Below are positions 1 to 64,000 of a DNA stretch of 64,000 nt, one piece after another (the stretch's first letter is position 1; each line of letters opens with the position of its first letter). The DNA comes from Gammaproteobacteria bacterium (GTDB lineage Bacteria; Pseudomonadota; Gammaproteobacteria; Steroidobacterales; Steroidobacteraceae). The stretch is from assembly GCA_005878835.1 (NCBI GenBank), contig VBMV01000059.1, forward strand, positions 62,001 through 126,000, read 5' to 3'. The notes beneath the pieces were generated by a model. The model made no database searches. It had not been told where the DNA came from and saw nothing but the letters and a program-made list of their open reading frames with translations. Made by a program: the position numbers and the translations under genes.

Positions 1-1843
1 CGTACAACAGCCGCCGCTCCTCCTCGATGAGCTCGGGTTTGCCGGTGGAGAACTCGGAAGGAAAGGTGCCATCCACGACGTTCAGCACGTAGACGGTGTC
101 CCACTCCATGCCCTTCGCCGAATGGATGGTCGACAGCACCAGGTAGTCCTCATCGAGGCTCGGGCGGCCGGCGAGGTCGCTGGTGGCGTGCGGCGGATCG
201 AGTGTGAGCTCGGTGAGGAAGCGTTCGCGCGACGGATACTGCCCCGATAGCGCCTCCAGCTGCTCGAGGTCCCCGAGCCGGGTGTGGAACTGCTCGTACA
301 AGCGCTCGCAGTGCGGCCGGTACCATTCACGCGCCAGCTGCAGCTGCCCGGGCCAGGGCCGCTGCGCATCCCCGAGCGACTGCATGAGCTCGATCAGCCG
401 CCGCCACTCGAGCTCCCCGGTCTCAGGCGGGCTGAAGGCCTTGAGCGCCTCGAAGGAGTGCGCTCCCGCCTCCAGCTGCTCGATCGCGGCGCGTGCGTTG
501 ACCGGTCCCATCCCCGGCAGCAGCTGCAGGGTGCGGAACGCCGCCAGGGTGTTGCGCGGGTTGTCCGCCCAGCGCAGCACCGCCAGCAGGTCCTTCACGT
601 GCGCCGCCTCGAGAAACCGCAGCCCGCCGTACTTCACGAACGGCACCTTGCGCTTCGCCAGCTCCACCTCCAGCAGGTCGCTGTGGCTTGCGCTGCGGAA
701 CAGCACCGCCTGGCGCTTGAGCGGCACGTTCGCCTCGCGCCGCCTGAGCACCTCCTGGCACACGTATTCCGCCTGCGACTGCAGCTCGTCAACCGTGACG
801 AGGCGCGGCCGCGTGCCCTCACCGCGTACCGACAGCAGGTACTTGCGATGCTGTCGCGGCGCCTCGGCCATGAGCGCGTTGGCGACGTCGAGCACCTGCT
901 GGGTGGAGCGGTAGTTCTGCGCCAGCGTGACCACTTCGGCGGCTGGCTGGAAGCGCTCCGCAAAGCCGAGAATGTTTTCCACGGCGGCGGCGCGGAAGGA
1001 GTAGATCGCCTGGGCGTCGTCGCCGACCGCCGCCAGTCCCGCGCCGTCGGGCTTCAGCGCGTGCAGGATGTCGGCCTGCAGTCGGTTGGTGTCCTGGTAC
1101 TCGTCGACCAGCACGTGATCGAAGTGCGCGCCGATGTGCTGCGCCAGGCGTGGCTCGGACATCATCGCGTGCCAGTACAGCAGCAGGTCGTCGTAATCGA
1201 GGAGGCTCGCGTGCTGCTTCTGCTCCACGTACGCGCGGTACAAGCGCGTGAGCTCCTGCTCCCATTGCGCGCACCACGGGTAGTGCCGCTGCAGCGTCTC
1301 CTGCAGCGCGGTGTTGGTGTTGACGCGGTTGGAGTAGATCTGCAGGCAGGTCTCCTTGCGCGGGAAGCGCTGCTCCTTGCCCGCCAGCCCCAGCTCCTGG
1401 CGCAGACTGTCGATGAGGTCCGCGGCATCGGCGCGATCGATGACGCTGAAGTGCGGGTCGAGCTGCAGGTGCGGCGCGTAGTGCCGCAGCAGGCGGTTGC
1501 CGATGGAATGAAAGGTACCCGTCCAGCTCAGGCGTTGGGCGATGCTGTGGCTGACGCCGCCCAGGGGTTCGTTGAGCGCCTGGCGCGTGATTTCCTGCGC
1601 CCGGCGGCGCATCTCGGTGGCCGCGCGGCGCGTGAAAGTCAACATCATGATGCGGGCCGGATCCACGCCGTGGATCACCAGGTGAGCCACGCGATGCGCC
1701 AGCGTGTCGGTCTTGCCGGTGCCCGCGCCGGCGACGATCAGCAGCGGCCCAGCGCGGTAACCCTTCTCGGGCAGCGCCTGCCCATGGGTCACCGCCTTGC
1801 GCTGTGCGGGGTTGAGTTTTTCCAGGTGTGCTGCGGTGGCCAT
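1..1843 (-). CDS. UvrD/Rep-family ATP-dependent DNA helicase, C-terminus cut by window edge
   Basis: A superfamily 1 helicase, expected to unwind DNA 3'-5' with ATP in repair or replication restart. From the ATG at 1843 about 614 codons run to the window edge without a stop, so the gene is truncated only by the window. Motifs appear in the right order: Walker A AGAGTGKT near residue 36, TFTRRAA near 65, Walker B-type VDEYQDTN near 245, GDDAQAIYSFRAA near 275, NYRST near 308, IHSAKGMEWD near 575, and EEERRLLY at the very end, where motif VI begins. Family knowledge cannot separate UvrD, PcrA and Rep here because the C-terminal region is missing. It is divergent from the NUDIX gene, with about 130 bp between them. 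Confidence 0.95.
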   Translation of the reverse strand, partial: MATAAHLEKLNPAQRKAVTHGQALPEKGYRAGPLLIVAGAGTGKTDTLAHRVAHLVIHGVDPARIMMLTFTRRAATEMRRRAQEITRQALNEPLGGVSHSIAQRLSWTGTFHSIGNRLLRHYAPHLQLDPHFSVIDRADAADLIDSLRQELGLAGKEQRFPRKETCLQIYSNRVNTNTALQETLQRHYPWCAQWEQELTRLYRAYVEQKQHASLLDYDDLLLYWHAMMSEPRLAQHIGAHFDHVLVDEYQDTNRLQADILHALKPDGAGLAAVGDDAQAIYSFRAAAVENILGFAERFQPAAEVVTLAQNYRSTQQVLDVANALMAEAPRQHRKYLLSVRGEGTRPRLVTVDELQSQAEYVCQEVLRRREANVPLKRQAVLFRSASHSDLLEVELAKRKVPFVKYGGLRFLEAAHVKDLLAVLRWADNPRNTLAAFRTLQLLPGMGPVNARAAIEQLEAGAHSFEALKAFSPPETGELEWRRLIELMQSLGDAQRPWPGQLQLAREWYRPHCERLYEQFHTRLGDLEQLEALSGQYPSRERFLTELTLDPPHATSDLAGRPSLDEDYLVLSTIHSAKGMEWDTVYVLNVVDGTFPSEFSTGKPELIEEERRLLY

Positions 1844-1975
1844 GGCTGCGCAGGCGGACTATACCTGCGGCCAACATCGGCTGGCGACCCAACGGCGCGC
1901 ACTGCGCCGCACCGCACACAACCGCGACACACGGCGCGGGTGCGCCGCCCGGCGGGCTGCGGTTAGGATGGCGGC

Positions 1976-2551
1976 ATGAAGCCCGACCGGCAGACCCTGC
2001 AGTTCGCGGGACGCGTCATCTCCGTCACCACCGACGAGGTGCTGCTTCCCAACGGTCACCGGGCGGTGCTGGAAGTGGTGCATCACCCCGGGGGCGCGGC
2101 GGCGGTCGCGCTGGATGAGAACGGGCGCGTCTGTCTGCTGCGCCAGTACCGTTACGTCGCCGGCGGCTGGCTGTGGGAGTTGCCGGCGGGCAAGCTCGAG
2201 CCCGGCGAGCCGGCGCTCCTCACCGCACAGCGCGAGCTCGGCGAGGAAGCCGGGGTGAGCGCGCGGGCGTGGCTCGGCCTCGGCACCTGCCTGAGCTCAC
2301 CGGGCGTGTTCACCGAGACGCTGCACCTGTTCCTCGCCACCGGGATCGAGCCCGCGGCCGCCAGGCACGAGAGCGCCGAGGTGATCGAGGTGCACTGGGT
2401 ACCGATCGAGGCGGCTTGCGCCTGGGCGCTCGATGGCACGATCACCGACGGCAAGACCGCCCTGGGCCTGCTGCGCGCACGACATATCATGGCGCGAACG
2501 CCCCCCGGCGCGGCGCCGGGGCCTGCGAATCCGGCGGCGAAAATTCCGTGA
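1976..2551 (+). CDS. NUDIX hydrolase, ADP-ribose pyrophosphatase type
   Basis: A 191-residue NUDIX hydrolase. The family cleaves nucleoside diphosphates linked to another moiety; the overall shape (N-terminal strand region, RQYR motif before the box) resembles ADP-ribose pyrophosphatases such as NudF. The NUDIX box is complete at residues 72-94, with the glycine of AGKLEPGE, then REL, then EEAGV, supplying the metal-binding glutamates. The C-terminal 20 residues are rich in Pro and Ala and look disordered. The start is ATG at 1976, directly after the divergent intergenic region. The substrate is inferred from similarity, not proven. Confidence 0.88.
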   Translation: MKPDRQTLQFAGRVISVTTDEVLLPNGHRAVLEVVHHPGGAAAVALDENGRVCLLRQYRYVAGGWLWELPAGKLEPGEPALLTAQRELGEEAGVSARAWLGLGTCLSSPGVFTETLHLFLATGIEPAAARHESAEVIEVHWVPIEAACAWALDGTITDGKTALGLLRARHIMARTPPGAAPGPANPAAKIP

Positions 2552-2646
2552 CGGGCCTCGCGGAAGCGCATCACCGCCCGCGGTTACTCTGCACCACGGG
2601 GAAATCTCCAGGCCGCAGCCGCCAGTACCGCTTAGTACCATAATCC

Positions 2647-2997
2647 GTGAACCGACCAAATAAGAAAGAACCCGTCCTGCCCGAGCCGTCGCCCGAGTCC
2701 AAGCGCCGCCGCATCGGCAAAGTAGTGCACGATGAGCGCGGCAACGGCTCGGTCAAATGGGAGGATGCGCCCCCCGATTACCAGCGCCCGGTGCTCGAAG
2801 TCGCGCCCGACAGCGCCCCGGTGCGCGGGCCCGTGGAGAGCTTCAACCCCTACGCGCGCGAGGTTGCGCGCGAGGCGCCCGCCTGCACACGCAGCGCCGG
2901 CAACACCGCGCGCACCGACCTGCGCAAGCTCTCGGAGTGGATCAAGTTGACGCGCGAGCTCGAGGAGCGCAAGCGCAACGGGGGCGATCAGGACTGA
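2647..2997 (+). CDS. Conserved small hypothetical protein
   Basis: A 116-residue soluble protein of unknown function, probably starting at GTG 2647. The N-terminus is rich in Lys, Arg and Pro; a central stretch reads KVVHDERGNGSVKWEDAP, a pattern I associate with small proteobacterial proteins of unknown role. The C-terminal third is predicted helical and charged (LRKLSEWIKLTRELEERK). There is no signal peptide or membrane segment. It follows the NUDIX gene by 95 bp and faces a minus-strand pair downstream, so it may be a single-gene unit. Third-position G/C bias supports a real gene. Confidence 0.7.
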   Translation: MNRPNKKEPVLPEPSPESKRRRIGKVVHDERGNGSVKWEDAPPDYQRPVLEVAPDSAPVRGPVESFNPYAREVAREAPACTRSAGNTARTDLRKLSEWIKLTRELEERKRNGGDQD

Positions 2998-3037
2998 AGG
3001 CGGCGCACCAGCCGCAGCGGCCGCGCGCCGCTCTCGC

Positions 3038-3712
3038 TCACTCGCAGCGCTCGATGTGCGCGCGCTTGCGCGCGTCGCTCAGGCGATAGAACCGGCGCAA
3101 TTCGGCCAGCACTTCACCCTCCCTCGCGCCGTGCGCCCGGCCACCCCGTGCGCGCGACAGGCTCTGCTCCAGACGCCGGCAGAATTTCTCCGCATAGCGG
3201 CTCGCCTCGCGGTACAGCGCGGCACGCGCCTGCGTCAGGCTCGGATCGACCCGGGTGCGCTCGAACAGCACGCGGCGCAATTCCGCCGGGAAGCGTCCGG
3301 GAAACTGCCGGCGCAGCAGCCAGTAGCTCGCCACGTACTTGTCGACCTCCGCCTGCATCTCCAGCTCGAGCAGCGACACCGGCCGGTCGTGGCCGGCATT
3401 CCAGGCGAGGTACAGGAAGTGACTCACGCCCTCGAGCGCGGTCCAGCAGTCGGCGACGTTGCCCGCGTGCAGGCGGGTGAGCGGATCCTCGCGCGCCAGG
3501 CGCTCGAGCAGCGCCGGGTCCAGGTACAGCGACATCACGACCTCATCGCTCCCGGCAAGCGGCTGGGCGACGATCAGCTCCTCGTCCGCCGTGCCGCTGC
3601 GCGCGGCGTGCGGCAGGCGCCCACGGTCGGTGACCAGGAAATCGTAGACGTCGTGAGCGATGCGCACGTCGTAGATGCCGCCGATGAGATCCTGCAACCG
3701 CGACAGCAGCAT
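3038..3712 (-). CDS. Conserved hypothetical protein, second gene of a two-gene operon
   Basis: A 224-residue soluble, largely helical protein that I do not recognise. It begins MLLSRLQDLIGGIYDV and ends in a basic region (residues 180-224) with many Arg. It has no signal peptide, membrane segment or cysteine cluster. Its start lies three bases after the stop of the gene at 3716-4336, so the two are almost certainly co-transcribed and may act together. The Tyr/Leu-rich middle (EGVSHFLYLAWN) suggests a packed helical core. No function is assigned. Confidence 0.75.
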   Translation of the reverse strand: MLLSRLQDLIGGIYDVRIAHDVYDFLVTDRGRLPHAARSGTADEELIVAQPLAGSDEVVMSLYLDPALLERLAREDPLTRLHAGNVADCWTALEGVSHFLYLAWNAGHDRPVSLLELEMQAEVDKYVASYWLLRRQFPGRFPAELRRVLFERTRVDPSLTQARAALYREASRYAEKFCRRLEQSLSRARGGRAHGAREGEVLAELRRFYRLSDARKRAHIERCE

Positions 3713-3715
3713 GCG

Positions 3716-4336
3716 TCAGTGCGTGAAGGCGGTTCCGCCGGCGGTGGGGTCGACGCCCAGGCGCTTCAGCAGCCCGTAGCAGCGGGCGCTCCCGGTCTTG
3801 AGCCAGATCTCGTACAGCCGCAGGATGTCCCGGTCGGAGTGCGTGTACGCGGTCTCGCTCACCTCGTTCAGGGCATCCACCATGGGCTGGAATTTCTCCG
3901 CCAGCTCGGCGAACACCGCCCCCAGTACTCTTCCCTTGCCGTGCGAGGTCGCGTGCGCGAGCGAGGCGTAGGCGCGCCCGCCCATCGCGACGTGGTAGTC
4001 GATGTCGATGAGCCGGGCGGCGAAGCTGTGCGCAAAGAATCCGGCGATGAACAGCGACACATCGCCCAGGCGTTGCAGGGCGCGGTTGCGTTCCGCGACA
4101 CTGGGTGCCTCGAGCGCCTCGCACAGGATCACCACCAGCGGCCGCAAGCGCATACCCTCCGGGGTGCGCTCGTACAGCGCCTCGGAGCGCGCGAACAGCG
4201 TGAGCAGATTCACCACGTAGTGCTCGGTCTGGTCTTCGACCGCGAGGTGCTGCCTGGCGAGCGCTCCGTGCAGCGAGTCGCGGAAGAACTCGCGCAGATT
4301 CGCGACCGGTAGCACGCGGCTGGCAGCCTCACTCAT
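3716..4336 (-). CDS. Conserved hypothetical protein, first gene of a two-gene operon
   Basis: A 206-residue protein with no recognised domain, predicted mostly alpha-helical and cytoplasmic. Regions that look conserved include LGDVSLFIAGFF near residue 90 and ALNEVSETAYTHSDRDIL near 155. A strong AGGAGG Shine-Dalgarno stands about 9 bases before the ATG at 4336, which fixes the start. It is followed after three bases by a second unknown gene on the same strand. It is divergent from the MFS transporter, with about 160 bp between them. The tight pairing suggests a shared function, not identified. Confidence 0.77.
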   Translation of the reverse strand: MSEAASRVLPVANLREFFRDSLHGALARQHLAVEDQTEHYVVNLLTLFARSEALYERTPEGMRLRPLVVILCEALEAPSVAERNRALQRLGDVSLFIAGFFAHSFAARLIDIDYHVAMGGRAYASLAHATSHGKGRVLGAVFAELAEKFQPMVDALNEVSETAYTHSDRDILRLYEIWLKTGSARCYGLLKRLGVDPTAGGTAFTH

Positions 4337-4496
4337 CGAATCCCGCCTCCTCTACAATATTGAACGCCTCAGCCACCGTAAGGTTCACTCACAGGTAGCG
4401 ATAATTCCGTGATCCGCTACGCTGATCGGGCGCAGAATCCGCCTGCACGGTTGGCAGCGCGGCCGGCACAGTGCTAATAACCCATCAGGGGGGGCG

Positions 4497-5846
4497 TTGG
4501 ATCCGCAGCCGTTGAGCGTCCCGCGCGGCGGGTTTCTCGGCCTGTCCGCTTACCACTGGCTGGTGATCGCGGCCGGCTGGGCGGGATGGGGCTTCGATGT
4601 CTTCGACGCGGTGCTGTTCAACTTCGTCGCCCCGGACTGCATCCCGGCGCTGCTGCACCTGCCGCGCGGCTCACACGCCGCCCGCCAGGCCGCGGTCTTC
4701 TGGACCGGCGCCATCACCTCGATCCTGCTGGTGACCTGGGCGCTGGGCGGAGTCCTGTTCGGCTGGGTCGCGGATCGGGTGGGACGCAAGCGGGCGCTGT
4801 TTGCGACCATCGCGCTCTACGCCGCCGGCACCGGCCTGTGCGCGCTGGTGACCAACATCGGGCAGCTGATCGCGTGCCGCGTCATCGCGGGCCTCGGAAT
4901 CGGCGGGGAATGGGGCATCGGGGCCGCCCTGGTCGCGGAGGCGGTACCGGAAGGCCGACGCGTGGAAGCCGGCGTCATCATGCAGACCGCCTCGCCGCTC
5001 GGAGTCGTGCTGGCGAGCGCCGCGAACTATCAGATCGCCGGCGTGTGGTTCGCGGCGGACCCGCAGAGCTCCTGGCGTTACGTGTTCCTCGCGGGCCTGC
5101 TGCCGGTGCTGGTCGCTCTCGGCGTGCGCCTGTTCCTGCGCGAGACTGCTCACTGGACGGCGAGTCACGCCGGCGCGCGCCCCCCCACGCCGCGCGAGCT
5201 GTTCGCCCCGGGGCTGCGTGCCGCCACCCTGAGCGGCGTTTTTGCTGCCGTCATCGCGGTGCTCAGCTGGTGGGCCTGCAACGCGTTCATTCCGCTGCTC
5301 GGCCGCACGCTCGCCGCCGAGCACGCCGTGCGCGCCGGCCTCGCGCCGGCCGCTGCGGCGCTGCTCGCCGCCACGTGGCAGGCGCGCGCATCGAACGCCT
5401 TCAATCTCGGCGGGCTGCTGGGCGCGTTCGCTGCGGTACCGCTCGCCAGAGGGCTCGGCCGCCGCCCGATGTTCATGGCTTACTTCCTGTTCTCGGCCCT
5501 GGCGCTGCTGCTCACCTTCGGCCTGCAGCTCACCGCGCAGACACGCCTCGCCATGCTGTTCATGGTCGGCGCCGGGGTGTACGGCATCTTCGGCGCCTTC
5601 ACCTTTTACCTGCCGGAACTGTTCCCGGCGCGCCTGCGCGCCACGGGCGCGGGCTTCTGCTACAACATCGGACGCATCCTCGCCGCCGCCGGCCCGTTCG
5701 TGGTCGGCCTGGTCTCCGCCATGGCGGGCGGCTCGAGCGCTGCGCTGATGCGCGTGCTGTTCTGGCTGGCGCTGGTGCCGCTCACCGCAGCGCTGGTGGC
5801 GCCCCTTGCGATCGTGGAGACCCGCGGACGCACGCTGCCTGCCTGA
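4497..5846 (+). CDS. MFS transporter, sugar/aromatic-acid porter type
   Basis: A 449-residue major facilitator superfamily permease with about 12 hydrophobic segments in the inner membrane, expected to work as a proton-coupled symporter. Visible signatures are GWVADRVGRKR in the loop between helices 2 and 3, a long central loop around residues 215-240, and PELFPARLRATGAGF near residue 370, typical of the sugar-porter and aromatic-acid symporter branches. TTG at 4497 preceded by a G-rich ribosome site is the best start; no ATG lies nearby. The substrate cannot be read from sequence or neighbours. Confidence 0.88.
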   Translation: MDPQPLSVPRGGFLGLSAYHWLVIAAGWAGWGFDVFDAVLFNFVAPDCIPALLHLPRGSHAARQAAVFWTGAITSILLVTWALGGVLFGWVADRVGRKRALFATIALYAAGTGLCALVTNIGQLIACRVIAGLGIGGEWGIGAALVAEAVPEGRRVEAGVIMQTASPLGVVLASAANYQIAGVWFAADPQSSWRYVFLAGLLPVLVALGVRLFLRETAHWTASHAGARPPTPRELFAPGLRAATLSGVFAAVIAVLSWWACNAFIPLLGRTLAAEHAVRAGLAPAAAALLAATWQARASNAFNLGGLLGAFAAVPLARGLGRRPMFMAYFLFSALALLLTFGLQLTAQTRLAMLFMVGAGVYGIFGAFTFYLPELFPARLRATGAGFCYNIGRILAAAGPFVVGLVSAMAGGSSAALMRVLFWLALVPLTAALVAPLAIVETRGRTLPA

Positions 5847-5857
5847 CGCGCGGCGCT

Positions 5858-6568
5858 TCACACCCCCAGGAGCGCGGCGAGCTGCGTGCAGTCCGTCACC
5901 ACCGCCTCCGGCACCGCCAGCTCCGGCGGCCACGCGCGTGCGCGCCGGTTCATCCACGCGCTGACCAAGCCCGCGGCGCGCGCGCCTTCCACGTCCAGCA
6001 GCGGATCGTCTCCGACGTGCAGGATCTCCCGCGGCGCGAGGCCGAGCTCGCGCGCGAGCCGCTCGAAGCACCGTCGCTGCGGCTTGGCGGCGCCGATCTG
6101 CCGGGCATTCAGCGACAGCGTGAATGCCTCATCGAGGCCGATGCGCGCGAGGTCGGCATTGCCGTTGCTGAGCGTGGCCAGGCGGTAGCGCTGGCGCAGC
6201 CGCGCAAGCGCCGGTGCCACGTCCTCGAACGGCTGCAGCTCATTGCGCGCGGTGAGGAACACCTCGAACGCCTGGTGCGCGAGGCACTGGTCGTAGCCGT
6301 GCTCGCGGACGTGGGCGGCGAGCGCGGTGAGTCGCAGATAGCTGAGGTCGTGGGCGTGGTGCGGCTCGCGACGCGCGAGCTCCTCGCGCGCGGTGCGCAT
6401 GTCCTCGGACGAGAGCCGCTGTGCGATGCGCGGGCAGTGCTCCTGCAGCCAGGCGTGCAGGCACGCTTCGGCGCGCGCCAGCACCGGCTCGACATCCCAG
6501 AGTGTATTATCGAGGTCGAAAGCAATGGCGCGTACGTTGCTCAGCACCCCCTGAAGGTTACCATTCAA
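5858..6568 (-). CDS. HAD-family hydrolase (phosphatase)
   Basis: A haloacid-dehalogenase superfamily hydrolase of up to 236 residues, expected to dephosphorylate a small metabolite in the cytoplasm. All four HAD motifs are present: nucleophile motif FDLDNTLW near residue 18, SNGNAD near 134, the lysine of GAAKPQ near 158, and HVGDDPLLDV near 180. The long cap between motifs I and II fits the YjjG/nucleotidase-like subfamily. The start is uncertain: TTG at 6568 gives the span used here, while GTG at 6547 leaves a more usual seven residues before motif I. With the TTG start it touches the divergent glutathione S-transferase start. Confidence 0.88.
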   Translation of the reverse strand: MNGNLQGVLSNVRAIAFDLDNTLWDVEPVLARAEACLHAWLQEHCPRIAQRLSSEDMRTAREELARREPHHAHDLSYLRLTALAAHVREHGYDQCLAHQAFEVFLTARNELQPFEDVAPALARLRQRYRLATLSNGNADLARIGLDEAFTLSLNARQIGAAKPQRRCFERLARELGLAPREILHVGDDPLLDVEGARAAGLVSAWMNRRARAWPPELAVPEAVVTDCTQLAALLGV

Positions 6569-7218
6569 TGGCGCCGCTCACGCTCGTCATCGGCAACAAG
6601 AACTATTCCTCGTGGTCGCTGCGGGCCTGGCTGCTGATGAAGCACGTGGGCGTCGATTTCGAGGAGATCCTGATCGCGCTCGACACCGCCACCACCCACG
6701 AGCAGATCGAGCGTTACGGCCCGAGCGGCCGCGTGCCGGTGTTGCTGCACGGGGAGCTGCGGGTGTGGGACTCGCTCGCCATCTGCGAGTACGTCGCGGA
6801 GCTCACCGGCAAGGGCTGGCCGCAGGCGCGCGAGGCACGGGCGGTGGCGCGCTCGGTGTGCGCGGAGATGCACTCGGGCTTCGTCAACCTGCGCACCCTG
6901 TGGCCGATGAACGCGCGGGCGCGCAACCGAAGCAGCGCGATCGTGCCGGCGCTGGCGGCGGACATCGAGCGCATCGATGAGATCTGGAACGACTGCCGGC
7001 GGCGCTTCGCTGGCGGCGGGCCGTGGCTGTTCGGCGAATACTCGGTGGCGGATGCCATGTACGCTCCGGTGGTGCTGCGCTTCAAGACCTACGGCGCCCG
7101 CATCTCCGAGAGCGCGCGCTGGTACATGGCAAGCGTGCTGGAGGACGGTGCGCTGCAGGAATGGCTGCAGGCCGCCAAGCAGGAGCCGTGGACGATCGCG
7201 GCCGACGAAGTCGGCTGA
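6568..7218 (+). CDS. Glutathione S-transferase
   Basis: A 216-residue glutathione S-transferase, expected to conjugate glutathione to electrophiles or serve as a thiol-dependent detoxifier. The N-terminal thioredoxin-like domain begins LTLVIGNKNYSSWSLRAW, where the SSWS segment supplies the likely catalytic Ser; the glutathione-binding pattern GRVPVLL then WDSLAICEY follows near residues 52-75. The rest is the helical C-terminal domain. ATG at 6568 is chosen over an upstream in-frame ATG because the fold begins here. Its TGA overlaps the next ATG (TGATG at 7216-7220), so it is translationally coupled to the S9 peptidase. Confidence 0.88.
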   Translation: MAPLTLVIGNKNYSSWSLRAWLLMKHVGVDFEEILIALDTATTHEQIERYGPSGRVPVLLHGELRVWDSLAICEYVAELTGKGWPQAREARAVARSVCAEMHSGFVNLRTLWPMNARARNRSSAIVPALAADIERIDEIWNDCRRRFAGGGPWLFGEYSVADAMYAPVVLRFKTYGARISESARWYMASVLEDGALQEWLQAAKQEPWTIAADEVG

Positions 7219-9353
7219 TGCCGCCGCGGCGCGCGGCACCGCGGGAGAGGCCTCGCGCGCCCCGCAACATCGCATCCAGGCTGCTCGTCTGCGCACTCAT
7301 CGCGCCCGGCGGCGCCGCAGGCGCGGCCGAGGCCCGCGACGCGCGCTTTACGGTGGAAGACCTGGTGCTTCTCAAGCGCATCTCCGATCCGCAGCTCTCC
7401 CCCGACGGCCGCCAGGTCGCCTTCGTGCAGCGCGAGACGGACATGGACGCCAACAAGGGCCGCACCAGCCTGTGGCTGCTGGAACTCACGCCCGGCACGG
7501 CGGCACCGCGGCGCCTCACGGACGTCAAGGCGAACGACTCGAGCCCGCGCTGGTCGCCCGACAGCCGCACGCTCTACTTCCTGTCGACGCGCTCGGGGAG
7601 CTCGCAGGTGTGGCGCCTGGCGCTCACCGGGGGCGATGCCCAGCGCGTCACCGACTATCCGCTCGAGGTGGGCGCGCTCAAGGTATCCCCGCACGCGGAT
7701 CTGCTGGCGCTGTCGATGGAGGTGTTTCCCGACTGCCCGACCCTCGCCTGCACCCGCGAGCGGCTCGACGCCAGGTCCAGGGACAAGGCGACCGGTCGGC
7801 TCTACGAGCGCCTGTTCATCCGCCACTGGGACACCTGGAGCAACGGCACGCGTTCGCATCTGTTCAGCGCGCCGCTGAGTGCGGGCGGCACAGCGAGCAC
7901 GACCCCGATCGACGTGTCGAAGGGCTTCGATGCGGACATTCCCGGCAAGCCCTTCGGCGGCGATGAGGACTTCGCCTTCAGCCCCGACGGCCGCTCGCTG
8001 GTGTTCTCGGCGCGCATCGCCGGGCACACGGAGCCCTGGTCGACCAACTTCGATCTGTTCCAGACGCCGGTGGACGGCAGCGCGCCGCCGGTGAATCTCA
8101 CCTCCGGCAACCCCGCCTGGGATGCCCTGCCGGTGTTCCTCGCCAACGGGGACCTCGCCTGGCTCGCGCAGCAGCGCCCGGGGTTCGAGTCGGACCGCTT
8201 TCACATCGTGCTGAAGGACGCACGCAGCGGCGCGGTGCGCTCCCTCACCGGCGGCTGGGATCGGACCGTCCACCGCCTTGGCGCAACGCCGGACGGCAAG
8301 GCCCTGCTGGCGAGCGTCGATGAGCTGGGCCAGGCGCCCCTGTACCGCATCGACCCGAAGAGCGGGGCGCCGGCCAGACTCGTTGCCGGCGGCGCGGTGG
8401 AGGCGTTCAGCGCGGCACGCGAGCGCGTGGTGTTCGCGCGCGCGGACCTCGGCGGGCCGGAGGACCTGTACGTGGTCGGGCTGCGTGGCGGCCCGGCCCG
8501 GCGACTCACCGAAGTGAACCACGAGTTGCTCGCCGGCCGTCGCATGAGCGACTTCGCGCAGTTCAGCTTCAAGGGCTGGAACGATGAGAGCGTGTACGGC
8601 TACGTGGTGAAGCCCTACGGGTTCGAGCCCGGCAGGCGATATCCGATCGCGTTCGTGGTGCACGGCGGTCCGCAGGTGAGCTTCGGGAACCTGTGGACCT
8701 ACCGCTGGAATGCGCAGGCCTTCGCCGGCGGCGGTTATGCGGTGGTGATGATCGACTTTCACGGCTCGCCCGGTTACGGCCAGGCGTTCACCGACTCCAT
8801 CAGCCGCGACTGGGGCGGCAAGCCCCTCGTCGATCTGCAGAAGGGACTCGCGGCCGCGCTCGCGAAGTATCCGTGGCTCGACGGGGAGCGCGTCTGCGCG
8901 CTCGGCGCCTCCTACGGCGGCTTCATGATGAACTGGATCGAGGGCCACTGGCCGGATCGCTTCCGTTGCATCGTCAATCACGACGGCCTCTTCGACCAGC
9001 GCATGATGTATTACGCCACCGAGGAGCTGTGGTTCCCGGAGTGGGAGTTGGGCGGCCCGCAGTATGAGAATCCGCAGGGCTACGAGGCTGCTAACCCCGC
9101 CAACCTCGTGTCGCAGTGGCGCACTCCGATGCTGGTCATCCACGGCGAGCAGGACTTCCGCATCCCCTACCCGCAGGGCATAGGCACCTTCACGGCGCTG
9201 CAGCGGCGCGGCATCGAGAGCAAACTGCTGATCTTCCCGGACGAGAATCACTGGGTGCTGAAACCCGCCGACAGTGTGCTCTGGTACCACACCGTGCTCG
9301 GGTGGCTCGACACTCATCTGAAAGACTCACCTCACCAGCCGAGCACTCCGTAG
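7218..9353 (+). CDS. Secreted S9-family prolyl oligopeptidase-like serine peptidase
   Basis: A 711-residue alpha/beta-hydrolase peptidase of family S9 (acylaminoacyl-peptidase/dipeptidyl-peptidase type) with a likely N-terminal export signal ending near AGAAEA (about residue 38). Residues 45-430 form a beta-propeller with SPDGR-type repeats that gates the active site. The C-terminal hydrolase domain carries the triad: Ser565 in GASYGGF, Asp646 in HGEQDFR, and His678 in ENHW. It likely trims short peptides in the periplasm. It starts inside the stop codon of the GST gene, so the pair shares a transcript, although their roles are not obviously linked. Confidence 0.92.
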   Translation: MPPRRAAPRERPRAPRNIASRLLVCALIAPGGAAGAAEARDARFTVEDLVLLKRISDPQLSPDGRQVAFVQRETDMDANKGRTSLWLLELTPGTAAPRRLTDVKANDSSPRWSPDSRTLYFLSTRSGSSQVWRLALTGGDAQRVTDYPLEVGALKVSPHADLLALSMEVFPDCPTLACTRERLDARSRDKATGRLYERLFIRHWDTWSNGTRSHLFSAPLSAGGTASTTPIDVSKGFDADIPGKPFGGDEDFAFSPDGRSLVFSARIAGHTEPWSTNFDLFQTPVDGSAPPVNLTSGNPAWDALPVFLANGDLAWLAQQRPGFESDRFHIVLKDARSGAVRSLTGGWDRTVHRLGATPDGKALLASVDELGQAPLYRIDPKSGAPARLVAGGAVEAFSAARERVVFARADLGGPEDLYVVGLRGGPARRLTEVNHELLAGRRMSDFAQFSFKGWNDESVYGYVVKPYGFEPGRRYPIAFVVHGGPQVSFGNLWTYRWNAQAFAGGGYAVVMIDFHGSPGYGQAFTDSISRDWGGKPLVDLQKGLAAALAKYPWLDGERVCALGASYGGFMMNWIEGHWPDRFRCIVNHDGLFDQRMMYYATEELWFPEWELGGPQYENPQGYEAANPANLVSQWRTPMLVIHGEQDFRIPYPQGIGTFTALQRRGIESKLLIFPDENHWVLKPADSVLWYHTVLGWLDTHLKDSPHQPSTP

Positions 9354-9423
9354 ACAAGCCCTTACGTTGCACTGCGTCAGGTGCGCGCGATACGCGGCGC
9401 CGTGTCGCTTCCCGACAGCGCTC

Positions 9424-9438
9424 ACGACACTGTGTCGT
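9424..9438. promoter_or_regulatory. 15-bp perfect inverted repeat upstream of the ScyD/ScyE-like gene
   Basis: ACGACAC and GTGTCGT flank a single central T. The site is in the 217-bp gap between the S9 peptidase stop and the propeller gene start at 9571. It could be an operator for a dimeric regulator or a short RNA hairpin ending the peptidase transcript; there is no T-run after it, so I favour a protein site. Only the symmetry is seen; the function is a guess. Confidence 0.35.
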
Positions 9439-9570
9439 CGCGATTCAATACACGCAGCCTCGGGCGGCACAGGCTGAAGCAGGCGATGCTGGGATTTCAC
9501 GTTGCACGGTCGACGTACAACATACAACTCATCTCGCACGGCGAGAGCGAAGCCACAGGGGGACAAGACC

Positions 9571-10671
9571 ATGAAACCGATTGCTGCCATCGCACTGCTC
9601 CTTAGCGTGGCCCTCAGCACGCCGTTGACTTCCAACATCGCTCACGGAGCGCCGGCGCTGGCCTCGTACAGCGTCTATGCATCCGGACTCAATAACCCAC
9701 GGGGGCTGAAGTTCGGACCCGATGGTGAGCTGTACGTCGCCGAGGGCGGCTTAGGTGGCTCGCAGCCTCCGCCTGATGATCCGAATTGCGTCGTACCAGA
9801 CGCAGGACCATACAGCGGCAGCACGGTCGGCTCGCGCATTTCGCGGATCGATCACGACGGTAACCGCACCACCGTCGCCGACAACATCCCCTCGAGCCAG
9901 ACCAATCCCGGCATCGGCTCTCTCGTCAGCGGCGTCGCCGACGTCGCCTTCGTCGACGGAAACCTGTACGGGATCCTGGCCGGCGCCGGCTGTTCTCACG
10001 GCGTGCCGAGCATTCCCAACGGCGTCATTCGCGTGCACCGCGACGGCAGCTGGACCCTGATCGCGGACCTCAGCGCCTATGTCAGGGCTAACCCGGTCGC
10101 GCACCCGAACGCGGATGACTTCGAGCCCGACGGCACCTGGTACAGCATGATCGCAGTCGACGATGCGCTCTACGCCGTCGAGCCCAATCACGGCGAGGTC
10201 GACCGCATAACCACTCACGGCAAGATCAGCCGGCTCATCGACGTCTCGGCAAGCCAGGGGCACGTGGTGCCGACGGTGATCGCCCGTCGCGACGGCAATT
10301 TCTACCTCGGCAACCTCGGTCGGTTCCCGCAGGATGCGGGCAGCTCGAACATCTGGAAGATCACGCCGCGCGGCCAGATCTCGCTCTACGCGACCGGTTT
10401 CAACATGGTGCTCGGGCTCACCTTCGATCGCCGCGGCCGCATGTATGTGCTGCAGAATTCGGAGGCGCCGGCGCCAGCCCCGGGAACTGGCAGCGTTGTA
10501 CGCCTCAGCCGCGACGGCGGGCACCGCACCGTCCTCGTGAACGGACTCTTCCTCCCGGCCGGGATGACCTTCGGCCCCGATGGCAATCTGTACATTTCAA
10601 ATGTCGGGTTCGGTCCGCCGCCGGTCGGGCTCGGCCAGATCCTGAAGGTGGAGTTGCACCACGACGACTGA
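9571..10671 (+). CDS. ScyD/ScyE-family secreted beta-propeller protein
   Basis: A 366-residue exported protein with a signal peptide ending near AHGAPA (about residue 28). The body repeats a blade pattern (NPRGLKFGPDGELYVAE near residue 46, GLTFDRRGRMYVLQ near 285, GMTFGPDGNLYISN near 332), the NHL/SMP-30-like propeller typical of the ScyD/ScyE family, named after cyanobacterial scytonemin genes. Homologues are widespread outside cyanobacteria and their reaction is unknown. ATG at 9571 follows an AGGGGGACAAG ribosome site, which decides the start. It converges with the CpcT/CpeT-like gene. A role in pigment synthesis is not implied here. Confidence 0.82.
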   Translation: MKPIAAIALLLSVALSTPLTSNIAHGAPALASYSVYASGLNNPRGLKFGPDGELYVAEGGLGGSQPPPDDPNCVVPDAGPYSGSTVGSRISRIDHDGNRTTVADNIPSSQTNPGIGSLVSGVADVAFVDGNLYGILAGAGCSHGVPSIPNGVIRVHRDGSWTLIADLSAYVRANPVAHPNADDFEPDGTWYSMIAVDDALYAVEPNHGEVDRITTHGKISRLIDVSASQGHVVPTVIARRDGNFYLGNLGRFPQDAGSSNIWKITPRGQISLYATGFNMVLGLTFDRRGRMYVLQNSEAPAPAPGTGSVVRLSRDGGHRTVLVNGLFLPAGMTFGPDGNLYISNVGFGPPPVGLGQILKVELHHDD

Positions 10672-10728
10672 CCCGAGCCTGGCTCGCTGCTGCTGCGGCC
10701 GATTGCGACCAGGTCCGGTCGCTGGCCG

Positions 10729-11328
10729 CTAGCGAGTCTTGCGGAACTTGTAGTCGCCGATCGACAGCACGCCGGCGGCAAGCTCGGCTTGCGGCGCGGC
10801 GCCTGGAGCGTCGGGACAGACCCCGGGGTCGTGCGTGGCGATGAAGCGCTCGCCGCTCTTCTTCCACAGCAGCTGGCAGCCCTCGGCCTGCACATCCTCG
10901 GTCACGACGCTCGTGAACAGCTCGGTGTTGCGCTGCCCGTCGCGCCAGCGCAGTGGCTCGACGAACTGGTACACCGTCTCGACGATGCCGCGCTTGTCGT
11001 CGACCTGGAAGCTGTACATCTTCTGGCTCATGACGCGGCGCGGATCGTCGGCGGCCATCTCCTGCGCATAGAACAGGTGATGTCCGAGCCGCGGCGTGTA
11101 TACCTTTACGATGATGAGCGCGATGAGATCATGCGGCGGCCGCGCGCCGCGGCCGGCGTCGCTCGCGGCCTGCTCGCTGTTGTCGTAACGGCCGGGCAGC
11201 AAGGCGAGCAGCTGGATCAGCTCGCTCTCGCGCAGCTTGCTCTCATCGGCACAGGCGCCGAGCAGCCCGAAGATGGCCAGGGCGGTCGCAGCAGCCATCG
11301 CGGGCGCGGCGCGGGCGCGCTCAGCCAT
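10729..11328 (-). CDS. CpcT/CpeT-like (chromophore lyase family) lipoprotein
   Basis: A 199-residue protein with an N-terminal lipoprotein signal (LLGAC near residue 26), so it is probably anchored in the periplasm. The remainder matches the CpcT/CpeT fold: LLPGRYDNSEQA near residue 45, then HHLFYAQE, MYSFQVD and a C-terminal DGCQLLWKK-like segment (here EGCQLLWKK). In cyanobacteria such proteins attach bilins to phycobiliproteins; proteobacterial members have no known role and no phycobiliprotein is seen here. Its ATG overlaps the end of the ATP-grasp gene by 8 bp, so it is the last gene of the minus-strand run. Confidence 0.82.
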   Translation of the reverse strand: MAERARAAPAMAAATALAIFGLLGACADESKLRESELIQLLALLPGRYDNSEQAASDAGRGARPPHDLIALIIVKVYTPRLGHHLFYAQEMAADDPRRVMSQKMYSFQVDDKRGIVETVYQFVEPLRWRDGQRNTELFTSVVTEDVQAEGCQLLWKKSGERFIATHDPGVCPDAPGAAPQAELAAGVLSIGDYKFRKTR

Positions 11329-12355
11329 ACGAGGCCCGCCACTGGGCGCGATACTTCAGCCCGAGGTCCATGAGGTGCTCGAGAAGCTCGCCGTAAGGGG
11401 TGCCGGCGGCGCGCGCCGACTCGGCAAAGTCCTCGGCGGCCTCGAGATTCGGGTTGGCGTTCGCCTCGAGCACGTAAACCTGGCCTTGCGGGGTCACCCT
11501 GAAATCCATGCGAGCATAGCCGGACATGCCGAGCGCCCGGTAGATGCGGCGCGAGAGCCGGTCGAGCGCGGTGAGCACCGGCGCGGGCAGGTCGGCGGCC
11601 GCGTGGGTGGTGATGCCGTACTTCGCCTGGTAGCGCTTGTCCCATTTCACCTTGCGCGTGGCGATCGCCGCGAGCGAATCAGGCATGGAGCCGAACACCA
11701 TCTCCCACACCGGCAGGCGCGTGAGCCGCTCGTTCCCCATCATGCCGACGTACAGCTCGCGGCCCTCGATGTATTCCTCCACCAGCGCATCGGATTTCAC
11801 CTGCTCGTGAACGAACTCGATGCGCTCCTTCAGCTTCGCGGCGTCCTCCACCACCGATGCCTGGGCGATTCCGAGGGATGCGTCCTCGACCGTGGATTTC
11901 ACGAACAGCGGAAAACGCAGCTTCCTCGGCACGTGAATGTGCGCGCCGCGGCGGAACACGGCGAACTGCGGGGTGGCGATGCGGTGAAACGCCAGCAGCT
12001 GCTTGGAGAGCGACTTGTCGCGCGACAGCAGCAGCCCGCGCGGATTGCAGCCCGTGTACGGCTGGCGCAGGAGCTCCAGGAACGCCACCACGTGCTGATC
12101 GTAGGTGACGATGCCGTCGAATTCCTCCAGCAGGTTGAAGACGATGTCAGGTTGCCAGTCGGCGATCGCGCCACGCAGCTCGGTGAGGCTGTCGAGCACC
12201 CCGACACAGCGCGTGTCGTGCCCGAGCTCACGGAGCGTCGCGGTGACGTCGTACTCGGTGCGCCACTCCTCGATTTCCTTGTCGCTGTGACCTTCGAGAC
12301 TCTCCGGAGGCACCAGGCTCGCGTGCACCACGACGAGCGTGCGCAGTGGTCTCAT
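11321..12355 (-). CDS. ATP-grasp enzyme, D-alanine-D-alanine ligase-like
   Basis: A 344-residue ATP-grasp ligase, expected to join a carboxylate to an amine through an acyl-phosphate. Seen features are PDIVFNLLEEFDG near residue 70, the TGCNPRGL loop near 102, FPLFVKS lysine strand near 148, the VEEYIEGRELYV strand near 192, and the metal-binding ARMDFR followed by VLEANANPNL near 300, close to the D-Ala-D-Ala ligase pattern. It is not standard Ddl: the N-terminal Rossmann part is divergent. The start ATG at 12355 lies in the last of three 20-bp repeats and has no clear ribosome site of its own. It overlaps the CpcT-like gene and follows the metallopeptidase. Confidence 0.85.
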   Translation of the reverse strand: MRPLRTLVVVHASLVPPESLEGHSDKEIEEWRTEYDVTATLRELGHDTRCVGVLDSLTELRGAIADWQPDIVFNLLEEFDGIVTYDQHVVAFLELLRQPYTGCNPRGLLLSRDKSLSKQLLAFHRIATPQFAVFRRGAHIHVPRKLRFPLFVKSTVEDASLGIAQASVVEDAAKLKERIEFVHEQVKSDALVEEYIEGRELYVGMMGNERLTRLPVWEMVFGSMPDSLAAIATRKVKWDKRYQAKYGITTHAAADLPAPVLTALDRLSRRIYRALGMSGYARMDFRVTPQGQVYVLEANANPNLEAAEDFAESARAAGTPYGELLEHLMDLGLKYRAQWRASYG

Positions 12356-12375
12356 AGCGTGCGCAGCGGTCTCAT
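12352..12375 (-). CDS. Seven-codon minicistron 2 (MRPLRTL), directly coupled to the ATP-grasp start
   Basis: ATG at 12375 overlaps the stop of minicistron 1 and its TGA overlaps the ATP-grasp ATG at 12355, again as ATGA. Its seven residues equal the first seven of the ATP-grasp protein, as expected from duplication of that gene start. If coupling holds, ribosomes must re-initiate three times in 40 bases to reach the ligase, which could lower its yield relative to the metallopeptidase. Confidence 0.35.
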   Translation of the reverse strand: MRPLRTL

Positions 12376-12395
12376 AGCGGGCGCAGTGGTCTCAT
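12372..12395 (-). CDS. Seven-codon minicistron 1 (MRPLRPL), between metallopeptidase and ATP-grasp genes
   Basis: ATG at 12395 overlaps the metallopeptidase stop as ATGA, and its own TGA overlaps the ATG of the next minicistron. It has no separate ribosome site. It could be translated by terminating ribosomes that restart; the peptide itself probably has no function. Translation is inferred, the reading frame is seen. Confidence 0.35.
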   Translation of the reverse strand: MRPLRPL

Positions 12396-13444
12396 AGCGG
12401 CAAGTGCGGAGTTTCGCGTTCGGAGTAAAGCCCCGTGAGCCGCTCGAGCATCCAGCGCGAGTAACGCAGGGCGTCGCGGCGGTTGCCGTATACGTAGAGT
12501 TTGAGGCGCTCACTGCGCTCGATCAGCATGCGCAGCACCTGCTCGACGCTGTAGCGCTCGATGCGCAGCGCCCGCGCCACGGCCGGGACGAGCGGCCGCA
12601 GGTGCGCGCGCAGCAGGGTCGCGGCCCGCGGGGCGGCACGGCGCGAGCGCTCGGGGCTGAAGGCGCGGCGCAGCAGCTCATCGGCGAGTCCGCGCCGGAT
12701 CTGGCGGTTGCGCGCCAGCTTGCGGCGATAGTGCTGCGCCAGGGTACGGGTGTTGTGCTCGAGCGGCTCGATGCGCGTGCGGTTGCGTACCGGCGCTCGC
12801 ACCCCGCGCACGCTCGCCACCAGCTCCTCGACCGCCCGCAGCTTGTGCAGCGCCGGCCAGTCCGCGTAGCTCTTGCGCCAGCCGGATTTCGGCGTCAGCC
12901 ACACGGCGAACGTCTCGGCGAAGTCCTCGCTCGGGTGCGCCTGTGCGTACCACTCGCCCAGGTGATGCACGTAGCGGCGGCTCCCGGGGCGTGCCCGGTA
13001 GCGCGCCGGATACGGGAGCGAGGCGGGTCCGAACACGGCTCGCCAGCGCTTGCGCCGCCGCAGCCGGTAGGCATTGTCGAGCGCGTGTCCGGCCTCGTGA
13101 CGCAGGATGCGCAGCAGTAGCCGGGTGTTGCCGCCTTCCGCCTCGCGCATGATGCGCCGCTCGAGCCGCTCCAGACGCGGATGCGCGAGGTAGAAGGGCA
13201 CCGCGATGCCCGGGACGCCGTCCGGCGAGAACCACTCCTCGGACAACCACACGTGCGGGCGCAGGGCGATGCCGCGGCGCTCGAGGTCCGCATACAGGCG
13301 CCGCACGTGCGCGGCCAGCGGGGAGCGCTGGATGGAAAGCCTCAGATCACAAAAGCGCTTGGTCAGCAGCTGCTCATCGGACAGACGCACCCACGGCCGA
13401 GCCTTGGCGCGCGCCGCGATTCCGGTCCGGCGTGTCGGGGACAT
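12392..13444 (-). CDS. Putative zinc-binding metallopeptidase (HExxH)
   Basis: A 350-residue protein with no export signal, so probably cytoplasmic. The zinc motif HEAGH is at residues 116-120 followed by ALDNAY, and a second conserved acidic stretch SEDFAETFAVWL near 172-183 likely gives the third ligand; together these fit the putative zinc-binding metallopeptidase family (the Pfam Peptidase_Mx type). The C-terminal half is unusually rich in Arg. An open frame continues far upstream but overlaps the fusion gene, so ATG at 13444 (MSPTRRTG) is chosen. Its stop overlaps the first minicistron. The pairing with an ATP-grasp ligase suggests joining and cleaving of the same peptide bond, which is inference. 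Confidence 0.82.
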   Translation of the reverse strand: MSPTRRTGIAARAKARPWVRLSDEQLLTKRFCDLRLSIQRSPLAAHVRRLYADLERRGIALRPHVWLSEEWFSPDGVPGIAVPFYLAHPRLERLERRIMREAEGGNTRLLLRILRHEAGHALDNAYRLRRRKRWRAVFGPASLPYPARYRARPGSRRYVHHLGEWYAQAHPSEDFAETFAVWLTPKSGWRKSYADWPALHKLRAVEELVASVRGVRAPVRNRTRIEPLEHNTRTLAQHYRRKLARNRQIRRGLADELLRRAFSPERSRRAAPRAATLLRAHLRPLVPAVARALRIERYSVEQVLRMLIERSERLKLYVYGNRRDALRYSRWMLERLTGLYSERETPHLPL

Positions 13445-13545
13445 GGCGAGGCGAATATCCGAGGAAATACGGGTAAGTGAGCTTACCCAAGCGCTCGCGC
13501 GCTGTCTGCCGGGGAGGCCGCAGTTCTCGCCCTCCGCGCCCGCGC

Positions 13546-14985
13546 TCAGCCGCCGAACTGCAACATCGCGTGGGCCAGCAGCCGATCCGCGCAGCTCTCG
13601 ATCAATTGCTTTTTGATCAGGCTGTTGCGCCACAAAGTGGGGACTGCGCTTGCAGTGTAGTGCGCACCTGCAAGCGCCCCGCACGCCGCGGCGACCACGT
13701 CCGAGTTGCCGCCGAGGTTGGCGGCCGAGAGCACCGCATCGCGAAAATTCGCTGCGCCGGCAAAGGCCTCCAGCGCCGCGGCCAGCGCGGCGGGGGCGCC
13801 GTCGTGCAGGTGGGCGCCGGCCGCGCCCGGATGCCGCACCGCATCGAGCGCGGACTGCGCCTGCGCCAGGATCACCAAGCGGGGTTCCCCCGAGAGCGCC
13901 GCGTGCAACGCCTGCGCCAGCGCGCGACACGCCGTCAGGACGGCCGGCGCCTGGCAGGTGGTGCGGGCCGCCTCCGCGGCCCACTCGGCGGCAGCCGCGG
14001 GCTGAGCGAAGAAGTACATCGCCACCGGCGCGACGCGCGACAGGGCTTCCGGATCGAGCGCCCCGGGGTCGTGCGAGCCGGAGAACGGCTGCCGGCGCCA
14101 TTGCGCGCGTGCCAGCGCGCGGGCCGTGCCGGCGGTGATCCCGAGGCACTGCCCGGTGCAGGACAGATACCCCTCGTGCTGCCAGCGGCGATAGCGCGCG
14201 ACCTGATCGCGGCCATCGAAGCCCTCGCACCCGAGCAGGCTCTCGGCAAGACACAGCGCCATTGCGGTGTCGTCGCTCCAGCCGCCGCGGGGCAGGTCAA
14301 AGGGTCCACCGCCGAGCATGTCGCCCACGGGCGTGAATGTTCCCGGCCGGCGGTATTGGGTGGCGGCCGCGACCGCATCCCCCACCGCCAGCCCGAGGAG
14401 CGTGCCGTGAAAGCGCTCCCGCAGGCCGCGCGCCGCCGACAGGTTGGCGGGCTCGAACAGCGGATCCGCGCGCGATGCGTCCCTTCGCACCCAGCGGCGC
14501 ACGTACTCGGTCTGCTCAGGGGTCTCCGGAACCTGCGCCCACAGCTGCGCCCGCTCGCTTTGCTGCCACAGGCGGTTGAGCTCCTCCAGGGCCGCCTGCC
14601 CAGAGAGCCCGTTCTCGGCGAGCAGGCAGCCGACCACCGTGCCGGTGCGGCCGATCCCGGCGCGGCAGTGCAGGTAGACCACCCGGCCCGCGCGCAAGGC
14701 GTCGTGCAGGCGATCGAGCAGCTCCCCCATGTGCCCGTGCTGTGCAGGAATGCCATGGTCGGGGATGGGCATGCGCAAGTAGTCGATGTGCGGCGGGAGG
14801 TGTGCGTCGTAGGGTGGGAGCTCATCCGGCTGGGTGAGATCGATGAAACAGCTGACGCCCGCCTCCAGCAGGCGCCCCAGGCGCGCCCGGGTCGCCACCG
14901 CCGTGGACCCGCCCGGGTGCTCACCGGCGAGCAACTGACCGGGCAGCACCCAGTAGGAGTTAGGCAGCGGGAGCGCGGCAGGCAT
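13546..14985 (-). CDS. Fusion of dual-specificity phosphatase and ADP-ribosylglycohydrolase
   Basis: A 479-residue two-domain protein. Residues 1-165 are a cysteine phosphatase of the dual-specificity/tyrosine type, with P-loop HCRAGIGRT at 106-114 (Cys107 nucleophile, Arg113) and a candidate general acid Asp76. Residues 190-479 are an ADP-ribosylglycohydrolase (DraG/ARH) domain, with [11 protein letters not shown] near 197, the metal motif WSDDT at 236-240 and [11 protein letters not shown] at 423-433. The family usually has GGDTDT in the last motif, so Asp to Asn at 427 is odd and may alter metal binding. It overlaps ttcA by 26 bp and leads the metallopeptidase by about 100 bp. It may remove phosphate and ADP-ribose marks from one target, which is a guess. 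Confidence 0.88.
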
Positions 14986-15796
14986 CCCGCGGAGCTATGG
15001 GCGCAACCCTGCGCCCGTCGAGGCCAGCGAAGTCGAAGTGCCGGGTGTCGGCCAGGTGCTCGGGCTCGACGTTGCGCAGCGCTGAAAAAATCGACTCGGT
15101 GCGACCGGGGAACTCGCGCTCCCAGTCGGCGAGCATTTTCTTCACCGCCAGGCGCTGCATATGGTCCTGCGAGCCGCACAGCCTGCAGGGGATGAGCGGA
15201 AAGGCGCGGCCGCGCGCGTAGCGCTCGATGTCGCGCTCGGCGACGTACGCGAGCGGGCGGATGACCACGTGGCGGCCGTCGTCGGACAGTAGCTTCGGCG
15301 CCATCGCCTTCAGGCGCCCGCCAAAGAACAGGTTGAGGAACAGCGTCTCGACGATGTCGTCACGATGGTGCCCGAGCGCGATCTTGCTGATGCCGTTCTC
15401 GGCGGCGAAGCGGTACAGCGCCCCGCGCCGCAGCCGCGAGCACAGGCCGCACAGGGTGCGTCCCTGCGGGACGACGCGCTTCACGACGCTGTAAGTGTCC
15501 TGCTCGATGACGTGCCACGGCACGCCCAGGCCCTGCAGGTATTGCGGCAGGACCTGCGCGGGAAAACCGGGTTGCTTCTGGTCGAGATTGACGGCGATGA
15601 GATCGAAGCTCACCGGGGCGCTGCGCTGGAGCGAGAGCAGCATGTCCAGCAGCGTGTAGGAGTCCTTGCCCCCGGACATGCACACCATCACGCGGTCGCG
15701 GTCGGCGATCATGCCGTAGTCGGCGATCGCCTTGCCGACCGAGCCGCGCAGCTGCGCCGCCAGGCGCTGCAGGGTGCGGGAAGGCTTCGGCCTCAC
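14960..15796 (-). CDS. ttcA: tRNA 2-thiocytidine synthetase TtcA
   Basis: A 278-residue enzyme that thiolates cytidine 32 in certain tRNAs, using ATP to adenylate the base and an iron-sulfur cluster to deliver sulfur. The PP-loop SGGKDS is at residues 41-46; Cys116 and Cys119 (CGLC) plus Cys204 or Cys207 (PCRLC) match the known cluster ligands. [20 protein letters not shown] near 141-160 is a TtcA hallmark. The start is GTG at 15796, one base after the stop of the M32 peptidase, so the two are co-transcribed. Its length is slightly short of the usual 300 or so but no motif is missing. Confidence 0.95.
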
Positions 15797-15797
15797 T

Positions 15798-17333
15798 TCA
15801 GGCCGCGGCGCTGCTGGCGGTGCTCTCGATGCTGGCGGTGCTCTCGAGATACTTTGCCTCGACGTAGCGCACGAAGGAAACCGCTGACAGGGGCTTGCCG
15901 GTGGCGCCCTTCAGCAGGTCCTGCACCGGCACCTTGGCGCCGAGGCCGTGCACGTTGGTGCGCAGCCAGCCCAGCAGCCCGGAGAATTCCCCGCGCGCGA
16001 GCTGCTCATCCAGCTCCTGCACTTCGGCCCGCAGACTCTCATAGAGCTGCGCGGCGATGACCGCGCCGAGAGCGTAGGACGGGAAGTAGCCGAAGGAGCC
16101 CACGGCCCAGTGGATGTCCTGCAGGCAGCCTTCGACGTCGTTGGTGGGGCGGATCCCCAAGCGCTGCTCCATGCCGGCGCTCCACGCTTCCGGCAGATCA
16201 CGCACCGCCAGCTCCCCGGAGAGCAGCTGCTTCTCCAGCTCGTAGCGCAGCATGATGTGCAGCGGGTAGGTGAGCTCGTCCGCGTCGACCCGGATCAGTC
16301 CACGCCGCACCCGCGTGAGATGGCTGTAGACGTTCTCCACGTCCCACTCCGGTCCGCTCGCCCCGAAATGCTTCGCCAGCAGCGGCTGCACGTAGCGCAC
16401 GAACGGGCGGCTGCGGCAGACCATCATCTCGATGAGCAGCGACTGGCTTTCCTCCAGAGCCATGCCCCGGTCGCGCCCTACGGGCTGGTCGCGCCAGTCC
16501 TGTGGCAGGCCCAGGTCGTACATCGCGTGCCCGGTCTCGTGCAATGCCCCGAGCAGACCCGAGAAAATGTCGTTGGGATCAAAGCGCGTGGTGACGCGGA
16601 TATCCCCCGGCACCCCTTCGGTGAAAGGCTGCTCGCTCTCATCGAGTCGTCCCCGCTCGAAGGGGAACCCGACGCTCTTCATCACTTCCACGGCCAGGGC
16701 GCGCTGCTTGCCCGCCGGGAACTTGCCGGTGAGCGGCAGCAGCGGGCGAGTCTCCTGCACGGCGATCGCTTCGCGGATCAGCGACGGCAGCCGGCGCGAC
16801 AGCGCCTTGAACATGGCGTCGATGTCCGCGGTGGTCAGTCCCGGGCTGAACTCGTCCACCAGCGCATCGTACGGGGCGAGATTGAGCGCCTGGCCCAGCA
16901 GCGCCGCCTTGTCGCGCACCAGGTGAACCACTTCCTCCAGGTACGGCGCGAACGCCTCGAACTTGCCCTGGGCGCGGGCCTCGAGCCAGCGTGATTCGGC
17001 ACGCGACGCGGCCTTGGTGAGGCGCGACACGAGCGTGACCGGGGTGGCGATGGCATGGTCGCGCTGCCGGCGCATCTCGTGCAGGTTGGCGATCTGCCAG
17101 TCGGCGAGCCCCTGGGTGTTCGCCTGAGCGCGGTCCAGGAGGCGCGTGATGCGCGGCGCCGTGAGCAGCGCGTGGTGCTCGGTCTCCAGCGCCGCGAGCT
17201 GCTCGCCGCGCACGTCGGCGCTGCCGCGCGGCATCATGACCGCCGCGTCCCAGCGCAGCAGCGCCAGAGCACCGCGGAAGGCATGCAGGCGCCTGAACTC
17301 CTGTTCGAGTTGCTTGTAGGGCGAGGCAGACAT
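15798..17333 (-). CDS. M32-family metallocarboxypeptidase
   Basis: A 511-residue zinc carboxypeptidase, usual length for family M32 (Taq carboxypeptidase type), cytoplasmic, removing single residues from peptide C-termini. The metal site HETGH is at residues 265-269, the [13 protein letters not shown] segment near 355 and GCLQDIHWA near 400 are the other family signatures. One signature is changed: the usual HPF is QPF here (Gln236 in SEQPFT). ATG at 17333 fits the conserved N-terminus. It heads a minus-strand run with ttcA one base away, and is preceded by an AT-rich block (17403-17450) that may hold the promoter. Confidence 0.93.
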
Positions 17334-17402
17334 GGGCGATTCGGGAGCGGGGAAACGACGAGTAGTTTACCAGCTCCGGCGGACCCCCACCCCGCCCACG
17401 TG

Positions 17403-17450
17403 AGTGTATTCTTATTATTAATCAATATGTTATGCTATACGTGAGGAAAT
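17403..17450. promoter_or_regulatory. AT-rich intergenic block, possible promoter region for the M32-ttcA run
   Basis: In an otherwise very GC-rich window this stretch is mostly A and T, with TATGTTATGCTATACG-like sequence. It lies between the divergently oriented neighbours' upstream sides: 70 bp before the M32 start and after the Ada-like stop. No pair of boxes with ideal spacing stands out on the minus strand, so only the composition is offered as evidence. Confidence 0.3.
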
Positions 17451-17508
17451 TGACACACGCGGCGCTTGACGCCGCCCGAGCCTTGAGGGCCAAAGTGCTG
17501 GCGAGGGC

Positions 17509-18447
17509 TCATGTCGCCTGCTGCAGTCGCTCGAGCGCGCCGGCCGCGTGCCGCTCGCGCTCGCGCCACCGGCCTCGCGAGCTCCACGGCAGCGCCTGCC
17601 ACGCGAGCATCGCGCGCTGGCGATCCTCTCCCCAGTGATAACCCCCGAGGGCGCCGTCCTGACGCAGCACGTTGTGGCAGGGAATGAGCCATGCCACCGG
17701 GTTGGCGCCGACGGCCCTGCCCACCGCCCGGGCGGCCCCGGGGCTACCCACCGCGCGCGCGAGCGCCGCGTACGTGGTCGGTCCGGCGCTGCCGAGCTCG
17801 AGCAGCGCCTGCCAGACCTTGAGCTGAAAGTTCGTGCCCTTCACGGCGAGCTTGAGAGGTGGCGCGGCCCGCGCGCAAGCCGCGCCGCGGGACGAGCCCC
17901 AGACGCGTCCCGCAACCGCCGCCGCGGCGTCCTCGTCGCGCCGCAGGCGCGCCTGCGGCCAGCTGGCGGCGAGCGCGGCCACGCAGGCGCGCTCGGTCCC
18001 TGGCTCGATGAAGGCGAGATGGCACAGGCCGCGCGGGGTGCTCGCGAGCAGCGCGCGCCCGAAAGGGGTGTCGGTGATGCCGTAGGTGATCTGCATGCCG
18101 CGGCCGCGGGCCTTGAGCTCCCCGGGGGTGACCGCTTCCAGCGTGACCATCAGGTCGTGCAGCCGCGAAGGTCCCGACAGGCCGACACAGTAGGCCGCCT
18201 CCAGCACCGAGGGGGTGCTGGCGAGCGCCGCGCGGGCGGCGCGCGCGGTGACGTACGCCAGGTACTGCCGCGGGGTGACGCCGGCCCAGCGGCGGAACAG
18301 GCGGTTGAAATGGAACTCCGACAGGTGCGCGGAAGCGGCGATCGCGGCCAGGCGCGGCTGCGCGCGGAAGTTGGCGTCGATGAAGCGGATCGCTCGGGCG
18401 ATGCGCCCGAAATCGCGGCTGTCGAGGAATGCGGGCCCGGTGTCCAT
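17509..18447 (-). CDS. Ada-like protein: AraC-type HTH plus O6-methylguanine-DNA methyltransferase
   Basis: A 312-residue two-domain protein. Residues 13-115 are an AraC-type helix-turn-helix (IAASAHLSEFHFNRLFRRWAG); residues 120-300 are a methylguanine methyltransferase with acceptor Cys257 in IPCHNV. It lacks the N-terminal zinc domain of E. coli Ada that senses methyl-phosphotriesters, so how the HTH is controlled is unclear; such short Ada forms are common. It repairs O6-alkylguanine by suicide transfer to its own cysteine. It is a single gene, with a small membrane ORF upstream on the same strand. The C-terminal tail after residue 285 is Arg-rich and variable. Confidence 0.92.
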   Translation of the reverse strand: MDTGPAFLDSRDFGRIARAIRFIDANFRAQPRLAAIAASAHLSEFHFNRLFRRWAGVTPRQYLAYVTARAARAALASTPSVLEAAYCVGLSGPSRLHDLMVTLEAVTPGELKARGRGMQITYGITDTPFGRALLASTPRGLCHLAFIEPGTERACVAALAASWPQARLRRDEDAAAAVAGRVWGSSRGAACARAAPPLKLAVKGTNFQLKVWQALLELGSAGPTTYAALARAVGSPGAARAVGRAVGANPVAWLIPCHNVLRQDGALGGYHWGEDRQRAMLAWQALPWSSRGRWRERERHAAGALERLQQAT

Positions 18448-18519
18448 GGGGCGATGATAGTCGCGTGCGCGCGGCGTGCGACCCGATTCTTGCGGCGCGC
18501 CGGCAGCTCATGCCAGATT

Positions 18520-18624
18520 TCAGCGCCACAGGTGCGAGCAGGGCCAGCGCGCCACGACCACGCCCACGCCGATCGACACCACCAGCAGCAAGGTAACCGT
18601 GAGACCGATCAGCACACGCCGCAT
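18520..18624 (-). CDS. Possible 34-residue single-span membrane peptide
   Basis: ATG at 18624 opens a frame of 34 codons encoding a basic start (MRRVLIG) and one strongly hydrophobic helix ending in ARWPCSHLWR. Small single-span proteins like this are common and often missed. No clear ribosome site is visible and it lies in the short gap between the Ada-like gene and the divergent glgA, so it could be chance. No function is proposed. Confidence 0.4.
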   Translation of the reverse strand: MRRVLIGLTVTLLLVVSIGVGVVVARWPCSHLWR

Positions 18625-18644
18625 CGGCGCATCATAACCGCCAC

Positions 18645-20105
18645 GTGCCCGAGAGACTCGCCATCTGCCTGCTCGCCTCCGAAGTCGAGCCGCTCTCCAA
18701 GACCGGCGGCCTGGCGGACGTGAGCGGGGCGCTGACCAGGTACCTGTACGGCGCCGGGCATGACGTGCGCCTCTTCACGCCGTGCTACGCCTCCATCGAG
18801 CGCGCGGCGCATGCGGCGCAGCCGGTCGCCGCCCTGCAGCAGGTGCCGCTGGCGGTGGGACCCAACAACTACCGGTTCTCGGTGCTGCGCGCGCAGCTGC
18901 CGGGCGGCGCGCCGGCGTATCTGATCGACTGCCCCGCGCTGTATGCGCGCACCGCCCTGTACACCAGCGATCCCGACGAGCACCTGCGCTTCCTCGCCTT
19001 CACGCGCGCGGCGCTCACCGCCTGCCAGCGCCTGGGGTGGGCGCCGCAGGTTCTGCACTGCAACGACTGGCACACCGCCTTTGCGCCGCTGTTGCTCAGG
19101 ACGGCCTGGGAGGACGAGCCGCTGTTCGCCACGACCCGCACGCTGCTGACGATCCATAACATCGGCTATCAGGGCATCTTCGCGGCGGCCCGGATTGCCG
19201 ATCTCGGGCTGGCGGGCCGGCGCAGCCTCCTGCACCAGCCGGACCTCGCCGCCGGGCGGATCAACGCCCTGCGCCACGGCATCCTGTATGCCGACTCCAT
19301 CACCACGGTCAGCCCGACGCATGCGCGCGAGATCTGCTCGGATGAGTACGGCATGGGGTTGCAGGACAGCCTGCGCGAGCGCGGCCGCGCCGTGACCGGC
19401 ATTCTGAACGGCGTCGACTACGAGGAGTGGGATCCACGCCACGACCGCTACCTGCCCGCCCACTACGACTCCGAGCGGCTCGCGGTGAAGGGCGAGCTGA
19501 AGCGTCAGTTCGCGCAGCGCCACGCGCTCGCGGCGGCCCCCAAGGTGCCACTGGCCGGGCTCGTGAGCCGGCTGGCCGTCCAGAAAGGCATCGAGCTCAT
19601 GTTCGAGGCCTTACCGAAGACGCTCAGCGCGCGGCCGCTCAGTTTCGTCGCCCTCGGCAACGGTGAGCCGCAGTACGAGGAGTTCTTCACCGCCCTGGCG
19701 CGGCGCTTCCCGGGGCGGGTGGTGTTTCACTGCGGCTACGACGAGGAGCTCGCGCACTGGATCGAGGCGGCGAGCGATCTGTTTCTCATGCCCTCGCGCT
19801 ACGAGCCGTGCGGGCTCAACCAGATGTACAGCCTGCGCTACGGCACCGTGCCGGTCGTGCGCCGCACCGGCGGGCTCGCCGACTCGGTGCAGCACTACGA
19901 CACCCGCACCGGCACCGGCACCGGCGTGGTGTTCAACGATTTCAACACCCAGGCTCTGCAGTGGGCGCTGAACACGGCGCTCGACCTGTACGCCACGCCG
20001 CGGCACTGGGCGCGGGTGGTGAGAAACGGCATGCAGCAGGACTTCTCCTGGGAGCGCCAGGGAGGCGAGTACGTGGCGCTCTACCGGCGACTCATCGCAG
20101 GCTGA
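18645..20105 (+). CDS. glgA: Glycogen synthase GlgA
   Basis: A 486-residue GT5 glycogen/starch synthase that extends alpha-1,4-glucan from ADP-glucose in the cytoplasm, at the usual family length. The ADP-glucose-binding loop is KTGGLADV near residue 20, HCNDWHT near 140, and the C-terminal catalytic stretch SRYEPCGLNQMYSLRYG near 385 followed by RTGGLADSV. The start is GTG at 18645, which places the KTGG loop at the normal distance. It faces the minus-strand glgP-glgC block and its last 14 bp overlap the tail of the LEA2 lipoprotein gene. Together these genes make and recycle glycogen. Confidence 0.97.
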   Translation: MPERLAICLLASEVEPLSKTGGLADVSGALTRYLYGAGHDVRLFTPCYASIERAAHAAQPVAALQQVPLAVGPNNYRFSVLRAQLPGGAPAYLIDCPALYARTALYTSDPDEHLRFLAFTRAALTACQRLGWAPQVLHCNDWHTAFAPLLLRTAWEDEPLFATTRTLLTIHNIGYQGIFAAARIADLGLAGRRSLLHQPDLAAGRINALRHGILYADSITTVSPTHAREICSDEYGMGLQDSLRERGRAVTGILNGVDYEEWDPRHDRYLPAHYDSERLAVKGELKRQFAQRHALAAAPKVPLAGLVSRLAVQKGIELMFEALPKTLSARPLSFVALGNGEPQYEEFFTALARRFPGRVVFHCGYDEELAHWIEAASDLFLMPSRYEPCGLNQMYSLRYGTVPVVRRTGGLADSVQHYDTRTGTGTGVVFNDFNTQALQWALNTALDLYATPRHWARVVRNGMQQDFSWERQGGEYVALYRRLIAG

Positions 20106-20553
20106 AGCTGCCGCGCTCCTCGAACGGAATCGAGCGCATCAGGCCCTCGGCGAGTGCGATCCTGCCGGTGACACGGTAGGCGACGCTGCGCGCGGGCGCC
20201 TCCGACCCGCGCCCGAGAAGCTTCAAGAGCGCGCCCGCGAGGTTGGTGGTGACGTCCATGTCGAATTCGGCCTCCCCCATGGGCGGCACGACGAAGCTCG
20301 CCACCGAGGCGCCGCTCGCCAGCTGCTGCCCCTCGACTTCCAGGGTGTACTCGAGTCCCTTCACCGGCAGCCTGCGGTCGTTGGGGTTCTGCACGCGCAT
20401 GCGCACCTTGAGGCGCTGTTCCCACAGGTCGCCGTGCTCGATCTGCACGTCGACCACCGAGAGCCTCGGGGCGATGAATTTCGAGGTGAGCGCGCAGGCA
20501 CCGAGCAGCAACGCCGCCGCGCACAGAGCCGGGAACCAACCGCGGGCTCTCAT
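20092..20553 (-). CDS. LEA type 2 (WHy-domain) lipoprotein
   Basis: A 153-residue protein with a lipoprotein signal (LLLGAC near residue 20), so probably membrane-anchored in the periplasm. The rest is a LEA14/WHy-type immunoglobulin-like fold: PRLSVVDVQIEHGDLWEQ, then RMRVQNPNDRRLPVKGLEY with the family's NPN motif near 57, and a C-terminal strand region. Such proteins are linked to desiccation or stress tolerance but their action is not known. It overlaps malQ by 4 bp (ATGA) at its start, so it ends the glycogen operon, and it overlaps glgA tail-to-tail. Confidence 0.85.
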   Translation of the reverse strand: MRARGWFPALCAAALLLGACALTSKFIAPRLSVVDVQIEHGDLWEQRLKVRMRVQNPNDRRLPVKGLEYTLEVEGQQLASGASVASFVVPPMGEAEFDMDVTTNLAGALLKLLGRGSEAPARSVAYRVTGRIALAEGLMRSIPFEERGSFSLR

Positions 20554-21914
20554 CCTGGCGCGCGGCCGAAGGCGCCGTTCAGGCGCGCGTAGTCGCGCGC
20601 GAGCTGCGCGGTGAGCGCGCCCGCGGGCAGTCGCCAGGTCCAGTTCCCCTCCACGGTCCCCGGGGTGTTCAGCCGCGCGCAGGAGTCCAGGCCGAGGATG
20701 TCCTGCGCCGGGATGATGGCGAGCCGCGCCACCGAGCCCAAGGCTGCGCGTATCAGCGCCGCGGGCATGGCGCCTTCGGTCACGCGCAGGAAATAATCGA
20801 CCCGCTGCGCGGTGTCGCGGTCCAGGCTCGCGTACCAGCCGAGCGTGGTGTCGTTGTCGTGGGTGCCGGTGTACGCCACGCAGTCACGCTCGTGCAGATA
20901 GGGCAGGTGCGCATTGGCGGGGTCGCCGTCGAAGGCGAACTGCAGCACCCGCATTCCCGGCAGCCCAAAGCCGCTCTTCAGCGCCAGCACGTCCTCGGTG
21001 ATGACCCCCAGATCCTCGGCGACCAGCGGCAGGTCGCTGAACTCGTCCAGGAGCCGGCGCAGCAGCAGCTCTCCCGGAGTGCTGAGCCAGGTGCCGCCGC
21101 GCGCATCGGCAGCGCCGGCGGGCACGGCCCAGTGGGCCGCCAGCGCCCGGAAATGGTCGATGCGCAGCAGATCCATTCGCGCCAGCTGCGCCCGCACCCG
21201 AGCGAGCCACCAGCTGAAGTCGGTGCGCCGCAGTGCCTGCCAGTCATAGACCGGATTGCCCCACAGCTGGCCCAGTTGCGAGAAGTAATCCGGCGGCACA
21301 CCCCCGATCGCAGCCGGCTCGCCGGTGGCGGTGAGCTGGAACAGCTCGCGATGCGCCCAGGTCTCCACCGAGGAGGGGCCCACGTAGAAGGGCAGATCCC
21401 CGAACAGCCGCACGCCGCGCGTGCGCGCGTGCGCGCGCAGCTGGTTCCACTGCAGGTGGAACGCGTATTGCTCGCGCTCGATGCGGGCGATTTCCGGCGC
21501 GAGCTCATTCGCGGCCTGCGCGAGCGCCTCGGGCGAGCGGTCGCGCAGCGGCGGCGGCCACTGCCAGAACGGCGCGCCGCCGTGCGCGCGCGTCAGCGCC
21601 TCGAACAGCGCGTAGTCGTGCAGCCACGGGCCGGAGGCCGCCAGGAACTCCGGGTCGATCGGCGCGTTGGGATCGGGCAGCTCCGCCGCATCGAGAAACG
21701 CCGCGTTGCCTGCGTGGTCCGAGCGCACCCAGTAGGGGGAGCGATCCTCGCCCACCGGTCCCGCCGGCAGGACCTGCCACACGGAAAAGGCGGCCTCGCT
21801 CAGCCAGTCGACGAAGGCGCGGCCGCCGCGACCGAGCGCCGCGTCGAGGGCGGACATCGGCAGCAGCACCCCGGCGCGGCGCCGGTCGAAGACGGGTAAT
21901 CGCATGCTGGTCAC
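20550..21914 (-). CDS. malQ: 4-alpha-glucanotransferase MalQ
   Basis: A 454-residue GH77 amylomaltase, a little short of the roughly 500 usual for the compact form. It transfers alpha-1,4-glucan chains between maltodextrins, producing substrates for phosphorylase. Signatures include FSVWQVLPAGPVGEDRSPY near residue 45, RLFGDLPFYVGPSSVETWAH near 168, the nucleophile region MDLLRIDHFRAL near 245, LVAEDLGVITEDV near 295 and YTGTHDNDTTLGWY near 345. It is in the minus-strand glycogen operon, 22 bp after the GH57 gene, and is coupled to the LEA2 lipoprotein. Confidence 0.96.
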   Translation of the reverse strand: MTSMRLPVFDRRRAGVLLPMSALDAALGRGGRAFVDWLSEAAFSVWQVLPAGPVGEDRSPYWVRSDHAGNAAFLDAAELPDPNAPIDPEFLAASGPWLHDYALFEALTRAHGGAPFWQWPPPLRDRSPEALAQAANELAPEIARIEREQYAFHLQWNQLRAHARTRGVRLFGDLPFYVGPSSVETWAHRELFQLTATGEPAAIGGVPPDYFSQLGQLWGNPVYDWQALRRTDFSWWLARVRAQLARMDLLRIDHFRALAAHWAVPAGAADARGGTWLSTPGELLLRRLLDEFSDLPLVAEDLGVITEDVLALKSGFGLPGMRVLQFAFDGDPANAHLPYLHERDCVAYTGTHDNDTTLGWYASLDRDTAQRVDYFLRVTEGAMPAALIRAALGSVARLAIIPAQDILGLDSCARLNTPGTVEGNWTWRLPAGALTAQLARDYARLNGAFGRAPG

Positions 21915-21936
21915 ACCTTGGGCTGCCGCCTTGGGG

Positions 21937-23637
21937 TCAGCCGCCGGTGGCGCGACGCATGGTTCCGCCGTGCTCGGGAGCGCCGTGCCCGGTCGAGATC
22001 GGCAGCGTCAGCTCGCCCGGGGGCGGAAGATTCAGCCGCCGGTACAGCGTCAGGAGCTGGCGCCGGTAGAGGTGATCGAACTGGCTGACGGCATCCGCCG
22101 GGTTGTAGTCCCCGAACCACCAGAACCAGTCGGAGCTCTCACAGCGCGCGAGCTGGCGGCCGGCGGCGGCGCGCTCGCCCGGATCGCCCGCGTCCTGCAT
22201 GACCCGATCGTAGGCCTCCTTGGCGTTGCACAGCAGATCCCACGCCCGGTTCTTGTCCGCATCCCCCATCCAGGTCGCGAGTGTGCCGTGCACCCAGCTG
22301 CCGGCGCACACCCGCGGCAGCGGGGCGGGCTGCAGGCCGCGTGCCAGACAGTCGGACAGGGTCGTCAGCTCGAGCAGCGGATGGCTCGCGAGCTGCTCGT
22401 ACAGCGCGCGCAGGAAATAGAAGCCGTTGAACGGGTAATGCTCCCAGGCGTTCTCACCGTCGAGCGCGATGAGCACGGCGTGATTGCCCCCGGACTCGTA
22501 GCGGCGTGCGAGCTGCGACAGCTCCTCGACCAGGTTGGCGGCGGCGTCATCGCCGTGCCAGGTCGCGTAGGTGAAGCCGATCAGATCGGACAGCGTGTCG
22601 TCGCGGAAGAAACAGCTCATGCCGGTGCTGCCCAGGCGGTAAGGGCGGTTGTAGGCGAGCGGGTCCCGGGCCGCGTTCGCATCGGTGAGCGCCAGGCTCC
22701 CGCGCAGCACCCCGTCGCTGCTGGCGGCCCAGCGGAAGCCGGCGGCGGCGAGCAGTCCGAGCGTCGCGGCGCTGACGGCTCCTTCCGCGGGCCAGCAGCC
22801 GGCGGGACGGGTGCCGAAAGCGCGGGTGAATACGCGGATAGCCTCCTCGATGTGCCAGGTGGCGCGCACCGCGCCCCCGGGATAGGCCGCATGTGCGGGC
22901 AGTTGCAGCGTGGGCAGCGCATCGCGCGCGCACTGGAAGTCGAGCAGCAGCGGGATGATCGGATGTCCGTAGGGCGTGACCGACAGCTCGCACTGCCCGC
23001 GCTCGGCGAGGCGCCGGTAGCGCAACAGCACCTGGCCCACCAGAGCGCCGATCAGCGTGAGCAGATCGCGGCGCTGCGCGGGGCTGAAGTCGCGCCCGCG
23101 CTCGGTCAGGCGCGCGACCAGCGGGTCCGTGCGCCGCACGCTCTCGCCGAGCCAGGCGAGGTGATACCAGACCGCGAGATCGTGGATGAACTGGTCGGAA
23201 GCGTAAGCGACGCGCTCCAGCGTGCCGAGCGTCTCGGCGATGGTCGCGAGCTCCAGGTAGGGCCCGAAGCGCTCGATCATCTGCTGGCGCTGCGCCCGCA
23301 GGCAGGTGCGCAGCAGCTCCAGCCGCGCCGCCGGCTCGGTCGGTACCGGGTCCGGGCCCAGCAGCGCCAGCACCGGGTCCGGCAGCGGGCTGCCGTTGTG
23401 CAGATGCTCGGCGACGCGCCGCGCGATCTCCTCGACCTGCTCGATGAGCAGCGGGGTGAAGTTCACCACCGCGCGCGCCGCCGGGTTGCCTTCCAGGTGC
23501 GCCGCCATGTCGGTGTAGTCCTTGACGGCGTGCAGATAGGTCCACGGCAGCGCGTACTGGCCGGTGAGCGCGTCCTTGTACTGCGGCTGGTGCATGTGCC
23601 ACAGCAGGATGACCGGCAGGCGGGGCGCGGCGCTCAC
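21937..23637 (-). CDS. Glycoside hydrolase family 57 alpha-glucan enzyme
   Basis: A 566-residue GH57 enzyme acting on alpha-glucans. Conserved regions are HMHQPQY at 14-20, CELSVTPYGHPIIPLL near 232, GCWPAEGAVS near 284 with the nucleophile Glu, and FRDDTLSDLIGF near 343 with the acid Asp. The GCWPAEG form is like the amylopullulanase/alpha-amylase branch (often GMWPSEG) rather than classical GH57 branching enzymes, so hydrolysis or disproportionation of glycogen-derived chains is most likely. It has no signal peptide. It follows glgC by only 3 bp. Whether it substitutes for a missing branching or debranching activity cannot be told from sequence. Confidence 0.9.
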   Translation of the reverse strand: MSAAPRLPVILLWHMHQPQYKDALTGQYALPWTYLHAVKDYTDMAAHLEGNPAARAVVNFTPLLIEQVEEIARRVAEHLHNGSPLPDPVLALLGPDPVPTEPAARLELLRTCLRAQRQQMIERFGPYLELATIAETLGTLERVAYASDQFIHDLAVWYHLAWLGESVRRTDPLVARLTERGRDFSPAQRRDLLTLIGALVGQVLLRYRRLAERGQCELSVTPYGHPIIPLLLDFQCARDALPTLQLPAHAAYPGGAVRATWHIEEAIRVFTRAFGTRPAGCWPAEGAVSAATLGLLAAAGFRWAASSDGVLRGSLALTDANAARDPLAYNRPYRLGSTGMSCFFRDDTLSDLIGFTYATWHGDDAAANLVEELSQLARRYESGGNHAVLIALDGENAWEHYPFNGFYFLRALYEQLASHPLLELTTLSDCLARGLQPAPLPRVCAGSWVHGTLATWMGDADKNRAWDLLCNAKEAYDRVMQDAGDPGERAAAGRQLARCESSDWFWWFGDYNPADAVSQFDHLYRRQLLTLYRRLNLPPPGELTLPISTGHGAPEHGGTMRRATGG

Positions 23638-23640
23638 GGC

Positions 23641-24918
23641 TCAACTGTTGCGCAGGCTGCGCAGCATGTCGACGGTGACCAGCACCACGCCTTTGTCGGT
23701 CACGTGGAAGCGGCGCGCGTCCGCCTCGCGCTCCAGGCCGATGTGGGTGCCGTCGGGCACCTCGCAGCCCTCGTCGATGATCGCCCCCGAGATGGCGCAA
23801 CCGCGGCCGATCTCGGCGTGCGGCAGCACGACGGAGCGGTGGATGCTGGTGCGCTCCTCGACGCGCACGTCGGAGAACAGCAGCGACTCGCGCACCACGG
23901 CCCCGGAGATGATGCAGCCGCCCGACACCATGGAGTTGACGGCCATGCCGCGGCGGCCGTCCTCGTCGAGGATGAATTTCGCGGGCGGCTGCTGCACCTG
24001 GTAGGTCCAGATGGGCCAGTCCTGATCGTAGATGTTGAGCTCCGGGCGCACGTGGACCAGCTCGAGGTTGGCGTCGTAGTAGGCATCGATGGTGCCGACG
24101 TCGCGCCAGTAGCTTTGCGCACGCGTCTGCACGTCCTGGAAAGGATAAGCAAACACCTGGCGGTCGCCGGCGATGGCTACGGGCAGGACGTCGCGGCCGA
24201 AATCGTGGGCGGAAGACTCGTTGGCGGCGTCCGCGGCGAGCAGGCTCTCGAGCAGGCGCGTGTTGAACACGTAGATGCCCATGGAGGCGAGAATGGTGTC
24301 GGGGCGGCCCGGCAGCGAGTCGGGCGTCGCCGGCTTCTCCGCGAACTTCGTGACCCGATTCCACTCGGTCGCGGTCAGCACCCCGAAATGCTGCGAGTCC
24401 TGCGCCGGCACCTCGACCACCCCGACGGTGATGTCGGCGCCCTTCTCCACGTGGTAGGCGATCATCGGACCGTAGTCCATCTTGTAGATATGGTCCCCGG
24501 CGAGCACCAGCACGTGCTTGGGCCGGTGCGAGACGATCAGCTCGATGTTCTGGTGCACGGCGTCCGCCGTACCCCGGTACCACAAGGGGCCCAGCTGCTG
24601 CTGCGCGGGAACCACCTCGACGAACTCGCTGAATTCCCCGCGCAGGTAGCTCCAGCCGTGCTGCACGTGCTGGATCAGCGACTGCGCCTTGTACTGCGTG
24701 AGAATGGAGATCTGGCGGATCCCCGAGTTCACGCAGTTCGACAGCACGAAGTCGATGATGCGGAACTTGCCGCCGAAGGGCGTCGCCGGCTTGCAGCGAT
24801 GCGCGGTGAGATCCCGCAGCCGCTCCCCGCGCCCGCCCGCCATGATGATGGCGAGCGTGCCGCCCGTCAGGCGGCTCACGTAGCGTCCGGAGGATGCGCG
24901 TGCGGGCTGGCGGGGCAT
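23641..24918 (-). CDS. glgC: Glucose-1-phosphate adenylyltransferase GlgC
   Basis: A 425-residue ADP-glucose pyrophosphorylase, the committed and allosterically controlled step of glycogen synthesis. The N-terminal nucleotide loop IIMAGGRGERLRDLT is near residue 25, KPATPFGGKFRIIDF near 43, and the sugar-binding WYRGTADAV near 112; the C-terminal beta-helix contains repeated SVV/GCIIS hexapeptides from about 300. The start is ATG at 24918, since upstream sequence has no better codon and the N-terminal extension MPRQPARASSGRYVSRL is normal for this branch. It sits between glgP and the GH57 gene on one transcript. Confidence 0.97.
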   Translation of the reverse strand: MPRQPARASSGRYVSRLTGGTLAIIMAGGRGERLRDLTAHRCKPATPFGGKFRIIDFVLSNCVNSGIRQISILTQYKAQSLIQHVQHGWSYLRGEFSEFVEVVPAQQQLGPLWYRGTADAVHQNIELIVSHRPKHVLVLAGDHIYKMDYGPMIAYHVEKGADITVGVVEVPAQDSQHFGVLTATEWNRVTKFAEKPATPDSLPGRPDTILASMGIYVFNTRLLESLLAADAANESSAHDFGRDVLPVAIAGDRQVFAYPFQDVQTRAQSYWRDVGTIDAYYDANLELVHVRPELNIYDQDWPIWTYQVQQPPAKFILDEDGRRGMAVNSMVSGGCIISGAVVRESLLFSDVRVEERTSIHRSVVLPHAEIGRGCAISGAIIDEGCEVPDGTHIGLEREADARRFHVTDKGVVLVTVDMLRSLRNS

Positions 24919-24969
24919 GAGGCGTACTACAGCGCAAGGCGCGCCGTCAGCGCAACCTTAAAGTATGCC

Positions 24970-27549
24970 TCACAGCCATTTCATCAGCCCGAGCTCATAG
25001 GGGTGAGAGAGCAGCTCGTGCCACGGGTAGATGCGGATCTCGGTGCGGAACTGCCCGCATTCCTGCGGCTCGACGTCGAGCGCGTAGATCACCGCGCCGT
25101 CGCTGTCCTGCTCGTCGGTGGCGCTGAAGGTGGCGTGCCACACACCGGCGCGCGGCGGCTGCCCGTACGAGGACAGGGCCGGCGGCGCCAGATCCGCCTC
25201 CGGCAACAGCCGCCGTGCGACGAACTCCACGCGCACGTCCGCGGGCGTGAGCCCGTTCAGACCGGCCGCGACCCGCAGCCGCAGCCGCTCGCCGCGCGGC
25301 AGATCGCGCGCCACCTCGGAGAGCTGCCGCAGGCTCACCTTCGACCAGGCCTGCCGCGCGCGCGTTTTCCAATCCGCGAGAGTGCGCGCGCCGCTGAAGC
25401 CACTGGCGGCGAGACGCCGGTACTGCGTCACCGCCGGCTGGTACAGCCCCCGGGTGTAGTCGAACAGCACGCGGCGCATGTTGAAAGCCGGAATCACGGT
25501 CATCATGGCGCGCTTGCTGCGCTTCACCCAGGCGCCGGGGCAAGCGCTCTCGTTCTCCTCGCGCGCGTAGTACAGGGGCAGGACCTCCTCCTCGAGCGTG
25601 CCGAGAATCAGCTCGGCCTCGAGCGCATCGCGCCGCTCCGGATCCAGTACGTTCGCCGGCGGTATGCCCCAGCCGTTGTCCTGCATCCATCCTTCCGCCC
25701 ACCAGCCATCGAGAATGCTCAGGTTCAAGCGTCCGTTGATGGCCGCCTTGATGCCGGAGGTGCCGCTCGCCTCGAGCGGCGCGATCGGGTTGTTGAGCCA
25801 CACGTCGACGCCCGAGACCAGGCTGCGGGCGAGCTGCAGGTCGTAGTCTTCCAGGAAGATGATGCGTCCCATGAACTCCTGGCTCATCATCAGCTGGCGA
25901 ATCTCGCGCAGCACGTACTTGCCCGGCTCATCCGCGGGGTGCGCCTTGCCGGCGAACAGCAGCAGCACCGGGCGCTCGGGATTGCTGACCAGCCGCGCGA
26001 GACGCGCGCGGTCGCGCAGCAGCAGTGTCGCGCGCTTGTAGGTGGCGAAGCGCCGCGCGAACCCGAGGGTGAGCACGCCGGGACGCTGTGGATCGAGGAA
26101 GCGCGTCACGTGACGCAGCTGCGCGGGGCTCAGGCCCTTGCGCTCGTACTCGCGCTGCAGCCGCTCGCGCACGCTCGCCAGCATGCGCGCCTTGACCTCC
26201 TGCGCCGTCACCCAGTAGCGCTCGTCCGGCACGCGCTCGAGCGCGCTCCAGAATTCCGGGTCGCGCAGCCGCTCGCGCCATTCCCGTCCCAGCTCGCGGT
26301 CGAAGAAATCCATCCAGGTCTGGTGCAGGAAGGTCGGCACGTGCACCCCGTTGGTCACGAAGCCGACCGGGTTGTCCTCGGGACGAACCTCCGGCCACTG
26401 GTCCGCGCACAGCCGCGCCGAGACCGTGCCATGGATGCGGCTCACGCCGTTGACGTGGCGCGTGCCGCTCAGCGCGAGGCGCGTCATGTTGAAAAGGCCC
26501 GGGGCGGAAGGGGAACGCGCCAGCTCGAGGACGCGCTCGACCGGCACCCCCAGCTCGCGCACGAAATCCCCGAAGTGCGCGACGATCAGCTCCAGGCCGA
26601 AGGCGTCGTGGCCGGCCGCCACCGGAGTGTGGGTGGTGAACACGCAGTCCGCCGCCACCGCTTCGAGGGCGGCGTTGAAGGGCAGGCCCTGCGCCAGGTG
26701 CTCGCGCAGCAGCTCGAGAATCAGGAACGCCGCGTGCCCTTCGTTCAGGTGCCACACGGCGGGGGCCACCCCGAGCGCGCGCAGCGCGCGCAAGCCGCCG
26801 ATGCCGAGGATCATTTCCTGGCGCACCCGCGTGGACTCATCCCCGCCGTACAGGCGATGGGTGATGTCGCGATCCGAGGGGATGTTCTCGGCGCAATTGG
26901 CGTCGAGCAGATAGACCGGAACGCGGCCCACCTGCGCCTTCCACAGCCGCGCGACGACCTCGCGCCCGGTGATGCGCACCGCGACCTTGAGCCACTCGCC
27001 CGCCGTATTGCGCACCGGCTCGACCGGCAGATCGCGCGGGTCGCGCTCGCGATATTCGGCCTGTTGCACGCCATCGTTGTCGACGGTCTGAGTGAAATAC
27101 CCCTGCTCGTACAGAAGCCCCACCGCCACGAAGTTGGCGCGCTCGTCGCTCGCCGCCTTGCAGTAGTCCCCGGCGAGCACCCCGAGGCCTCCGGAGTAGA
27201 TGGGGAAGCTCTCGTGAAAGCCGTACTCGGCGCAGAAGTACGCCACCAGCGGCGCCTCGGCGGTGGGTGCGCCGAGCCCCAGGTACGCTTCGAGGGTCTC
27301 GAGCGCGAGGTGATAGCGCGCCAGGTACAGCTCATCGCGAGCGCAGCGCTCCAGCGTCTCCTGGTTGACGCAACGAAGCACCAGGCGGGGATTGCCGTTG
27401 GTCTGCTTCCACAGCTCCGGATCCAGATCCTCGAACAACGCCCGGGTGGGACGGTGCCAGCTGAAGAACAGGTTGGCGGCCAGCTCAGTGAGACGCGACA
27501 GGCTCCCCGGGATGACGGGGGTGACTTCCAGGAGCGAGTTTCTCATCAC
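24970..27549 (-). CDS. glgP: Alpha-glucan (glycogen) phosphorylase GlgP
   Basis: An 859-residue GT35 phosphorylase that releases glucose-1-phosphate from glycogen with PLP as cofactor. Residues 10-120 are the DUF3417 domain found in the long bacterial alpha-glucan phosphorylase branch; NEGHAAFLILELL near 265 and GFVTNGVHVPTF near 390 follow, and the PLP lysine is in EASGTSGIKAAING near 600. The first codon is GTG at 27549 or the adjacent ATG at 27546. It heads the minus-strand glycogen operon, 51 bp before glgC. The upstream 150 bp separates it from the divergent padR gene. Confidence 0.96.
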   Translation of the reverse strand: MMRNSLLEVTPVIPGSLSRLTELAANLFFSWHRPTRALFEDLDPELWKQTNGNPRLVLRCVNQETLERCARDELYLARYHLALETLEAYLGLGAPTAEAPLVAYFCAEYGFHESFPIYSGGLGVLAGDYCKAASDERANFVAVGLLYEQGYFTQTVDNDGVQQAEYRERDPRDLPVEPVRNTAGEWLKVAVRITGREVVARLWKAQVGRVPVYLLDANCAENIPSDRDITHRLYGGDESTRVRQEMILGIGGLRALRALGVAPAVWHLNEGHAAFLILELLREHLAQGLPFNAALEAVAADCVFTTHTPVAAGHDAFGLELIVAHFGDFVRELGVPVERVLELARSPSAPGLFNMTRLALSGTRHVNGVSRIHGTVSARLCADQWPEVRPEDNPVGFVTNGVHVPTFLHQTWMDFFDRELGREWRERLRDPEFWSALERVPDERYWVTAQEVKARMLASVRERLQREYERKGLSPAQLRHVTRFLDPQRPGVLTLGFARRFATYKRATLLLRDRARLARLVSNPERPVLLLFAGKAHPADEPGKYVLREIRQLMMSQEFMGRIIFLEDYDLQLARSLVSGVDVWLNNPIAPLEASGTSGIKAAINGRLNLSILDGWWAEGWMQDNGWGIPPANVLDPERRDALEAELILGTLEEEVLPLYYAREENESACPGAWVKRSKRAMMTVIPAFNMRRVLFDYTRGLYQPAVTQYRRLAASGFSGARTLADWKTRARQAWSKVSLRQLSEVARDLPRGERLRLRVAAGLNGLTPADVRVEFVARRLLPEADLAPPALSSYGQPPRAGVWHATFSATDEQDSDGAVIYALDVEPQECGQFRTEIRIYPWHELLSHPYELGLMKWL

Positions 27550-27666
27550 CGGTCCCGTAAAAGACGCGAAGTCTAGCAGTACCGCATCGAGCCCCCGCCC
27601 GTGCCACGCGCGTGCTAAACGCGCGACATTTCACAGCCTGCCACTACTGGCCAGCTCGAGTATTAG

Positions 27667-27698
27667 TTGACAGCTAGTATTATCTACTTAATAGTACT
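27667..27698 (+). promoter_or_regulatory. Promoter with overlapping operator-like palindrome before padR
   Basis: TTGACA at 27667-27672 and AATAGT at 27690-27695 are 17 bp apart, a good sigma-70 pair. Inside it, 27676-27698 is a 23-bp imperfect palindrome with arms AGTATTAT and ATAGTACT (one mismatch), covering the spacer and -10 box, as expected for an autorepressor. The ATG at 27704 is 8 bp after the -10 box, so the transcript would be leaderless or nearly so. Confidence 0.6.
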
Positions 27699-27703
27699 GT
27701 TAA

Positions 27704-28063
27704 ATGGACGATAGCCAGCCACGCAAGTTCCAGAAAGACCTCAACGCGGGGCTCGTGGCGCTGGTGCTGCTGGCCGTACTCGAGCGCACCAAAGAGGATC
27801 TGTACGGATACGAGATCGCCAAGCGCCTGCAGAAGGCGAATGAAGGCGAGGCGCTCTTCAAGGAGGGCACCGTGTACCCCGTGCTGCGCTCGCTCGCCGC
27901 CGGGGGATTGCTCACCAGCCGCGTCGTGCCCTCCTACGCCGGGCCGCCGCGGCGCTACTACCGCATCACCGACGACGGCCGCGCCGTGCTGCGCCAGTGG
28001 AGTGACATCTGGCGGCAGACGCGCGGCTTTGTCGATCGCTTCATCGAAGGAACAGATTCATGA
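27704..28063 (+). CDS. PadR-family transcriptional regulator
   Basis: A 119-residue winged-helix repressor. The domain runs LVALVLLAVLERTKEDLYGYEIAKRL (helices 1-2), then EGTVYPVLRSLAAGGLL and a basic wing ending RRYYRITDDGR, the PadR hallmark. The last part, WSDIWRQTRGFVDRF, is the dimerising helix. There is no ribosome site before ATG 27704, consistent with leaderless translation. Its TGA overlaps the ATG of the next gene (ATGA at 28060), the usual pairing of PadR with a HAAS/DUF1700-like membrane protein. It likely represses this operon through the palindrome at 27676-27698. Confidence 0.9.
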   Translation: MDDSQPRKFQKDLNAGLVALVLLAVLERTKEDLYGYEIAKRLQKANEGEALFKEGTVYPVLRSLAAGGLLTSRVVPSYAGPPRRYYRITDDGRAVLRQWSDIWRQTRGFVDRFIEGTDS

Positions 28064-28989
28064 ACGCTCCCCGCTCGATCGATGAGTACCTGAAGCAGCT
28101 GCGCCAGGCGCTCGCAGGACAGGACCCGGCGCTCATCCAGGATGCGCTCTACGACGCCGAGGAGTATCTGCGCGCAGAGGTCGCGGCGCACCCGGACAAG
28201 TCCGAGAGCGACGTGCTCGAGCTCATCGCGAGCACCTACGGTGCTCCGGACGAAGTGGCGGCGGCGTACCGGGACACGGAAGCGAAGGTGAAGGCCGCCC
28301 TGAAGACCCCGGCACCGCGCGCGGCCGCGAGCGCCTCGGGGCTGGCGCGCTTCTTCGGCGTGTACCAGGACCCGCGGGCCTACACCTCTCTTTTCTATAT
28401 GCTGCTCACGCTCGCCACCGGCATCGTGTACTTCACGTTCGTGGTCACCGGGCTGTCGCTGTCGGCCGGGTTCGCGGTCCTCATCATCGGCGTGCCGTTC
28501 TTCCTCGCCTTCATCGGCATCGCGCGCGTGATCGCGCTCGGCGAGGGGAGACTCCTCGAGGCGATGACCGGCGAGCGCATGCCGCGCCGTCCGCTGCACC
28601 CCGGGCCGCCGGCGAGCTGGTGGACACGCATCGGCGAGATGCTGACGGACGTGCGTACCTGGACCACGCTCCTGTACCTGCTCATCATGCTGCCGCTGGG
28701 GATCATCTACTTCACCGTCGCCGTGACCGCACTGGCGATCGGCCTGCGCCTGGCGCTCGCGCCGCTCGTGGTGCTGACCCGCGACTTCGGCTGGTTTTCG
28801 CCGGGTGTCTCCCTCGACATGCTCCAGATCGATGGCTGGCACGCTGCCTCACCCCACACACTGCTGGGATCGCTCTTCTACATGGTGTTCGGCATCGCGA
28901 TCGTGACGGCGCTCATGCACGTGGCGCGCGGAGTTGCGCGCGCACACGCGCGTTTCGCCAAGGCGCTGCTGGTCAAACCGGGCGCGTGA
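28060..28989 (+). CDS. HAAS-type/sensor-domain membrane protein, PadR partner
   Basis: A 309-residue protein. Residues 5-80 are a helical HAAS/DUF1700-like domain (IDEYLKQLRQALAGQDPALIQDALYDAEEYL), then a linker, then four to five membrane helices from about 110 to 290 of the putative sensor type, including ARVIALGEGRLLEAMTGE near 152. Such proteins are encoded with PadR regulators and are thought to sense envelope or ligand state, but no signal is known. A ribosome site GAAGGAA precedes ATG 28060, inside the padR end, and the two genes overlap by 4 bp. Confidence 0.83.
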   Translation: MNAPRSIDEYLKQLRQALAGQDPALIQDALYDAEEYLRAEVAAHPDKSESDVLELIASTYGAPDEVAAAYRDTEAKVKAALKTPAPRAAASASGLARFFGVYQDPRAYTSLFYMLLTLATGIVYFTFVVTGLSLSAGFAVLIIGVPFFLAFIGIARVIALGEGRLLEAMTGERMPRRPLHPGPPASWWTRIGEMLTDVRTWTTLLYLLIMLPLGIIYFTVAVTALAIGLRLALAPLVVLTRDFGWFSPGVSLDMLQIDGWHAASPHTLLGSLFYMVFGIAIVTALMHVARGVARAHARFAKALLVKPGA

Positions 28990-29003
28990 GGGGGGCGCGG
29001 GCC

Positions 29004-29023
29004 GCGCGGTACACTAACCGCGC
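29004..29023 (+). promoter_or_regulatory. Hairpin directly abutting a start codon, with -10-like TACACT overlapping its loop
   Basis: GCGCGGT (29004-29010) can pair with ACCGCGC (29017-29023) around a 6-base loop, and the ATG of the next gene begins at 29024. TACACT (29010-29015) is 8 bp before that ATG, the same spacing as the padR -10 box, so the site could be a promoter for a leaderless transcript, or an RNA hairpin limiting translation, or both. No ribosome site is visible. Confidence 0.35.
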
Positions 29024-29641
29024 ATGCGAGGCTTCCTTCTGCTGCTCTGCGCCGGCGGCCTGGCCACTGCGCTGTCCGGTGCCGCCTCGATCGCCGCCGC
29101 CAGGCCCGCGCCGGCCGTGCCCGCTCCTGCGCGCGGCTCCAAGGGGTGCCTGCCGGGCGGCAACGGTTATCTGCGCGCCCGCATCCGCGGCGCGCTGAAC
29201 CTCGACATCGACTGGCACGACCCCGAGATCGAGTGCGAGGGCGGTCCGCGTCCGGACGGCAGCGGCCTGCGGGTGAGCTTCGCCGGCCCGCGCCACGCGG
29301 ACGGGCGGCGCCTGCGCCTGGTGTTCGGCGTGGGATCGGTGCACGAGGGGCGCACGGGGCGCGCGCTGCCGACCAATCTCACCGTGATCTTCGAGGGCGA
29401 GGAGCGGGTGTTCGCCACGCGCGGCGAGGATCACTGCACGGTGGATGAGCTCAGGCAGGAGCGGCTCGGGGCACTCGGCGGACCGCTGCGCTCCTGGCGC
29501 ATCGTCGCCCGCGGCTTCTGCACCTCACCGGCCAGCACGCTCAACAGCGATGCGCGCATTCTGGTCAGCCGCTTCGATTTCGCCGGCAGCGCCGTGTTCG
29601 CGGACGAGCCGCGCGAGCGGCCGACCCAGCCCGAAACCTAG
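29024..29641 (+). CDS. Secreted hypothetical protein
   Basis: A 205-residue protein with a signal peptide (MRGFLLLLCAGGLATALSG...) cleaved near AAARPAPA, so it is periplasmic or exported. The mature part has a repeated CLPGG/IECEGGPRPDG pattern and four cysteines (GCLPGG, IECEG, EDHCTV, GFCTSP) that may form two disulfides. I do not recognise a family. It starts 34 bp after the HAAS gene and ends 14 bp before the DUF192 gene, so these may share a transcript. The strong third-position G/C supports coding. Confidence 0.7.
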   Translation: MRGFLLLLCAGGLATALSGAASIAAARPAPAVPAPARGSKGCLPGGNGYLRARIRGALNLDIDWHDPEIECEGGPRPDGSGLRVSFAGPRHADGRRLRLVFGVGSVHEGRTGRALPTNLTVIFEGEERVFATRGEDHCTVDELRQERLGALGGPLRSWRIVARGFCTSPASTLNSDARILVSRFDFAGSAVFADEPRERPTQPET

Positions 29642-29655
29642 AAGGCGGCAACGGC

Positions 29656-30189
29656 ATGTCGCGCGCAAACCGTCCTGAGCATGCGGTGGTGGGCATGGAC
29701 GCTCCGATGCTCGGCGCGTTGCTGGCGTTCGCGGCGCTCGGCGCCGGGCCGGCGGTGGCGCAGGAGTCGCGTGCGCCGCTGGAGCTGGCGACGTTTCCGC
29801 GCACCGCGCTGCAGATCACCCACCTTGATGAGCACCACGCGGCCCGCAAGTACGCGTTCGAGGTGTGGGTCGCCGACACTCAGGAGCGCGCCCAGCAGGG
29901 TCTGATGTTCGTCAGCGACCTGCCCGAGACCCTGGGGATGGTGTTCCCGCTCACCGCTCCACGCGTGGAAACCATGTGGATGAGGAACACCTACATCGAG
30001 CTGGACATACTCTTCATCGACGCGCATGGCCGCGTGGCGAAGATCATCGAGCGCGCGCACCCCATGTCGGAGGCCTTGCTCAGCTCCGATACGCCGGTGA
30101 GCGCGGTGCTGGAACTGAAGGGCGGTGAGGCCGCAAAGCTCGGCCTGCGCGTCGGCGATACCGTCACCTGGAAGAAACCCCCGCAGTAA
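29656..30189 (+). CDS. DUF192-family exported protein
   Basis: A 177-residue member of the DUF192 family, unknown reaction, usually exported. A signal sequence ends near AVAQES (about residue 37). The conserved core is FEVWVADTQERAQQGLMFV, then MWMRNTYIELDILFID near residue 112 and a C-terminal VLELKGGEAAKLGLRVGD, matching the family closely. ATG 29656 has a GAAGG ribosome site at good spacing; an internal ATG at 29695 would cut into the signal sequence but is possible. It follows the secreted unknown gene by 14 bp. Confidence 0.87.
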   Translation: MSRANRPEHAVVGMDAPMLGALLAFAALGAGPAVAQESRAPLELATFPRTALQITHLDEHHAARKYAFEVWVADTQERAQQGLMFVSDLPETLGMVFPLTAPRVETMWMRNTYIELDILFIDAHGRVAKIIERAHPMSEALLSSDTPVSAVLELKGGEAAKLGLRVGDTVTWKKPPQ

Positions 30190-30239
30190 GCGCCACGGCA
30201 GCGCGCCCGCCCGCCTCGACCGGATCCTCCACCCGGAGG

Positions 30240-30545
30240 CTATCTGGAGGGCGGTGGACTCGCGGTGCGCTTGTGCTTCGCGTGCTTCGAGATAATCGGG
30301 CGCGGGATGGGCGCGCCGTAAGCACGTCTGTGCGAGCGAGGGTGCGGGGCGAAGGAGCTCGACTTCGCATGCCCGGCCGGGACCGTGGAGGTGGCGGCGG
30401 GGGCGGGCGGCGCGGTACAGACGGCGAGGCTGCGCGATCCGTGCGCAATCGCCGCGCTCGTGATCCAGCGCCCACCCGGCGCGAACTGCGCGGAACCGGC
30501 TCCAAGCCCCGCCAGCATCAACACGCACCACCCGGCCGTCTTCAT
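30240..30545 (-). CDS. Small secreted hypothetical protein
   Basis: A 101-residue protein from ATG 30545 with a signal peptide (MKTAGWCVLMLAGLGAG) cleaved near SAQFA. The mature part is low in complexity, rich in Ala, Pro, Ser, Arg and His (HAKHKRTASPPPSR at the end). A longer open frame continues upstream to 30686 but those residues do not look like protein and would bury the signal. No family is recognised. It is divergent from the TonB-dependent receptor. Confidence 0.45.
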   Translation of the reverse strand: MKTAGWCVLMLAGLGAGSAQFAPGGRWITSAAIAHGSRSLAVCTAPPAPAATSTVPAGHAKSSSFAPHPRSHRRAYGAPIPRPIISKHAKHKRTASPPPSR

Positions 30546-30810
30546 GCGATACAGGATGCGTGATCGAGGGCGTCGTCGGTAGGAGCGGATGGTGTATTCA
30601 TGACGCCGTTCCGCGGTGTTGCTGTGTGGCAACAATCGAAGAGCCAGATCGGTCCGGACCGAGCTCAGGGTCGCGCGGAATCGCATGCTTGGCTAATATC
30701 CAACATCCATTCATCCCAATTCCAGAGCGTCTGGTCGCATTGACACGGCTCTGCGGGTACCAGGGACTGGGCAAATAACGAAACGGCCATAGCCGTCGCG
30801 GGAGAACCAC

Positions 30811-33687
30811 ATGACTCGACAGGAAATCGCGCGCACGATCAAGAGCGCGCTGGCAGTGGGCGCAATCACCGCCGCCAGCGGTGCGGTGGCCCTGCATGCC
30901 CAGGTACCCACGTCGACTTCCTCCGGCCAGAGCCTTCAGGAGGTCGTCGTCACCGGCTCGATGATCAAGCGAACGGACATCGAGACACCAAGTCCCGTTC
31001 AGGTGATCTCGTCGGAGCAATTGCTGCAATCCGGCTACACCAACACCCAGGAAGTGCTGAAGAACCTGACCGCCAACGGCCAAGGCACGCTGTCACAGAG
31101 TTTCTCGGGAGCCTTTGCCAGCGGCGCGGCCGGGATCGCGCTTCGCGGCCTGAACGTTGGCTACACACTGGTCCTGATCGACGGCCATCGAGTGGCGCCT
31201 TATCCCATCGGGGACGACGGCCAACGCTCCTTCGTCGACGTCTCCAACATCCCGTTCGATGCCATCGAGCGCATCGAGGTGCTGAAAGACGGCGCGTCGG
31301 CCACATACGGCTCGGATGCGATCGCGGGCGTGATAAACATCATCCTCAAGAAGACCGTTCAGGGTGCTTCACTGACCGGCGACCTCGGTACCGCCAGCCA
31401 CGGGGCGGGCAATACCTACCACGCCGACGCCACATGGGGTATCGGCGACCTCGTGAATGACGGGCATAACTTTTACATCTCCGGAGAGTTCCGCAAGCAG
31501 AAGCAGATCTTGTTTGCCGATCGCGGAAATCAGTACACGCACACCGATTTCACCTCGACCGGTGGCCTGAATGTCACGCTCGGCGTGCCCAACACGCTGA
31601 ACGGTGGCATCGCGAGAAGCGGGACCGGTTATGTCCAGGACCCGGCAAGCGGTAACATCGCCGGGTTCATGCCCGGCTGCAGCGCGACCAGTTATGCGGC
31701 CGGACAGTGCACTTACGCGGACACCTGGGACCAGATCCAGCCGCCGACTTCGAACTACAATTTCGTCGCGCGCTATGCGCAATCCCTCACCAGGGACTGG
31801 CAGTTGTCGCTCGGGGGCACGTTCTTCGAGAGCAAATCCGAGCAGGCGAATCGTCCGCAGCGCACGTTCGCCGGCGGTTATCAGGGCGTGACCTCGGGCC
31901 CCGGAGTCACCCCGACGGTGCTCCCCGCCATCGGGCCGACGACCATTTCCCCCACGAACCCGAGCTTCCCGGCGGGCGTGGTGATCCCGGGCGGAGCCGG
32001 GATCCTGCGCTACACATTCCTCAACTTGGGTCCCGAGATCACGCAGACGGACGCAAAGTCCTATCGCACGACCGTCGATCTCGACGGCAAGATATTCGGC
32101 TCGTGGGATCTGAACCTCGCGGCGGGTTACTCCGAAGTGAAACTGGATCTGACTGGCTTGAACTATGTGAACCCCGGTAACCTCCAGACGGCGCTCGATA
32201 GCACGACGGCGCCGTTCCTCGTAGGTCAGCCGAACACCCCCGCGGTCGACGCCTTCGTCGCTCCAGTACTGACCACGACAGACACCTCCAAGCTCGGCTA
32301 TGCACATGCTGGAGTCAGCCGCGGCTTTGCCGTCCTACCAGGAGGACCTCTGGGTGTCGCCGTCGGCGTCGACTACTACAACCGCAGGCAACACGGCGTC
32401 GCGCCGGCCGATGTCGCCAACGGTCTGTTGCCGGACTTCAGTAACAACTTTACGGTGGGTACCCAGAATGTAGCGTCCGCCTACGCAGAGCTGGTCGCTC
32501 CCATCATGAAGCAGCTCGAGCTGGAGGCCGCCGTCCGCTACGACCACTACAATCTTTCCGGCGGTCAGGCGAGCCCCAAGGCAGGCTTCAAGTGGACACC
32601 GATTTCCGAGTTCGCGCTGCGCGGCACGGCGTCCAAGGGATTCCGTGCTCCAGGACCTGCTGAAAACGGGCAGTCGGGCCAGACCTTCTTCGCGGGCACA
32701 ACCAACGATCCGATTCTTTGTCCGAATCCGGCACAGATCAACGCAGCCGGCAATTTCGTCGACCAGTGTGTGGTTGCCGTTCCGGGTCTGCAGACGACGA
32801 ATGCCACCCTCAAGAGCGAGACCTCGAAGTCCTTCACCCTGGGAGTGATCGTCCAGCCGATCAGGGATGTCAGCAGCACCTTGGATCTCTATTCGATTGA
32901 TATCGACAATCAGATCGTGAGTGGCGGCCCTTCGACGATCGTCCGCGGCAACAACCTGACGCCGATCCCGCAGTATCAGCCTGGCGGCGGAACGGCGCTG
33001 GTGACACCGCCGGCGGCGCCGATCCTTTACCAGTCGACGTCTTACATCAACGCGAACAAGACCAAGACGGACGGCCTCGATCTCAGCCTTTCATATCGTC
33101 ACCTCTGGGTGGGTGTCGGCGAATTCCGGTCCGAGGCCTTGTGGTCGTACACGCACAAGTTCGAGATGACGATCAACGGCGTCACCTATGAGCTCGCGGG
33201 CACGCACGGACCGTCCTTCTTCACAGGCGATACCGGCAATCCGAAGTCGCGGCTCGAGTGGTCCAACACCTTCGGCCGTGGCCCGTGGTCGGCGACCATC
33301 ACGATGAACTATATCAGTGCATTCAACGTCACCGATCCAACGTTGTTCGCGTTTCTGGGCACCCCGGCCGACACGTGCCTCACTTCGTTGACGAACCAGG
33401 GGGGTACTGCGGGCTTGGCGTATGCCATCCCGCTGTCGAACGGAGTCATTCCGAATCCGAAATTCTGCACGGTTGACCATTTCACGACCTTCGATCTCTA
33501 CACGCGCTGGCAAGTAAACAGCAACTTCAACGTGCACGGCTCGGTTACCAACCTGTTCGGAGCCAAAGCGCCACTCGATTGGGTGACCTACGGTGGCGCG
33601 CTCGGCGCCGTGCCGTGGAATCCGTCCCTACACCTGCAGGGCGCGATTGGTACCTTCTACAATGTGGGAGCGTCTTACAGCTTCTGA
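30811..33687 (+). CDS. TonB-dependent outer-membrane receptor
   Basis: A 958-residue receptor that imports a large substrate through the outer membrane using TonB energy. The signal peptide ends near ALHAQVP (about residue 31); the TonB-box/plug start is LQEVVVTGSMIKR near 44, the plug has IALRGLNVGYTLVLIDGHRV near 110 and LKDGASATYGSDAIAGVINI near 160, and a 22-strand barrel fills the rest, ending in aromatic SYSF as outer-membrane insertion requires. It lacks an N-terminal sigma-signalling domain. ATG 30811 has a GGGAGAACC ribosome site. No hydrolase or periplasmic binding protein is adjacent, so the substrate is unknown; the base composition is lower in G/C than its neighbours. Confidence 0.95.
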   Translation: MTRQEIARTIKSALAVGAITAASGAVALHAQVPTSTSSGQSLQEVVVTGSMIKRTDIETPSPVQVISSEQLLQSGYTNTQEVLKNLTANGQGTLSQSFSGAFASGAAGIALRGLNVGYTLVLIDGHRVAPYPIGDDGQRSFVDVSNIPFDAIERIEVLKDGASATYGSDAIAGVINIILKKTVQGASLTGDLGTASHGAGNTYHADATWGIGDLVNDGHNFYISGEFRKQKQILFADRGNQYTHTDFTSTGGLNVTLGVPNTLNGGIARSGTGYVQDPASGNIAGFMPGCSATSYAAGQCTYADTWDQIQPPTSNYNFVARYAQSLTRDWQLSLGGTFFESKSEQANRPQRTFAGGYQGVTSGPGVTPTVLPAIGPTTISPTNPSFPAGVVIPGGAGILRYTFLNLGPEITQTDAKSYRTTVDLDGKIFGSWDLNLAAGYSEVKLDLTGLNYVNPGNLQTALDSTTAPFLVGQPNTPAVDAFVAPVLTTTDTSKLGYAHAGVSRGFAVLPGGPLGVAVGVDYYNRRQHGVAPADVANGLLPDFSNNFTVGTQNVASAYAELVAPIMKQLELEAAVRYDHYNLSGGQASPKAGFKWTPISEFALRGTASKGFRAPGPAENGQSGQTFFAGTTNDPILCPNPAQINAAGNFVDQCVVAVPGLQTTNATLKSETSKSFTLGVIVQPIRDVSSTLDLYSIDIDNQIVSGGPSTIVRGNNLTPIPQYQPGGGTALVTPPAAPILYQSTSYINANKTKTDGLDLSLSYRHLWVGVGEFRSEALWSYTHKFEMTINGVTYELAGTHGPSFFTGDTGNPKSRLEWSNTFGRGPWSATITMNYISAFNVTDPTLFAFLGTPADTCLTSLTNQGGTAGLAYAIPLSNGVIPNPKFCTVDHFTTFDLYTRWQVNSNFNVHGSVTNLFGAKAPLDWVTYGGALGAVPWNPSLHLQGAIGTFYNVGASYSF

Positions 33688-33738
33688 ATCTAATCAGCGG
33701 AGAGTCCGGGGTGGCGGGCGCCCGGCCCGACCGCCGGT

Positions 33739-35787
33739 CTACTCTTCTTCCGCGCGCGGCCGCCAGGCCTGCGCCAGCTCCTGCTGCTTGCGCGCCGGCA
33801 CCGGATCGTAGTGACTCAGCTCCATGGTGTAGGCGCCCTGCCCCCCGGTGAGGGCCTTGAGGCGCGACTGGTACTCCGCGACTTCCGCGAGCGGCACGAA
33901 GGCATTGAGCACCGAGCGCTGTCCGGGCAATGAGCTGTTGCCGTTGATGCGCGCCCGCTTGGTGGCGAGGTCGCCGGTGATGTCGCCGATGGCGCTCGCG
34001 GGCGCGGTGATCTCCAGGCGCATGATCGGCTCGAGCACGATCGGCGCGGCCTTCTGCAGCGCGTCGAGAAACGCCTTGCGGCCTGCGGAGACGAACGCCA
34101 CCTCTTTCGAGTCCACCGAGTGGTGCTTGCCGTCGTACACGGTGACGCGCACGTCCTGGATCGGAAAGCCGGCGAGCGCGCCCTCGGCGAGCACCTGGCG
34201 CACGCCCTTCTCCACCGCCGGGATGTACTGCCCGGGGATCGCACCGCCCACCACGTCGTCCACGAACTCGAAGCCCGCGCCGCGCCCGAGTGCCTCGATA
34301 CGCAGGTACACCTCGCCGAACTGCCCGGCGCCGCCGGTCTGCTTCTTGTGCCGGCAGTGTCCCTCGGCGGGTCGCGTGACGGTCTCGCGGTACGGGATGC
34401 TCGGCGGGTGGGTCTTCACGTGCACCCCGTAGCGCTCGGCCATGCGCTCGAGCAGCACCCGCAGGTGAAATTCACCCATGCCGTAGAGGACGGTCTCGTT
34501 CACCGCGGCGTGATGCTCGATGCGCACGCACGGGTCCTCGGCGGTGAGCTTGTGCAGGGTGTCGGCGAGGCGCTGCTCATCGCCGCGGCGCTCCGGCTCG
34601 ATGGCGACGCCGAGCATGGGCGGCGGGAACGCCACCGGCTTCAGGTGGTACTGGTCCTCCTCGTGCGAGTCGTGCAGCACCGCGTCCAGGTGCAGCTCGT
34701 CCACCTTGGCGATGGCGCAGATGTCCCCGGGCACCGCCTCGGTGATCTCGGTGGACTCCTTGCCGAGCAGGCGGAACAGGTGCGCGATCTTGATCGGCTT
34801 GCGCGCGTCGCCGACGAACAGCTGGCTGCCCGGGCGCACGGTGCCCTGGTGCAGGCGCAGCACGCCGAGCTTGCCGACGTACGGGTCGATGCTCACCTTG
34901 AACACGTGCGCGATCACGTGCTTGGCGGGGTCCGGCGCCACCGGCACGCGCGCAGCGCTCTCGCCACTGCCCTTCAGGAACGGCGGCGGATTGCCTTCGG
35001 CGGGGTTGGGCATCAGCCGCTCGAACACCTGCAGCAGCTCCGGGATCCCCGCCCCGCTCTCGGCGGAAGCGAAACACACCGGCACCAGGTGCCCCTCGCG
35101 CAGCGCCTGCTCGAAAGGATCGTGCAGCTGCTCGGGGGAGAGCTCCTCGCCCTGCTCGAGGTACAGCGCCATGAGCTTCTCATCGAGCTCCACGACCTGG
35201 TCGATGATCTGCGTATGCGCCGCATCGACCGAGGAGAAATCCGCCTCGCGGCCGTGGGGTTGAAAGAAGCAGTCCACCACGGCGTCGCCGCCGCCGGCGG
35301 GCAGATTCAGCGGCAGGCATTCGCGGCCGCAGGCCTCGTGCAGCTGCGCGAGCACGTCGCTGCAGTGGGCGTCGCGGCTGTCGATCTTGTTGACGATGAC
35401 GATCCGGCACAGCTCGCGCTCGCGCGCGAACTCCATGAGGCGCTGCGTGAGCGTGTCGACGCCGTTCACGGCACTGACCACGACGGCCACCGCCTCCACC
35501 GCCTCGAGCACCGACAGCGCCTTGCCGAGGAAGTCCGCATAGCCGGGCGTGTCGATGAGGTTGACGTGGATGCCGTTGAAGTCGAAGCTGCAGATCGCGG
35601 TGTCGAGCGAGTGCTGCAGGCGCCTCTCCTGCGGGTCGAAATCCGACACCGTGCTGCCGCGCGCCAGGCTTCCGCGGCTGCGGATCGCGCCCGCCTGCAG
35701 CAGCAGCGTCTCGACCAGTGAGGTCTTGCCCGCGCCGGCCTGCCCGACCAGCGCGATGTTACGGATGCCAGACGTCGTGTACCCCAT
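33739..35787 (-). CDS. Elongation factor G-like protein (EF-G paralogue)
   Basis: A 682-residue translational GTPase of the EF-G family but not the standard FusA: it is shorter and its N-terminus is MGYTTSGIRNIALVGQAGAG. G1 is GQAGAGKT at 15-22, G3 is IDTPGYADF near 80, G4 NKID near 134; EF-G domains II to V follow, with the loop HCRHKKQTGGAGQFGEV near 495. Such paralogues have roles in ribosome recycling or stress or are simply uncharacterised. It stands alone, converging with the receptor gene and divergent from the small gene at 35891. Confidence 0.93.
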   Translation of the reverse strand: MGYTTSGIRNIALVGQAGAGKTSLVETLLLQAGAIRSRGSLARGSTVSDFDPQERRLQHSLDTAICSFDFNGIHVNLIDTPGYADFLGKALSVLEAVEAVAVVVSAVNGVDTLTQRLMEFARERELCRIVIVNKIDSRDAHCSDVLAQLHEACGRECLPLNLPAGGGDAVVDCFFQPHGREADFSSVDAAHTQIIDQVVELDEKLMALYLEQGEELSPEQLHDPFEQALREGHLVPVCFASAESGAGIPELLQVFERLMPNPAEGNPPPFLKGSGESAARVPVAPDPAKHVIAHVFKVSIDPYVGKLGVLRLHQGTVRPGSQLFVGDARKPIKIAHLFRLLGKESTEITEAVPGDICAIAKVDELHLDAVLHDSHEEDQYHLKPVAFPPPMLGVAIEPERRGDEQRLADTLHKLTAEDPCVRIEHHAAVNETVLYGMGEFHLRVLLERMAERYGVHVKTHPPSIPYRETVTRPAEGHCRHKKQTGGAGQFGEVYLRIEALGRGAGFEFVDDVVGGAIPGQYIPAVEKGVRQVLAEGALAGFPIQDVRVTVYDGKHHSVDSKEVAFVSAGRKAFLDALQKAAPIVLEPIMRLEITAPASAIGDITGDLATKRARINGNSSLPGQRSVLNAFVPLAEVAEYQSRLKALTGGQGAYTMELSHYDPVPARKQQELAQAWRPRAEEE

Positions 35788-35890
35788 GGCGGATGCTCCC
35801 CGGCACGTTGGACCGGCGCCACACGAGCATCACCGGTACGGTAAAAGCCTACTCCGCAAAGGCTGCCCGCGGCTACTCGCTGCGCGTACC

Positions 35891-36097
35891 ATGCAGGGCA
35901 AGATGAGCGACTTCCCTCCCGATGAGGCGCGCAAGCGCCGCGCTTGGCAGAAGATTCAGCGCCAGCTCGATGAGGCGCTGGACGCCAGTTTTCCGGCCAG
36001 CGATCCGGTCGCCATCGTGACCTCGCACGAGGAAGAGGACTGGGGCATCGAGCCCGCGGCGCCCGCTCCGAAGCCGCTGCCGCCCCGAAATTCTTAG
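35891..36097 (+). CDS. Small conserved protein with DASFPASDP motif
   Basis: A 68-residue soluble protein (64 if the second ATG at 35903 is used). The middle reads RQLDEALDASFPASDPVAIV, a motif shared by many short proteobacterial proteins of unknown role, and the tail is acidic then proline-rich. An open frame extends upstream to 35549 but that part lies antisense to the EF-G gene and is not convincing. It is convergent with the SpoVR gene. No function is assigned. Confidence 0.65.
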   Translation: MQGKMSDFPPDEARKRRAWQKIQRQLDEALDASFPASDPVAIVTSHEEEDWGIEPAAPAPKPLPPRNS

Positions 36098-36118
36098 AAG
36101 GACCTCGAGCGGCACCGC

Positions 36119-37480
36119 TCAGGGGGCGGTCAGCTCCAGGGCCGAGCCGGCCTGATTCACCGTGGTCAGCACGATCGGCCGGCGCCACACGCGCTGCAGG
36201 TAATCGAGCACCTTGCGGCTACGCTCCAGGTCAAGGCCGCGGCCGTCGACGCTGCTGTCGTGCGTGAGCTCGAGCGTGCCGTCGTTGCGCACGTGCGAGG
36301 CGCACACGATCGGTGCGCCGAAGTTGTACTTGGGCGCGAGCACCGCCTCGTGCAGCGCCGTCAGGTCCTGCTCGAGCACCTTGATCTGGCCGTCACTGCG
36401 CGCGCTGTAGCGGAACAGGCCCAGCTCGTCGGCGAGCTCGCGGGTGAGCTGATTGCGCACGAAGCTGAAGTCATCGTCCTGCTGCATGATGGCGCGCGCC
36501 GCGGGCAGGCCGTTCTTCTCGACGATCTTCTCCCACATCGCAAACCCCAGGTGGTAGGGGTTGATGCTGAGCGCGACCTGGGTTTCCGCGGCGACCGGGC
36601 GCACCACGTCCGAGTGACACTTGATGGCATCCAGGTAAGCCTGCTGCGGAATGAAGTCCGCCTCGCGCAACAGGCGCGCGTGCCAGTAGGAGGCCCAGCC
36701 CTCGTTCATGATCTGGGTGGCGAACACCGGATAGAAATAGAACGACTCCTCGCGCACTGCGAGAAAGATGTCGCGCTCCCAGCTCTCCATCTCGGGGGCG
36801 TAGTTGGCGACGAACCACAGCAGGTCGCGCTCCGGATGCGGAGGGAGCGGCGCGCGCTTCTTCACCTCGATGGCGCTGCCGCCGGCGAGGGGCTCGAGCG
36901 CCGCGAAGCGCTTGCGGAACTGGTCCTCGACCAGCACCTTCGGATCCACGAGGAACTCCGGGTAGCGCTCGCGGCGCAGCGGCTGGTCGACGTCGACGTG
37001 CTGCTCGAGGGCGAGGGCCGCATCGAGCGCGGCCTCGACGCGTTGCGCGCCGTGAGTCTCGATGGCCTGCTGGATCTGGCGCGCGTGATTGGCGGCGTGC
37101 TCGACGATGTGCTCGCTCACCTGCTCCTGGCAGCGGCGGAACAGCAGGTTGTTGCGCGCGAAATCCGCGTGCCCGAGCACGTGCGCGGTCACCAGGATGT
37201 TTTCCGCGAGCCCGTTGCTCGCGGCGAGGTAGGCGTGTCCCGGGTTACCGGGGAACACCACCTCGAAGAGCCGTGAGTGCCCCATGTGGCGCTGGATCAG
37301 CTGATAGATATAGCGCACGCCGAATGACCAGTGCGGCATGCGCACCGGCAGGCCGTAGACGGCGATCTCCATCATGAAGCTGTCAGGAACCGCCTCGAAA
37401 TCGACCCGGTGGAACTCGAGCCCGGAGCGGGCGGCCAGCTCCTCGATGCGCCGAACGTAGCTCTGCCAGCCTTCGCTCAT
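36119..37480 (-). CDS. spoVR: SpoVR-family protein
   Basis: A 453-residue SpoVR/YcgB protein, third gene of the prkA set. Its fold is unknown; characteristic sequences include MPHWSFGVRYIYQLIQRHMGHSR-type text near residue 50, NLLFRRCQEQVSEHIVEHAAN near 118 and YHLGFAMWEKIVEKNGL near 310. In Bacillus it affects spore cortex and in Gram-negatives it belongs to stress and stationary-phase programmes with PrkA and YeaH. It starts 13 bp after the yeaH stop, so the three are one operon. The final product is normal in length. Confidence 0.94.
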   Translation of the reverse strand: MSEGWQSYVRRIEELAARSGLEFHRVDFEAVPDSFMMEIAVYGLPVRMPHWSFGVRYIYQLIQRHMGHSRLFEVVFPGNPGHAYLAASNGLAENILVTAHVLGHADFARNNLLFRRCQEQVSEHIVEHAANHARQIQQAIETHGAQRVEAALDAALALEQHVDVDQPLRRERYPEFLVDPKVLVEDQFRKRFAALEPLAGGSAIEVKKRAPLPPHPERDLLWFVANYAPEMESWERDIFLAVREESFYFYPVFATQIMNEGWASYWHARLLREADFIPQQAYLDAIKCHSDVVRPVAAETQVALSINPYHLGFAMWEKIVEKNGLPAARAIMQQDDDFSFVRNQLTRELADELGLFRYSARSDGQIKVLEQDLTALHEAVLAPKYNFGAPIVCASHVRNDGTLELTHDSSVDGRGLDLERSRKVLDYLQRVWRRPIVLTTVNQAGSALELTAP

Positions 37481-37493
37481 GGGCGCGCGGGGC

Positions 37494-38681
37494 TCATGGG
37501 CTGTCGGGCGCCTGGCTCTCGGGCGCCTGGGCTTCGGCGGTGAAGAAATGCCGCACCGCGCCCCAGACGTCCTCGAAGTCGTTGAGCGCGTAACTGCCGG
37601 CGGCGCAGCCGGCCGCCTGCAGCTCCGCGAACAGCTTGCCGGTTTCGGTGGCCAGCTGCCGCGACAGCCCCGAGGACACCTCCACGTAGCCGGTGAAACA
37701 GGCGTCCGCGGCGATGGCGCTGAGCGCGCTGCGCGCGTCGGCGGCGTCGCTCACGGAGTTGTCGCCGTCGGAGGCATAGAACAGGTAGATGTTGCAGCGT
37801 CCGGGGTTGTAGCGGGCGTCGATGATCTCGCGTACCTTGGCGAGTCCGGTCGAGGCCACGGTGCCGCCGGTGCCGCTCACCTGGAAGAAGTCCGGCTCGT
37901 TGAATTCCCACGCCTCGGTGGTGTGCGCCACGAACAGCGTCTCGAGCGAGCGGTATTCGCGCCGCAGCCCCTGCACCACCCAGAAGAAGAAGGTCTTGGC
38001 GAGCTTGCGATCGCGGTCGGACATGCTGCCCGACACGTCCAGCATGAAGAACACCACCGCGTGCAGCGCCGGCTGACGGCGCCGGGCGAGCTGGCGGTAG
38101 CGCAGGTCCTCGTCGATGAAGGTCTGTGTGGCCCCCGGCGCCGCGCGCCGCTTCACCAGCTCCTTGAACGAGCGGCGCCGGTCGAGGCGCGAGCGTGCGC
38201 CGTGGCGGTCCCAGCCCTCGCGGATCCAGTCGGTTTCCTCGGACGGCCCCACGCGCGCCTTGAGGTTGGGCAGCTTCATCGCCTCCCACAGCCAGTCGAC
38301 GATGTCGTCGATCTTGAACTCGAGCAGCAGCTGCACTTCGCCCTCGTCGCGCCCGCCGGGTCCCTTCTCACCCTGCCCCTGCTCGCGCCCGGGAGCGGAA
38401 AACACGTCTCCCGGCTTGGCCTTGCCCTGCCCCGCCCCCTGCTGTTCCTCCGGGCGGCGCAGCCGGAAATGATAGTGCTCGAGCATGCGCACCGGCACGC
38501 GCACCGTGCGGGCGCCGCCGTTGATGACGTCGCCCCCGGCGATCATCTCGGGGAGATTGGCGCGCACCGCTTCGCGGACTTTCTCGTCGTGGCGCAGCCA
38601 GTCACGCGCGCCGCGCGAGAACAGCTCGTACCACTGCGCGGCGTCGGAGGGCTCGCCGCGATTGCCGCGCTCTTCGTCCAT
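37494..38681 (-). CDS. yeaH: DUF444 protein YeaH/YhbH, VWA-like
   Basis: A 395-residue DUF444 protein with a von Willebrand A-like C-terminal half. The MIDAS-type residues appear in VVFFMLDVSGSMSD near 211-224. The middle, GEVQLLLEFKIDDIVDWLW near 115-135, is typical, and a low-complexity Gly/Gln stretch lies near 80-110. Its partner is PrkA (YeaG), with which E. coli YeaH acts in nitrogen and acid stress. It lies between prkA (32 bp upstream) and spoVR, confirming the three-gene operon. Confidence 0.95.
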   Translation of the reverse strand: MDEERGNRGEPSDAAQWYELFSRGARDWLRHDEKVREAVRANLPEMIAGGDVINGGARTVRVPVRMLEHYHFRLRRPEEQQGAGQGKAKPGDVFSAPGREQGQGEKGPGGRDEGEVQLLLEFKIDDIVDWLWEAMKLPNLKARVGPSEETDWIREGWDRHGARSRLDRRRSFKELVKRRAAPGATQTFIDEDLRYRQLARRRQPALHAVVFFMLDVSGSMSDRDRKLAKTFFFWVVQGLRREYRSLETLFVAHTTEAWEFNEPDFFQVSGTGGTVASTGLAKVREIIDARYNPGRCNIYLFYASDGDNSVSDAADARSALSAIAADACFTGYVEVSSGLSRQLATETGKLFAELQAAGCAAGSYALNDFEDVWGAVRHFFTAEAQAPESQAPDSP

Positions 38682-38713
38682 GTTCTACTGGTACACCTTT
38701 TGGGACAGCGCCG

Positions 38714-40675
38714 CTACTCCTGGGCGAGGAGCGTGGTTACGTAGCTGAGCGCCTCCTTGGCGCTGTGCTCGTCGTAGCCGTACTCGCTGACCAGGCGCTG
38801 CTGCACCACTGAGATCTTCTGGCGCGCCTCGTCGTCCGGGCGCGCGGTGGAGGTCACCAGTCGCAGCACGTCGCGGCGCTCCTCGAACAGGTACTGCTCG
38901 ATGGCCTCGCGCATGCGGGCGTGACTGACGAGCTTGAACCTCTCGCCCGCCTTGAAGGCCACCATGGCCTTGCGCACCACCTCCTGGCGGAACGACATCT
39001 TGCCCGAGTCCGACACCTTGATCTTCTCCTCGACCGAGCGCAGGAAGCGCTCGTCGGCGGCGCGGCTCTCGCCGGTGATCGGATCGGTGACCTGGCGGTG
39101 ATCGAGCGAGGCCTCGACCTCGTCGAGATACTTCTCCAGCAGCTGCTGCGCCTCCTCCTCGAAGGAGGCGAACATGGCGCGGTGCACGTCTTCCTTCACC
39201 CAGCGGTTGTAGAACTCCTTGCGGGCCGTCACCAGGTGATCGATCCAGGCTTTCTTCTGCTTCGCGTCCATGCGCGCATCGCTCTCGATGCTGTCCTTCA
39301 GGGCGAGCAGCAGCTCCATGCTGGTGAGACTGTGGGTGTTGCCGCGGGTGATGGCGTTGGAGATCGCGTTGACCACGAAGCGCGGGCTGACGCCGGTCAT
39401 GCCCTCCTCGGGCGTCTCGGCGTGCAGGCGCACCACCTCGGTCTCCGGGACCCCCTCGACCGCCTCGCCGGCATACAGCCGCAGCTTCTTGGGCGGATCC
39501 AGACCCTCGCGCTCGGACTTGCCGAGGCGCGTCAGGATGCCGAACACCGCAGCTAGATTGAGCACGTGCGGGTCGAGGTGCACGTTGCGGAACGCCGGCG
39601 CGCCCGACACCAGCTTCTGGTAGATGCGCGACTCGTCGCGGTAGGACAGCGCGTAGGGGATCTTGATGATCACCATGCGGTCCAGCAGCGCCTCGTTCTC
39701 TTTCTCCTGCAGGAACTTGTGGAACTCCGCGAGGTTGGTGTGCGCCAGGATGGTCTCGTCGAGGTGGATCAGCGGGAAGCGCGATACCTTGACGTTCTTC
39801 TCCTGCGTCAGGGTGAGCAGCAGGTACAGGAACTCGCGCTTCACCTTGAGAATCTCGATCATCTCCAGCACGCCGCGGCTCGCCGCGTACACCGCGCCCG
39901 ACCACGACCAGGCGCGCGGGTCGCCCTCGTCGCCGATCTGCGCGACCTTGGCGAGATCCACCGAGCCGACCAGGTCAGCGATGTCGGCGGTGGTGGGATC
40001 GTGCGGCGCATAGGTGCCGATGCCGATACGCGAAGCTTCGTTCAGAAAAACGCGCTCGACCGGGACCCGCACGAAGTCGCCCTCGAACTCGCGCTCGACG
40101 AAATCGCGCGCCCACGGCGACAGCTCGCCACCGATGTTCACGCCGTAGCGGTCACGAAACTCGGCGCGCAGGCTGGTGGGGATGAGGTTCAGGGGGTTCT
40201 CGCGCAGCGGCGAGCCGCGGATGGCGTACAGCGCGCCCTCGTCGGTACGGCTGTATTCCTCGAGCCCGCGCTTGAGCAGGATCGCGAGCGTCGACTTGCC
40301 GCCGGAGGGCGGACCGAGCATCAGCAGCAACCGCCGGCCGACATCGGATCCGGCGGCCGCGGCCTTGAAGTAATCGACGACACGCGACAGCGGCTCATCG
40401 ATACCAAAGAGCTCGCGCTTGAACAGCTCGCGCGCGCGCACGTTCTCGGAGGCGTCGGGCTGCGCGGCGCGCCCATGCCAGCGCAGCATGTCCCAGACGT
40501 ATTCATGACTGGTGCGGGCGAGCGCCACCGCATGGCCGGGCAGGATGTTGGCCAGAAACTCACCGAACGTGCCTTCCCAGCGCTGGGCGCGGTGCAGGCG
40601 GCTGAAGGAGCTCAGGGTATCGATGAAGTCGGCGGTGGTGCCGTGGGAATTCTGGTCAGCAGCGAGCGGTGCCAT
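38714..40675 (-). CDS. prkA: PrkA serine protein kinase (YeaG)
   Basis: A 653-residue AAA-type protein with Hanks-independent serine kinase activity reported for PrkA/YeaG. The Walker A is GPPSGGKST at residues 121-129, and the C-terminal PrkA domain ends with KISVVQQRLVSEYGYDEHSAKEALSYV. ATG 40675 is preceded by an excellent GGGAGGGAGGG ribosome site. It is the first gene of prkA-yeaH-spoVR. In E. coli the operon responds to sigma-S and NtrC; the 5' region here is long, see the non-coding entry, but I could not find a convincing sigma-54 site. Confidence 0.96.
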   Translation of the reverse strand: MAPLAADQNSHGTTADFIDTLSSFSRLHRAQRWEGTFGEFLANILPGHAVALARTSHEYVWDMLRWHGRAAQPDASENVRARELFKRELFGIDEPLSRVVDYFKAAAAGSDVGRRLLLMLGPPSGGKSTLAILLKRGLEEYSRTDEGALYAIRGSPLRENPLNLIPTSLRAEFRDRYGVNIGGELSPWARDFVEREFEGDFVRVPVERVFLNEASRIGIGTYAPHDPTTADIADLVGSVDLAKVAQIGDEGDPRAWSWSGAVYAASRGVLEMIEILKVKREFLYLLLTLTQEKNVKVSRFPLIHLDETILAHTNLAEFHKFLQEKENEALLDRMVIIKIPYALSYRDESRIYQKLVSGAPAFRNVHLDPHVLNLAAVFGILTRLGKSEREGLDPPKKLRLYAGEAVEGVPETEVVRLHAETPEEGMTGVSPRFVVNAISNAITRGNTHSLTSMELLLALKDSIESDARMDAKQKKAWIDHLVTARKEFYNRWVKEDVHRAMFASFEEEAQQLLEKYLDEVEASLDHRQVTDPITGESRAADERFLRSVEEKIKVSDSGKMSFRQEVVRKAMVAFKAGERFKLVSHARMREAIEQYLFEERRDVLRLVTSTARPDDEARQKISVVQQRLVSEYGYDEHSAKEALSYVTTLLAQE

Positions 40676-41358
40676 CGTCCCTCCCTCCCATTGAGCTCAT
40701 CGGTCTCGAATCCGATGCCGGCGCTGCCGGCAACACCGGCGATGCCGAGTTGGTCATTAAGCTAGTCCCATGTTTCCGCACAATGAGTGATGGCCTTCAG
40801 ATCCTGAGGTATCTGTTACGTTAAGACGGTCACAGCGATGGATTGTTTCACCGCCCGCCGCGCCTACGCCACCGTCTCCTCGGGTGTGCCGCCGCACGCG
40901 ACGGCGCGCATCTGCTGATCGCCAGGCGCGCCGCGCCCGCACCGCTTCCGTGCACGCCGGCGGCGTGCGAGCCTTCATGCCCGGGCAGAGCGGTGAGTGT
41001 TCGCCAGATGTTGCGCTGCGGCTCGCAAGCAACGGCTTGCGCATCATGAGCTGCAGCCCCGTGTCACCCCACCCACGCCCCGGTAACCCTCTGCCCCGAC
41101 TCGAGCACGACGCCGCCTCGCGCCCCGTGCCGGGCACCCGTCGCACAGCGAGCGCATGCTTCGGACGTGGATAATCAACGTCGCGCCTTCCCGACGCAAG
41201 CTCTCATTATTGTGAACTAACGCACTGGCGCTGCCCGAAAAGCTACCTATGCTGCAACGCCGAGGACCCGCGCGCCCTGGGGGCTTGCCGGTCGCGGCCG
41301 CCTCGCTCCATGGATGGAGATACAATCAGTCGGCCGTCTTTCTTTGGAGACACCTCAC
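40676..41358. other. 683-bp intergenic region without a convincing gene
   Basis: The left part should hold the prkA promoter on the minus strand; weak boxes TTGTGC (40783-40778) and CTTAAT (40761-40756) are 16 bp apart. The right part should hold the promoter of the TonB-domain gene; TATGCT near 41249 and TACAAT near 41319 are candidate -10 boxes without strong -35 partners. Several open frames exist (for example 40757-41146 minus) but they lack good third-position bias, start signals or recognisable protein. No tRNA, RNase P or 6S-like pattern was recognised. A small RNA cannot be excluded. Confidence 0.5.
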
Positions 41359-43476
41359 GTGGCCAGCGCATCAACGACTGCCTCCCGCAGTCCCGAAACC
41401 ACGACCCGCGCCCCGGCGAGCGCATCCCACGATTCAAGGCCGGCAGTGGACGTCACCGCTCTCACCACCCGCGATGATTTTCTGCTCGACCTGGGCCAGG
41501 CCCTGGGCCGTCAGGCTGTGGTGCAGCCGGTCGAGTCCCTCGACGGGGCCCTGCGCAGCATGGCGGGCGCCAAACGCGCCCAGGTCCTGGCGATCGACGC
41601 GCGCGAAGTCCCGGACGTGCGCGCCGCCGTCGACGCCGCGCACGCGCAGGTGCCGCGCGCCGTCGTGCTGGTATTCGCGGAAGGACCGGCGGAGAAGGAG
41701 CTGGGCGCTGCCCTCAAGGACAGCCGCGTATTCGCCGTGCTGCCGACCTCGATCGAGCCGCGCAAGACCCAGGCGGTGTTTGCGGACGCCATGGCGGCGG
41801 CGCTGCAGGCCCCACCAACATCCGGCGCCACCCCCCCTGCGGTGTGGGAGCGCACCATCGCCGCTTTCCGGCGCCAGCCGCAGCAGCCCGGGGAGGAGCT
41901 CGCCGGCAGCAGACCCCGGCTGGTGCTGATCGGGGCCGCGCTGGCCGCGGCGCTCGTCGTGGCAGGCACGGTGTGGTTTTTCATGTCCGGCCGCGGCGGC
42001 CCGGTGACCCCGGCCACCCAACCCGCAGCCACCGCAGCCGCGCCAGGCACCGCAGCCGCGCCAGGCACCGCGGCGGCGCCAGCCGCCACAGCCGCCCCCA
42101 CCGACCACGCGCCCGCCCCGGCGGCGCCAGCCGCCAGCCTCCTGCTGGAGGGCAAGGTGGACGAGCTGCTCGAGAAGGCGCGCCTCGCCATGCATGAGCG
42201 CCGCTTTGCGGAGCCGGCCGCCGACAACGCGCTGTTGTATTACCGCTCGGCCGCGGCTGCGGACCCCGTCAACGGCGAGGCGCAGGACGGGCTGCAGCGC
42301 GTGGCGGGGGTCCTTGCCGCACGCTTCGAGGAGGCACTGAGCGGCGGCCGTGTGGATGAGGCCGTGCTCACACTCGCGAATTTCAAGGCGGCCTCCGCCG
42401 GCGACCCGCGCGTCGCAGGCTTCGAGCAGCGGCTGTTTTCGGCCGAAGTGTCCAAGGCGCTCGCCGACGGCAACGTCGATCGCGCCGCCGCCCTGCTGCA
42501 CCAGGCGCAGCAATCCGGCAGCTTCCCCGCCGATCAACTCGCCCGCTGGCGCAGCGACATCGCCCGGCGCCAGGAAGACGTTAAGGTGCAGCATCTCGCG
42601 ACCCTGGTCGAGGACCGTATTCGAGACGGCAGGCTCACCGAGGGAGACGACAGCGCCAAGAGCCACCTGCAGCAACTGCAGTCCGGCGCACCCGCCAATG
42701 CGGCCACGCAGCGCGCCGTTCACGACCTCACCGCCGCGTATCTGAAGAAGGCCCGCGAAGCGGCGCTGGCAAAAAACAGTGCCGATGAGGAGCGCTGGCT
42801 CACCGAGGCGCGCGGCTTGGGGATGAAGGCAGCCGACATCACGGCGTTCCAGCGCGAAGTGAGCGGCGCGCGGCAGAAGGCCGTCCAGGCCGACGCCGAG
42901 CGGATGCTGCAGCTGACGCGCGCGGCGCTGCGCGACGGCCGCCTGACCGATCCGGCACAGGACAGCGCCGCCTGGTACCTCGGGCAGCTGCAGTCGAGCG
43001 ATCCGGCCAATGCTGCCGTGGCGGATGCGAGCCGTGAGCTCGCGGGCAAGCTCCTGGAGCGCGCCCGGGCCGCGGTGTTCGCCGGCAAGTCCGGCGACGC
43101 CGATCTCGCGCAGGCGAAGCGCTTCGGTGCGGATCCGAAGGAGGCGCTCGCCGTGCAGCAGCTCACCCCTGCGAAGTCCAAGGGGCCCGACACCGCCGCG
43201 CTCGCCTCGCGCCTGACGCGCCTGCGGGGCGCGTCACCGGATTACCCCGCGCCGGCGCTGACGCAGCACCTCTCCGGCAGCGTGGTCCTCGAGTTCACGG
43301 TCGATACCAGCGGCGAGACGCGTGATATCCACGTAGTCGAAGCGACGCCCCCGGGAGTGTTCGACCAGGCCGCTATCAATGCCGTGAAGCACTGGCGTTA
43401 CGCGCCGCCGCTGGTTAACGGCGCCGCCGCCGAGGTGCCGGTGAGGACCCGGATGCGCTTCGAGCTGCCCAAGTAG
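41359..43476 (+). CDS. Membrane-anchored protein with C-terminal TonB domain and helical repeats
   Basis: A 705-residue protein from GTG 41359, chosen because GGAG lies 9 bases before it; an in-frame ATG at 41314 lacks a ribosome site. Residues 28-150 resemble a degenerate receiver-like domain; a single membrane helix lies near 188-208; a Pro/Ala linker follows to about 260; then three homologous helical repeats near 280, 450 and 530 (DGRLTEGDDSAKSHLQQL and DGRLTDPAQDSAAWYLGQL are clear copies); the last 85 residues are a TonB C-terminal domain (YPAPALTQHLSGSVVLEF to VRTRMRFELPK). It may link a cytoplasmic signal to an outer-membrane partner. It is 17 bp before the kinase gene and probably co-transcribed. 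Confidence 0.8.
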   Translation: MASASTTASRSPETTTRAPASASHDSRPAVDVTALTTRDDFLLDLGQALGRQAVVQPVESLDGALRSMAGAKRAQVLAIDAREVPDVRAAVDAAHAQVPRAVVLVFAEGPAEKELGAALKDSRVFAVLPTSIEPRKTQAVFADAMAAALQAPPTSGATPPAVWERTIAAFRRQPQQPGEELAGSRPRLVLIGAALAAALVVAGTVWFFMSGRGGPVTPATQPAATAAAPGTAAAPGTAAAPAATAAPTDHAPAPAAPAASLLLEGKVDELLEKARLAMHERRFAEPAADNALLYYRSAAAADPVNGEAQDGLQRVAGVLAARFEEALSGGRVDEAVLTLANFKAASAGDPRVAGFEQRLFSAEVSKALADGNVDRAAALLHQAQQSGSFPADQLARWRSDIARRQEDVKVQHLATLVEDRIRDGRLTEGDDSAKSHLQQLQSGAPANAATQRAVHDLTAAYLKKAREAALAKNSADEERWLTEARGLGMKAADITAFQREVSGARQKAVQADAERMLQLTRAALRDGRLTDPAQDSAAWYLGQLQSSDPANAAVADASRELAGKLLERARAAVFAGKSGDADLAQAKRFGADPKEALAVQQLTPAKSKGPDTAALASRLTRLRGASPDYPAPALTQHLSGSVVLEFTVDTSGETRDIHVVEATPPGVFDQAAINAVKHWRYAPPLVNGAAAEVPVRTRMRFELPK
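42031..42084 (+). repeat. 18-bp tandem repeats in the Pro/Ala linker
   Basis: ACCGCAGCCGCGCCAGGC occurs twice exactly (42031-42048, 42049-42066), with a third degenerate copy to 42084. It encodes TAAAPG repeats between the membrane helix and the periplasmic domains. Being a multiple of three it only lengthens the linker, and copy number may vary between strains. Confidence 0.8.
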
Positions 43477-43493
43477 GACAGGAGATCTCAGGA

Positions 43494-45629
43494 ATGACCC
43501 TCGCAGGCACAGAACGCCGCCGCCGCCAACTGATCACCGCAGGCCTGGGCACGGCGCTCACCTTGGTGATGGGCACGGTGCTCATCATGGGATTCCGGCT
43601 CGCTACGCACATGCGCGCCAACATCGGCGCGCTGCAGACGGCGAGCACCCTGCAGATTTATCCGCAAGAGATCTCCCACCAGCTGAACTCGCTGCGCGAT
43701 CGGCTCGAGGTACGCGCGTACTCAGGCCAGGCGCTGGCCGACCTGCAGGCAACGGTGAAGCGCTTCGACCAGATGCTCAACGAGCTGGGTGTCTCGGCTG
43801 AAGCCGACTCGCCGCAGCTGCACCGTGCGCTGCAGCTGTGGCATCAGTACGCTCCGGTGCTCGATCCGGTCCTCTCCTTCAACGCCCAGCCCTACGTGGA
43901 CTCGGACACCGCCGGCAGCTCGCTGTCGCGCGAGGGACGCCAGTACTACGCCGAGGTCAAGCGGGCGCAGCTGTTCGCGAGCGACAGCGCCGGAGCGCTG
44001 CAGGGGCAGCTCGCGGCCCTGGCCGCGACCCTGCAGCGCACCTGCTCGGACGCCGCGGCGCGGCTGCGCATGCTGCTGCTGGCGGGTGTGCTCGCGGCGC
44101 TGGCGCTGGCCGGGGCGGCGGGCTACTTCCGGCTCACGCGCTCGAGCCATGAGCGCGCCGCGCGCGAGGCCCAGGAGCAGACGCGCGACATCCTCAAGAC
44201 CGTGCACGAGGGATTTTTCCTGCTCGATGCCGACTACCGTATCGGCAGCGTCTGGTCGGAGGCGCTGACCCGCATGTTCGGCCGCCAGGACTTCGCCGGC
44301 CTGTCGTTCGAGGAACTGCTCAAGGATCTCGTGGCGCCGGCGACACTCGCCACGGCCACCAAGTACATCAAGCTCCTGTGGGGCGATCGCGCTCACGAGA
44401 ACCTGATGAAGAGCATCAACCCGCTGGGCCAGCTCGAGATCGTCATGGACAACGGGCACGGCGGCAAGGAGACCCGCTACCTGGAGTTCGACTTCCACCG
44501 CGTCATGGGACCGGAAGGCGTCAAGCACGTGCTGTGCGCCGTCGGCGACATCACCTCCAGCGTGCGGCTCGCCCACGAGCTGCGGGAGTCGCAGGAGAAC
44601 GCCAACGCGCAGGTCGACATGATGCTGAGCATGCTGCACGTGGAACCGCTGCAGCTGATGGCCTTCCTGGACAGCGCCGAGACCAGCCTGAACCTCGTCA
44701 ACGGCATCCTCAGGGAGCCGGCGCGTAGCGACGCGGAGTTCCGCAAGAAGCTCGGCGGACTGTTCCGCGAGCTGCACGGCATCAAGGGCGAGGCCTCGGC
44801 GCTCAACCTCAAGAGCGTCGCCAGCCGCGTGCACGCGCTCGAAGACATGGTGGCGGACTGCAAGCGCAAGCCCGAGCTGTCGGGCAGCGATTTCCTGCCG
44901 CTGGTCCTGAGGCTCGATGATCTGCTGGCGCATCTGCGCAGCGTGCGCGAGATGGGCGCGCGGCTCACCACACTCAAGGAGAGCGGCCCCGCCGCCGCGG
45001 CTAGCGTGGCTGCCGCAGCCCCGCACGGCTCAGCCGCCCCGCGCCAGCCCCGGCCGGTGGAGGATCTGTCCTCCGCGCTGCAGTCGATGGCCGAGCGGCT
45101 GGCCGAGGATCACGCCAAGCGCTTCAGGTTGACGGTATCCGGACTGAGCGAGGTGCCGCCCTCGTATGCGGCGACCATCAAGGACTGCGTCATCCAGATG
45201 CTGCGCAACGCGGCCGTGCACGGCATCGAGCCGCCCGAGGTGCGCCGGGCGCACACCAAGCACGATGTCGGCGCCGTGAGTGTGCACTTCCGCAAGGTCG
45301 GCGAGGGCTACGAGCTGGTGTTCGAGGACGACGGCGCGGGCATTGCCACCGAGGCGCTCAAGGCCGCCGCGCTGCGCCAGCAGCTGATCAGCGAGGAGGA
45401 AGCCCGCAGCATGGACACGCGTGCCGCCATGGCGCTGATCTTTCGTCCGGGCTTCTCCACCCAGGATGACGTGTCCATGGATGCCGGCCGGGGGGTCGGG
45501 ATGGACGTCGTGGCGCGCAGCGTGTACGCGCTCGGGGGCAGGATCGGCGTGAGCACCCACCCCGGCCGCTTCACCCGCTTCAAGATCCTGCTGCCGGCCG
45601 CCCAGGCGGTCAGCAGCGCGGTCGCCTGA
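43494..45629 (+). CDS. Membrane CheA-like histidine kinase with PAS and Hpt domains
   Basis: A 711-residue inner-membrane kinase. Helices at 14-35 and 191-212 flank a periplasmic sensor region; a PAS domain follows at about 230-355, then a histidine phosphotransfer (Hpt) domain with His428 in FRELHGIKGEA, and a CheA-type ATPase with RNAAVHGIE (571-579), DDGAGI (612-617), FRPGFST (650-656) and GRGVGMDVV (665-673). The P2 and CheW-like domains of true CheA are absent and the ATPase itself reaches nearly to the C-terminus. It starts 17 bp after the TonB-domain gene and is 19 bp before a CheY-like regulator. Phosphotransfer from His428 to that regulator is the expected reaction. Confidence 0.9.
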   Translation: MTLAGTERRRRQLITAGLGTALTLVMGTVLIMGFRLATHMRANIGALQTASTLQIYPQEISHQLNSLRDRLEVRAYSGQALADLQATVKRFDQMLNELGVSAEADSPQLHRALQLWHQYAPVLDPVLSFNAQPYVDSDTAGSSLSREGRQYYAEVKRAQLFASDSAGALQGQLAALAATLQRTCSDAAARLRMLLLAGVLAALALAGAAGYFRLTRSSHERAAREAQEQTRDILKTVHEGFFLLDADYRIGSVWSEALTRMFGRQDFAGLSFEELLKDLVAPATLATATKYIKLLWGDRAHENLMKSINPLGQLEIVMDNGHGGKETRYLEFDFHRVMGPEGVKHVLCAVGDITSSVRLAHELRESQENANAQVDMMLSMLHVEPLQLMAFLDSAETSLNLVNGILREPARSDAEFRKKLGGLFRELHGIKGEASALNLKSVASRVHALEDMVADCKRKPELSGSDFLPLVLRLDDLLAHLRSVREMGARLTTLKESGPAAAASVAAAAPHGSAAPRQPRPVEDLSSALQSMAERLAEDHAKRFRLTVSGLSEVPPSYAATIKDCVIQMLRNAAVHGIEPPEVRRAHTKHDVGAVSVHFRKVGEGYELVFEDDGAGIATEALKAAALRQQLISEEEARSMDTRAAMALIFRPGFSTQDDVSMDAGRGVGMDVVARSVYALGGRIGVSTHPGRFTRFKILLPAAQAVSSAVA

Positions 45630-45648
45630 AGGAGCGAGGGAGAGCGGC

Positions 45649-46053
45649 ATGCGCAACGGCAACGCAAAGGCGATAAACGGCAACGCCAAACGCTGCTTCA
45701 AGCTGATGATCGTCGATGACTCGAACCTCATGCGCCGGCGCATCGAGCGTTCGCAGCAGTTCGAGGACCTGCAGCTGGTCGGCACCGCCGGCAACGGGCT
45801 GGAGGCGCTCGAGCTGTTCAAGAAAACCGACCCGGATGTGGTGACCATGGATATCACCATGCCGCGCATGGACGGCATCGAGTGCATCGGTCAGCTCGTC
45901 GCGCTGAAGCCGGCGGTGCGGATCCTGGTCATTTCGGCGCTGGCGGACAAGGCGACGGCGGTGGAGGCGATGGAGCGGGGGGCGAACGGCTTCCTCGAGA
46001 AGCCCTTCACCGACCGCCAGCTGAACGAAGCCATCGCGGAACTCATGCGCTAG
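45649..46053 (+). CDS. CheY-like single-domain response regulator
   Basis: A 134-residue receiver with no output domain. Asp23 and Asp24 (IVDDSN) bind Mg, Asp68 (VTMDITMPRMDG) is the phosphate acceptor, and the switch residues Ser96 and Lys118 (EKPFT) are present. A short basic N-terminal tail of about 16 residues precedes the fold. It is encoded between the kinase and CheX, so the kinase is its likely donor and CheX its phosphatase. ATG at 45649 is preceded by GGAGCGAGGGAG, a strong ribosome site. Confidence 0.94.
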   Translation: MRNGNAKAINGNAKRCFKLMIVDDSNLMRRRIERSQQFEDLQLVGTAGNGLEALELFKKTDPDVVTMDITMPRMDGIECIGQLVALKPAVRILVISALADKATAVEAMERGANGFLEKPFTDRQLNEAIAELMR

Positions 46054-46073
46054 GGCCAACGGGAAGCATCCCC

Positions 46074-46520
46074 ATGCTGCACGAACAGGAGCTCAAGACC
46101 TTCGTCGAGGGGACGACGAACTTCTTCGAGGTCACCGCACAGCAGCCGGCCTCGATCGGCTCGCCATACCTGATGGAAGGCTCACCCGCGGTGCACGAGT
46201 ACACCGGGGTCATCAACATCTCCGGCAAGCGCGAGGGGGCCGTGTACTTCACCGCCCCCAAGGCCATGCTCACCGTGCTGCTGATGAAGATGCAGGAGAA
46301 CGACTTCAGCCACGAGACCATGCGCGATCTGGTCGGGGAGGTCGCCAACATGATCTCCGGCAACGCGCGCCGCGACTTCGGCCGCGACTTCGTGATCTCG
46401 GTGCCGAGCGTACTGTCGGGCGAGAAGCCGCAGATTCGACACAAGCCGGGCATGCGCTCTTTCATCATCCCCATCAACTGGCGCAGCCACTCCGCCAAAC
46501 TGATCGTCGCGCTCACCTGA
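46074..46520 (+). CDS. CheX-family phosphatase
   Basis: A 148-residue CheX/CheC-type protein that dephosphorylates CheY-like regulators. The signature GEVANMISGNAR places Glu89 and Asn92, the ExxN catalytic pair; the rest (GVINISGKREGAVYF, KPGMRSFIIPINW) fits the CheX fold. The start is ATG 46074, since the longer open frame upstream overlaps the response regulator in another phase. It is 20 bp after the receiver gene, closing the signalling cassette. No flagellar or methyl-accepting gene is nearby. Confidence 0.9.
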   Translation: MLHEQELKTFVEGTTNFFEVTAQQPASIGSPYLMEGSPAVHEYTGVINISGKREGAVYFTAPKAMLTVLLMKMQENDFSHETMRDLVGEVANMISGNARRDFGRDFVISVPSVLSGEKPQIRHKPGMRSFIIPINWRSHSAKLIVALT

Positions 46521-46590
46521 CGACGCATTGCTGCGCACGGGCGCGGAATTGTGACGGCTGCACTGTTGCCGCCGCGGACTTTCGAGCGTG

Positions 46591-46821
46591 ATGGGGCCGA
46601 TGCAAGCCAGCGCGTTAGCCATCATCACCATGCGCCGCGAAGTCGCGGCCCGCTACGCCCGCATGACCCGACTGTGGCTCGCGGCGCACCATGCCTACCG
46701 TCGCCTGCACGCCGCCCCGGTCAAGAATCTCACAGCACTGCGCGATGCCGCCCAGCGGCTCGAGCAGCTCGACCGCGGGCGCGCGGCGCTGCGCTCGGAT
46801 TTGAAGGCGCTCGCGGACTGA
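46591..46821 (+). CDS. Small hypothetical protein, basic and helical
   Basis: A roughly 76-residue protein beginning near 46591 (GTG 46588 and ATG 46600 are alternatives). It is helical and rich in Arg, Ala and Leu (REVAARYARMTRLWLAAHHAYRRL). Nearly every codon ends in G or C, which argues that this is a true frame and not chance. It converges with a small membrane gene 14 bp away. No family is recognised. Confidence 0.5.
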   Translation: MGPMQASALAIITMRREVAARYARMTRLWLAAHHAYRRLHAAPVKNLTALRDAAQRLEQLDRGRAALRSDLKALAD

Positions 46822-46834
46822 GGACTTCGGGCGC

Positions 46835-47032
46835 TCAGCGCCGTCCACCGCCTAACACCCGCGCCGGCAGCAGGATCAGCGCGCGCAGCAGCGCAAACAC
46901 CCCCTCGACCGTGATTCCCACCAGCCTGAAGGGCAGACTCAGCAGCCACACCAGTGGGTAGAGCAGCAGCGCCAGCAGCGCGAGCGGCCAGCACAGCACC
47001 AGCAGCAGCAGCCACAGGAGAAATCCGATCAT
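46835..47032 (-). CDS. Small hydrophobic membrane protein
   Basis: A 65-residue protein from ATG 47032, with an AGGA ribosome site 6 bases upstream. Almost the whole length is hydrophobic (MIGFLLWLLLLVLCWPLALL onward), probably two membrane helices, ending in basic LLPARVLGGGRR. It is a commonly seen but uncharacterised class of inner-membrane proteins. Its start overlaps the -35 box of the divergent ldcA promoter, so the two genes could influence one another. No function is known. Confidence 0.72.
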   Translation of the reverse strand: MIGFLLWLLLLVLCWPLALLALLLYPLVWLLSLPFRLVGITVEGVFALLRALILLPARVLGGGRR

Positions 47033-47061
47033 TGACGATCCTTTTGCGGCGCGCCTAGAGT
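47032..47061 (+). promoter_or_regulatory. Sigma-70-type promoter for the LD-carboxypeptidase gene
   Basis: TTGACG at 47032-47037 and TAGAGT at 47056-47061 are 18 bp apart, good and fair matches to the -35 and -10 consensus. The ATG of the carboxypeptidase gene is 17 bp downstream of the -10 box, so the leader would be only about 10 bases. Assigned by pattern only. Confidence 0.5.
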
Positions 47062-47077
47062 CGCTGCGGGTCATTGT

Positions 47078-47998
47078 ATGTTGAACGCACGCTTCCAACC
47101 GCCCCCCGCGCTGCATCCGCGCGACCGCGTGGCGGTCATCGCCCCGGCGAGTGCCTTCGACCGCCCCTCCTTCGAGGCGGGTCTCGCGCTCATCGGCGCC
47201 CGCTACCGCGCCGGGTACGGCCCGGGAGTATTCGAGCGGCAGCGCTACCTGGCGGGCGACGATGCGCGGCGCCTGGGGGAGCTCACCGCCGCGCTGAGCG
47301 ATCCTGACGTCCGGGCGGTGTTCTGCGCCCGCGGCGGCTACGGCGCGACGCGTCTGCTGGCGCGGCTCGCCGCCACCGGGCCCCCCGGCCCACCGAAGCT
47401 GCTGGTGGGCTTCTCCGATATCACGTCGCTGCACCTGTGGCTGCAGACCCTCGGCCGGATCAGCGTTCATGGACCGGTGCTCACCCAGCTGGGACGCCTG
47501 CCCGCCGCGACCTGCGAGCGCCTGTTCGCCGTGCTCGAATCCACTTCCCCGACGCCCGCGCTGACGGGCGCGCTCACCTACGTCGGCGGGGTGGCCGAAG
47601 GACCCCTGCTGGGCGGCAACCTGTCGGTCTTCACGCGACTCATCGGCACGCCGTTCATGCCGGGGCTAGATGGCGCCATCCTGCTGCTCGAGGACCAGGG
47701 CGAGCGGCCCTACCGTCTCGACCGCATGTGGACGCACCTGCAGCTCGCCGGAGTATTCGACCGTGTGCGCGGCATCGTGCTCGGCTCGTTCACGGGCTGC
47801 GAGGAAAAGGACGCGCATTACAGCAGCACCGAAGTGCTGCGCGAACTGGCGCGCGCCACCGGCCTGCCCTGCGCCGCCGGCTTTCCCATCGGCCACGGCG
47901 AGGTCAATGAGCCGGTGCCGCTCGGTGTGCGCGTGCGCCTCGACGCCGATGCCCGCAGCCTGACCTTTCTGGAGGCGGCGGTCGCCGCGTCCCCGTAG
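47078..47998 (+). CDS. ldcA: LD-carboxypeptidase (S66), murein tetrapeptide recycling
   Basis: A 306-residue S66 serine peptidase that removes the terminal D-Ala from muropeptide tetrapeptides in the cytoplasm during wall recycling. The nucleophile Ser113 is in GFSDIT, the glutamate in LLEDQGERPYRLDRMW near 205, and the histidine in GFPIGHGEVNEP near 270; the N-terminal RDRVAVIAPAS is typical. It lacks a signal peptide, as expected. It is a single gene with its own promoter and faces the glycine-zipper gene at its end. No peptidoglycan gene is adjacent. Confidence 0.92.
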   Translation: MLNARFQPPPALHPRDRVAVIAPASAFDRPSFEAGLALIGARYRAGYGPGVFERQRYLAGDDARRLGELTAALSDPDVRAVFCARGGYGATRLLARLAATGPPGPPKLLVGFSDITSLHLWLQTLGRISVHGPVLTQLGRLPAATCERLFAVLESTSPTPALTGALTYVGGVAEGPLLGGNLSVFTRLIGTPFMPGLDGAILLLEDQGERPYRLDRMWTHLQLAGVFDRVRGIVLGSFTGCEEKDAHYSSTEVLRELARATGLPCAAGFPIGHGEVNEPVPLGVRVRLDADARSLTFLEAAVAASP

Positions 47999-48004
47999 CG
48001 ACCC

Positions 48005-48553
48005 TCAGGATGCCGGCGAGTTGCTGCCGGCGCCCGTCACGATGTGGCCGTCCTTCACCGGAATCCTCTTGCCGGGATCATGGTCCATGTGCACGCGATG
48101 CTCCTTGCCGTCGAGCCGGTACACCACCTCGTAGCCGTCCGGCACCTCGCTGCGGTCGTACACGGTGGCGCACTGTTGCTCGGTGCTGGTGTAGGTGTCT
48201 CCCTGTTGCACCTTCTGCTCGATCTTGTTGCCGGCATAGCCGCCGGCCGCCGCTCCGGCCACCGTGGCCAGGGCCTTGCCGCTGCCGCCGCCAATCTGGT
48301 GGCCGAGCAGGCCGCCCACCACGGCGCCGACACCCGTGCCGAGCAGGCGATCCCGATCCCTCGCCGGCTTGACTTTGGTCACCTGCACGTCGTGGCATTC
48401 CTGCCGGGGAGTCCTGAGCGTCTTGTGCTGGGCCGTGACGCTGAGCACCTCGGCGCCGCGCGAGGCGCTGACGACCCGATAGCCGGCGACCGCGCCGGCG
48501 GCCGTCACCACGATGGCGCCGATCACAAACCCGGTTACGGTTGACTTGTTCAT
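48005..48553 (-). CDS. Glycine-zipper 2TM-domain envelope protein
   Basis: A 182-residue protein from ATG 48553, preceded by GGAG at 9 bases. An N-terminal hydrophobic helix (GFVIGAIVVTAAGAVAGY) is a signal anchor; the centre is a glycine zipper (LLGTGVGAVVGGLLGHQIGGGSGKALATVAG-type, residues 72-105) of the SlyB/17-kDa antigen class; the C-terminal third holds two cysteines and VVYRLDGKEHRVHMDH. Such proteins insert in envelopes and respond to stress. It is convergent with ldcA. An upstream open frame is not needed. Confidence 0.85.
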   Translation of the reverse strand: MNKSTVTGFVIGAIVVTAAGAVAGYRVVSASRGAEVLSVTAQHKTLRTPRQECHDVQVTKVKPARDRDRLLGTGVGAVVGGLLGHQIGGGSGKALATVAGAAAGGYAGNKIEQKVQQGDTYTSTEQQCATVYDRSEVPDGYEVVYRLDGKEHRVHMDHDPGKRIPVKDGHIVTGAGSNSPAS

Positions 48554-48703
48554 AACGGCTTGCTCCATGAGAACTGCCGCAGCGCATAGTAGGGATACCG
48601 CGGCGATATTCAATGAGAGCTTGCGGGCCTGGGGAAATGCCGCCCCTGTCGTCACCCGGCGACGCCTGACCTCGGGAGGTGGCCGGGGAAGCCGCCTCGA
48701 CAC

Positions 48704-49021
48704 TTAGTCCAGGCGCCTGACCTGCAAACCCGAGAAGGCCCCGGCCGCGTCGCGCTCGATCTGGAACTCGATCGGGTGGCAACAGACCTCGCAATCCTCC
48801 ACGTAGCCCGGCTCATCCGCGGTGAGATCGACGCGCCTCTCCAGGCGCTCGCCGCAATACGGGCAACGCACCGCCACGAACAGCTCGGGCGCCACGTGCG
48901 CCGCTGCCGCGCCCGGCTCCCAGACCGGCTCCAGGCCATAGAGCCGATCGATGCTGTGCGCATCCAGGCGCGTGATCCGCCGCCGCAGGCGTTCGAGTCC
49001 GGTGGCCTTGCGTCGCTTCAT
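48704..49021 (-). CDS. CPXCG-type cysteine-rich zinc-ribbon protein
   Basis: A 105-residue protein with a basic helical N-terminus (MKRRKATGLERLRRRITRLD) and a zinc ribbon formed by RCPYCGERL near 52 and DCEVCCHPIEF near 75. The arrangement matches the proteobacterial CPXCG-motif cysteine-rich proteins, of unknown role, probably nucleic acid or protein binding. A longer frame upstream to 49075 exists, but ATG 49021 places the basic helix at the N-terminus as in the family. It is divergent from the lipoprotein gene at 49103. Confidence 0.82.
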   Translation of the reverse strand: MKRRKATGLERLRRRITRLDAHSIDRLYGLEPVWEPGAAAAHVAPELFVAVRCPYCGERLERRVDLTADEPGYVEDCEVCCHPIEFQIERDAAGAFSGLQVRRLD

Positions 49022-49102
49022 CGGGTCTTCTCTCGTCATCATTGCGCAGGGGCGCGGCGAACTGCGATGCTGCACTCAACCGCCAAGCGAGGCTACGACA
49101 CT

Positions 49103-49816
49103 ATGCCGATCGTCCGTGCCGGCGCAGTGCTGCTGTGCGCCGCCGCCGCCACGACTCTGGCCGGGTGCGCCGGGAACAGACTGTCGCCGGATGCGCCGGC
49201 GGGCGTCAACCTGGCAGGCGCCTGGAAGCTCAATCGCGCCGCCGGCGACGACCCGCAGAAGGTGCTGGACCGGATGCGCGCCGAGGCCTTCAGGCGCATG
49301 GGTCGAGCGGTGACGGCTGCAGCGCGCCCGCAGGTGCGCGGCGGCGGCCCGCGCACCGCGCAACCCGACCCAGCGCCGCTCGAGGATGATCCCACCCCGG
49401 TGCGCGCCGCGCACGGCGCCGCTCGAGCGGATCCGCTGCTGCGCTCGCCCATGGCTCATGTCCTGCTCATGAGCCTCGCCCGCGGCGATTTCCTCACCGT
49501 ACGGCAGGGGCCCGGGCAGTTCGTGCTCGACTATGGCGCCTCGCAGCGCAGTTTCATCCCCGGCGCGCGCAGTGTCGTATCGGCGGAGAGCGGGGTGGCG
49601 GACCAGACCTCCGGCTGGGAGGGCCGGGAGTACGTCATCGACGTGCGGGGGCAGTTGGGTCCGGACGTGACCGAGCGTTACGGCCTGTCGGCGGACGGCA
49701 AGCATCTGGTGGCGAAGTTGCACATCGCGACCGAAGAGCTGTCCGCGGTGGATCTCACCCGCGTGTACGACCCGAGCAATGAAACCACGCCGCGGCCACT
49801 GCCGACCAACGACTGA
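49103..49816 (+). CDS. Hypothetical lipoprotein
   Basis: A 237-residue protein with a lipoprotein signal (LLCAAAATTLAGC, Cys near residue 23). The mature part has NLAGAWKLNRAAGDDPQKV near the start and a C-terminal region of strands (RQGPGQFVLDYGASQRSF, EYVIDVRGQLGPDVTERY) that looks like a small beta-barrel of the lipocalin-like kind. I do not recognise a family. ATG 49103 is chosen over 49067 because it begins the signal sequence. It is followed by the TraB/GumN gene after 13 bp and probably shares its transcript. Confidence 0.72.
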   Translation: MPIVRAGAVLLCAAAATTLAGCAGNRLSPDAPAGVNLAGAWKLNRAAGDDPQKVLDRMRAEAFRRMGRAVTAAARPQVRGGGPRTAQPDPAPLEDDPTPVRAAHGAARADPLLRSPMAHVLLMSLARGDFLTVRQGPGQFVLDYGASQRSFIPGARSVVSAESGVADQTSGWEGREYVIDVRGQLGPDVTERYGLSADGKHLVAKLHIATEELSAVDLTRVYDPSNETTPRPLPTND

Positions 49817-49829
49817 GCCGTCGCGTCGC

Positions 49830-50846
49830 ATGCGCCGTCGCGCCGGAGGCGAGTTCGGCGGCGGGCTGCGCGCCGCGGCGGGATGCGCGTTGCTGCTGGC
49901 GGGCGCTGCGGCCGCGCGCGCCCAGGAGCCGCGCGCCACCGCTGATGCAGGCGCCCCGGGCCCCGAGACGGAAATCGTGGTCGAGGGACGGCACGAGGGC
50001 CCGCGCATGTGGCGAGTGCGCAAGGGCGATCACACGCTGTGGATCCTGGGCACGATCTCCCCGCTGCCGAAGAAAATGGTGTGGCAGCCCGATGCGGTGC
50101 AGGAGGTCCTGCGTAACACGCAGGAGGTGGTGCCGGCCTGGCCCACCTACGGCATCGGCGCTAACCCCTTGACGGCGCTGCGCGTGTACATCGAGTGGCG
50201 GCGCCTGCAGAAGCCCCCGGATCACATGCCGCTGCGCCAGGCCCTGCCGCCGCCGCTGTATGCGCGCGTGGCCGCGCTCAAGGCGCGCTTCGACCCCAAG
50301 GACAGCAAGCTCGAGCAGATGCGTCCGATGCTCGCCGCGCGCCAGCTCCTCATCCGGGTATTGGATGCTTCGGGCCTGGCGCTGCAGAACGAGGTGCAGC
50401 AGTCGGTCCTGAGGCTCGCCCGGGAGCAGGGCGTGCGCGTGCACCAGAACAAGCTGAGGATCGACGATCCGGTCAACGTGCTGAAGGACGTCGAGGCGAC
50501 GCCTCTGTCGGGCGAGATCGCGTGCCTCGACGCCGTGGTGACGCTGCTGGAGACGGACCTGGCGCCCATGCAGGCCCGGGCGCGCGCCTGGGCGCTCGGG
50601 GACGTCGACACCCTGCGCCGGCTGCCGCACGCCGACGACCGTACCGCCTGCGTCGCGGCGGTCTCCACCTCCGAGCGCGTGCGCAACCTCATCGCGCGCG
50701 CGCAGGATGACTGGCTGATCGCGGTGCAGGACAGTCTCGCGCGCAATCCCGGTACGCTCGCCGTGCAATCGATGGATCGGCTGCTGGGCGAGAACGGCGC
50801 GCTCGCCGCACTGGGGTCAAAGGGTTATCTCGTCGAAGGGCCGTGA
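49830..50846 (+). CDS. TraB/GumN-family protein
   Basis: A 338-residue exported TraB/GumN-type protein; the fold is related to the EreA/ChaN/TIKI metallohydrolases. A signal sequence ends near ARAQEP (about residue 32). The family core is MWRVRKGDHTLWILGTISPLP near 58, though the usual HxLGTxH histidine is replaced: here it is LGTIS. C-terminal text SLARNPGTLAVQSMDRLLGENGALAAL fits the family. Loss of the histidine may mean altered metal use or no catalysis. It follows the lipoprotein gene by 13 bp. Confidence 0.85.
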   Translation: MRRRAGGEFGGGLRAAAGCALLLAGAAAARAQEPRATADAGAPGPETEIVVEGRHEGPRMWRVRKGDHTLWILGTISPLPKKMVWQPDAVQEVLRNTQEVVPAWPTYGIGANPLTALRVYIEWRRLQKPPDHMPLRQALPPPLYARVAALKARFDPKDSKLEQMRPMLAARQLLIRVLDASGLALQNEVQQSVLRLAREQGVRVHQNKLRIDDPVNVLKDVEATPLSGEIACLDAVVTLLETDLAPMQARARAWALGDVDTLRRLPHADDRTACVAAVSTSERVRNLIARAQDDWLIAVQDSLARNPGTLAVQSMDRLLGENGALAALGSKGYLVEGP

Positions 50847-50850
50847 GCGG

Positions 50851-50867
50851 GCGGCGCGACGCGCCGC
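50851..50867. terminator. GC-rich hairpin between convergent genes
   Basis: GCGGCGC (50851-50857) pairs with GCGCCGC (50861-50867) around GAC, in the 23-bp gap between the TraB/GumN stop and the rhomboid stop. It could end transcription from both sides. There is no T-run, so this is a structural guess. Confidence 0.45.
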
Positions 50868-50869
50868 GT

Positions 50870-51730
50870 TCAGCTCCTGAGCGCGCAGCTCCAGGCGACT
50901 GTCAGCGAGGCGAGCGCGGCGGCGCCGGTCAGCCATTGCGGCACACGGTCCAGCAGGACCTGCAAGCGCGGCAGAGCGGCGGTGGCGCCCAGGAGCGAGC
51001 CGACCGCGAATCCCGCCACGTGCGCGACCAGATCCGTGCCTTCCCCGGCGGACCCGGTCCAGCCCAGCAGAATCACGCCGGCGATGAGCGGGCCCCAGCG
51101 TCGCGCCCAGCGCTGTGGCAGCTGGAAACGCTCGCGCCACGAGTACGCCGACATCGCCCCCAGGGCCGCAAACACCGCCGTCGAGGCGCCAACCGCCTGG
51201 TGCTCCGGCGGACCCAACAGGCCTTCGAGCAGGTTCGCGAGCGCCGCTCCCGTGACGGTGAGCAACCACGCGGTACCCGCGCCCATCTGCCGGGCCGCAA
51301 GGTAGCCGAACCATACCCCGGCGCACAGGTTCGCGGCGAGGTGCGGGCCATCCAGGTGCAGCGTGAGCGCGGTCCACGCGCGCCACCACTGACCGGCCTG
51401 TACCCGCTGCGCATCGAGCACGCCCAGATCGAAGGCATCGAGCCGCACGAGCCCGCCGGAAAGCGCCGCGGCCACCCCGATCAACACCGCGACGTACAGC
51501 ACGCAGCCGACCCAGGCGTGCGGGTACACGCGCGGCGGCGGTGGCGGCGGTGGCGGCGCACGGTTCTCGGCTTCGTATTGCAGCAGGTGCCGGATCGCAT
51601 AGGGCGCGTCCAGCCCCGGGACCTGCAGCAGGAATTCACTGTCCGCGTGCACCACCTCCGCCGCCACCCCCACCGCGGTCAGCACCAGCAACCGCTCGTC
51701 GCAGTCGCGCCGGCGCGGCGATCGGAACAC
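50870..51730 (-). CDS. Rhomboid-family intramembrane serine protease
   Basis: A 286-residue rhomboid protease from GTG 51730, chosen because an open frame further upstream is wholly antiphase with the YdcF gene. A soluble N-terminus of about 70 residues ends in eight prolines, followed by six membrane helices. Catalytic features are HLAANLC (the oxyanion His and Asn), GASTAVF with the nucleophile Ser, and the base His in AHVAGF. It cuts membrane helices. It is 19 bp after the YdcF stop, so the two probably share a transcript. The Pro8 stretch should slow ribosomes and call for EF-P. Confidence 0.86.
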   Translation of the reverse strand: MFRSPRRRDCDERLLVLTAVGVAAEVVHADSEFLLQVPGLDAPYAIRHLLQYEAENRAPPPPPPPPRVYPHAWVGCVLYVAVLIGVAAALSGGLVRLDAFDLGVLDAQRVQAGQWWRAWTALTLHLDGPHLAANLCAGVWFGYLAARQMGAGTAWLLTVTGAALANLLEGLLGPPEHQAVGASTAVFAALGAMSAYSWRERFQLPQRWARRWGPLIAGVILLGWTGSAGEGTDLVAHVAGFAVGSLLGATAALPRLQVLLDRVPQWLTGAAALASLTVAWSCALRS

Positions 51731-51749
51731 GGTGGTCAGCTCTTGCAGA

Positions 51750-52529
51750 TCAGCTCTCCTGCGTGCGCAGCCGCAGCGCCGCGAGAGCGCGGCGCACCAG
51801 ATCCCCGAGCAGCTCGTAGAGCGCGGCGCTGGAGCGCGCCAGTGCGGTGGGAGCGGGCAGGTAGCGCAGCAGCCCCGCCTCGCGCGGCGCCCACACACCC
51901 ACGGGTGCCGGCACCACGGTGATTCCGGCGCTCGCAAACTCGTGCGACGCGCGCCACGCGTGGGCGCTGCTGGTCACCAGCAGGATGCGCGACACGCCCG
52001 CGGCCTTGAGCAGCCGCGAAGAGAACTGCGCGTTCTGAAAGGTATCGCGCGAGCGCTCCTCGACCCAGCGCACCTGGATGCCAAAGTCGCGCGCCAGCGA
52101 GACCCGCATGGCGAGCGCCTCGGCCGCGGTACCGGAGACCAGCACCGGGAGCGCCGTGCGATGCGCGAGGAACGCCCCGTAGGCGATGCGCTCGAGAAGC
52201 ACGGGCCCCGGCGCGGGTTCCCCGCCATACTCGGGCGCCGCGAGGCGCTCATCGCCGCCGCCGAGGATGACGATCGCCTGGGCCTGCGGTGCTCGGGTGA
52301 GATCGAGCGCCGGCTCACCTTCGGCCGCTCTCGAGAGCGCATCGGCCACCAGCGGCGTCGCCAGCAGCCACAGCGAAGCGAGGCCCGCGCCGAGCAGCAG
52401 CCAGCCCGCCCGGGCGGCGCCCGCCGCGCAGCGCGACCGCAGCAGCCAGGCCCCGGCGGCCGCGATCAGCAGCGGGCCCCCGGGCGGCAGCAGCAGCGTA
52501 TGCAACAGCTCTTTCAGCGTGATGAACAT
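51750..52529 (-). CDS. YdcF/ElyC-family (DUF218) membrane protein
   Basis: A 259-residue protein with two N-terminal membrane helices (residues 8-32 and 40-60) and a periplasmic DUF218 domain. The core signatures are AIVILGGGDERL near 85, LPVLVSGTAAEA near 127, VEERSRDTFQNAQ near 155 and ILLVTSSAHAWRA near 182. ElyC has a role in envelope biogenesis at low temperature. It starts 19 bp after the MATE stop, suggesting one operon of MATE, YdcF and rhomboid. The start is ATG 52529. Confidence 0.9.
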   Translation of the reverse strand: MFITLKELLHTLLLPPGGPLLIAAAGAWLLRSRCAAGAARAGWLLLGAGLASLWLLATPLVADALSRAAEGEPALDLTRAPQAQAIVILGGGDERLAAPEYGGEPAPGPVLLERIAYGAFLAHRTALPVLVSGTAAEALAMRVSLARDFGIQVRWVEERSRDTFQNAQFSSRLLKAAGVSRILLVTSSAHAWRASHEFASAGITVVPAPVGVWAPREAGLLRYLPAPTALARSSAALYELLGDLVRRALAALRLRTQES

Positions 52530-52548
52530 ACGGCGGGCGCGGCAGCGC

Positions 52549-53970
52549 TCACAGGCGGATCGTCTGCCAGGCCCGGGAGCGCCAGCGCAGGAACAGCGTG
52601 CTCCCGAGCACCATGACGTAGATCAGGACCGCAACCCAGCCGCCGACCGGCCCCCAGCCGAATTGCGGCAGGAAGTGCACCCAGCCCTGTCGGGGGGCGA
52701 ACGTGAAGGCGTGCGCCAGCGGCACGAACAGCAGCAGCGACACCGACAGCACCAGCACCGCCGGGATCCTGACATCGCCCGCGCCGCGCAGGCACATGCT
52801 GCTGCCCATGTTCAGGCCGTCGAAGAACTGGTACCCGGCCGCCAGCCACAGCAGCTGCATGCCGAGCGCGACCGCGGTCGCCGCATCGGAATCGTGCGAG
52901 CCGGTGAAGAACGGCAGCACCCAGGGGCCCCCCAGCGCAATCAGCACGCCGATGCCGCCCATGTAGAGCGCCGCGAGCAGGATCACGCGGTTGCCGACCC
53001 GCAGCGCCCAGCCGCGCGCGCCGGCGCCGATGGATTGCCCGACCAGCGTCGTGCCCGCGGACGCGATACCGAATCCGGGCATGTAGGCGAGTGAAGTCAG
53101 CATCACCACCATCTGCGTGGCGGCGCCGCCCGCGGTGCCGAGCCGCGTCTGCATCATCTGGAAGGTGGCGAACCCCAGCAGGTCCGCCGCCGGCGACAGC
53201 CCCATCGGGACCCCGAGGCGCAGCTGCTGCATGAGCGCACCCCCGTGCGGCCGCCACGTCAGGTGCGCGCGGTACCGCCGTCGGTAGTCCGAGCGCAGAA
53301 AAATCGCCACCGCGAACAGCAATCCCGCCAGCTGCGCGACGTTCGTGGCCCAGGCGGAGCCGGCGATGCCCCACCCGAGGCGGAAGATGAACAGCTGGTT
53401 CAAGAGCGCATTGGCGACCGTGGTCACGACGGTGATCAGGAGCGTCACCCGTGGCCGCCCGATGCCGTTGAAGAATCCGAACATGGCCCAACCCGCGGCT
53501 CCGACGCAGGCGCCGCCGACACGCGGAAACCAGAACGCGGCGGCCAGCTGCTCGACCTGGCTGTCGAACCCGAACGGCGCGAGAATCAGGTGGCGCGCGG
53601 CGCCCACCAGCACGAACAGCGGCGCCGCACAGCCCATCGCCCATAGCGCGGTCCATACCGCCTGGCCGGCGCGCCGATAGCGGCGCGCACCGAAATTCTG
53701 CGCCACCAGCGTCTGCACCGCGGTGCCCGCACCGCCCAGCACCAGCACCACCACGATCACCAGCCACTGCACCGCACCGACCGCCGCGAGCGCCTTGGTG
53801 GAAATGCGTCCCATGAACCACATGTCGGTGAGGTTGAGGACGATCTGCACCGTGCTGTTCGCCATCAGCGGCAGGGCGAGCGCCAGCACCGCACGCTGAT
53901 CCACGTGCGCGCGACCGGCGGCGTCGAGGCGCTGCGCCGGCAGCTGCAGCGCGCGGCTCAGGGAATCCAT
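52549..53970 (-). CDS. MATE-family efflux transporter
   Basis: A 473-residue multidrug and toxic compound extrusion transporter with 12 membrane helices, using a sodium or proton gradient to export cationic compounds. Typical text is LALPLMANSTVQIVLNLTDM near 33, and VAQNFGARRYRRA near 88. The N-terminal 30 residues are soluble. It is divergent from the ParB-like gene and precedes ydcF on the same strand. The substrate is not predictable. Confidence 0.92.
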   Translation of the reverse strand: MDSLSRALQLPAQRLDAAGRAHVDQRAVLALALPLMANSTVQIVLNLTDMWFMGRISTKALAAVGAVQWLVIVVVLVLGGAGTAVQTLVAQNFGARRYRRAGQAVWTALWAMGCAAPLFVLVGAARHLILAPFGFDSQVEQLAAAFWFPRVGGACVGAAGWAMFGFFNGIGRPRVTLLITVVTTVANALLNQLFIFRLGWGIAGSAWATNVAQLAGLLFAVAIFLRSDYRRRYRAHLTWRPHGGALMQQLRLGVPMGLSPAADLLGFATFQMMQTRLGTAGGAATQMVVMLTSLAYMPGFGIASAGTTLVGQSIGAGARGWALRVGNRVILLAALYMGGIGVLIALGGPWVLPFFTGSHDSDAATAVALGMQLLWLAAGYQFFDGLNMGSSMCLRGAGDVRIPAVLVLSVSLLLFVPLAHAFTFAPRQGWVHFLPQFGWGPVGGWVAVLIYVMVLGSTLFLRWRSRAWQTIRL

Positions 53971-54027
53971 GGCAACATCCTGCGTAATCGGTCATTCTCG
54001 CACACTGCTCCGCTGGGGAATGACACC

Positions 54028-55059
54028 ATGGCAACACGCAGCCACAGCGCCGCCGCGCGCACGCGCAGCGCCGCCGCACGCTCCGCGCGCCGCGGGCGGC
54101 TCGCGCCGGGAAAGCAGGCGCGCGGGCTCGACGCGGCAGAAGTAGCCATTGCGATCGACAGTGCGGCGGTCGCGCCGCTCGCGGCGCTGGTGCGCGAGGC
54201 GGGCGGCGCTCCCATCGGCGCCTACCACGAGCCGCTCGGGGGGCGCACCCTGCTGCTGGCGAGCCTGCCGCTGAATGCGCTGCAGCCCACGCCCTTTCAG
54301 CGCGACCTCTCACCCACGCACGCCAAGCGTCTGGCCGCGAAGATCGACGAGACGGCCGCGTTCCTCGATCCGCTCATCGTGGTGCGCGGCGAGGACGGGC
54401 GCCTGTGGACACCCAACGGCCGCCACCGTCTGGCCGCGGGCAAGGTGCTCGGACTGAAGCAGATCACGGCGCTGATCTCGCCCGACGAATCGCTTGCCTA
54501 CCGCATTCTGGCTCTCAACACCGAGAAGGCTCACAACCTCAAGGACCGGAGCCTGGAGGTCATCCGCATGGCGCGCAACCTCGCCAAGCGCCGCGGGCGC
54601 GAGCGCGAGGGCGCTTTCGCCGCCGAGTTCGAGGCGCCCGAACTGCTGACGCTCGGCATCGTCTACCAGAAGTCGCCGCGCTTTGCGGGCGGCGCCTACA
54701 GCGCGTTCCTGAAAAAGGTCGACCGCTTCAGCGAGCACACGCTCGCGGCGAGCCTGCGGCAACGCGAGGACTACGCCGCGCGCCTCGCCGAGATCGACGC
54801 CCGCGTCAAGGGGATCATCGCCGCCCTGCAGGCGCGCGGCTTCAAGTCCCCGTACCTGCGCAACTATGTCGTCGCCCGCATCAACCCGGTGCGCTTCCAC
54901 AAGGCGAAGAAGGGCGACACGGCCCCGCCGATGCCGCTCGCCCAGGCGCTCACCCGCATGGCAGCCAGCGCCCGCAGTTTCAACCTCGGCTCGGTGTCGA
55001 ACTCCGATCTCGCCTGGGTGGCGGTGGGCGCGGGTGCGGGGGATCAGGGCGGCGGCTGA
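54028..55059 (+). CDS. Orphan ParB-N-domain protein
   Basis: A 343-residue protein with a basic, Ala/Arg-rich N-terminus (about 40 residues) and a ParB/sulfiredoxin-type N-domain at about 80-200: LQPTPFQRDLSPTHAKRLAAK, then the characteristic TPNGRHRLAAGKVLGL near 130. A helical C-terminal half follows. Domains of this class bind DNA or act as CTPases, but the partner parA is not nearby, so it is unlikely to be the chromosomal segregation ParB. ATG 54028 is used; upstream codons are out of character. Its end overlaps a GH3 gene relic on the other strand by 16 bp. Confidence 0.84.
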   Translation: MATRSHSAAARTRSAAARSARRGRLAPGKQARGLDAAEVAIAIDSAAVAPLAALVREAGGAPIGAYHEPLGGRTLLLASLPLNALQPTPFQRDLSPTHAKRLAAKIDETAAFLDPLIVVRGEDGRLWTPNGRHRLAAGKVLGLKQITALISPDESLAYRILALNTEKAHNLKDRSLEVIRMARNLAKRRGREREGAFAAEFEAPELLTLGIVYQKSPRFAGGAYSAFLKKVDRFSEHTLAASLRQREDYAARLAEIDARVKGIIAALQARGFKSPYLRNYVVARINPVRFHKAKKGDTAPPMPLAQALTRMAASARSFNLGSVSNSDLAWVAVGAGAGDQGGG

Positions 55060-55385
55060 AGCTCGCCATCGTCTTCCCAGGTGAGCCACCGGCACCTGCG
55101 CGGCGCGCAGGCGGCGCAGCATCCCCAGCGAGGATCGCGCGCCACGGCGGCCGTGGGGGAAAACGCCCAGTCGAGCCCGGTGACCCGCACCTCGAGCGCG
55201 GTGATCTCCCCGATGCGGAGGATGAGCTGCGGGTCGCGCGCCGGCACGGCGAGCGAGGCGTCATAGAACCGGTCGGCGCGGGCGAGCCACTCACCGGGTG
55301 GAGCGAGCTTATCGCCATGGGGCGAGGAGTTGCCCCCGTTCAGAAGCCCGGGACGCGGGCCGATCTGTTTTTCATGGTCAACCAT
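55044..55385 (-). pseudogene. Relic of a GH3 beta-glucosidase gene with an internal deletion
   Basis: A 113-codon frame from ATG 55385 carries two unmistakable pieces of GH3 beta-glucosidases but not the DNA between them. The first is LNGGNSSPHGDKLAPPGEWL then ADRFYDASL; the second is TALEVRVTGLDWAFSP then VARDPRWG, where family members continue RTYE. The usual piece in between (WGTDAVHGHNN-type) is missing, as is the whole catalytic remainder, and the frame ends in a random tail overlapping the ParB-like gene. It is a degenerate fragment of a formerly longer gene. It is probably not functional; the residual frame may be expressed as a short peptide. Confidence 0.75.
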
Positions 55386-55411
55386 AGGATACGCACCTGA
55401 GGTCGACGCCC

Positions 55412-56146
55412 ATGCTGGAACCCGTGACACAGCTCCGCATCCTCGAGGCGAGCGGCGCGCGCGCGCGGCGCGGCGGTACCGCGGCCGCACCCGACGGGCT
55501 GCCCGACCTGCTGCTCATCGAGCGCGCACGCGCCAGGGAGGAACCTGCGATCGAGGCACTGATCCGGCGCTACAGCCGGCGGATGTTCCGCGTCGCCTGC
55601 AGCGTGCTGCTGGATGAGGATGCGGCGGAGTCGGCGGTGCAGGATGCGCACCTGGCGGCATTCGGCGATCTGAATCGTTACGCGCCCGCCGGAAAATTCT
55701 CCTGCTGGCTGACGCGCCTGGCGTTCAACCAGGCGCGCTCGCTGCGCGCCGGCGCCCGATCTGCGCCGCCCGGGGCGCGGTGGCAGGCAGCGGGGGCGCA
55801 AGCACCGGCGCCCGCGGGTGCTGCGGCCGACGAGGCGCAGGAGCGGTGCGAGCTCGAGGGCGCGATCGGCGGCCTGCCGGAGGTGTTTCGCACCGTGTTC
55901 GTGCTGCGGGTGGTGGAAGGAATCAGCGGGATCGAAACCGCCGCCTCCCTCGGCGTGCACGAGACCACCGTGCGCACCCGCATGTACCGCGCGCAGCGGC
56001 GCCTCGCGCCGGACACGGCGCGCCGGGTGCGCGCGGCACCCGGCTTCCTCGAGCTGACCCCGGAGCGTCTCGATGGCATCGTCAGGCGCGTACTGGCGCA
56101 GCTACCTCACGGCTCGATGCTGACGATCAGCACCTCGCCTCCCTGA
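55412..56146 (+). CDS. ECF-type RNA polymerase sigma factor
   Basis: A 244-residue sigma-70-family factor. Region 2 is IEALIRRYSRRMFRVACSVLLDEDAAESAVQDAHLAAF-like (residues 48-85, shown in part: RRYSRRMFRVACSVL), and region 4 is GLPEVFRTVFVLRVVEGISG then IETAASLGVHETTVRTRMYRA near 155-190. The N-terminus of about 30 residues and the C-terminal 45 residues are unusual for ECF factors. No anti-sigma gene is beside it. It converges with the Gre gene, overlapping it by 40 bp. It may direct a stress regulon; its target is unknown. Confidence 0.88.
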   Translation: MLEPVTQLRILEASGARARRGGTAAAPDGLPDLLLIERARAREEPAIEALIRRYSRRMFRVACSVLLDEDAAESAVQDAHLAAFGDLNRYAPAGKFSCWLTRLAFNQARSLRAGARSAPPGARWQAAGAQAPAPAGAAADEAQERCELEGAIGGLPEVFRTVFVLRVVEGISGIETAASLGVHETTVRTRMYRAQRRLAPDTARRVRAAPGFLELTPERLDGIVRRVLAQLPHGSMLTISTSPP

Positions 56147-56571
56147 AAGGGCACGCTGTCGCCGACTTGCTTGCCGAGCAGTGACTGGGCCAGCGGCGCC
56201 ACCCAGCTCAAAAGTCCGTGGGTGGCGTCGGCTTCGTCCTCCCCGACCAGCCGGAACGTCTGCGTCGAGCCGCCGCGGAGCTGCAAGGTCACACGCATGC
56301 CAAAACGCACCCGCTCCACGACCGCCGCCGGCCCGATCACGCGGGCGCTGGCGCGGCGCGCGCTCCAGTAGCGCAGGTCACGCTCCACGTGCGCGCGGGC
56401 GGCCGCGTCGCCGCTTTCGCGCGCCGCCTGCCGCTCCCCTTCCAGCTCGCGCACGCGCGCCTCGATCGCCGCATGTCCACGCGGCGTGACGAAGTTCGGA
56501 TGCCGGCTGACGGCGCGCTCCGGAAGCGTCGACGCCTCGGCGTCGGACTCGCGCACGAACGCCCGGCTCAT
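56107..56571 (-). CDS. GreA/GreB-family transcript cleavage factor
   Basis: A 154-residue GreA/GreB-type protein. The N-terminus SRAFVRESDAEASTLPERAV then HPNFVTPRG is typical, followed by a coiled coil to about residue 80 and the C-terminal FKBP-like domain with SPLG-like text WVAPLAQSLLGKQVGDSV near 130. These factors bind RNA polymerase and stimulate cleavage of backtracked RNA; this branch is divergent and may be specialised. ATG 56571 is used rather than 56607. Its start overlaps the SDR stop by 4 bp (ATGA). Confidence 0.88.
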   Translation of the reverse strand: MSRAFVRESDAEASTLPERAVSRHPNFVTPRGHAAIEARVRELEGERQAARESGDAAARAHVERDLRYWSARRASARVIGPAAVVERVRFGMRVTLQLRGGSTQTFRLVGEDEADATHGLLSWVAPLAQSLLGKQVGDSVPFQGGEVLIVSIEP

Positions 56572-57419
56572 GCGGGCAGCCCCGTGAGCCGCGCGCTCTC
56601 CACCCACAGGCGCTCGGCGCTCGCATCGCTCTGCGCCGCCGCGCTCGGCGCCACGCGCCGGCAGCCGTGGTAGTAACCGCCAGACTGACCGTCGAGCTCG
56701 GGCGCAGCCGCCAGATACACGCTGCCGCGCGCGCCCTGTTGCGGCGACAGCATGAACACCCGCCCGACGCTCGACAGCAGCACCCGCAGCAGCGTCGGGC
56801 TGTTGCGAAACAGGTGGCTCCTGACCAGGCCCGGGTGCAGCGCGTTCACGGTGACGCCGCTGCCCGCGAGTCGCCGGGCGAGGGCGCGCGCGAACAGCAG
56901 ATTGGCGAGCTTCGAGCGCTGGTAAGGGGTGAGAAAGCCTGAAACCTTCGTATTCATCAGATCACCGAAGTCGAGCGTGGCACGCCGATGCGCCTCCGAG
57001 GCTACCACGACGATGCGCGATGGGCCCGACTGTCTCATCTTGTCGAGGAGCAGATTGGTGAGCAGGAAGGGCGCCAGGTGGTTCACGGCGAAGGTGAGAT
57101 CGTAGCCGTCGGCGCTGTGCGCGCCCCTGGCGCCCAGCACTGCGGCGTTGTTGATCAGCACATCCAGCCGGGACAGGGCCGAGTCCAGCTCCTGCGCCAG
57201 CCGCCGGACCTGCGCGAGCTGCGCGAAGTCCGCCTGCACGCTGCGCACGTTGGCGTTGCAGGTGTCACGGCTGAGGGATGCGGCCACCTCGCGCGCGCGG
57301 GCGCCATCGCGGCCGTGGACGAGGACGGTGGCTCCGAGCGCCCCGAGAACCTTTGCGGTGGAGAGTCCGATGCCGTGCGTGCTGCCGGTGACGAGGCAGA
57401 TCCTGCCGTTCATTCTCAT
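56568..57419 (-). CDS. Short-chain dehydrogenase/reductase (retinol dehydrogenase-like)
   Basis: A 283-residue SDR oxidoreductase. The NAD(P)-binding loop TGSTHGIG is near residue 12, NNAAVLG near 90, the catalytic Tyr and Lys in YQRSKLAN near 170, and NALHPGLV near 200. The catalytic serine region is VVVASEAHRR near 140. The open frame continues to 58043 but the correct ATG is 57419 or 57413, after the strong GGAGGGAG ribosome site. It is co-transcribed with the Gre gene and divergent from the second S9 peptidase. The substrate is unknown. Confidence 0.9.
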   Translation of the reverse strand: MRMNGRICLVTGSTHGIGLSTAKVLGALGATVLVHGRDGARAREVAASLSRDTCNANVRSVQADFAQLAQVRRLAQELDSALSRLDVLINNAAVLGARGAHSADGYDLTFAVNHLAPFLLTNLLLDKMRQSGPSRIVVVASEAHRRATLDFGDLMNTKVSGFLTPYQRSKLANLLFARALARRLAGSGVTVNALHPGLVRSHLFRNSPTLLRVLLSSVGRVFMLSPQQGARGSVYLAAAPELDGQSGGYYHGCRRVAPSAAAQSDASAERLWVESARLTGLPA

Positions 57420-57536
57420 CGGGCTGGCTCCCTCCGGGGAGATACTATATGAATATGAGGCGGATCGGACCGGCAGCGCCATCGCGCGAGCTGCATGTCG
57501 GTGAGACGTCGGCGCGGGAAGTGGGGGTCTGAAACC

Positions 57537-59513
57537 ATGCGAGTCCTGCCCGTCGCGCTGACGCTCGCCGGCTCCGTGCTCGCCTCGTCCGGCGCGCGCG
57601 CCTTCGACGCCGCCGCGGCGTTCGGCGCACGCCCGAGCGCAGTCGACGTCAGTCTCTCGCCGGATGGCAACAGTATCGCTTTCGTCGCGCCCACGCAGGG
57701 CATGGGCTCGGTGCTGTACACCGTGCACGTCGATCCCGGCGCCAAGCCGAAAGCCGCGCTCACGGCCAGCGGCAAGCCCGAGCGGCTGGGCGGGTGCGAC
57801 TGGGTCTCCAACGACCGGCTGGTGTGCCGCGTCTACGGCATCCTCAAGGACCCGTCCCTGTCGCTCCTGCCGGTCAACCGCCTGCTGGCGGTCAACGCCG
57901 ACGGCAGCGATCACCAGCTGCTGAGCACCGCCAGCAACTTCTACACCCGCGGCTTTGCGCTCGGCGGAGGCAACGTCATCGACTGGATGGCGGAGCGGGA
58001 TGGCGCGGTGCTCATGAGCCGCCATTACCTGCCCGACGAGCATATCGGCTCCAGGCTCGGATCCTCCGAGGAGGGCCTGGGTGTCGACCTGCTCGACACC
58101 CGCACGCTGCAGAAGCAGACGATCGAGCGGCCGCTGTCAGACGCGGTTTGCTACATCAGCGACGGGCACGGCACGGTGCGCATCATGGGTGTGCGTGGCG
58201 CGCGCAAGGGCGGAGGCCAGGACACCGGCATCGTGCATTTCCTTTATCGCCGCCCCAACTCGCGCGAGTGGCAGGGCCTCAGTGATTACAACGAGGTGGA
58301 TTACACGGGCTTCCTGCCGTACGCGGTCGATCGCGAGCGCAACGTCGCGTACGGCACGAAGAAAATCGACGGCCGGCTGGCGATCGTCGCGCTCGCGCTG
58401 GACGGCTCCTCGCGCGAAGAGCTCGTGTACTCGAGCCCGCAGGTCGACGTGGACGACCTGATCCGCATCGGACGGCGCCATCGGGTGGTCGGCGTCAGTT
58501 TCGTGACCGACATCCGCACGGCGTTCTTTTTCGATGCCGACACCAAGAAGATCGTCGACTCACTCGGGCGCGCGCTGCCGCAGCACCCGGCGGTGCGCAT
58601 CGTCGACGCGAGCGTCGACGAGAGCAAGCTGCTGGTGTTCGCCAGCCGCGACAACGATCCGGGCAGCTACTACCTCTTCGACCAGGGGGCGCATCAGCTG
58701 CATCCGCTGCTGGCGAAGCGGCAGGAGCTGGACGGGGTGACGCTCGCCACGGTGAAGCCCGTCAGCTATCCGGCGAAGGACGGTGTGGCCGTGCCGGCGT
58801 ACCTCACCTGGCCGCCGGGCAAGGAGGGCGCCAAGGGGCTGCCGGCGATCGTGATGCCGCACGGCGGTCCCGGCGCGCGCGACGAGTGGGGCTTCGACTG
58901 GCTCGCGCAGTTCTTCGCCGCGAGCGGCTACGTGGTGCTTCAGCCCAACTACCGCGGCTCGGGCGGCTACGGCGATGACTGGTACCAGCGTAACGGCTTT
59001 CGCTCATGGCCCACGGCCATCGGCGATGTGCTCGATGCCGGGCGCTGGCTCGTCGCGCAGGGAATCGCGCCAGCAGACAAGCTCGGGATCGTCGGCTGGT
59101 CGTACGGCGGTTACGCGGCGCTGCAGGCGGCGGTCACCGACTCCTCGGTTTTCAAGGCCGTGGTCGCGATCGCGCCCGTCACCGACCTCGAGGAAGCCAA
59201 GCAGGAGTGGCGCAACTGGAGCAACTACAGGCTGGAGAGCGAATTCATCGGCGAGGGGCCGCAGGTGCGCGCCGGCTCCCCGGCGCGCAATGCGGACAAA
59301 ATCAAGGCGCCGGTGCTGCTCTTCCACGGCGCCCTCGATCGCAACGTCTCCATCAGCGAGTCACGCCACATGGCAAAGAGCCTGGAGAGCGCCGGTGTCA
59401 GGCACGAGCTCGTGACCTGGGACGACCTGGATCACGAGCTCGATGACTCGAACGCCCGCGCCGAAATGCTGCGCAAGAGCGAGGCTTTCCTGCGCGCCGC
59501 CTTCGGCGAGTGA
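57537..59513 (+). CDS. Secreted S9-family serine peptidase (second copy)
   Basis: A 658-residue S9-type peptidase with a signal peptide (MRVLPVALTLAGSVLASSG) cleaved near ARAFDA. The propeller spans about 40-385, starting VDVSLSPDGNSIAFV; the hydrolase domain has Ser522 in GWSYGGY, Asp601 in HGALDR and His633 in LDHEL, with the oxyanion text MPHGGPGARDEWGF near 440. It likely hydrolyses oligopeptides in the periplasm. It is more remote from the copy at 7218-9353 than expected of a recent duplicate. ATG 57537 marks the signal sequence; the longer frame at 57495 is not used. Confidence 0.91.
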   Translation: MRVLPVALTLAGSVLASSGARAFDAAAAFGARPSAVDVSLSPDGNSIAFVAPTQGMGSVLYTVHVDPGAKPKAALTASGKPERLGGCDWVSNDRLVCRVYGILKDPSLSLLPVNRLLAVNADGSDHQLLSTASNFYTRGFALGGGNVIDWMAERDGAVLMSRHYLPDEHIGSRLGSSEEGLGVDLLDTRTLQKQTIERPLSDAVCYISDGHGTVRIMGVRGARKGGGQDTGIVHFLYRRPNSREWQGLSDYNEVDYTGFLPYAVDRERNVAYGTKKIDGRLAIVALALDGSSREELVYSSPQVDVDDLIRIGRRHRVVGVSFVTDIRTAFFFDADTKKIVDSLGRALPQHPAVRIVDASVDESKLLVFASRDNDPGSYYLFDQGAHQLHPLLAKRQELDGVTLATVKPVSYPAKDGVAVPAYLTWPPGKEGAKGLPAIVMPHGGPGARDEWGFDWLAQFFAASGYVVLQPNYRGSGGYGDDWYQRNGFRSWPTAIGDVLDAGRWLVAQGIAPADKLGIVGWSYGGYAALQAAVTDSSVFKAVVAIAPVTDLEEAKQEWRNWSNYRLESEFIGEGPQVRAGSPARNADKIKAPVLLFHGALDRNVSISESRHMAKSLESAGVRHELVTWDDLDHELDDSNARAEMLRKSEAFLRAAFGE

Positions 59514-59547
59514 GCGGCGCCGCGGTGCTGGCGCGACAGGGCGGGCG

Positions 59548-61155
59548 CTAACGCGGCGCGGGGTCACGCCGCAGCAGGCGCATTTCACGCAGCGGCGAGC
59601 GGATGGCAATGCTTGCGGAGGGCGATGGTGGCGCAATGCCGGCCGGCGGAATTGCGCAGGTAGAAGCCTGGGCATAGTGCGTCGCGACGTACAACAGGCT
59701 TTCGTTGGGATCCCCGAGCGCGTGCGTGAAATCATCGGTCACGGTGCAACCCGGGAAGGTCGCGCCGCTGGCGCCGCCGGGCGTGAAACCGTCGGGATAG
59801 TCGCCGAAGCCGTTCGCGTTGACACCGCTGAATTCGATGGAAAAGTAGGTCGTCCCGCAATTGTCCTGGGGGTAAAACCCGTAGGGCTTGCCGCAGGTGG
59901 TGCTGCCGATCTGGATCACCTGTACTCCCACGCCCGCAAGCCCGTTCATCACCGCTTCGCTCGCCGAACAGGTCGCGGCGGTCGTGAGAACGAACACCCT
60001 CGGGAGATCGAGCGTCGGCAGCGCCTGGCCTGCGGTCGTCGAGAACCCTTGCGTGGTGGTGTGGAACGGCGTCGGTGTGATCGGGCTGCCCGTCACCGGA
60101 TTGGTGCTCGGATGCTTGCCGTTGAACTGTTGCAGCTCGAAGGTCTGTCCGGCGGTCGGGCCCGGACCTGCGATCATGTAAGCCAGCTCGCTCGCGATGT
60201 CGAGGTAGCCTCCCCCGTTGTAGCGGATGTCGATCACGAGATCGGTGATCGGAGTGGGATTGGCCTTGAGGGTGTTTACCGCGCTGATCAGTGCGGCTTC
60301 CGAGGTCGCCAGCTGGTCGTTGAACAGCATGTAGCCGATATTCGTGCCCGTGCCCGACAGGACCATCACATCCTGCACCGGAACGTCGGTGACGTTGACC
60401 GCCTGCAGCGTCACCATGCGCGGGCTCGCCGCGCCCTGATCGAGGATGGAAAACGTGTGCGACTCGACACTCGAGGGAAATAAACCCGCGTTCAGGACAT
60501 CGACCTCTGCCTGAGTATTGGCGTTGACGGCGTCCACGCCGTCGATGGCGAGCACGCTGGCGCCGCGCGCCAGGCTCTCCGGGGCCATGGCGGCGGGCGA
60601 TCCGGGGTCGGTGTACGCCACCAGGATCTGGCGCGGGGGAGTCGGCTGCAGGACTATGAACTGCGCGCCGTACCCCACGTTCTGGCCCTGCACGGACAGC
60701 GCCTCCCACGTGGAGGTGGGATAGGTGAAGTGGAACTTGTCCTTCGGCTGCCCCTGGGCGTCGGTTGCGGAGCTCTTCAGCAGCGGGAAATAAGCCGCCG
60801 TGGTGTAGTTGGCGGGATTCAGGTCCGGCGCCTCGCTGTACCAGAGATACAGATCGTTGGTCCAGGAGCGCAGCCAGTTGTTCTCATCGACCGCGGTGCC
60901 CGCCACGTCAGGATAAGGCTGGCCGGTGACGGGGTCGGTCCCGGTTCGCGGCGCGGCGCATTGCGCGGCAAAGTGCGACTCGGGCATGTATACGCCGGGA
61001 GTCCAGGACGTGCCCCCGCCCATCGAGCCGGTGCTTCCCCCGCCCCCTCCGCCGCCTCCGCCCGAGCAGGCCCCGACGCACAAAATAACCACCGCGCCGG
61101 CTGCTGCCTGCAACGGCGGCACTTGCACCGTGCGCTCCCCGAGCATCGCGAACAT
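59548..61155 (-). CDS. S41-family (C-terminal processing protease-like) lipoprotein peptidase
   Basis: A 535-residue S41 peptidase anchored by a lipoprotein signal (VVILCVGACSGGG near residue 30), then a nine-glycine tract. A PDZ-like region near 150-240 includes ASVLAIDGVDAVNA; the catalytic domain has VIDIRYNGGGYLDIASE near 340 and the nucleophile in TTAATCSASEAVMNG near 410. Family members cut peptides after secretion. ATG 61155 is chosen because it gives the lipoprotein signal; an upstream frame to 61305 does not. It is divergent from the unknown gene at 61357. Confidence 0.88.
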   Translation of the reverse strand: MFAMLGERTVQVPPLQAAAGAVVILCVGACSGGGGGGGGGSTGSMGGGTSWTPGVYMPESHFAAQCAAPRTGTDPVTGQPYPDVAGTAVDENNWLRSWTNDLYLWYSEAPDLNPANYTTAAYFPLLKSSATDAQGQPKDKFHFTYPTSTWEALSVQGQNVGYGAQFIVLQPTPPRQILVAYTDPGSPAAMAPESLARGASVLAIDGVDAVNANTQAEVDVLNAGLFPSSVESHTFSILDQGAASPRMVTLQAVNVTDVPVQDVMVLSGTGTNIGYMLFNDQLATSEAALISAVNTLKANPTPITDLVIDIRYNGGGYLDIASELAYMIAGPGPTAGQTFELQQFNGKHPSTNPVTGSPITPTPFHTTTQGFSTTAGQALPTLDLPRVFVLTTAATCSASEAVMNGLAGVGVQVIQIGSTTCGKPYGFYPQDNCGTTYFSIEFSGVNANGFGDYPDGFTPGGASGATFPGCTVTDDFTHALGDPNESLLYVATHYAQASTCAIPPAGIAPPSPSASIAIRSPLREMRLLRRDPAPR

Positions 61156-61356
61156 GGGTATCAGAGTACAGCCAAAACGCAGCGCGCGCACGCGGCTGGC
61201 AACGATCCAACCGCGCCTGCATCCGTAGGGCACTTTGCTGGGCATCCGGGAGCGACTCCTTACCACGGCGGACGGGCGTCCCGGGAGAGCAGTACCCTCG
61301 CGCAAACGTGATGGCGGTCACGCCGCCAGGGCGCCGCCGCGACCCAAGATCGCCGC

Positions 61357-61959
61357 ATGGACGCACGCACTGCGTTGCTGGCGGGTCTGCTGATGCTCGG
61401 CACCTGTAACGCCTGGCAGCGATGGGAGAGCCGGCCGGTTCACCCGCTGGACGGTGCGCTCGCGCCGGATGAGCCGGTGCAAACCGATATTGAGCGCGCA
61501 GCGCCCGCGCGCCACGGCCGCTGGCTGCTGACGGCCCGGGCCAGCTACGACATCACCGCGCGGATCCTCAGCCGCGAAGACTACCGCTTCGACCGGCTTG
61601 CCGATCTCGTCCCCGAGGATCTGGCGCTCGGGTGGGGGCCGATGTCCGACAACCACGTGCTGGCGGCGTTCGACGTCTCACAGGGGGCACGCTTCTACAC
61701 CTGGCGCCCGCGCGGACCGCTCCCCATCGCCCGCGAGGACGTGATCGTCCACAGCGCAAACACCCACGTCATCCCGGCTGACGCGCGCATACGCTCCGAA
61801 CTCGCGCGTCTGCGCGTCGGCCAGGTGGTACATCTCGCAGGGACGCTGGTCGATGCGATCCGCGACGATGGCGCGTGGCTGCGCACCTCGCTGACGCGCA
61901 CGGATACCGGCGCCGGCGCCTGCGAGGTGATGCTGGTAGAGAGTGTCGAGGTGCGCTGA
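61357..61959 (+). CDS. Conserved hypothetical membrane-anchored protein
   Basis: A 200-residue protein with an N-terminal hydrophobic stretch (LLAGLLMLGTC) that may be a signal anchor. The body contains WQRWESRPVHPLDG near 20, then ASYDITARILSREDYRF near 62 and LGWGPMSDNHVLAAFD near 90, and IVHSANTHVIPAD near 128; these look conserved, but I know no function for the family. It resembles a periplasmic domain of unknown enzyme class. It is 200 bp from the divergent S41 peptidase. Confidence 0.75.
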   Translation: MDARTALLAGLLMLGTCNAWQRWESRPVHPLDGALAPDEPVQTDIERAAPARHGRWLLTARASYDITARILSREDYRFDRLADLVPEDLALGWGPMSDNHVLAAFDVSQGARFYTWRPRGPLPIAREDVIVHSANTHVIPADARIRSELARLRVGQVVHLAGTLVDAIRDDGAWLRTSLTRTDTGAGACEVMLVESVEVR

Positions 61960-62067
61960 GGTGCCGAGCGCGTGCCGGTCGCCCCCATGAGAGCGCTTGC
62001 CGCGCGGCTCTTCCGGGACGTGCCCCGGCGCGATAAAATTCCGGCCTGGGTTCAGGGGAGCGAGCAA

Positions 62068-62595
62068 ATGAAATTCACCATGATGGTTCTGAGTCTTGGC
62101 GCGAGCCTTGGGGGCAGCGCGGCCTGGGCTGATCCCCCGAAAACCCTGCGGGTCACCGAGAGCGTCGAGATCAAGGCGCCCATCGACGAGGTCTGGGCGA
62201 CCGTGAGGGACTTCGACAGCCTGAACAAATGGCATCCGGGCTTCGCGAGCGACGAGTTGGTCTCCGGAGGCAACGGCAAGGTCGGTGCGGTGAGAAAACT
62301 CACCATCAAGGACGGCCCGACATTCACCGAAAGGCTGCTCGCCTTCGACGCGGCGCATCACTCCTATCGCTACAAGATCCTGGAATCCCCGCTGCCGTTC
62401 ACGGGCTATGCGTCCACGATTTCCGTGCGACCGGGGCCTGCGGGTACGACCCGGGTGATCTGGAGCGGTAGCTGCAAGCGCAAGAACCCCGCCGACAATC
62501 CGCCCGAGGCCGAGAGCGATGCGGGCGTTACCAAGCTCCTCAAGGGCGTTTATCGCGGCGGTCTCGACAATCTGAAGAAGATGCTCGAGCACTGA
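62068..62595 (+). CDS. Secreted SRPBCC (START/Bet v1-like) protein
   Basis: A 175-residue protein with a signal peptide (MKFTMMVLSLGASLGG) cleaved near AWADPP, followed by a polyketide-cyclase/SRPBCC fold that binds a hydrophobic ligand: VTESVEIKAPIDEVWATVRD near 32, then NKWHPGF near 57 and VIWSGSCKRKNP near 135. ATG 62068 has a GGGGAG ribosome site. It stands downstream of the unknown gene after 108 bp and converges with the DUF711 gene. The ligand is unknown. Confidence 0.87.
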   Translation: MKFTMMVLSLGASLGGSAAWADPPKTLRVTESVEIKAPIDEVWATVRDFDSLNKWHPGFASDELVSGGNGKVGAVRKLTIKDGPTFTERLLAFDAAHHSYRYKILESPLPFTGYASTISVRPGPAGTTRVIWSGSCKRKNPADNPPEAESDAGVTKLLKGVYRGGLDNLKKMLEH

Positions 62596-62602
62596 AGTCA
62601 CG

Positions 62603-62629
62603 CCCCGGTCCGCAGGGTCTGCGCCGGGG
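62603..62629. terminator. Strong hairpin between convergent genes
   Basis: CCCCGG (62603-62608) pairs with CCGGGG (62624-62629) and, after two unpaired bases, CGCAG (62611-62615) pairs with CTGCG (62619-62623) around GGT, giving 11 base pairs. It lies in the 79-bp gap between the SRPBCC and DUF711 stops and could stop transcription both ways. No T-run follows. Confidence 0.5.
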
Positions 62630-62674
62630 TCTGCAGGCAGGCGCGTCCGGGGCAGCCGGTCGTTGGTGCTTCGA

Positions 62675-63922
62675 TTACGGCACGGCATGCACGGTTGTGT
62701 TGAACAGGTACGGATCGGTGAATTCGGTCTGGTCCCCCGCCTTCTTACCCTTGACAGGCTGCAGCCGCGCCGAGAGTGGCTTGTTCCATTTCCAGGCCAG
62801 GGAGGCCATGTCACCGAAGATGCGCGCCAGTTGATCCACACTGATGTCCCCAGGAAAGGGAATCGTGTCGAGACCGGTGCCGCATACGGCGGAGTAGGCC
62901 AGCACTGAATCCGTATTGAAGGCGCCTTGCGCCCAGCGCCGGGCCAGAAGTTTGTCTTCCATCACCGGAACCATCAGCCCGGAATATCCGATCTGGGTGA
63001 CGGGAATCGCCTTGACCGCGGTGGTGATGATCAGCGCCGCCGTCATCGTGCCGCTCGATCCGAATCTCGAACCCGAGTAAGTCTCGATAGCCGCACCGAT
63101 TGACACATCGCCGAGCGGAGCGGGGGTCGGATCCACGCCCATGAAGGCCCAGTCCTTCGACGCCGCAATCCGCTGGCCGACCGACTCCGCCACCTTGGCG
63201 TGAACGGTCAGTTGCCTGGTCAGCTCTGCGACCGAGGCGTCGAAGTCTCCATGCGTACGCGCGAAGACCTCCTGAACGACATTGGCTCCCTCCAAGCCGA
63301 TCGAGAACTGCTTGCCCGAGCCGGTGTGATAGGTGCCGGGGTAGAACGGCCCATACGGCTTGAGCATCGCGGTCCCGGTAAAGTTGAAATTGCCCTGGCT
63401 GTGCGGGCTGTTGTCAGTTACGTAACGCACCAGGGCCGCGCTCTCGCGGATCACTTTCCAGTGGATCCCGTCCTCGCCGGCCAGAATTGCATTTCCTTCG
63501 ATGTTGGGCAGCGATGAGAGAGCTCGTGCCAGCAGATGCATGACGCGCGGATCGTCGCTGTCGCGCAGCATGGCGGGCCCGACGCTGGGAAGAAAGTTCT
63601 CTTTGGCCGACAGGTCGTCGAAGGTCTTCAGAAATCCCAGCGCCTGTGCATCGGACAGGCCACTCACCAGTTCCCCGAGCGGCTGAGTCACTATGCGGAG
63701 GGTTTCGACCTCATACCCCTGCTTCGCGAATTCGCCCTTTGCCGCGCGCAAGACAGAAAGAGCCTCGGCAATCTGCTGCGCGTAAGCCTCGCGGTCCAGG
63801 CGCACGAATCCCGTGATGGCCCGGACCTTCGGCCGCGTATAGTTTTGCGCTTGCGCCGTTACCGCCGCCACGACGGCGAGCAGCAACGTGGCTATCAGTT
63901 TCAGTCGAGATCTGTGAACCAT
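62675..63922 (-). CDS. Secreted DUF711 (UPF0210-type) protein
   Basis: A 415-residue protein from ATG 63922, with a GGGAG ribosome site and a signal peptide (LKLIATLLLAVVAAVTAQAQ). The family core is clear: IGLEGANVVQEVF near 210, VSIGAAIETYSGSRFGSSGT near 275, then ALIITTAVKAIPVTQIGYSG, and a C-terminal DISVDQLARIFGDM. DUF711 is an uncharacterised fold distantly like glycyl radical enzymes in some surveys; typical members are cytoplasmic, so the export signal is notable. An in-frame ATG at 63997 is less likely. It is the last gene in the window. Confidence 0.87.
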   Translation of the reverse strand: MVHRSRLKLIATLLLAVVAAVTAQAQNYTRPKVRAITGFVRLDREAYAQQIAEALSVLRAAKGEFAKQGYEVETLRIVTQPLGELVSGLSDAQALGFLKTFDDLSAKENFLPSVGPAMLRDSDDPRVMHLLARALSSLPNIEGNAILAGEDGIHWKVIRESAALVRYVTDNSPHSQGNFNFTGTAMLKPYGPFYPGTYHTGSGKQFSIGLEGANVVQEVFARTHGDFDASVAELTRQLTVHAKVAESVGQRIAASKDWAFMGVDPTPAPLGDVSIGAAIETYSGSRFGSSGTMTAALIITTAVKAIPVTQIGYSGLMVPVMEDKLLARRWAQGAFNTDSVLAYSAVCGTGLDTIPFPGDISVDQLARIFGDMASLAWKWNKPLSARLQPVKGKKAGDQTEFTDPYLFNTTVHAVP

Positions 63923-64000
63923 GCGTTCTCCCGTGATTCCATCGTATTGAAGCACAGTTCGTCCGCCCGCAGCGGGCGAATGCCGCGCCTCATCCAAGCG

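What the first reader, a model, noticed from the sequence alone, without database searches (positions are those of the whole stretch)
12341..12400. Tandem 20-bp triplication at a stop/start junction makes two coupled seven-codon minicistrons
Three 20-bp copies with two substitutions contain the metallopeptidase stop and ATP-grasp start. Each copy holds ATGAGACC, and because 20 is not a multiple of three the intervening frames are MRPLRPL and MRPLRTL, each closed by an ATGA overlap with the next. A former simple ATGA overlap appears to have been stretched into a re-initiation chain that could tune ligase level, with copy number as a mutable control.
Basis: partly seen in the sequence, partly recalled or inferred. 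Interest (0 to 1): 0.75.

Follow-up and report, generated by a model that had tools for sequence, protein, structure and literature searches.

The report
Tripled start site between coupled genes
In one draft bacterial genome, copying slippage seems to have tripled the 20 bases where one gene stops and the next starts, leaving two seven-codon mini-genes that may hand ribosomes on; the close relatives read have one copy, and any regulatory role is unproven.

Summary
On the minus strand, three head-to-tail 20-bp units (12395-12336, two substitutions) start at the ATGA where a Peptidase_Mx-like gene stops. They spell MRPLRPL* and MRPLRTL*, each closed by ATGA, before the only start of a D-Ala-D-Ala-ligase-like ATP-grasp gene. 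In the 51 other genus genomes where the junction could be read (of 57) there is one unit and a plain 4-nt overlap; across both collections 71 of 80 distinct junctions have that overlap, and only the window shows the repeated unit. The nearest relative (97% protein identity) has one unit, identical to the third copy, with CGCT recurring 20 nt apart, a natural slippage substrate.

Best reading: a lineage-specific slippage expansion where any insertion length is tolerated. It probably still passes ribosomes along, because each copy carries its own stop/start; a plain 36-nt gap should lose most coupling on most, not all, published E. coli data. The closest known thing is the mycobacterial MIRU, whose small ORF couples to genes at the same -4 spacing; this is a home-grown, non-dispersed 20-bp analogue. 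Tuning or mutable control of ligase level has no support: only one or three copies were seen, and no strains of this species were available.

The parts
12336..12399 (-). tandem array: three 20-bp units (12395-12376, 12375-12356, 12355-12336) plus the CGCT flank 12399-12396
   Evidence: TRF row; sequence; shuffles
12372..12395 (-). minicistron 1, ATG AGA CCA CTG CGC CCG CTA TGA (MRPLRPL*), starts in the ATGA that holds the metallopeptidase stop
   Evidence: sequence; reading frame only, no expression evidence
12352..12375 (-). minicistron 2, ATG AGA CCG CTG CGC ACG CTA TGA (MRPLRTL*), closes in the ATGA that holds the ligase start
   Evidence: sequence; reading frame only, no expression evidence
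12392..13444 (-). upstream gene: putative zinc metallopeptidase (Peptidase_Mx, PF15887), 350 aa from the likely ATG at 13444
   Evidence: Pfam 2.6e-9; start position, inferred
11321..12355 (-). downstream gene: ATP-grasp, D-Ala-D-Ala-ligase-like (PF07478), 344 aa, start in copy 3
   Evidence: Pfam 4.4e-27; the relatives read align from residue 1

Best explanation
The metallopeptidase and ligase genes have an old -4 (ATGA) overlap that probably couples their translation. In this lineage, strand slippage between CGCT repeats 20 nt apart duplicated the stop/start unit, then copied it again. The insertion changes neither protein: the first TGA still ends the metallopeptidase and the last ATG still starts the ligase, so a length that is not a multiple of three is tolerated. 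Because every copy brings its own ATGA, a terminating ribosome can restart, read seven codons, stop, restart again and so reach the ligase, where a featureless 36-nt gap would lose most coupling. The array is most likely a near-neutral passenger that slightly to moderately lowers ligase output. Shown: the array, that it was found in this genome only, the single -4 overlap in relatives, the CGCT flanks. Inferred: coupling itself, slippage, re-initiation along the chain, near neutrality.
For: One unit and -4 spacing at all 53 genus loci read besides the window's; 71 of 80 distinct junctions in both collections have -4 (68 ATGA, 3 GTGA). The nearest relative G006 has the exact third copy once, with CCGCT before it and ending in ACGCT. 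The only indel between window and G006 within the two genes is this 40-nt insertion. Other tandem units also differ in copy number between the two genomes, e.g. at 1925 and 17539 (units read by eye). The unit was found nowhere else in the assembly, so it was probably made in place. Published: at +38 nt, E. coli re-initiation fell 80-90% in two gene pairs and was abolished in a third, and the last 15 nt of an upstream gene suffice (PMC10666635 sections 6, 7). In the phage fr coat/lysis case the nearest start is used exclusively (PMC12548453 section 9). Two substitutions in 60 nt, against 36 of 412 four-fold sites differing between window and G006, suggest the array is not brand new.
Against: No expression or ribosome data. 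The age estimate rests on two substitutions. Spacing data conflict: in the review's account (PMC12548453 section 6) Tian and Salis saw no effect of spacing from -4 to +25 nt (yet highest coupling at -4), and Levin-Karp et al. saw coupling at +50 to +350 nt, so ribosomes may skip the minicistrons and no relay need be invoked. The second codon AGA is 1 of 95 Arg codons in the two genes, so the minicistrons could stall or drop ribosomes and not be near neutral. No Shine-Dalgarno sequence is clear at any of the three ATGs, which may make re-initiation weak.
Confidence: 0.7

Rival explanations
1. The array is a selected, mutable rheostat: each added unit lowers ligase translation by one re-initiation step, and slippage changes copy number between cells.
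For: Tandem units of this length can slip (general knowledge); bookkeeping with no skipping gives 3-copy/1-copy ratios of 0.81, 0.49 and 0.25 for per-step efficiencies 0.9, 0.7 and 0.5. Repeat length correlates with transcript level at the mycobacterial rnc-fpg1 junction (PMC2734929 passages).
Against: No other copy number seen: 1 of 58 genus genomes, the window's own, matches a pattern of tandem 20-nt-spaced ATGARR...GCG units. With skipping allowed, ratios at efficiency 0.5-0.95 are 0.53-0.96. Two substitutions would slow further slippage (inference).
Confidence: 0.1
2. The array weakens coupling: minicistrons with the rare AGA second codon trap or drop ribosomes, making the ligase a poorly expressed, decaying allele.
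For: AGA is 1 of 95 Arg codons in the pair, the ligase's own second codon, and is repeated in both minicistrons; the ligase start is now +36 from the real stop.
Against: The ligase frame is intact and 97% identical in protein to the relative, with 13 of 38 base differences at first or second codon positions. Every copy keeps ATGA, though with two substitutions that says little.
Confidence: 0.1
3. Assembly or sequencing artefact.
For: Draft of 186 contigs; no reads; found in one genome only.
Against: 64 bp fits inside one short read (inference); copies differ by substitutions; flanks match the relative on both sides in one continuous alignment.
Confidence: 0.06
4. The repeats act as DNA or RNA sites (operator or structure) and not through re-initiation.
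For: Two-turn spacing of 20 bp. Predicted mean unpaired probability around the ligase ATG is 0.51 against 0.35 in G006, one comparison without control.
Against: The unit is the ligase's own coding start and was found nowhere else in the assembly.
Confidence: 0.04

Closest known systems
Mycobacterial interspersed repetitive units (MIRUs)
   Same: Small ORF(s) at a gene start, coupled to the gene with -4 spacing, thought to let extra DNA sit at a junction with little effect on expression (PMC12548453 section 11).
   Different: MIRUs are 40-100 bp, at 41 places in one M. tuberculosis genome (PMC2734929 passages) and apparently mobile. Here the unit is 20 bp, was found at one place, and equals the downstream gene's own start in the nearest relative.
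Coupling of overlapping gene pairs by termination-reinitiation (ATGA, -4)
   Same: The junction in 71 of 80 distinct sequences, the near relatives included, has this form.
   Different: Three stop/start overlaps in series with seven-codon cistrons between.
Tandem repeats at the rnc-fpg1 junction of the M. tuberculosis complex
   Same: Repeats grew where species outside the complex have only a few bp between stop and start; transcript level varies with repeat length (PMC2734929 passages).
   Different: Intergenic region of 279-358 bp, polymorphic among isolates; no ATGA chain is described in the passages seen.
Bicistronic design leaders (synthetic)
   Same: A short translated ORF delivers ribosomes to the gene (mentioned in PMC12548453 section 11).
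   Different: Engineered single leader; here two natural short ORFs in series.

Membership tests
-4 overlap, termination-reinitiation coupled pair | stop and start share ATGA/GTGA | tested here: met
   71 of 80 distinct junctions; in the window three ATGA overlaps in series, though the two real genes themselves are +36 apart
-4 overlap, termination-reinitiation coupled pair | downstream translation depends on upstream translation | not testable with these tools
   needs reporters or profiling
MIRU | small ORF joined to neighbours by -4 overlaps | tested here: met
   two seven-codon ORFs, sequence
MIRU | dispersed at many loci | tested here: not met
   3 hits at up to 2 mismatches in the own assembly (95.26% complete), all in the array
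MIRU | unit of 40-100 bp inserted from elsewhere | tested here: not met
   20 bp, identical to the downstream gene's start in G006
Variable-number tandem repeat | copy number differs among strains | tested here: inconclusive
   3 copies against 1 between species; no strains of this species available

The most novel reading that the evidence does not exclude
A self-made, self-propagating relay: a stop/start overlap that, when it slips, copies its own coupling signal. A junction can then lengthen by any number of bases while still delivering ribosomes, with output falling stepwise per copy: a de novo route to MIRU-like minicistron arrays and a heritable dial on operon stoichiometry.
Probability: 0.15. 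Interest if true: 0.6.

Novelty: new variant of a known kind. Interest (0 to 1): 0.36.

Why it matters
It suggests one way that ribosome-relay minicistrons can be born: duplication of an ATGA junction carries the coupling signal with it, so the insertion is tolerated in any frame. It gives a natural 1-copy/3-copy pair (G006 and the window) for measuring how efficient serial re-initiation is and whether ribosomes skip starts. As it stands it is one case in one draft genome.

Tried and rejected
Second case: a scan of about 350 kb of G000 (window included), 400 kb of G007, 25 kb of G006 and 395 kb of other loci for tandem stop/start units (period 10-60, both frames open for at least 90 codons) gave two candidates, the finding and L156:7236. 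The latter lies over the stop of a gene that I read from memory as LpxH-like, and the next likely gene, judged from the ORF list only, runs the other way, so it was rejected. A crude count gave 23 coding-like -4 overlaps in the G000 sample and 30 in G007; the array was pointed out beforehand, so no rate follows.

Shine-Dalgarno relay: duplex energies with a typed anti-SD were 0.1, -2.7 and -2.7 kcal/mol for the three ATGs and -3.0 for G006; no clear SD, not pursued. Structure comparison: one pair of sequences, no control, inconclusive. Cloning-site idea: each unit holds GAGACC (BsaI site, recalled); single-copy relatives hold it (G006) or not (G057), so taken as coincidence.

Pair function: the paper search gave nothing that I followed up. 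Print searches for tandem stop/start units, with papers listed of papers found: 20 of 49; 2 of 2; 6 of 7; 0; 12 of 49; 11 of 11; 15 of 238; on bicistronic leaders (9 of 9). No 20-bp ATGA chain was seen in the titles, abstract starts and passages shown; most papers were not opened. Seen: PMC12548453 abstract, sections 6, 7, 9, 11 and passages; PMC10666635 abstract, sections 6 and 7; PMC6728339 and PMC2734929 passages. The 1997 MIRU paper itself was not seen.

Rows dropped: 6 of the 57 other genus genomes have no readable junction (G001, G005, G012, G038, G044, G052). L117 lacks the N-terminus. Identical junctions were merged before the count of 80. Seven planctomycete junctions with 117-123 nt spacing are in the 80, but their metallopeptidase ends align poorly. 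L112 has +17 by the aligned start, or -1 (TGATG) by an upstream start.

Full report
What is there. The 20-bp tandem array is real and far beyond chance (0 of 50 shuffles). On the minus strand it runs from the stop of a Peptidase_Mx-like gene to the start of a D-Ala-D-Ala-ligase-like ATP-grasp gene (families). The three ATGs lie in three frames. The first two open seven-codon frames, each closed by TGA inside the next ATGA. The third is the only start open to the ligase. The two substitutions lie in copies 1 and 2; copy 3 equals the nearest relative's single copy.

Comparison. A protein search of 58 genus genomes (own included) matched 57. The junction could be read in 51 of the 57 others, at 53 loci, and every one of these has a single unit and a -4 overlap. 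A scan of named genomes added 62 loci, many from the same genomes; 61 reach the N-terminus. After merging identical junction sequences 80 remain, the window included: 71 at -4 (68 ATGA, 3 GTGA), the window at +36, one at +17 (or -1 by an upstream start) and seven planctomycetes at 117-123. A -4 overlap is also seen in a planctomycete with 58% ligase identity and in a gammaproteobacterium with 46% (L105, L116), so the overlap is probably old, though the other seven planctomycetes lack it. A scan of the loci for tandem stop/start units found none besides the window's, and a pattern of tandem 20-nt-spaced ATGARR...GCG units matched 1 of 58 genus genomes, the own one.

Origin. The nearest relative G006 (identical at this junction to the named record VBNH01000047, isolate GP_16) is colinear with the window around the pair; the only indel within the two genes is the 40-nt insertion. 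In G006 the unit is preceded by CCGCT and ends in ACGCT, so CGCT recurs 20 nt apart, a substrate for slippage. Other tandem units also changed copy number between these two genomes: G006 has 39 and 54 more bases of repeated sequence at window positions 1925 and 17539. Short tandem changes are therefore ordinary here. What is special is the place: at a stop/start overlap the insertion alters neither protein whatever its length.

Age. Four-fold sites differ between window and G006 at 15 of 192 (ligase) and 21 of 220 (metallopeptidase). Two substitutions in 60 nt of array are compatible with an array not much younger than the split, but two events cannot fix an age.

Mechanism. In E. coli, moving the stop to 38 nt away cut re-initiation by 80-90% in two gene pairs and abolished it in a third, and the last 15 nt of the upstream gene suffice (PMC10666635 sections 6 and 7). 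The review reports 3- to 10-fold loss near +40 in older work, but also one study without loss up to +25 and one with coupling at +50 to +350 (PMC12548453 section 6). When two starts compete in the phage fr coat/lysis pair, only the nearest is used (section 9). Ribosomes leaving the metallopeptidase should therefore mostly take ATG1, and the chain should preserve coupling; this is inference. With per-step efficiency 0.9 the 3-copy/1-copy ratio is 0.81-0.92; with 0.5 it is 0.25-0.85; with 0.1 it is 0.01-1.81, depending on skipping. The parameters are chosen, not measured, and the model says only that a wide range is possible. The rare AGA second codon (1 of 95 Arg codons) could lower output further.

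Known or new. The review of coupling describes MIRUs as apparently mobile units that insert at start codons so that their ORF is coupled at -4, probably with little effect on the gene (PMC12548453 section 11). The present array works like that on paper, but it is not a MIRU: 20 bp, one locus, the same letters as the downstream gene's own start. A tandem region that grew at a formerly tight junction, with transcript level correlated to length, is described for rnc-fpg1 (PMC2734929 passages). I therefore call this a new variant of a known kind, of modest interest.

Noticed in passing
window 1925 and 17539 (against G006, L118/L119): G006 carries 39 and 54 extra bases of what looks by eye like 18-bp tandem repeats that the window lacks; short tandem units change copy number between these two genomes.
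   Followed up: partly
L156:7236-7286: Another 20-bp tandem (2.6 copies) in the same genome, over the stop codon of a likely LpxH-like gene (name recalled), with the next gene probably convergent.
   Followed up: partly
L105, L116, L112: The Peptidase_Mx/ATP-grasp pair has a -4 overlap in one planctomycete and in a 46%-identical gammaproteobacterium; L112 seems to use TGATG instead.
   Followed up: partly
window 13549-14985 (-): Dual-specificity-type phosphatase domain fused to an ADP-ribosylglycohydrolase domain, just upstream of the metallopeptidase.
   Followed up: no
window 10729-11328 (-): CpeT/CpcT-family protein whose reading frame overlaps the ligase end by 8 bases, in a genome whose relatives are labelled Gammaproteobacteria.
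   Followed up: no
window 12336-12399: Each unit holds GAGACC, the BsaI recognition site (recalled); taken as coincidence.
   Followed up: no
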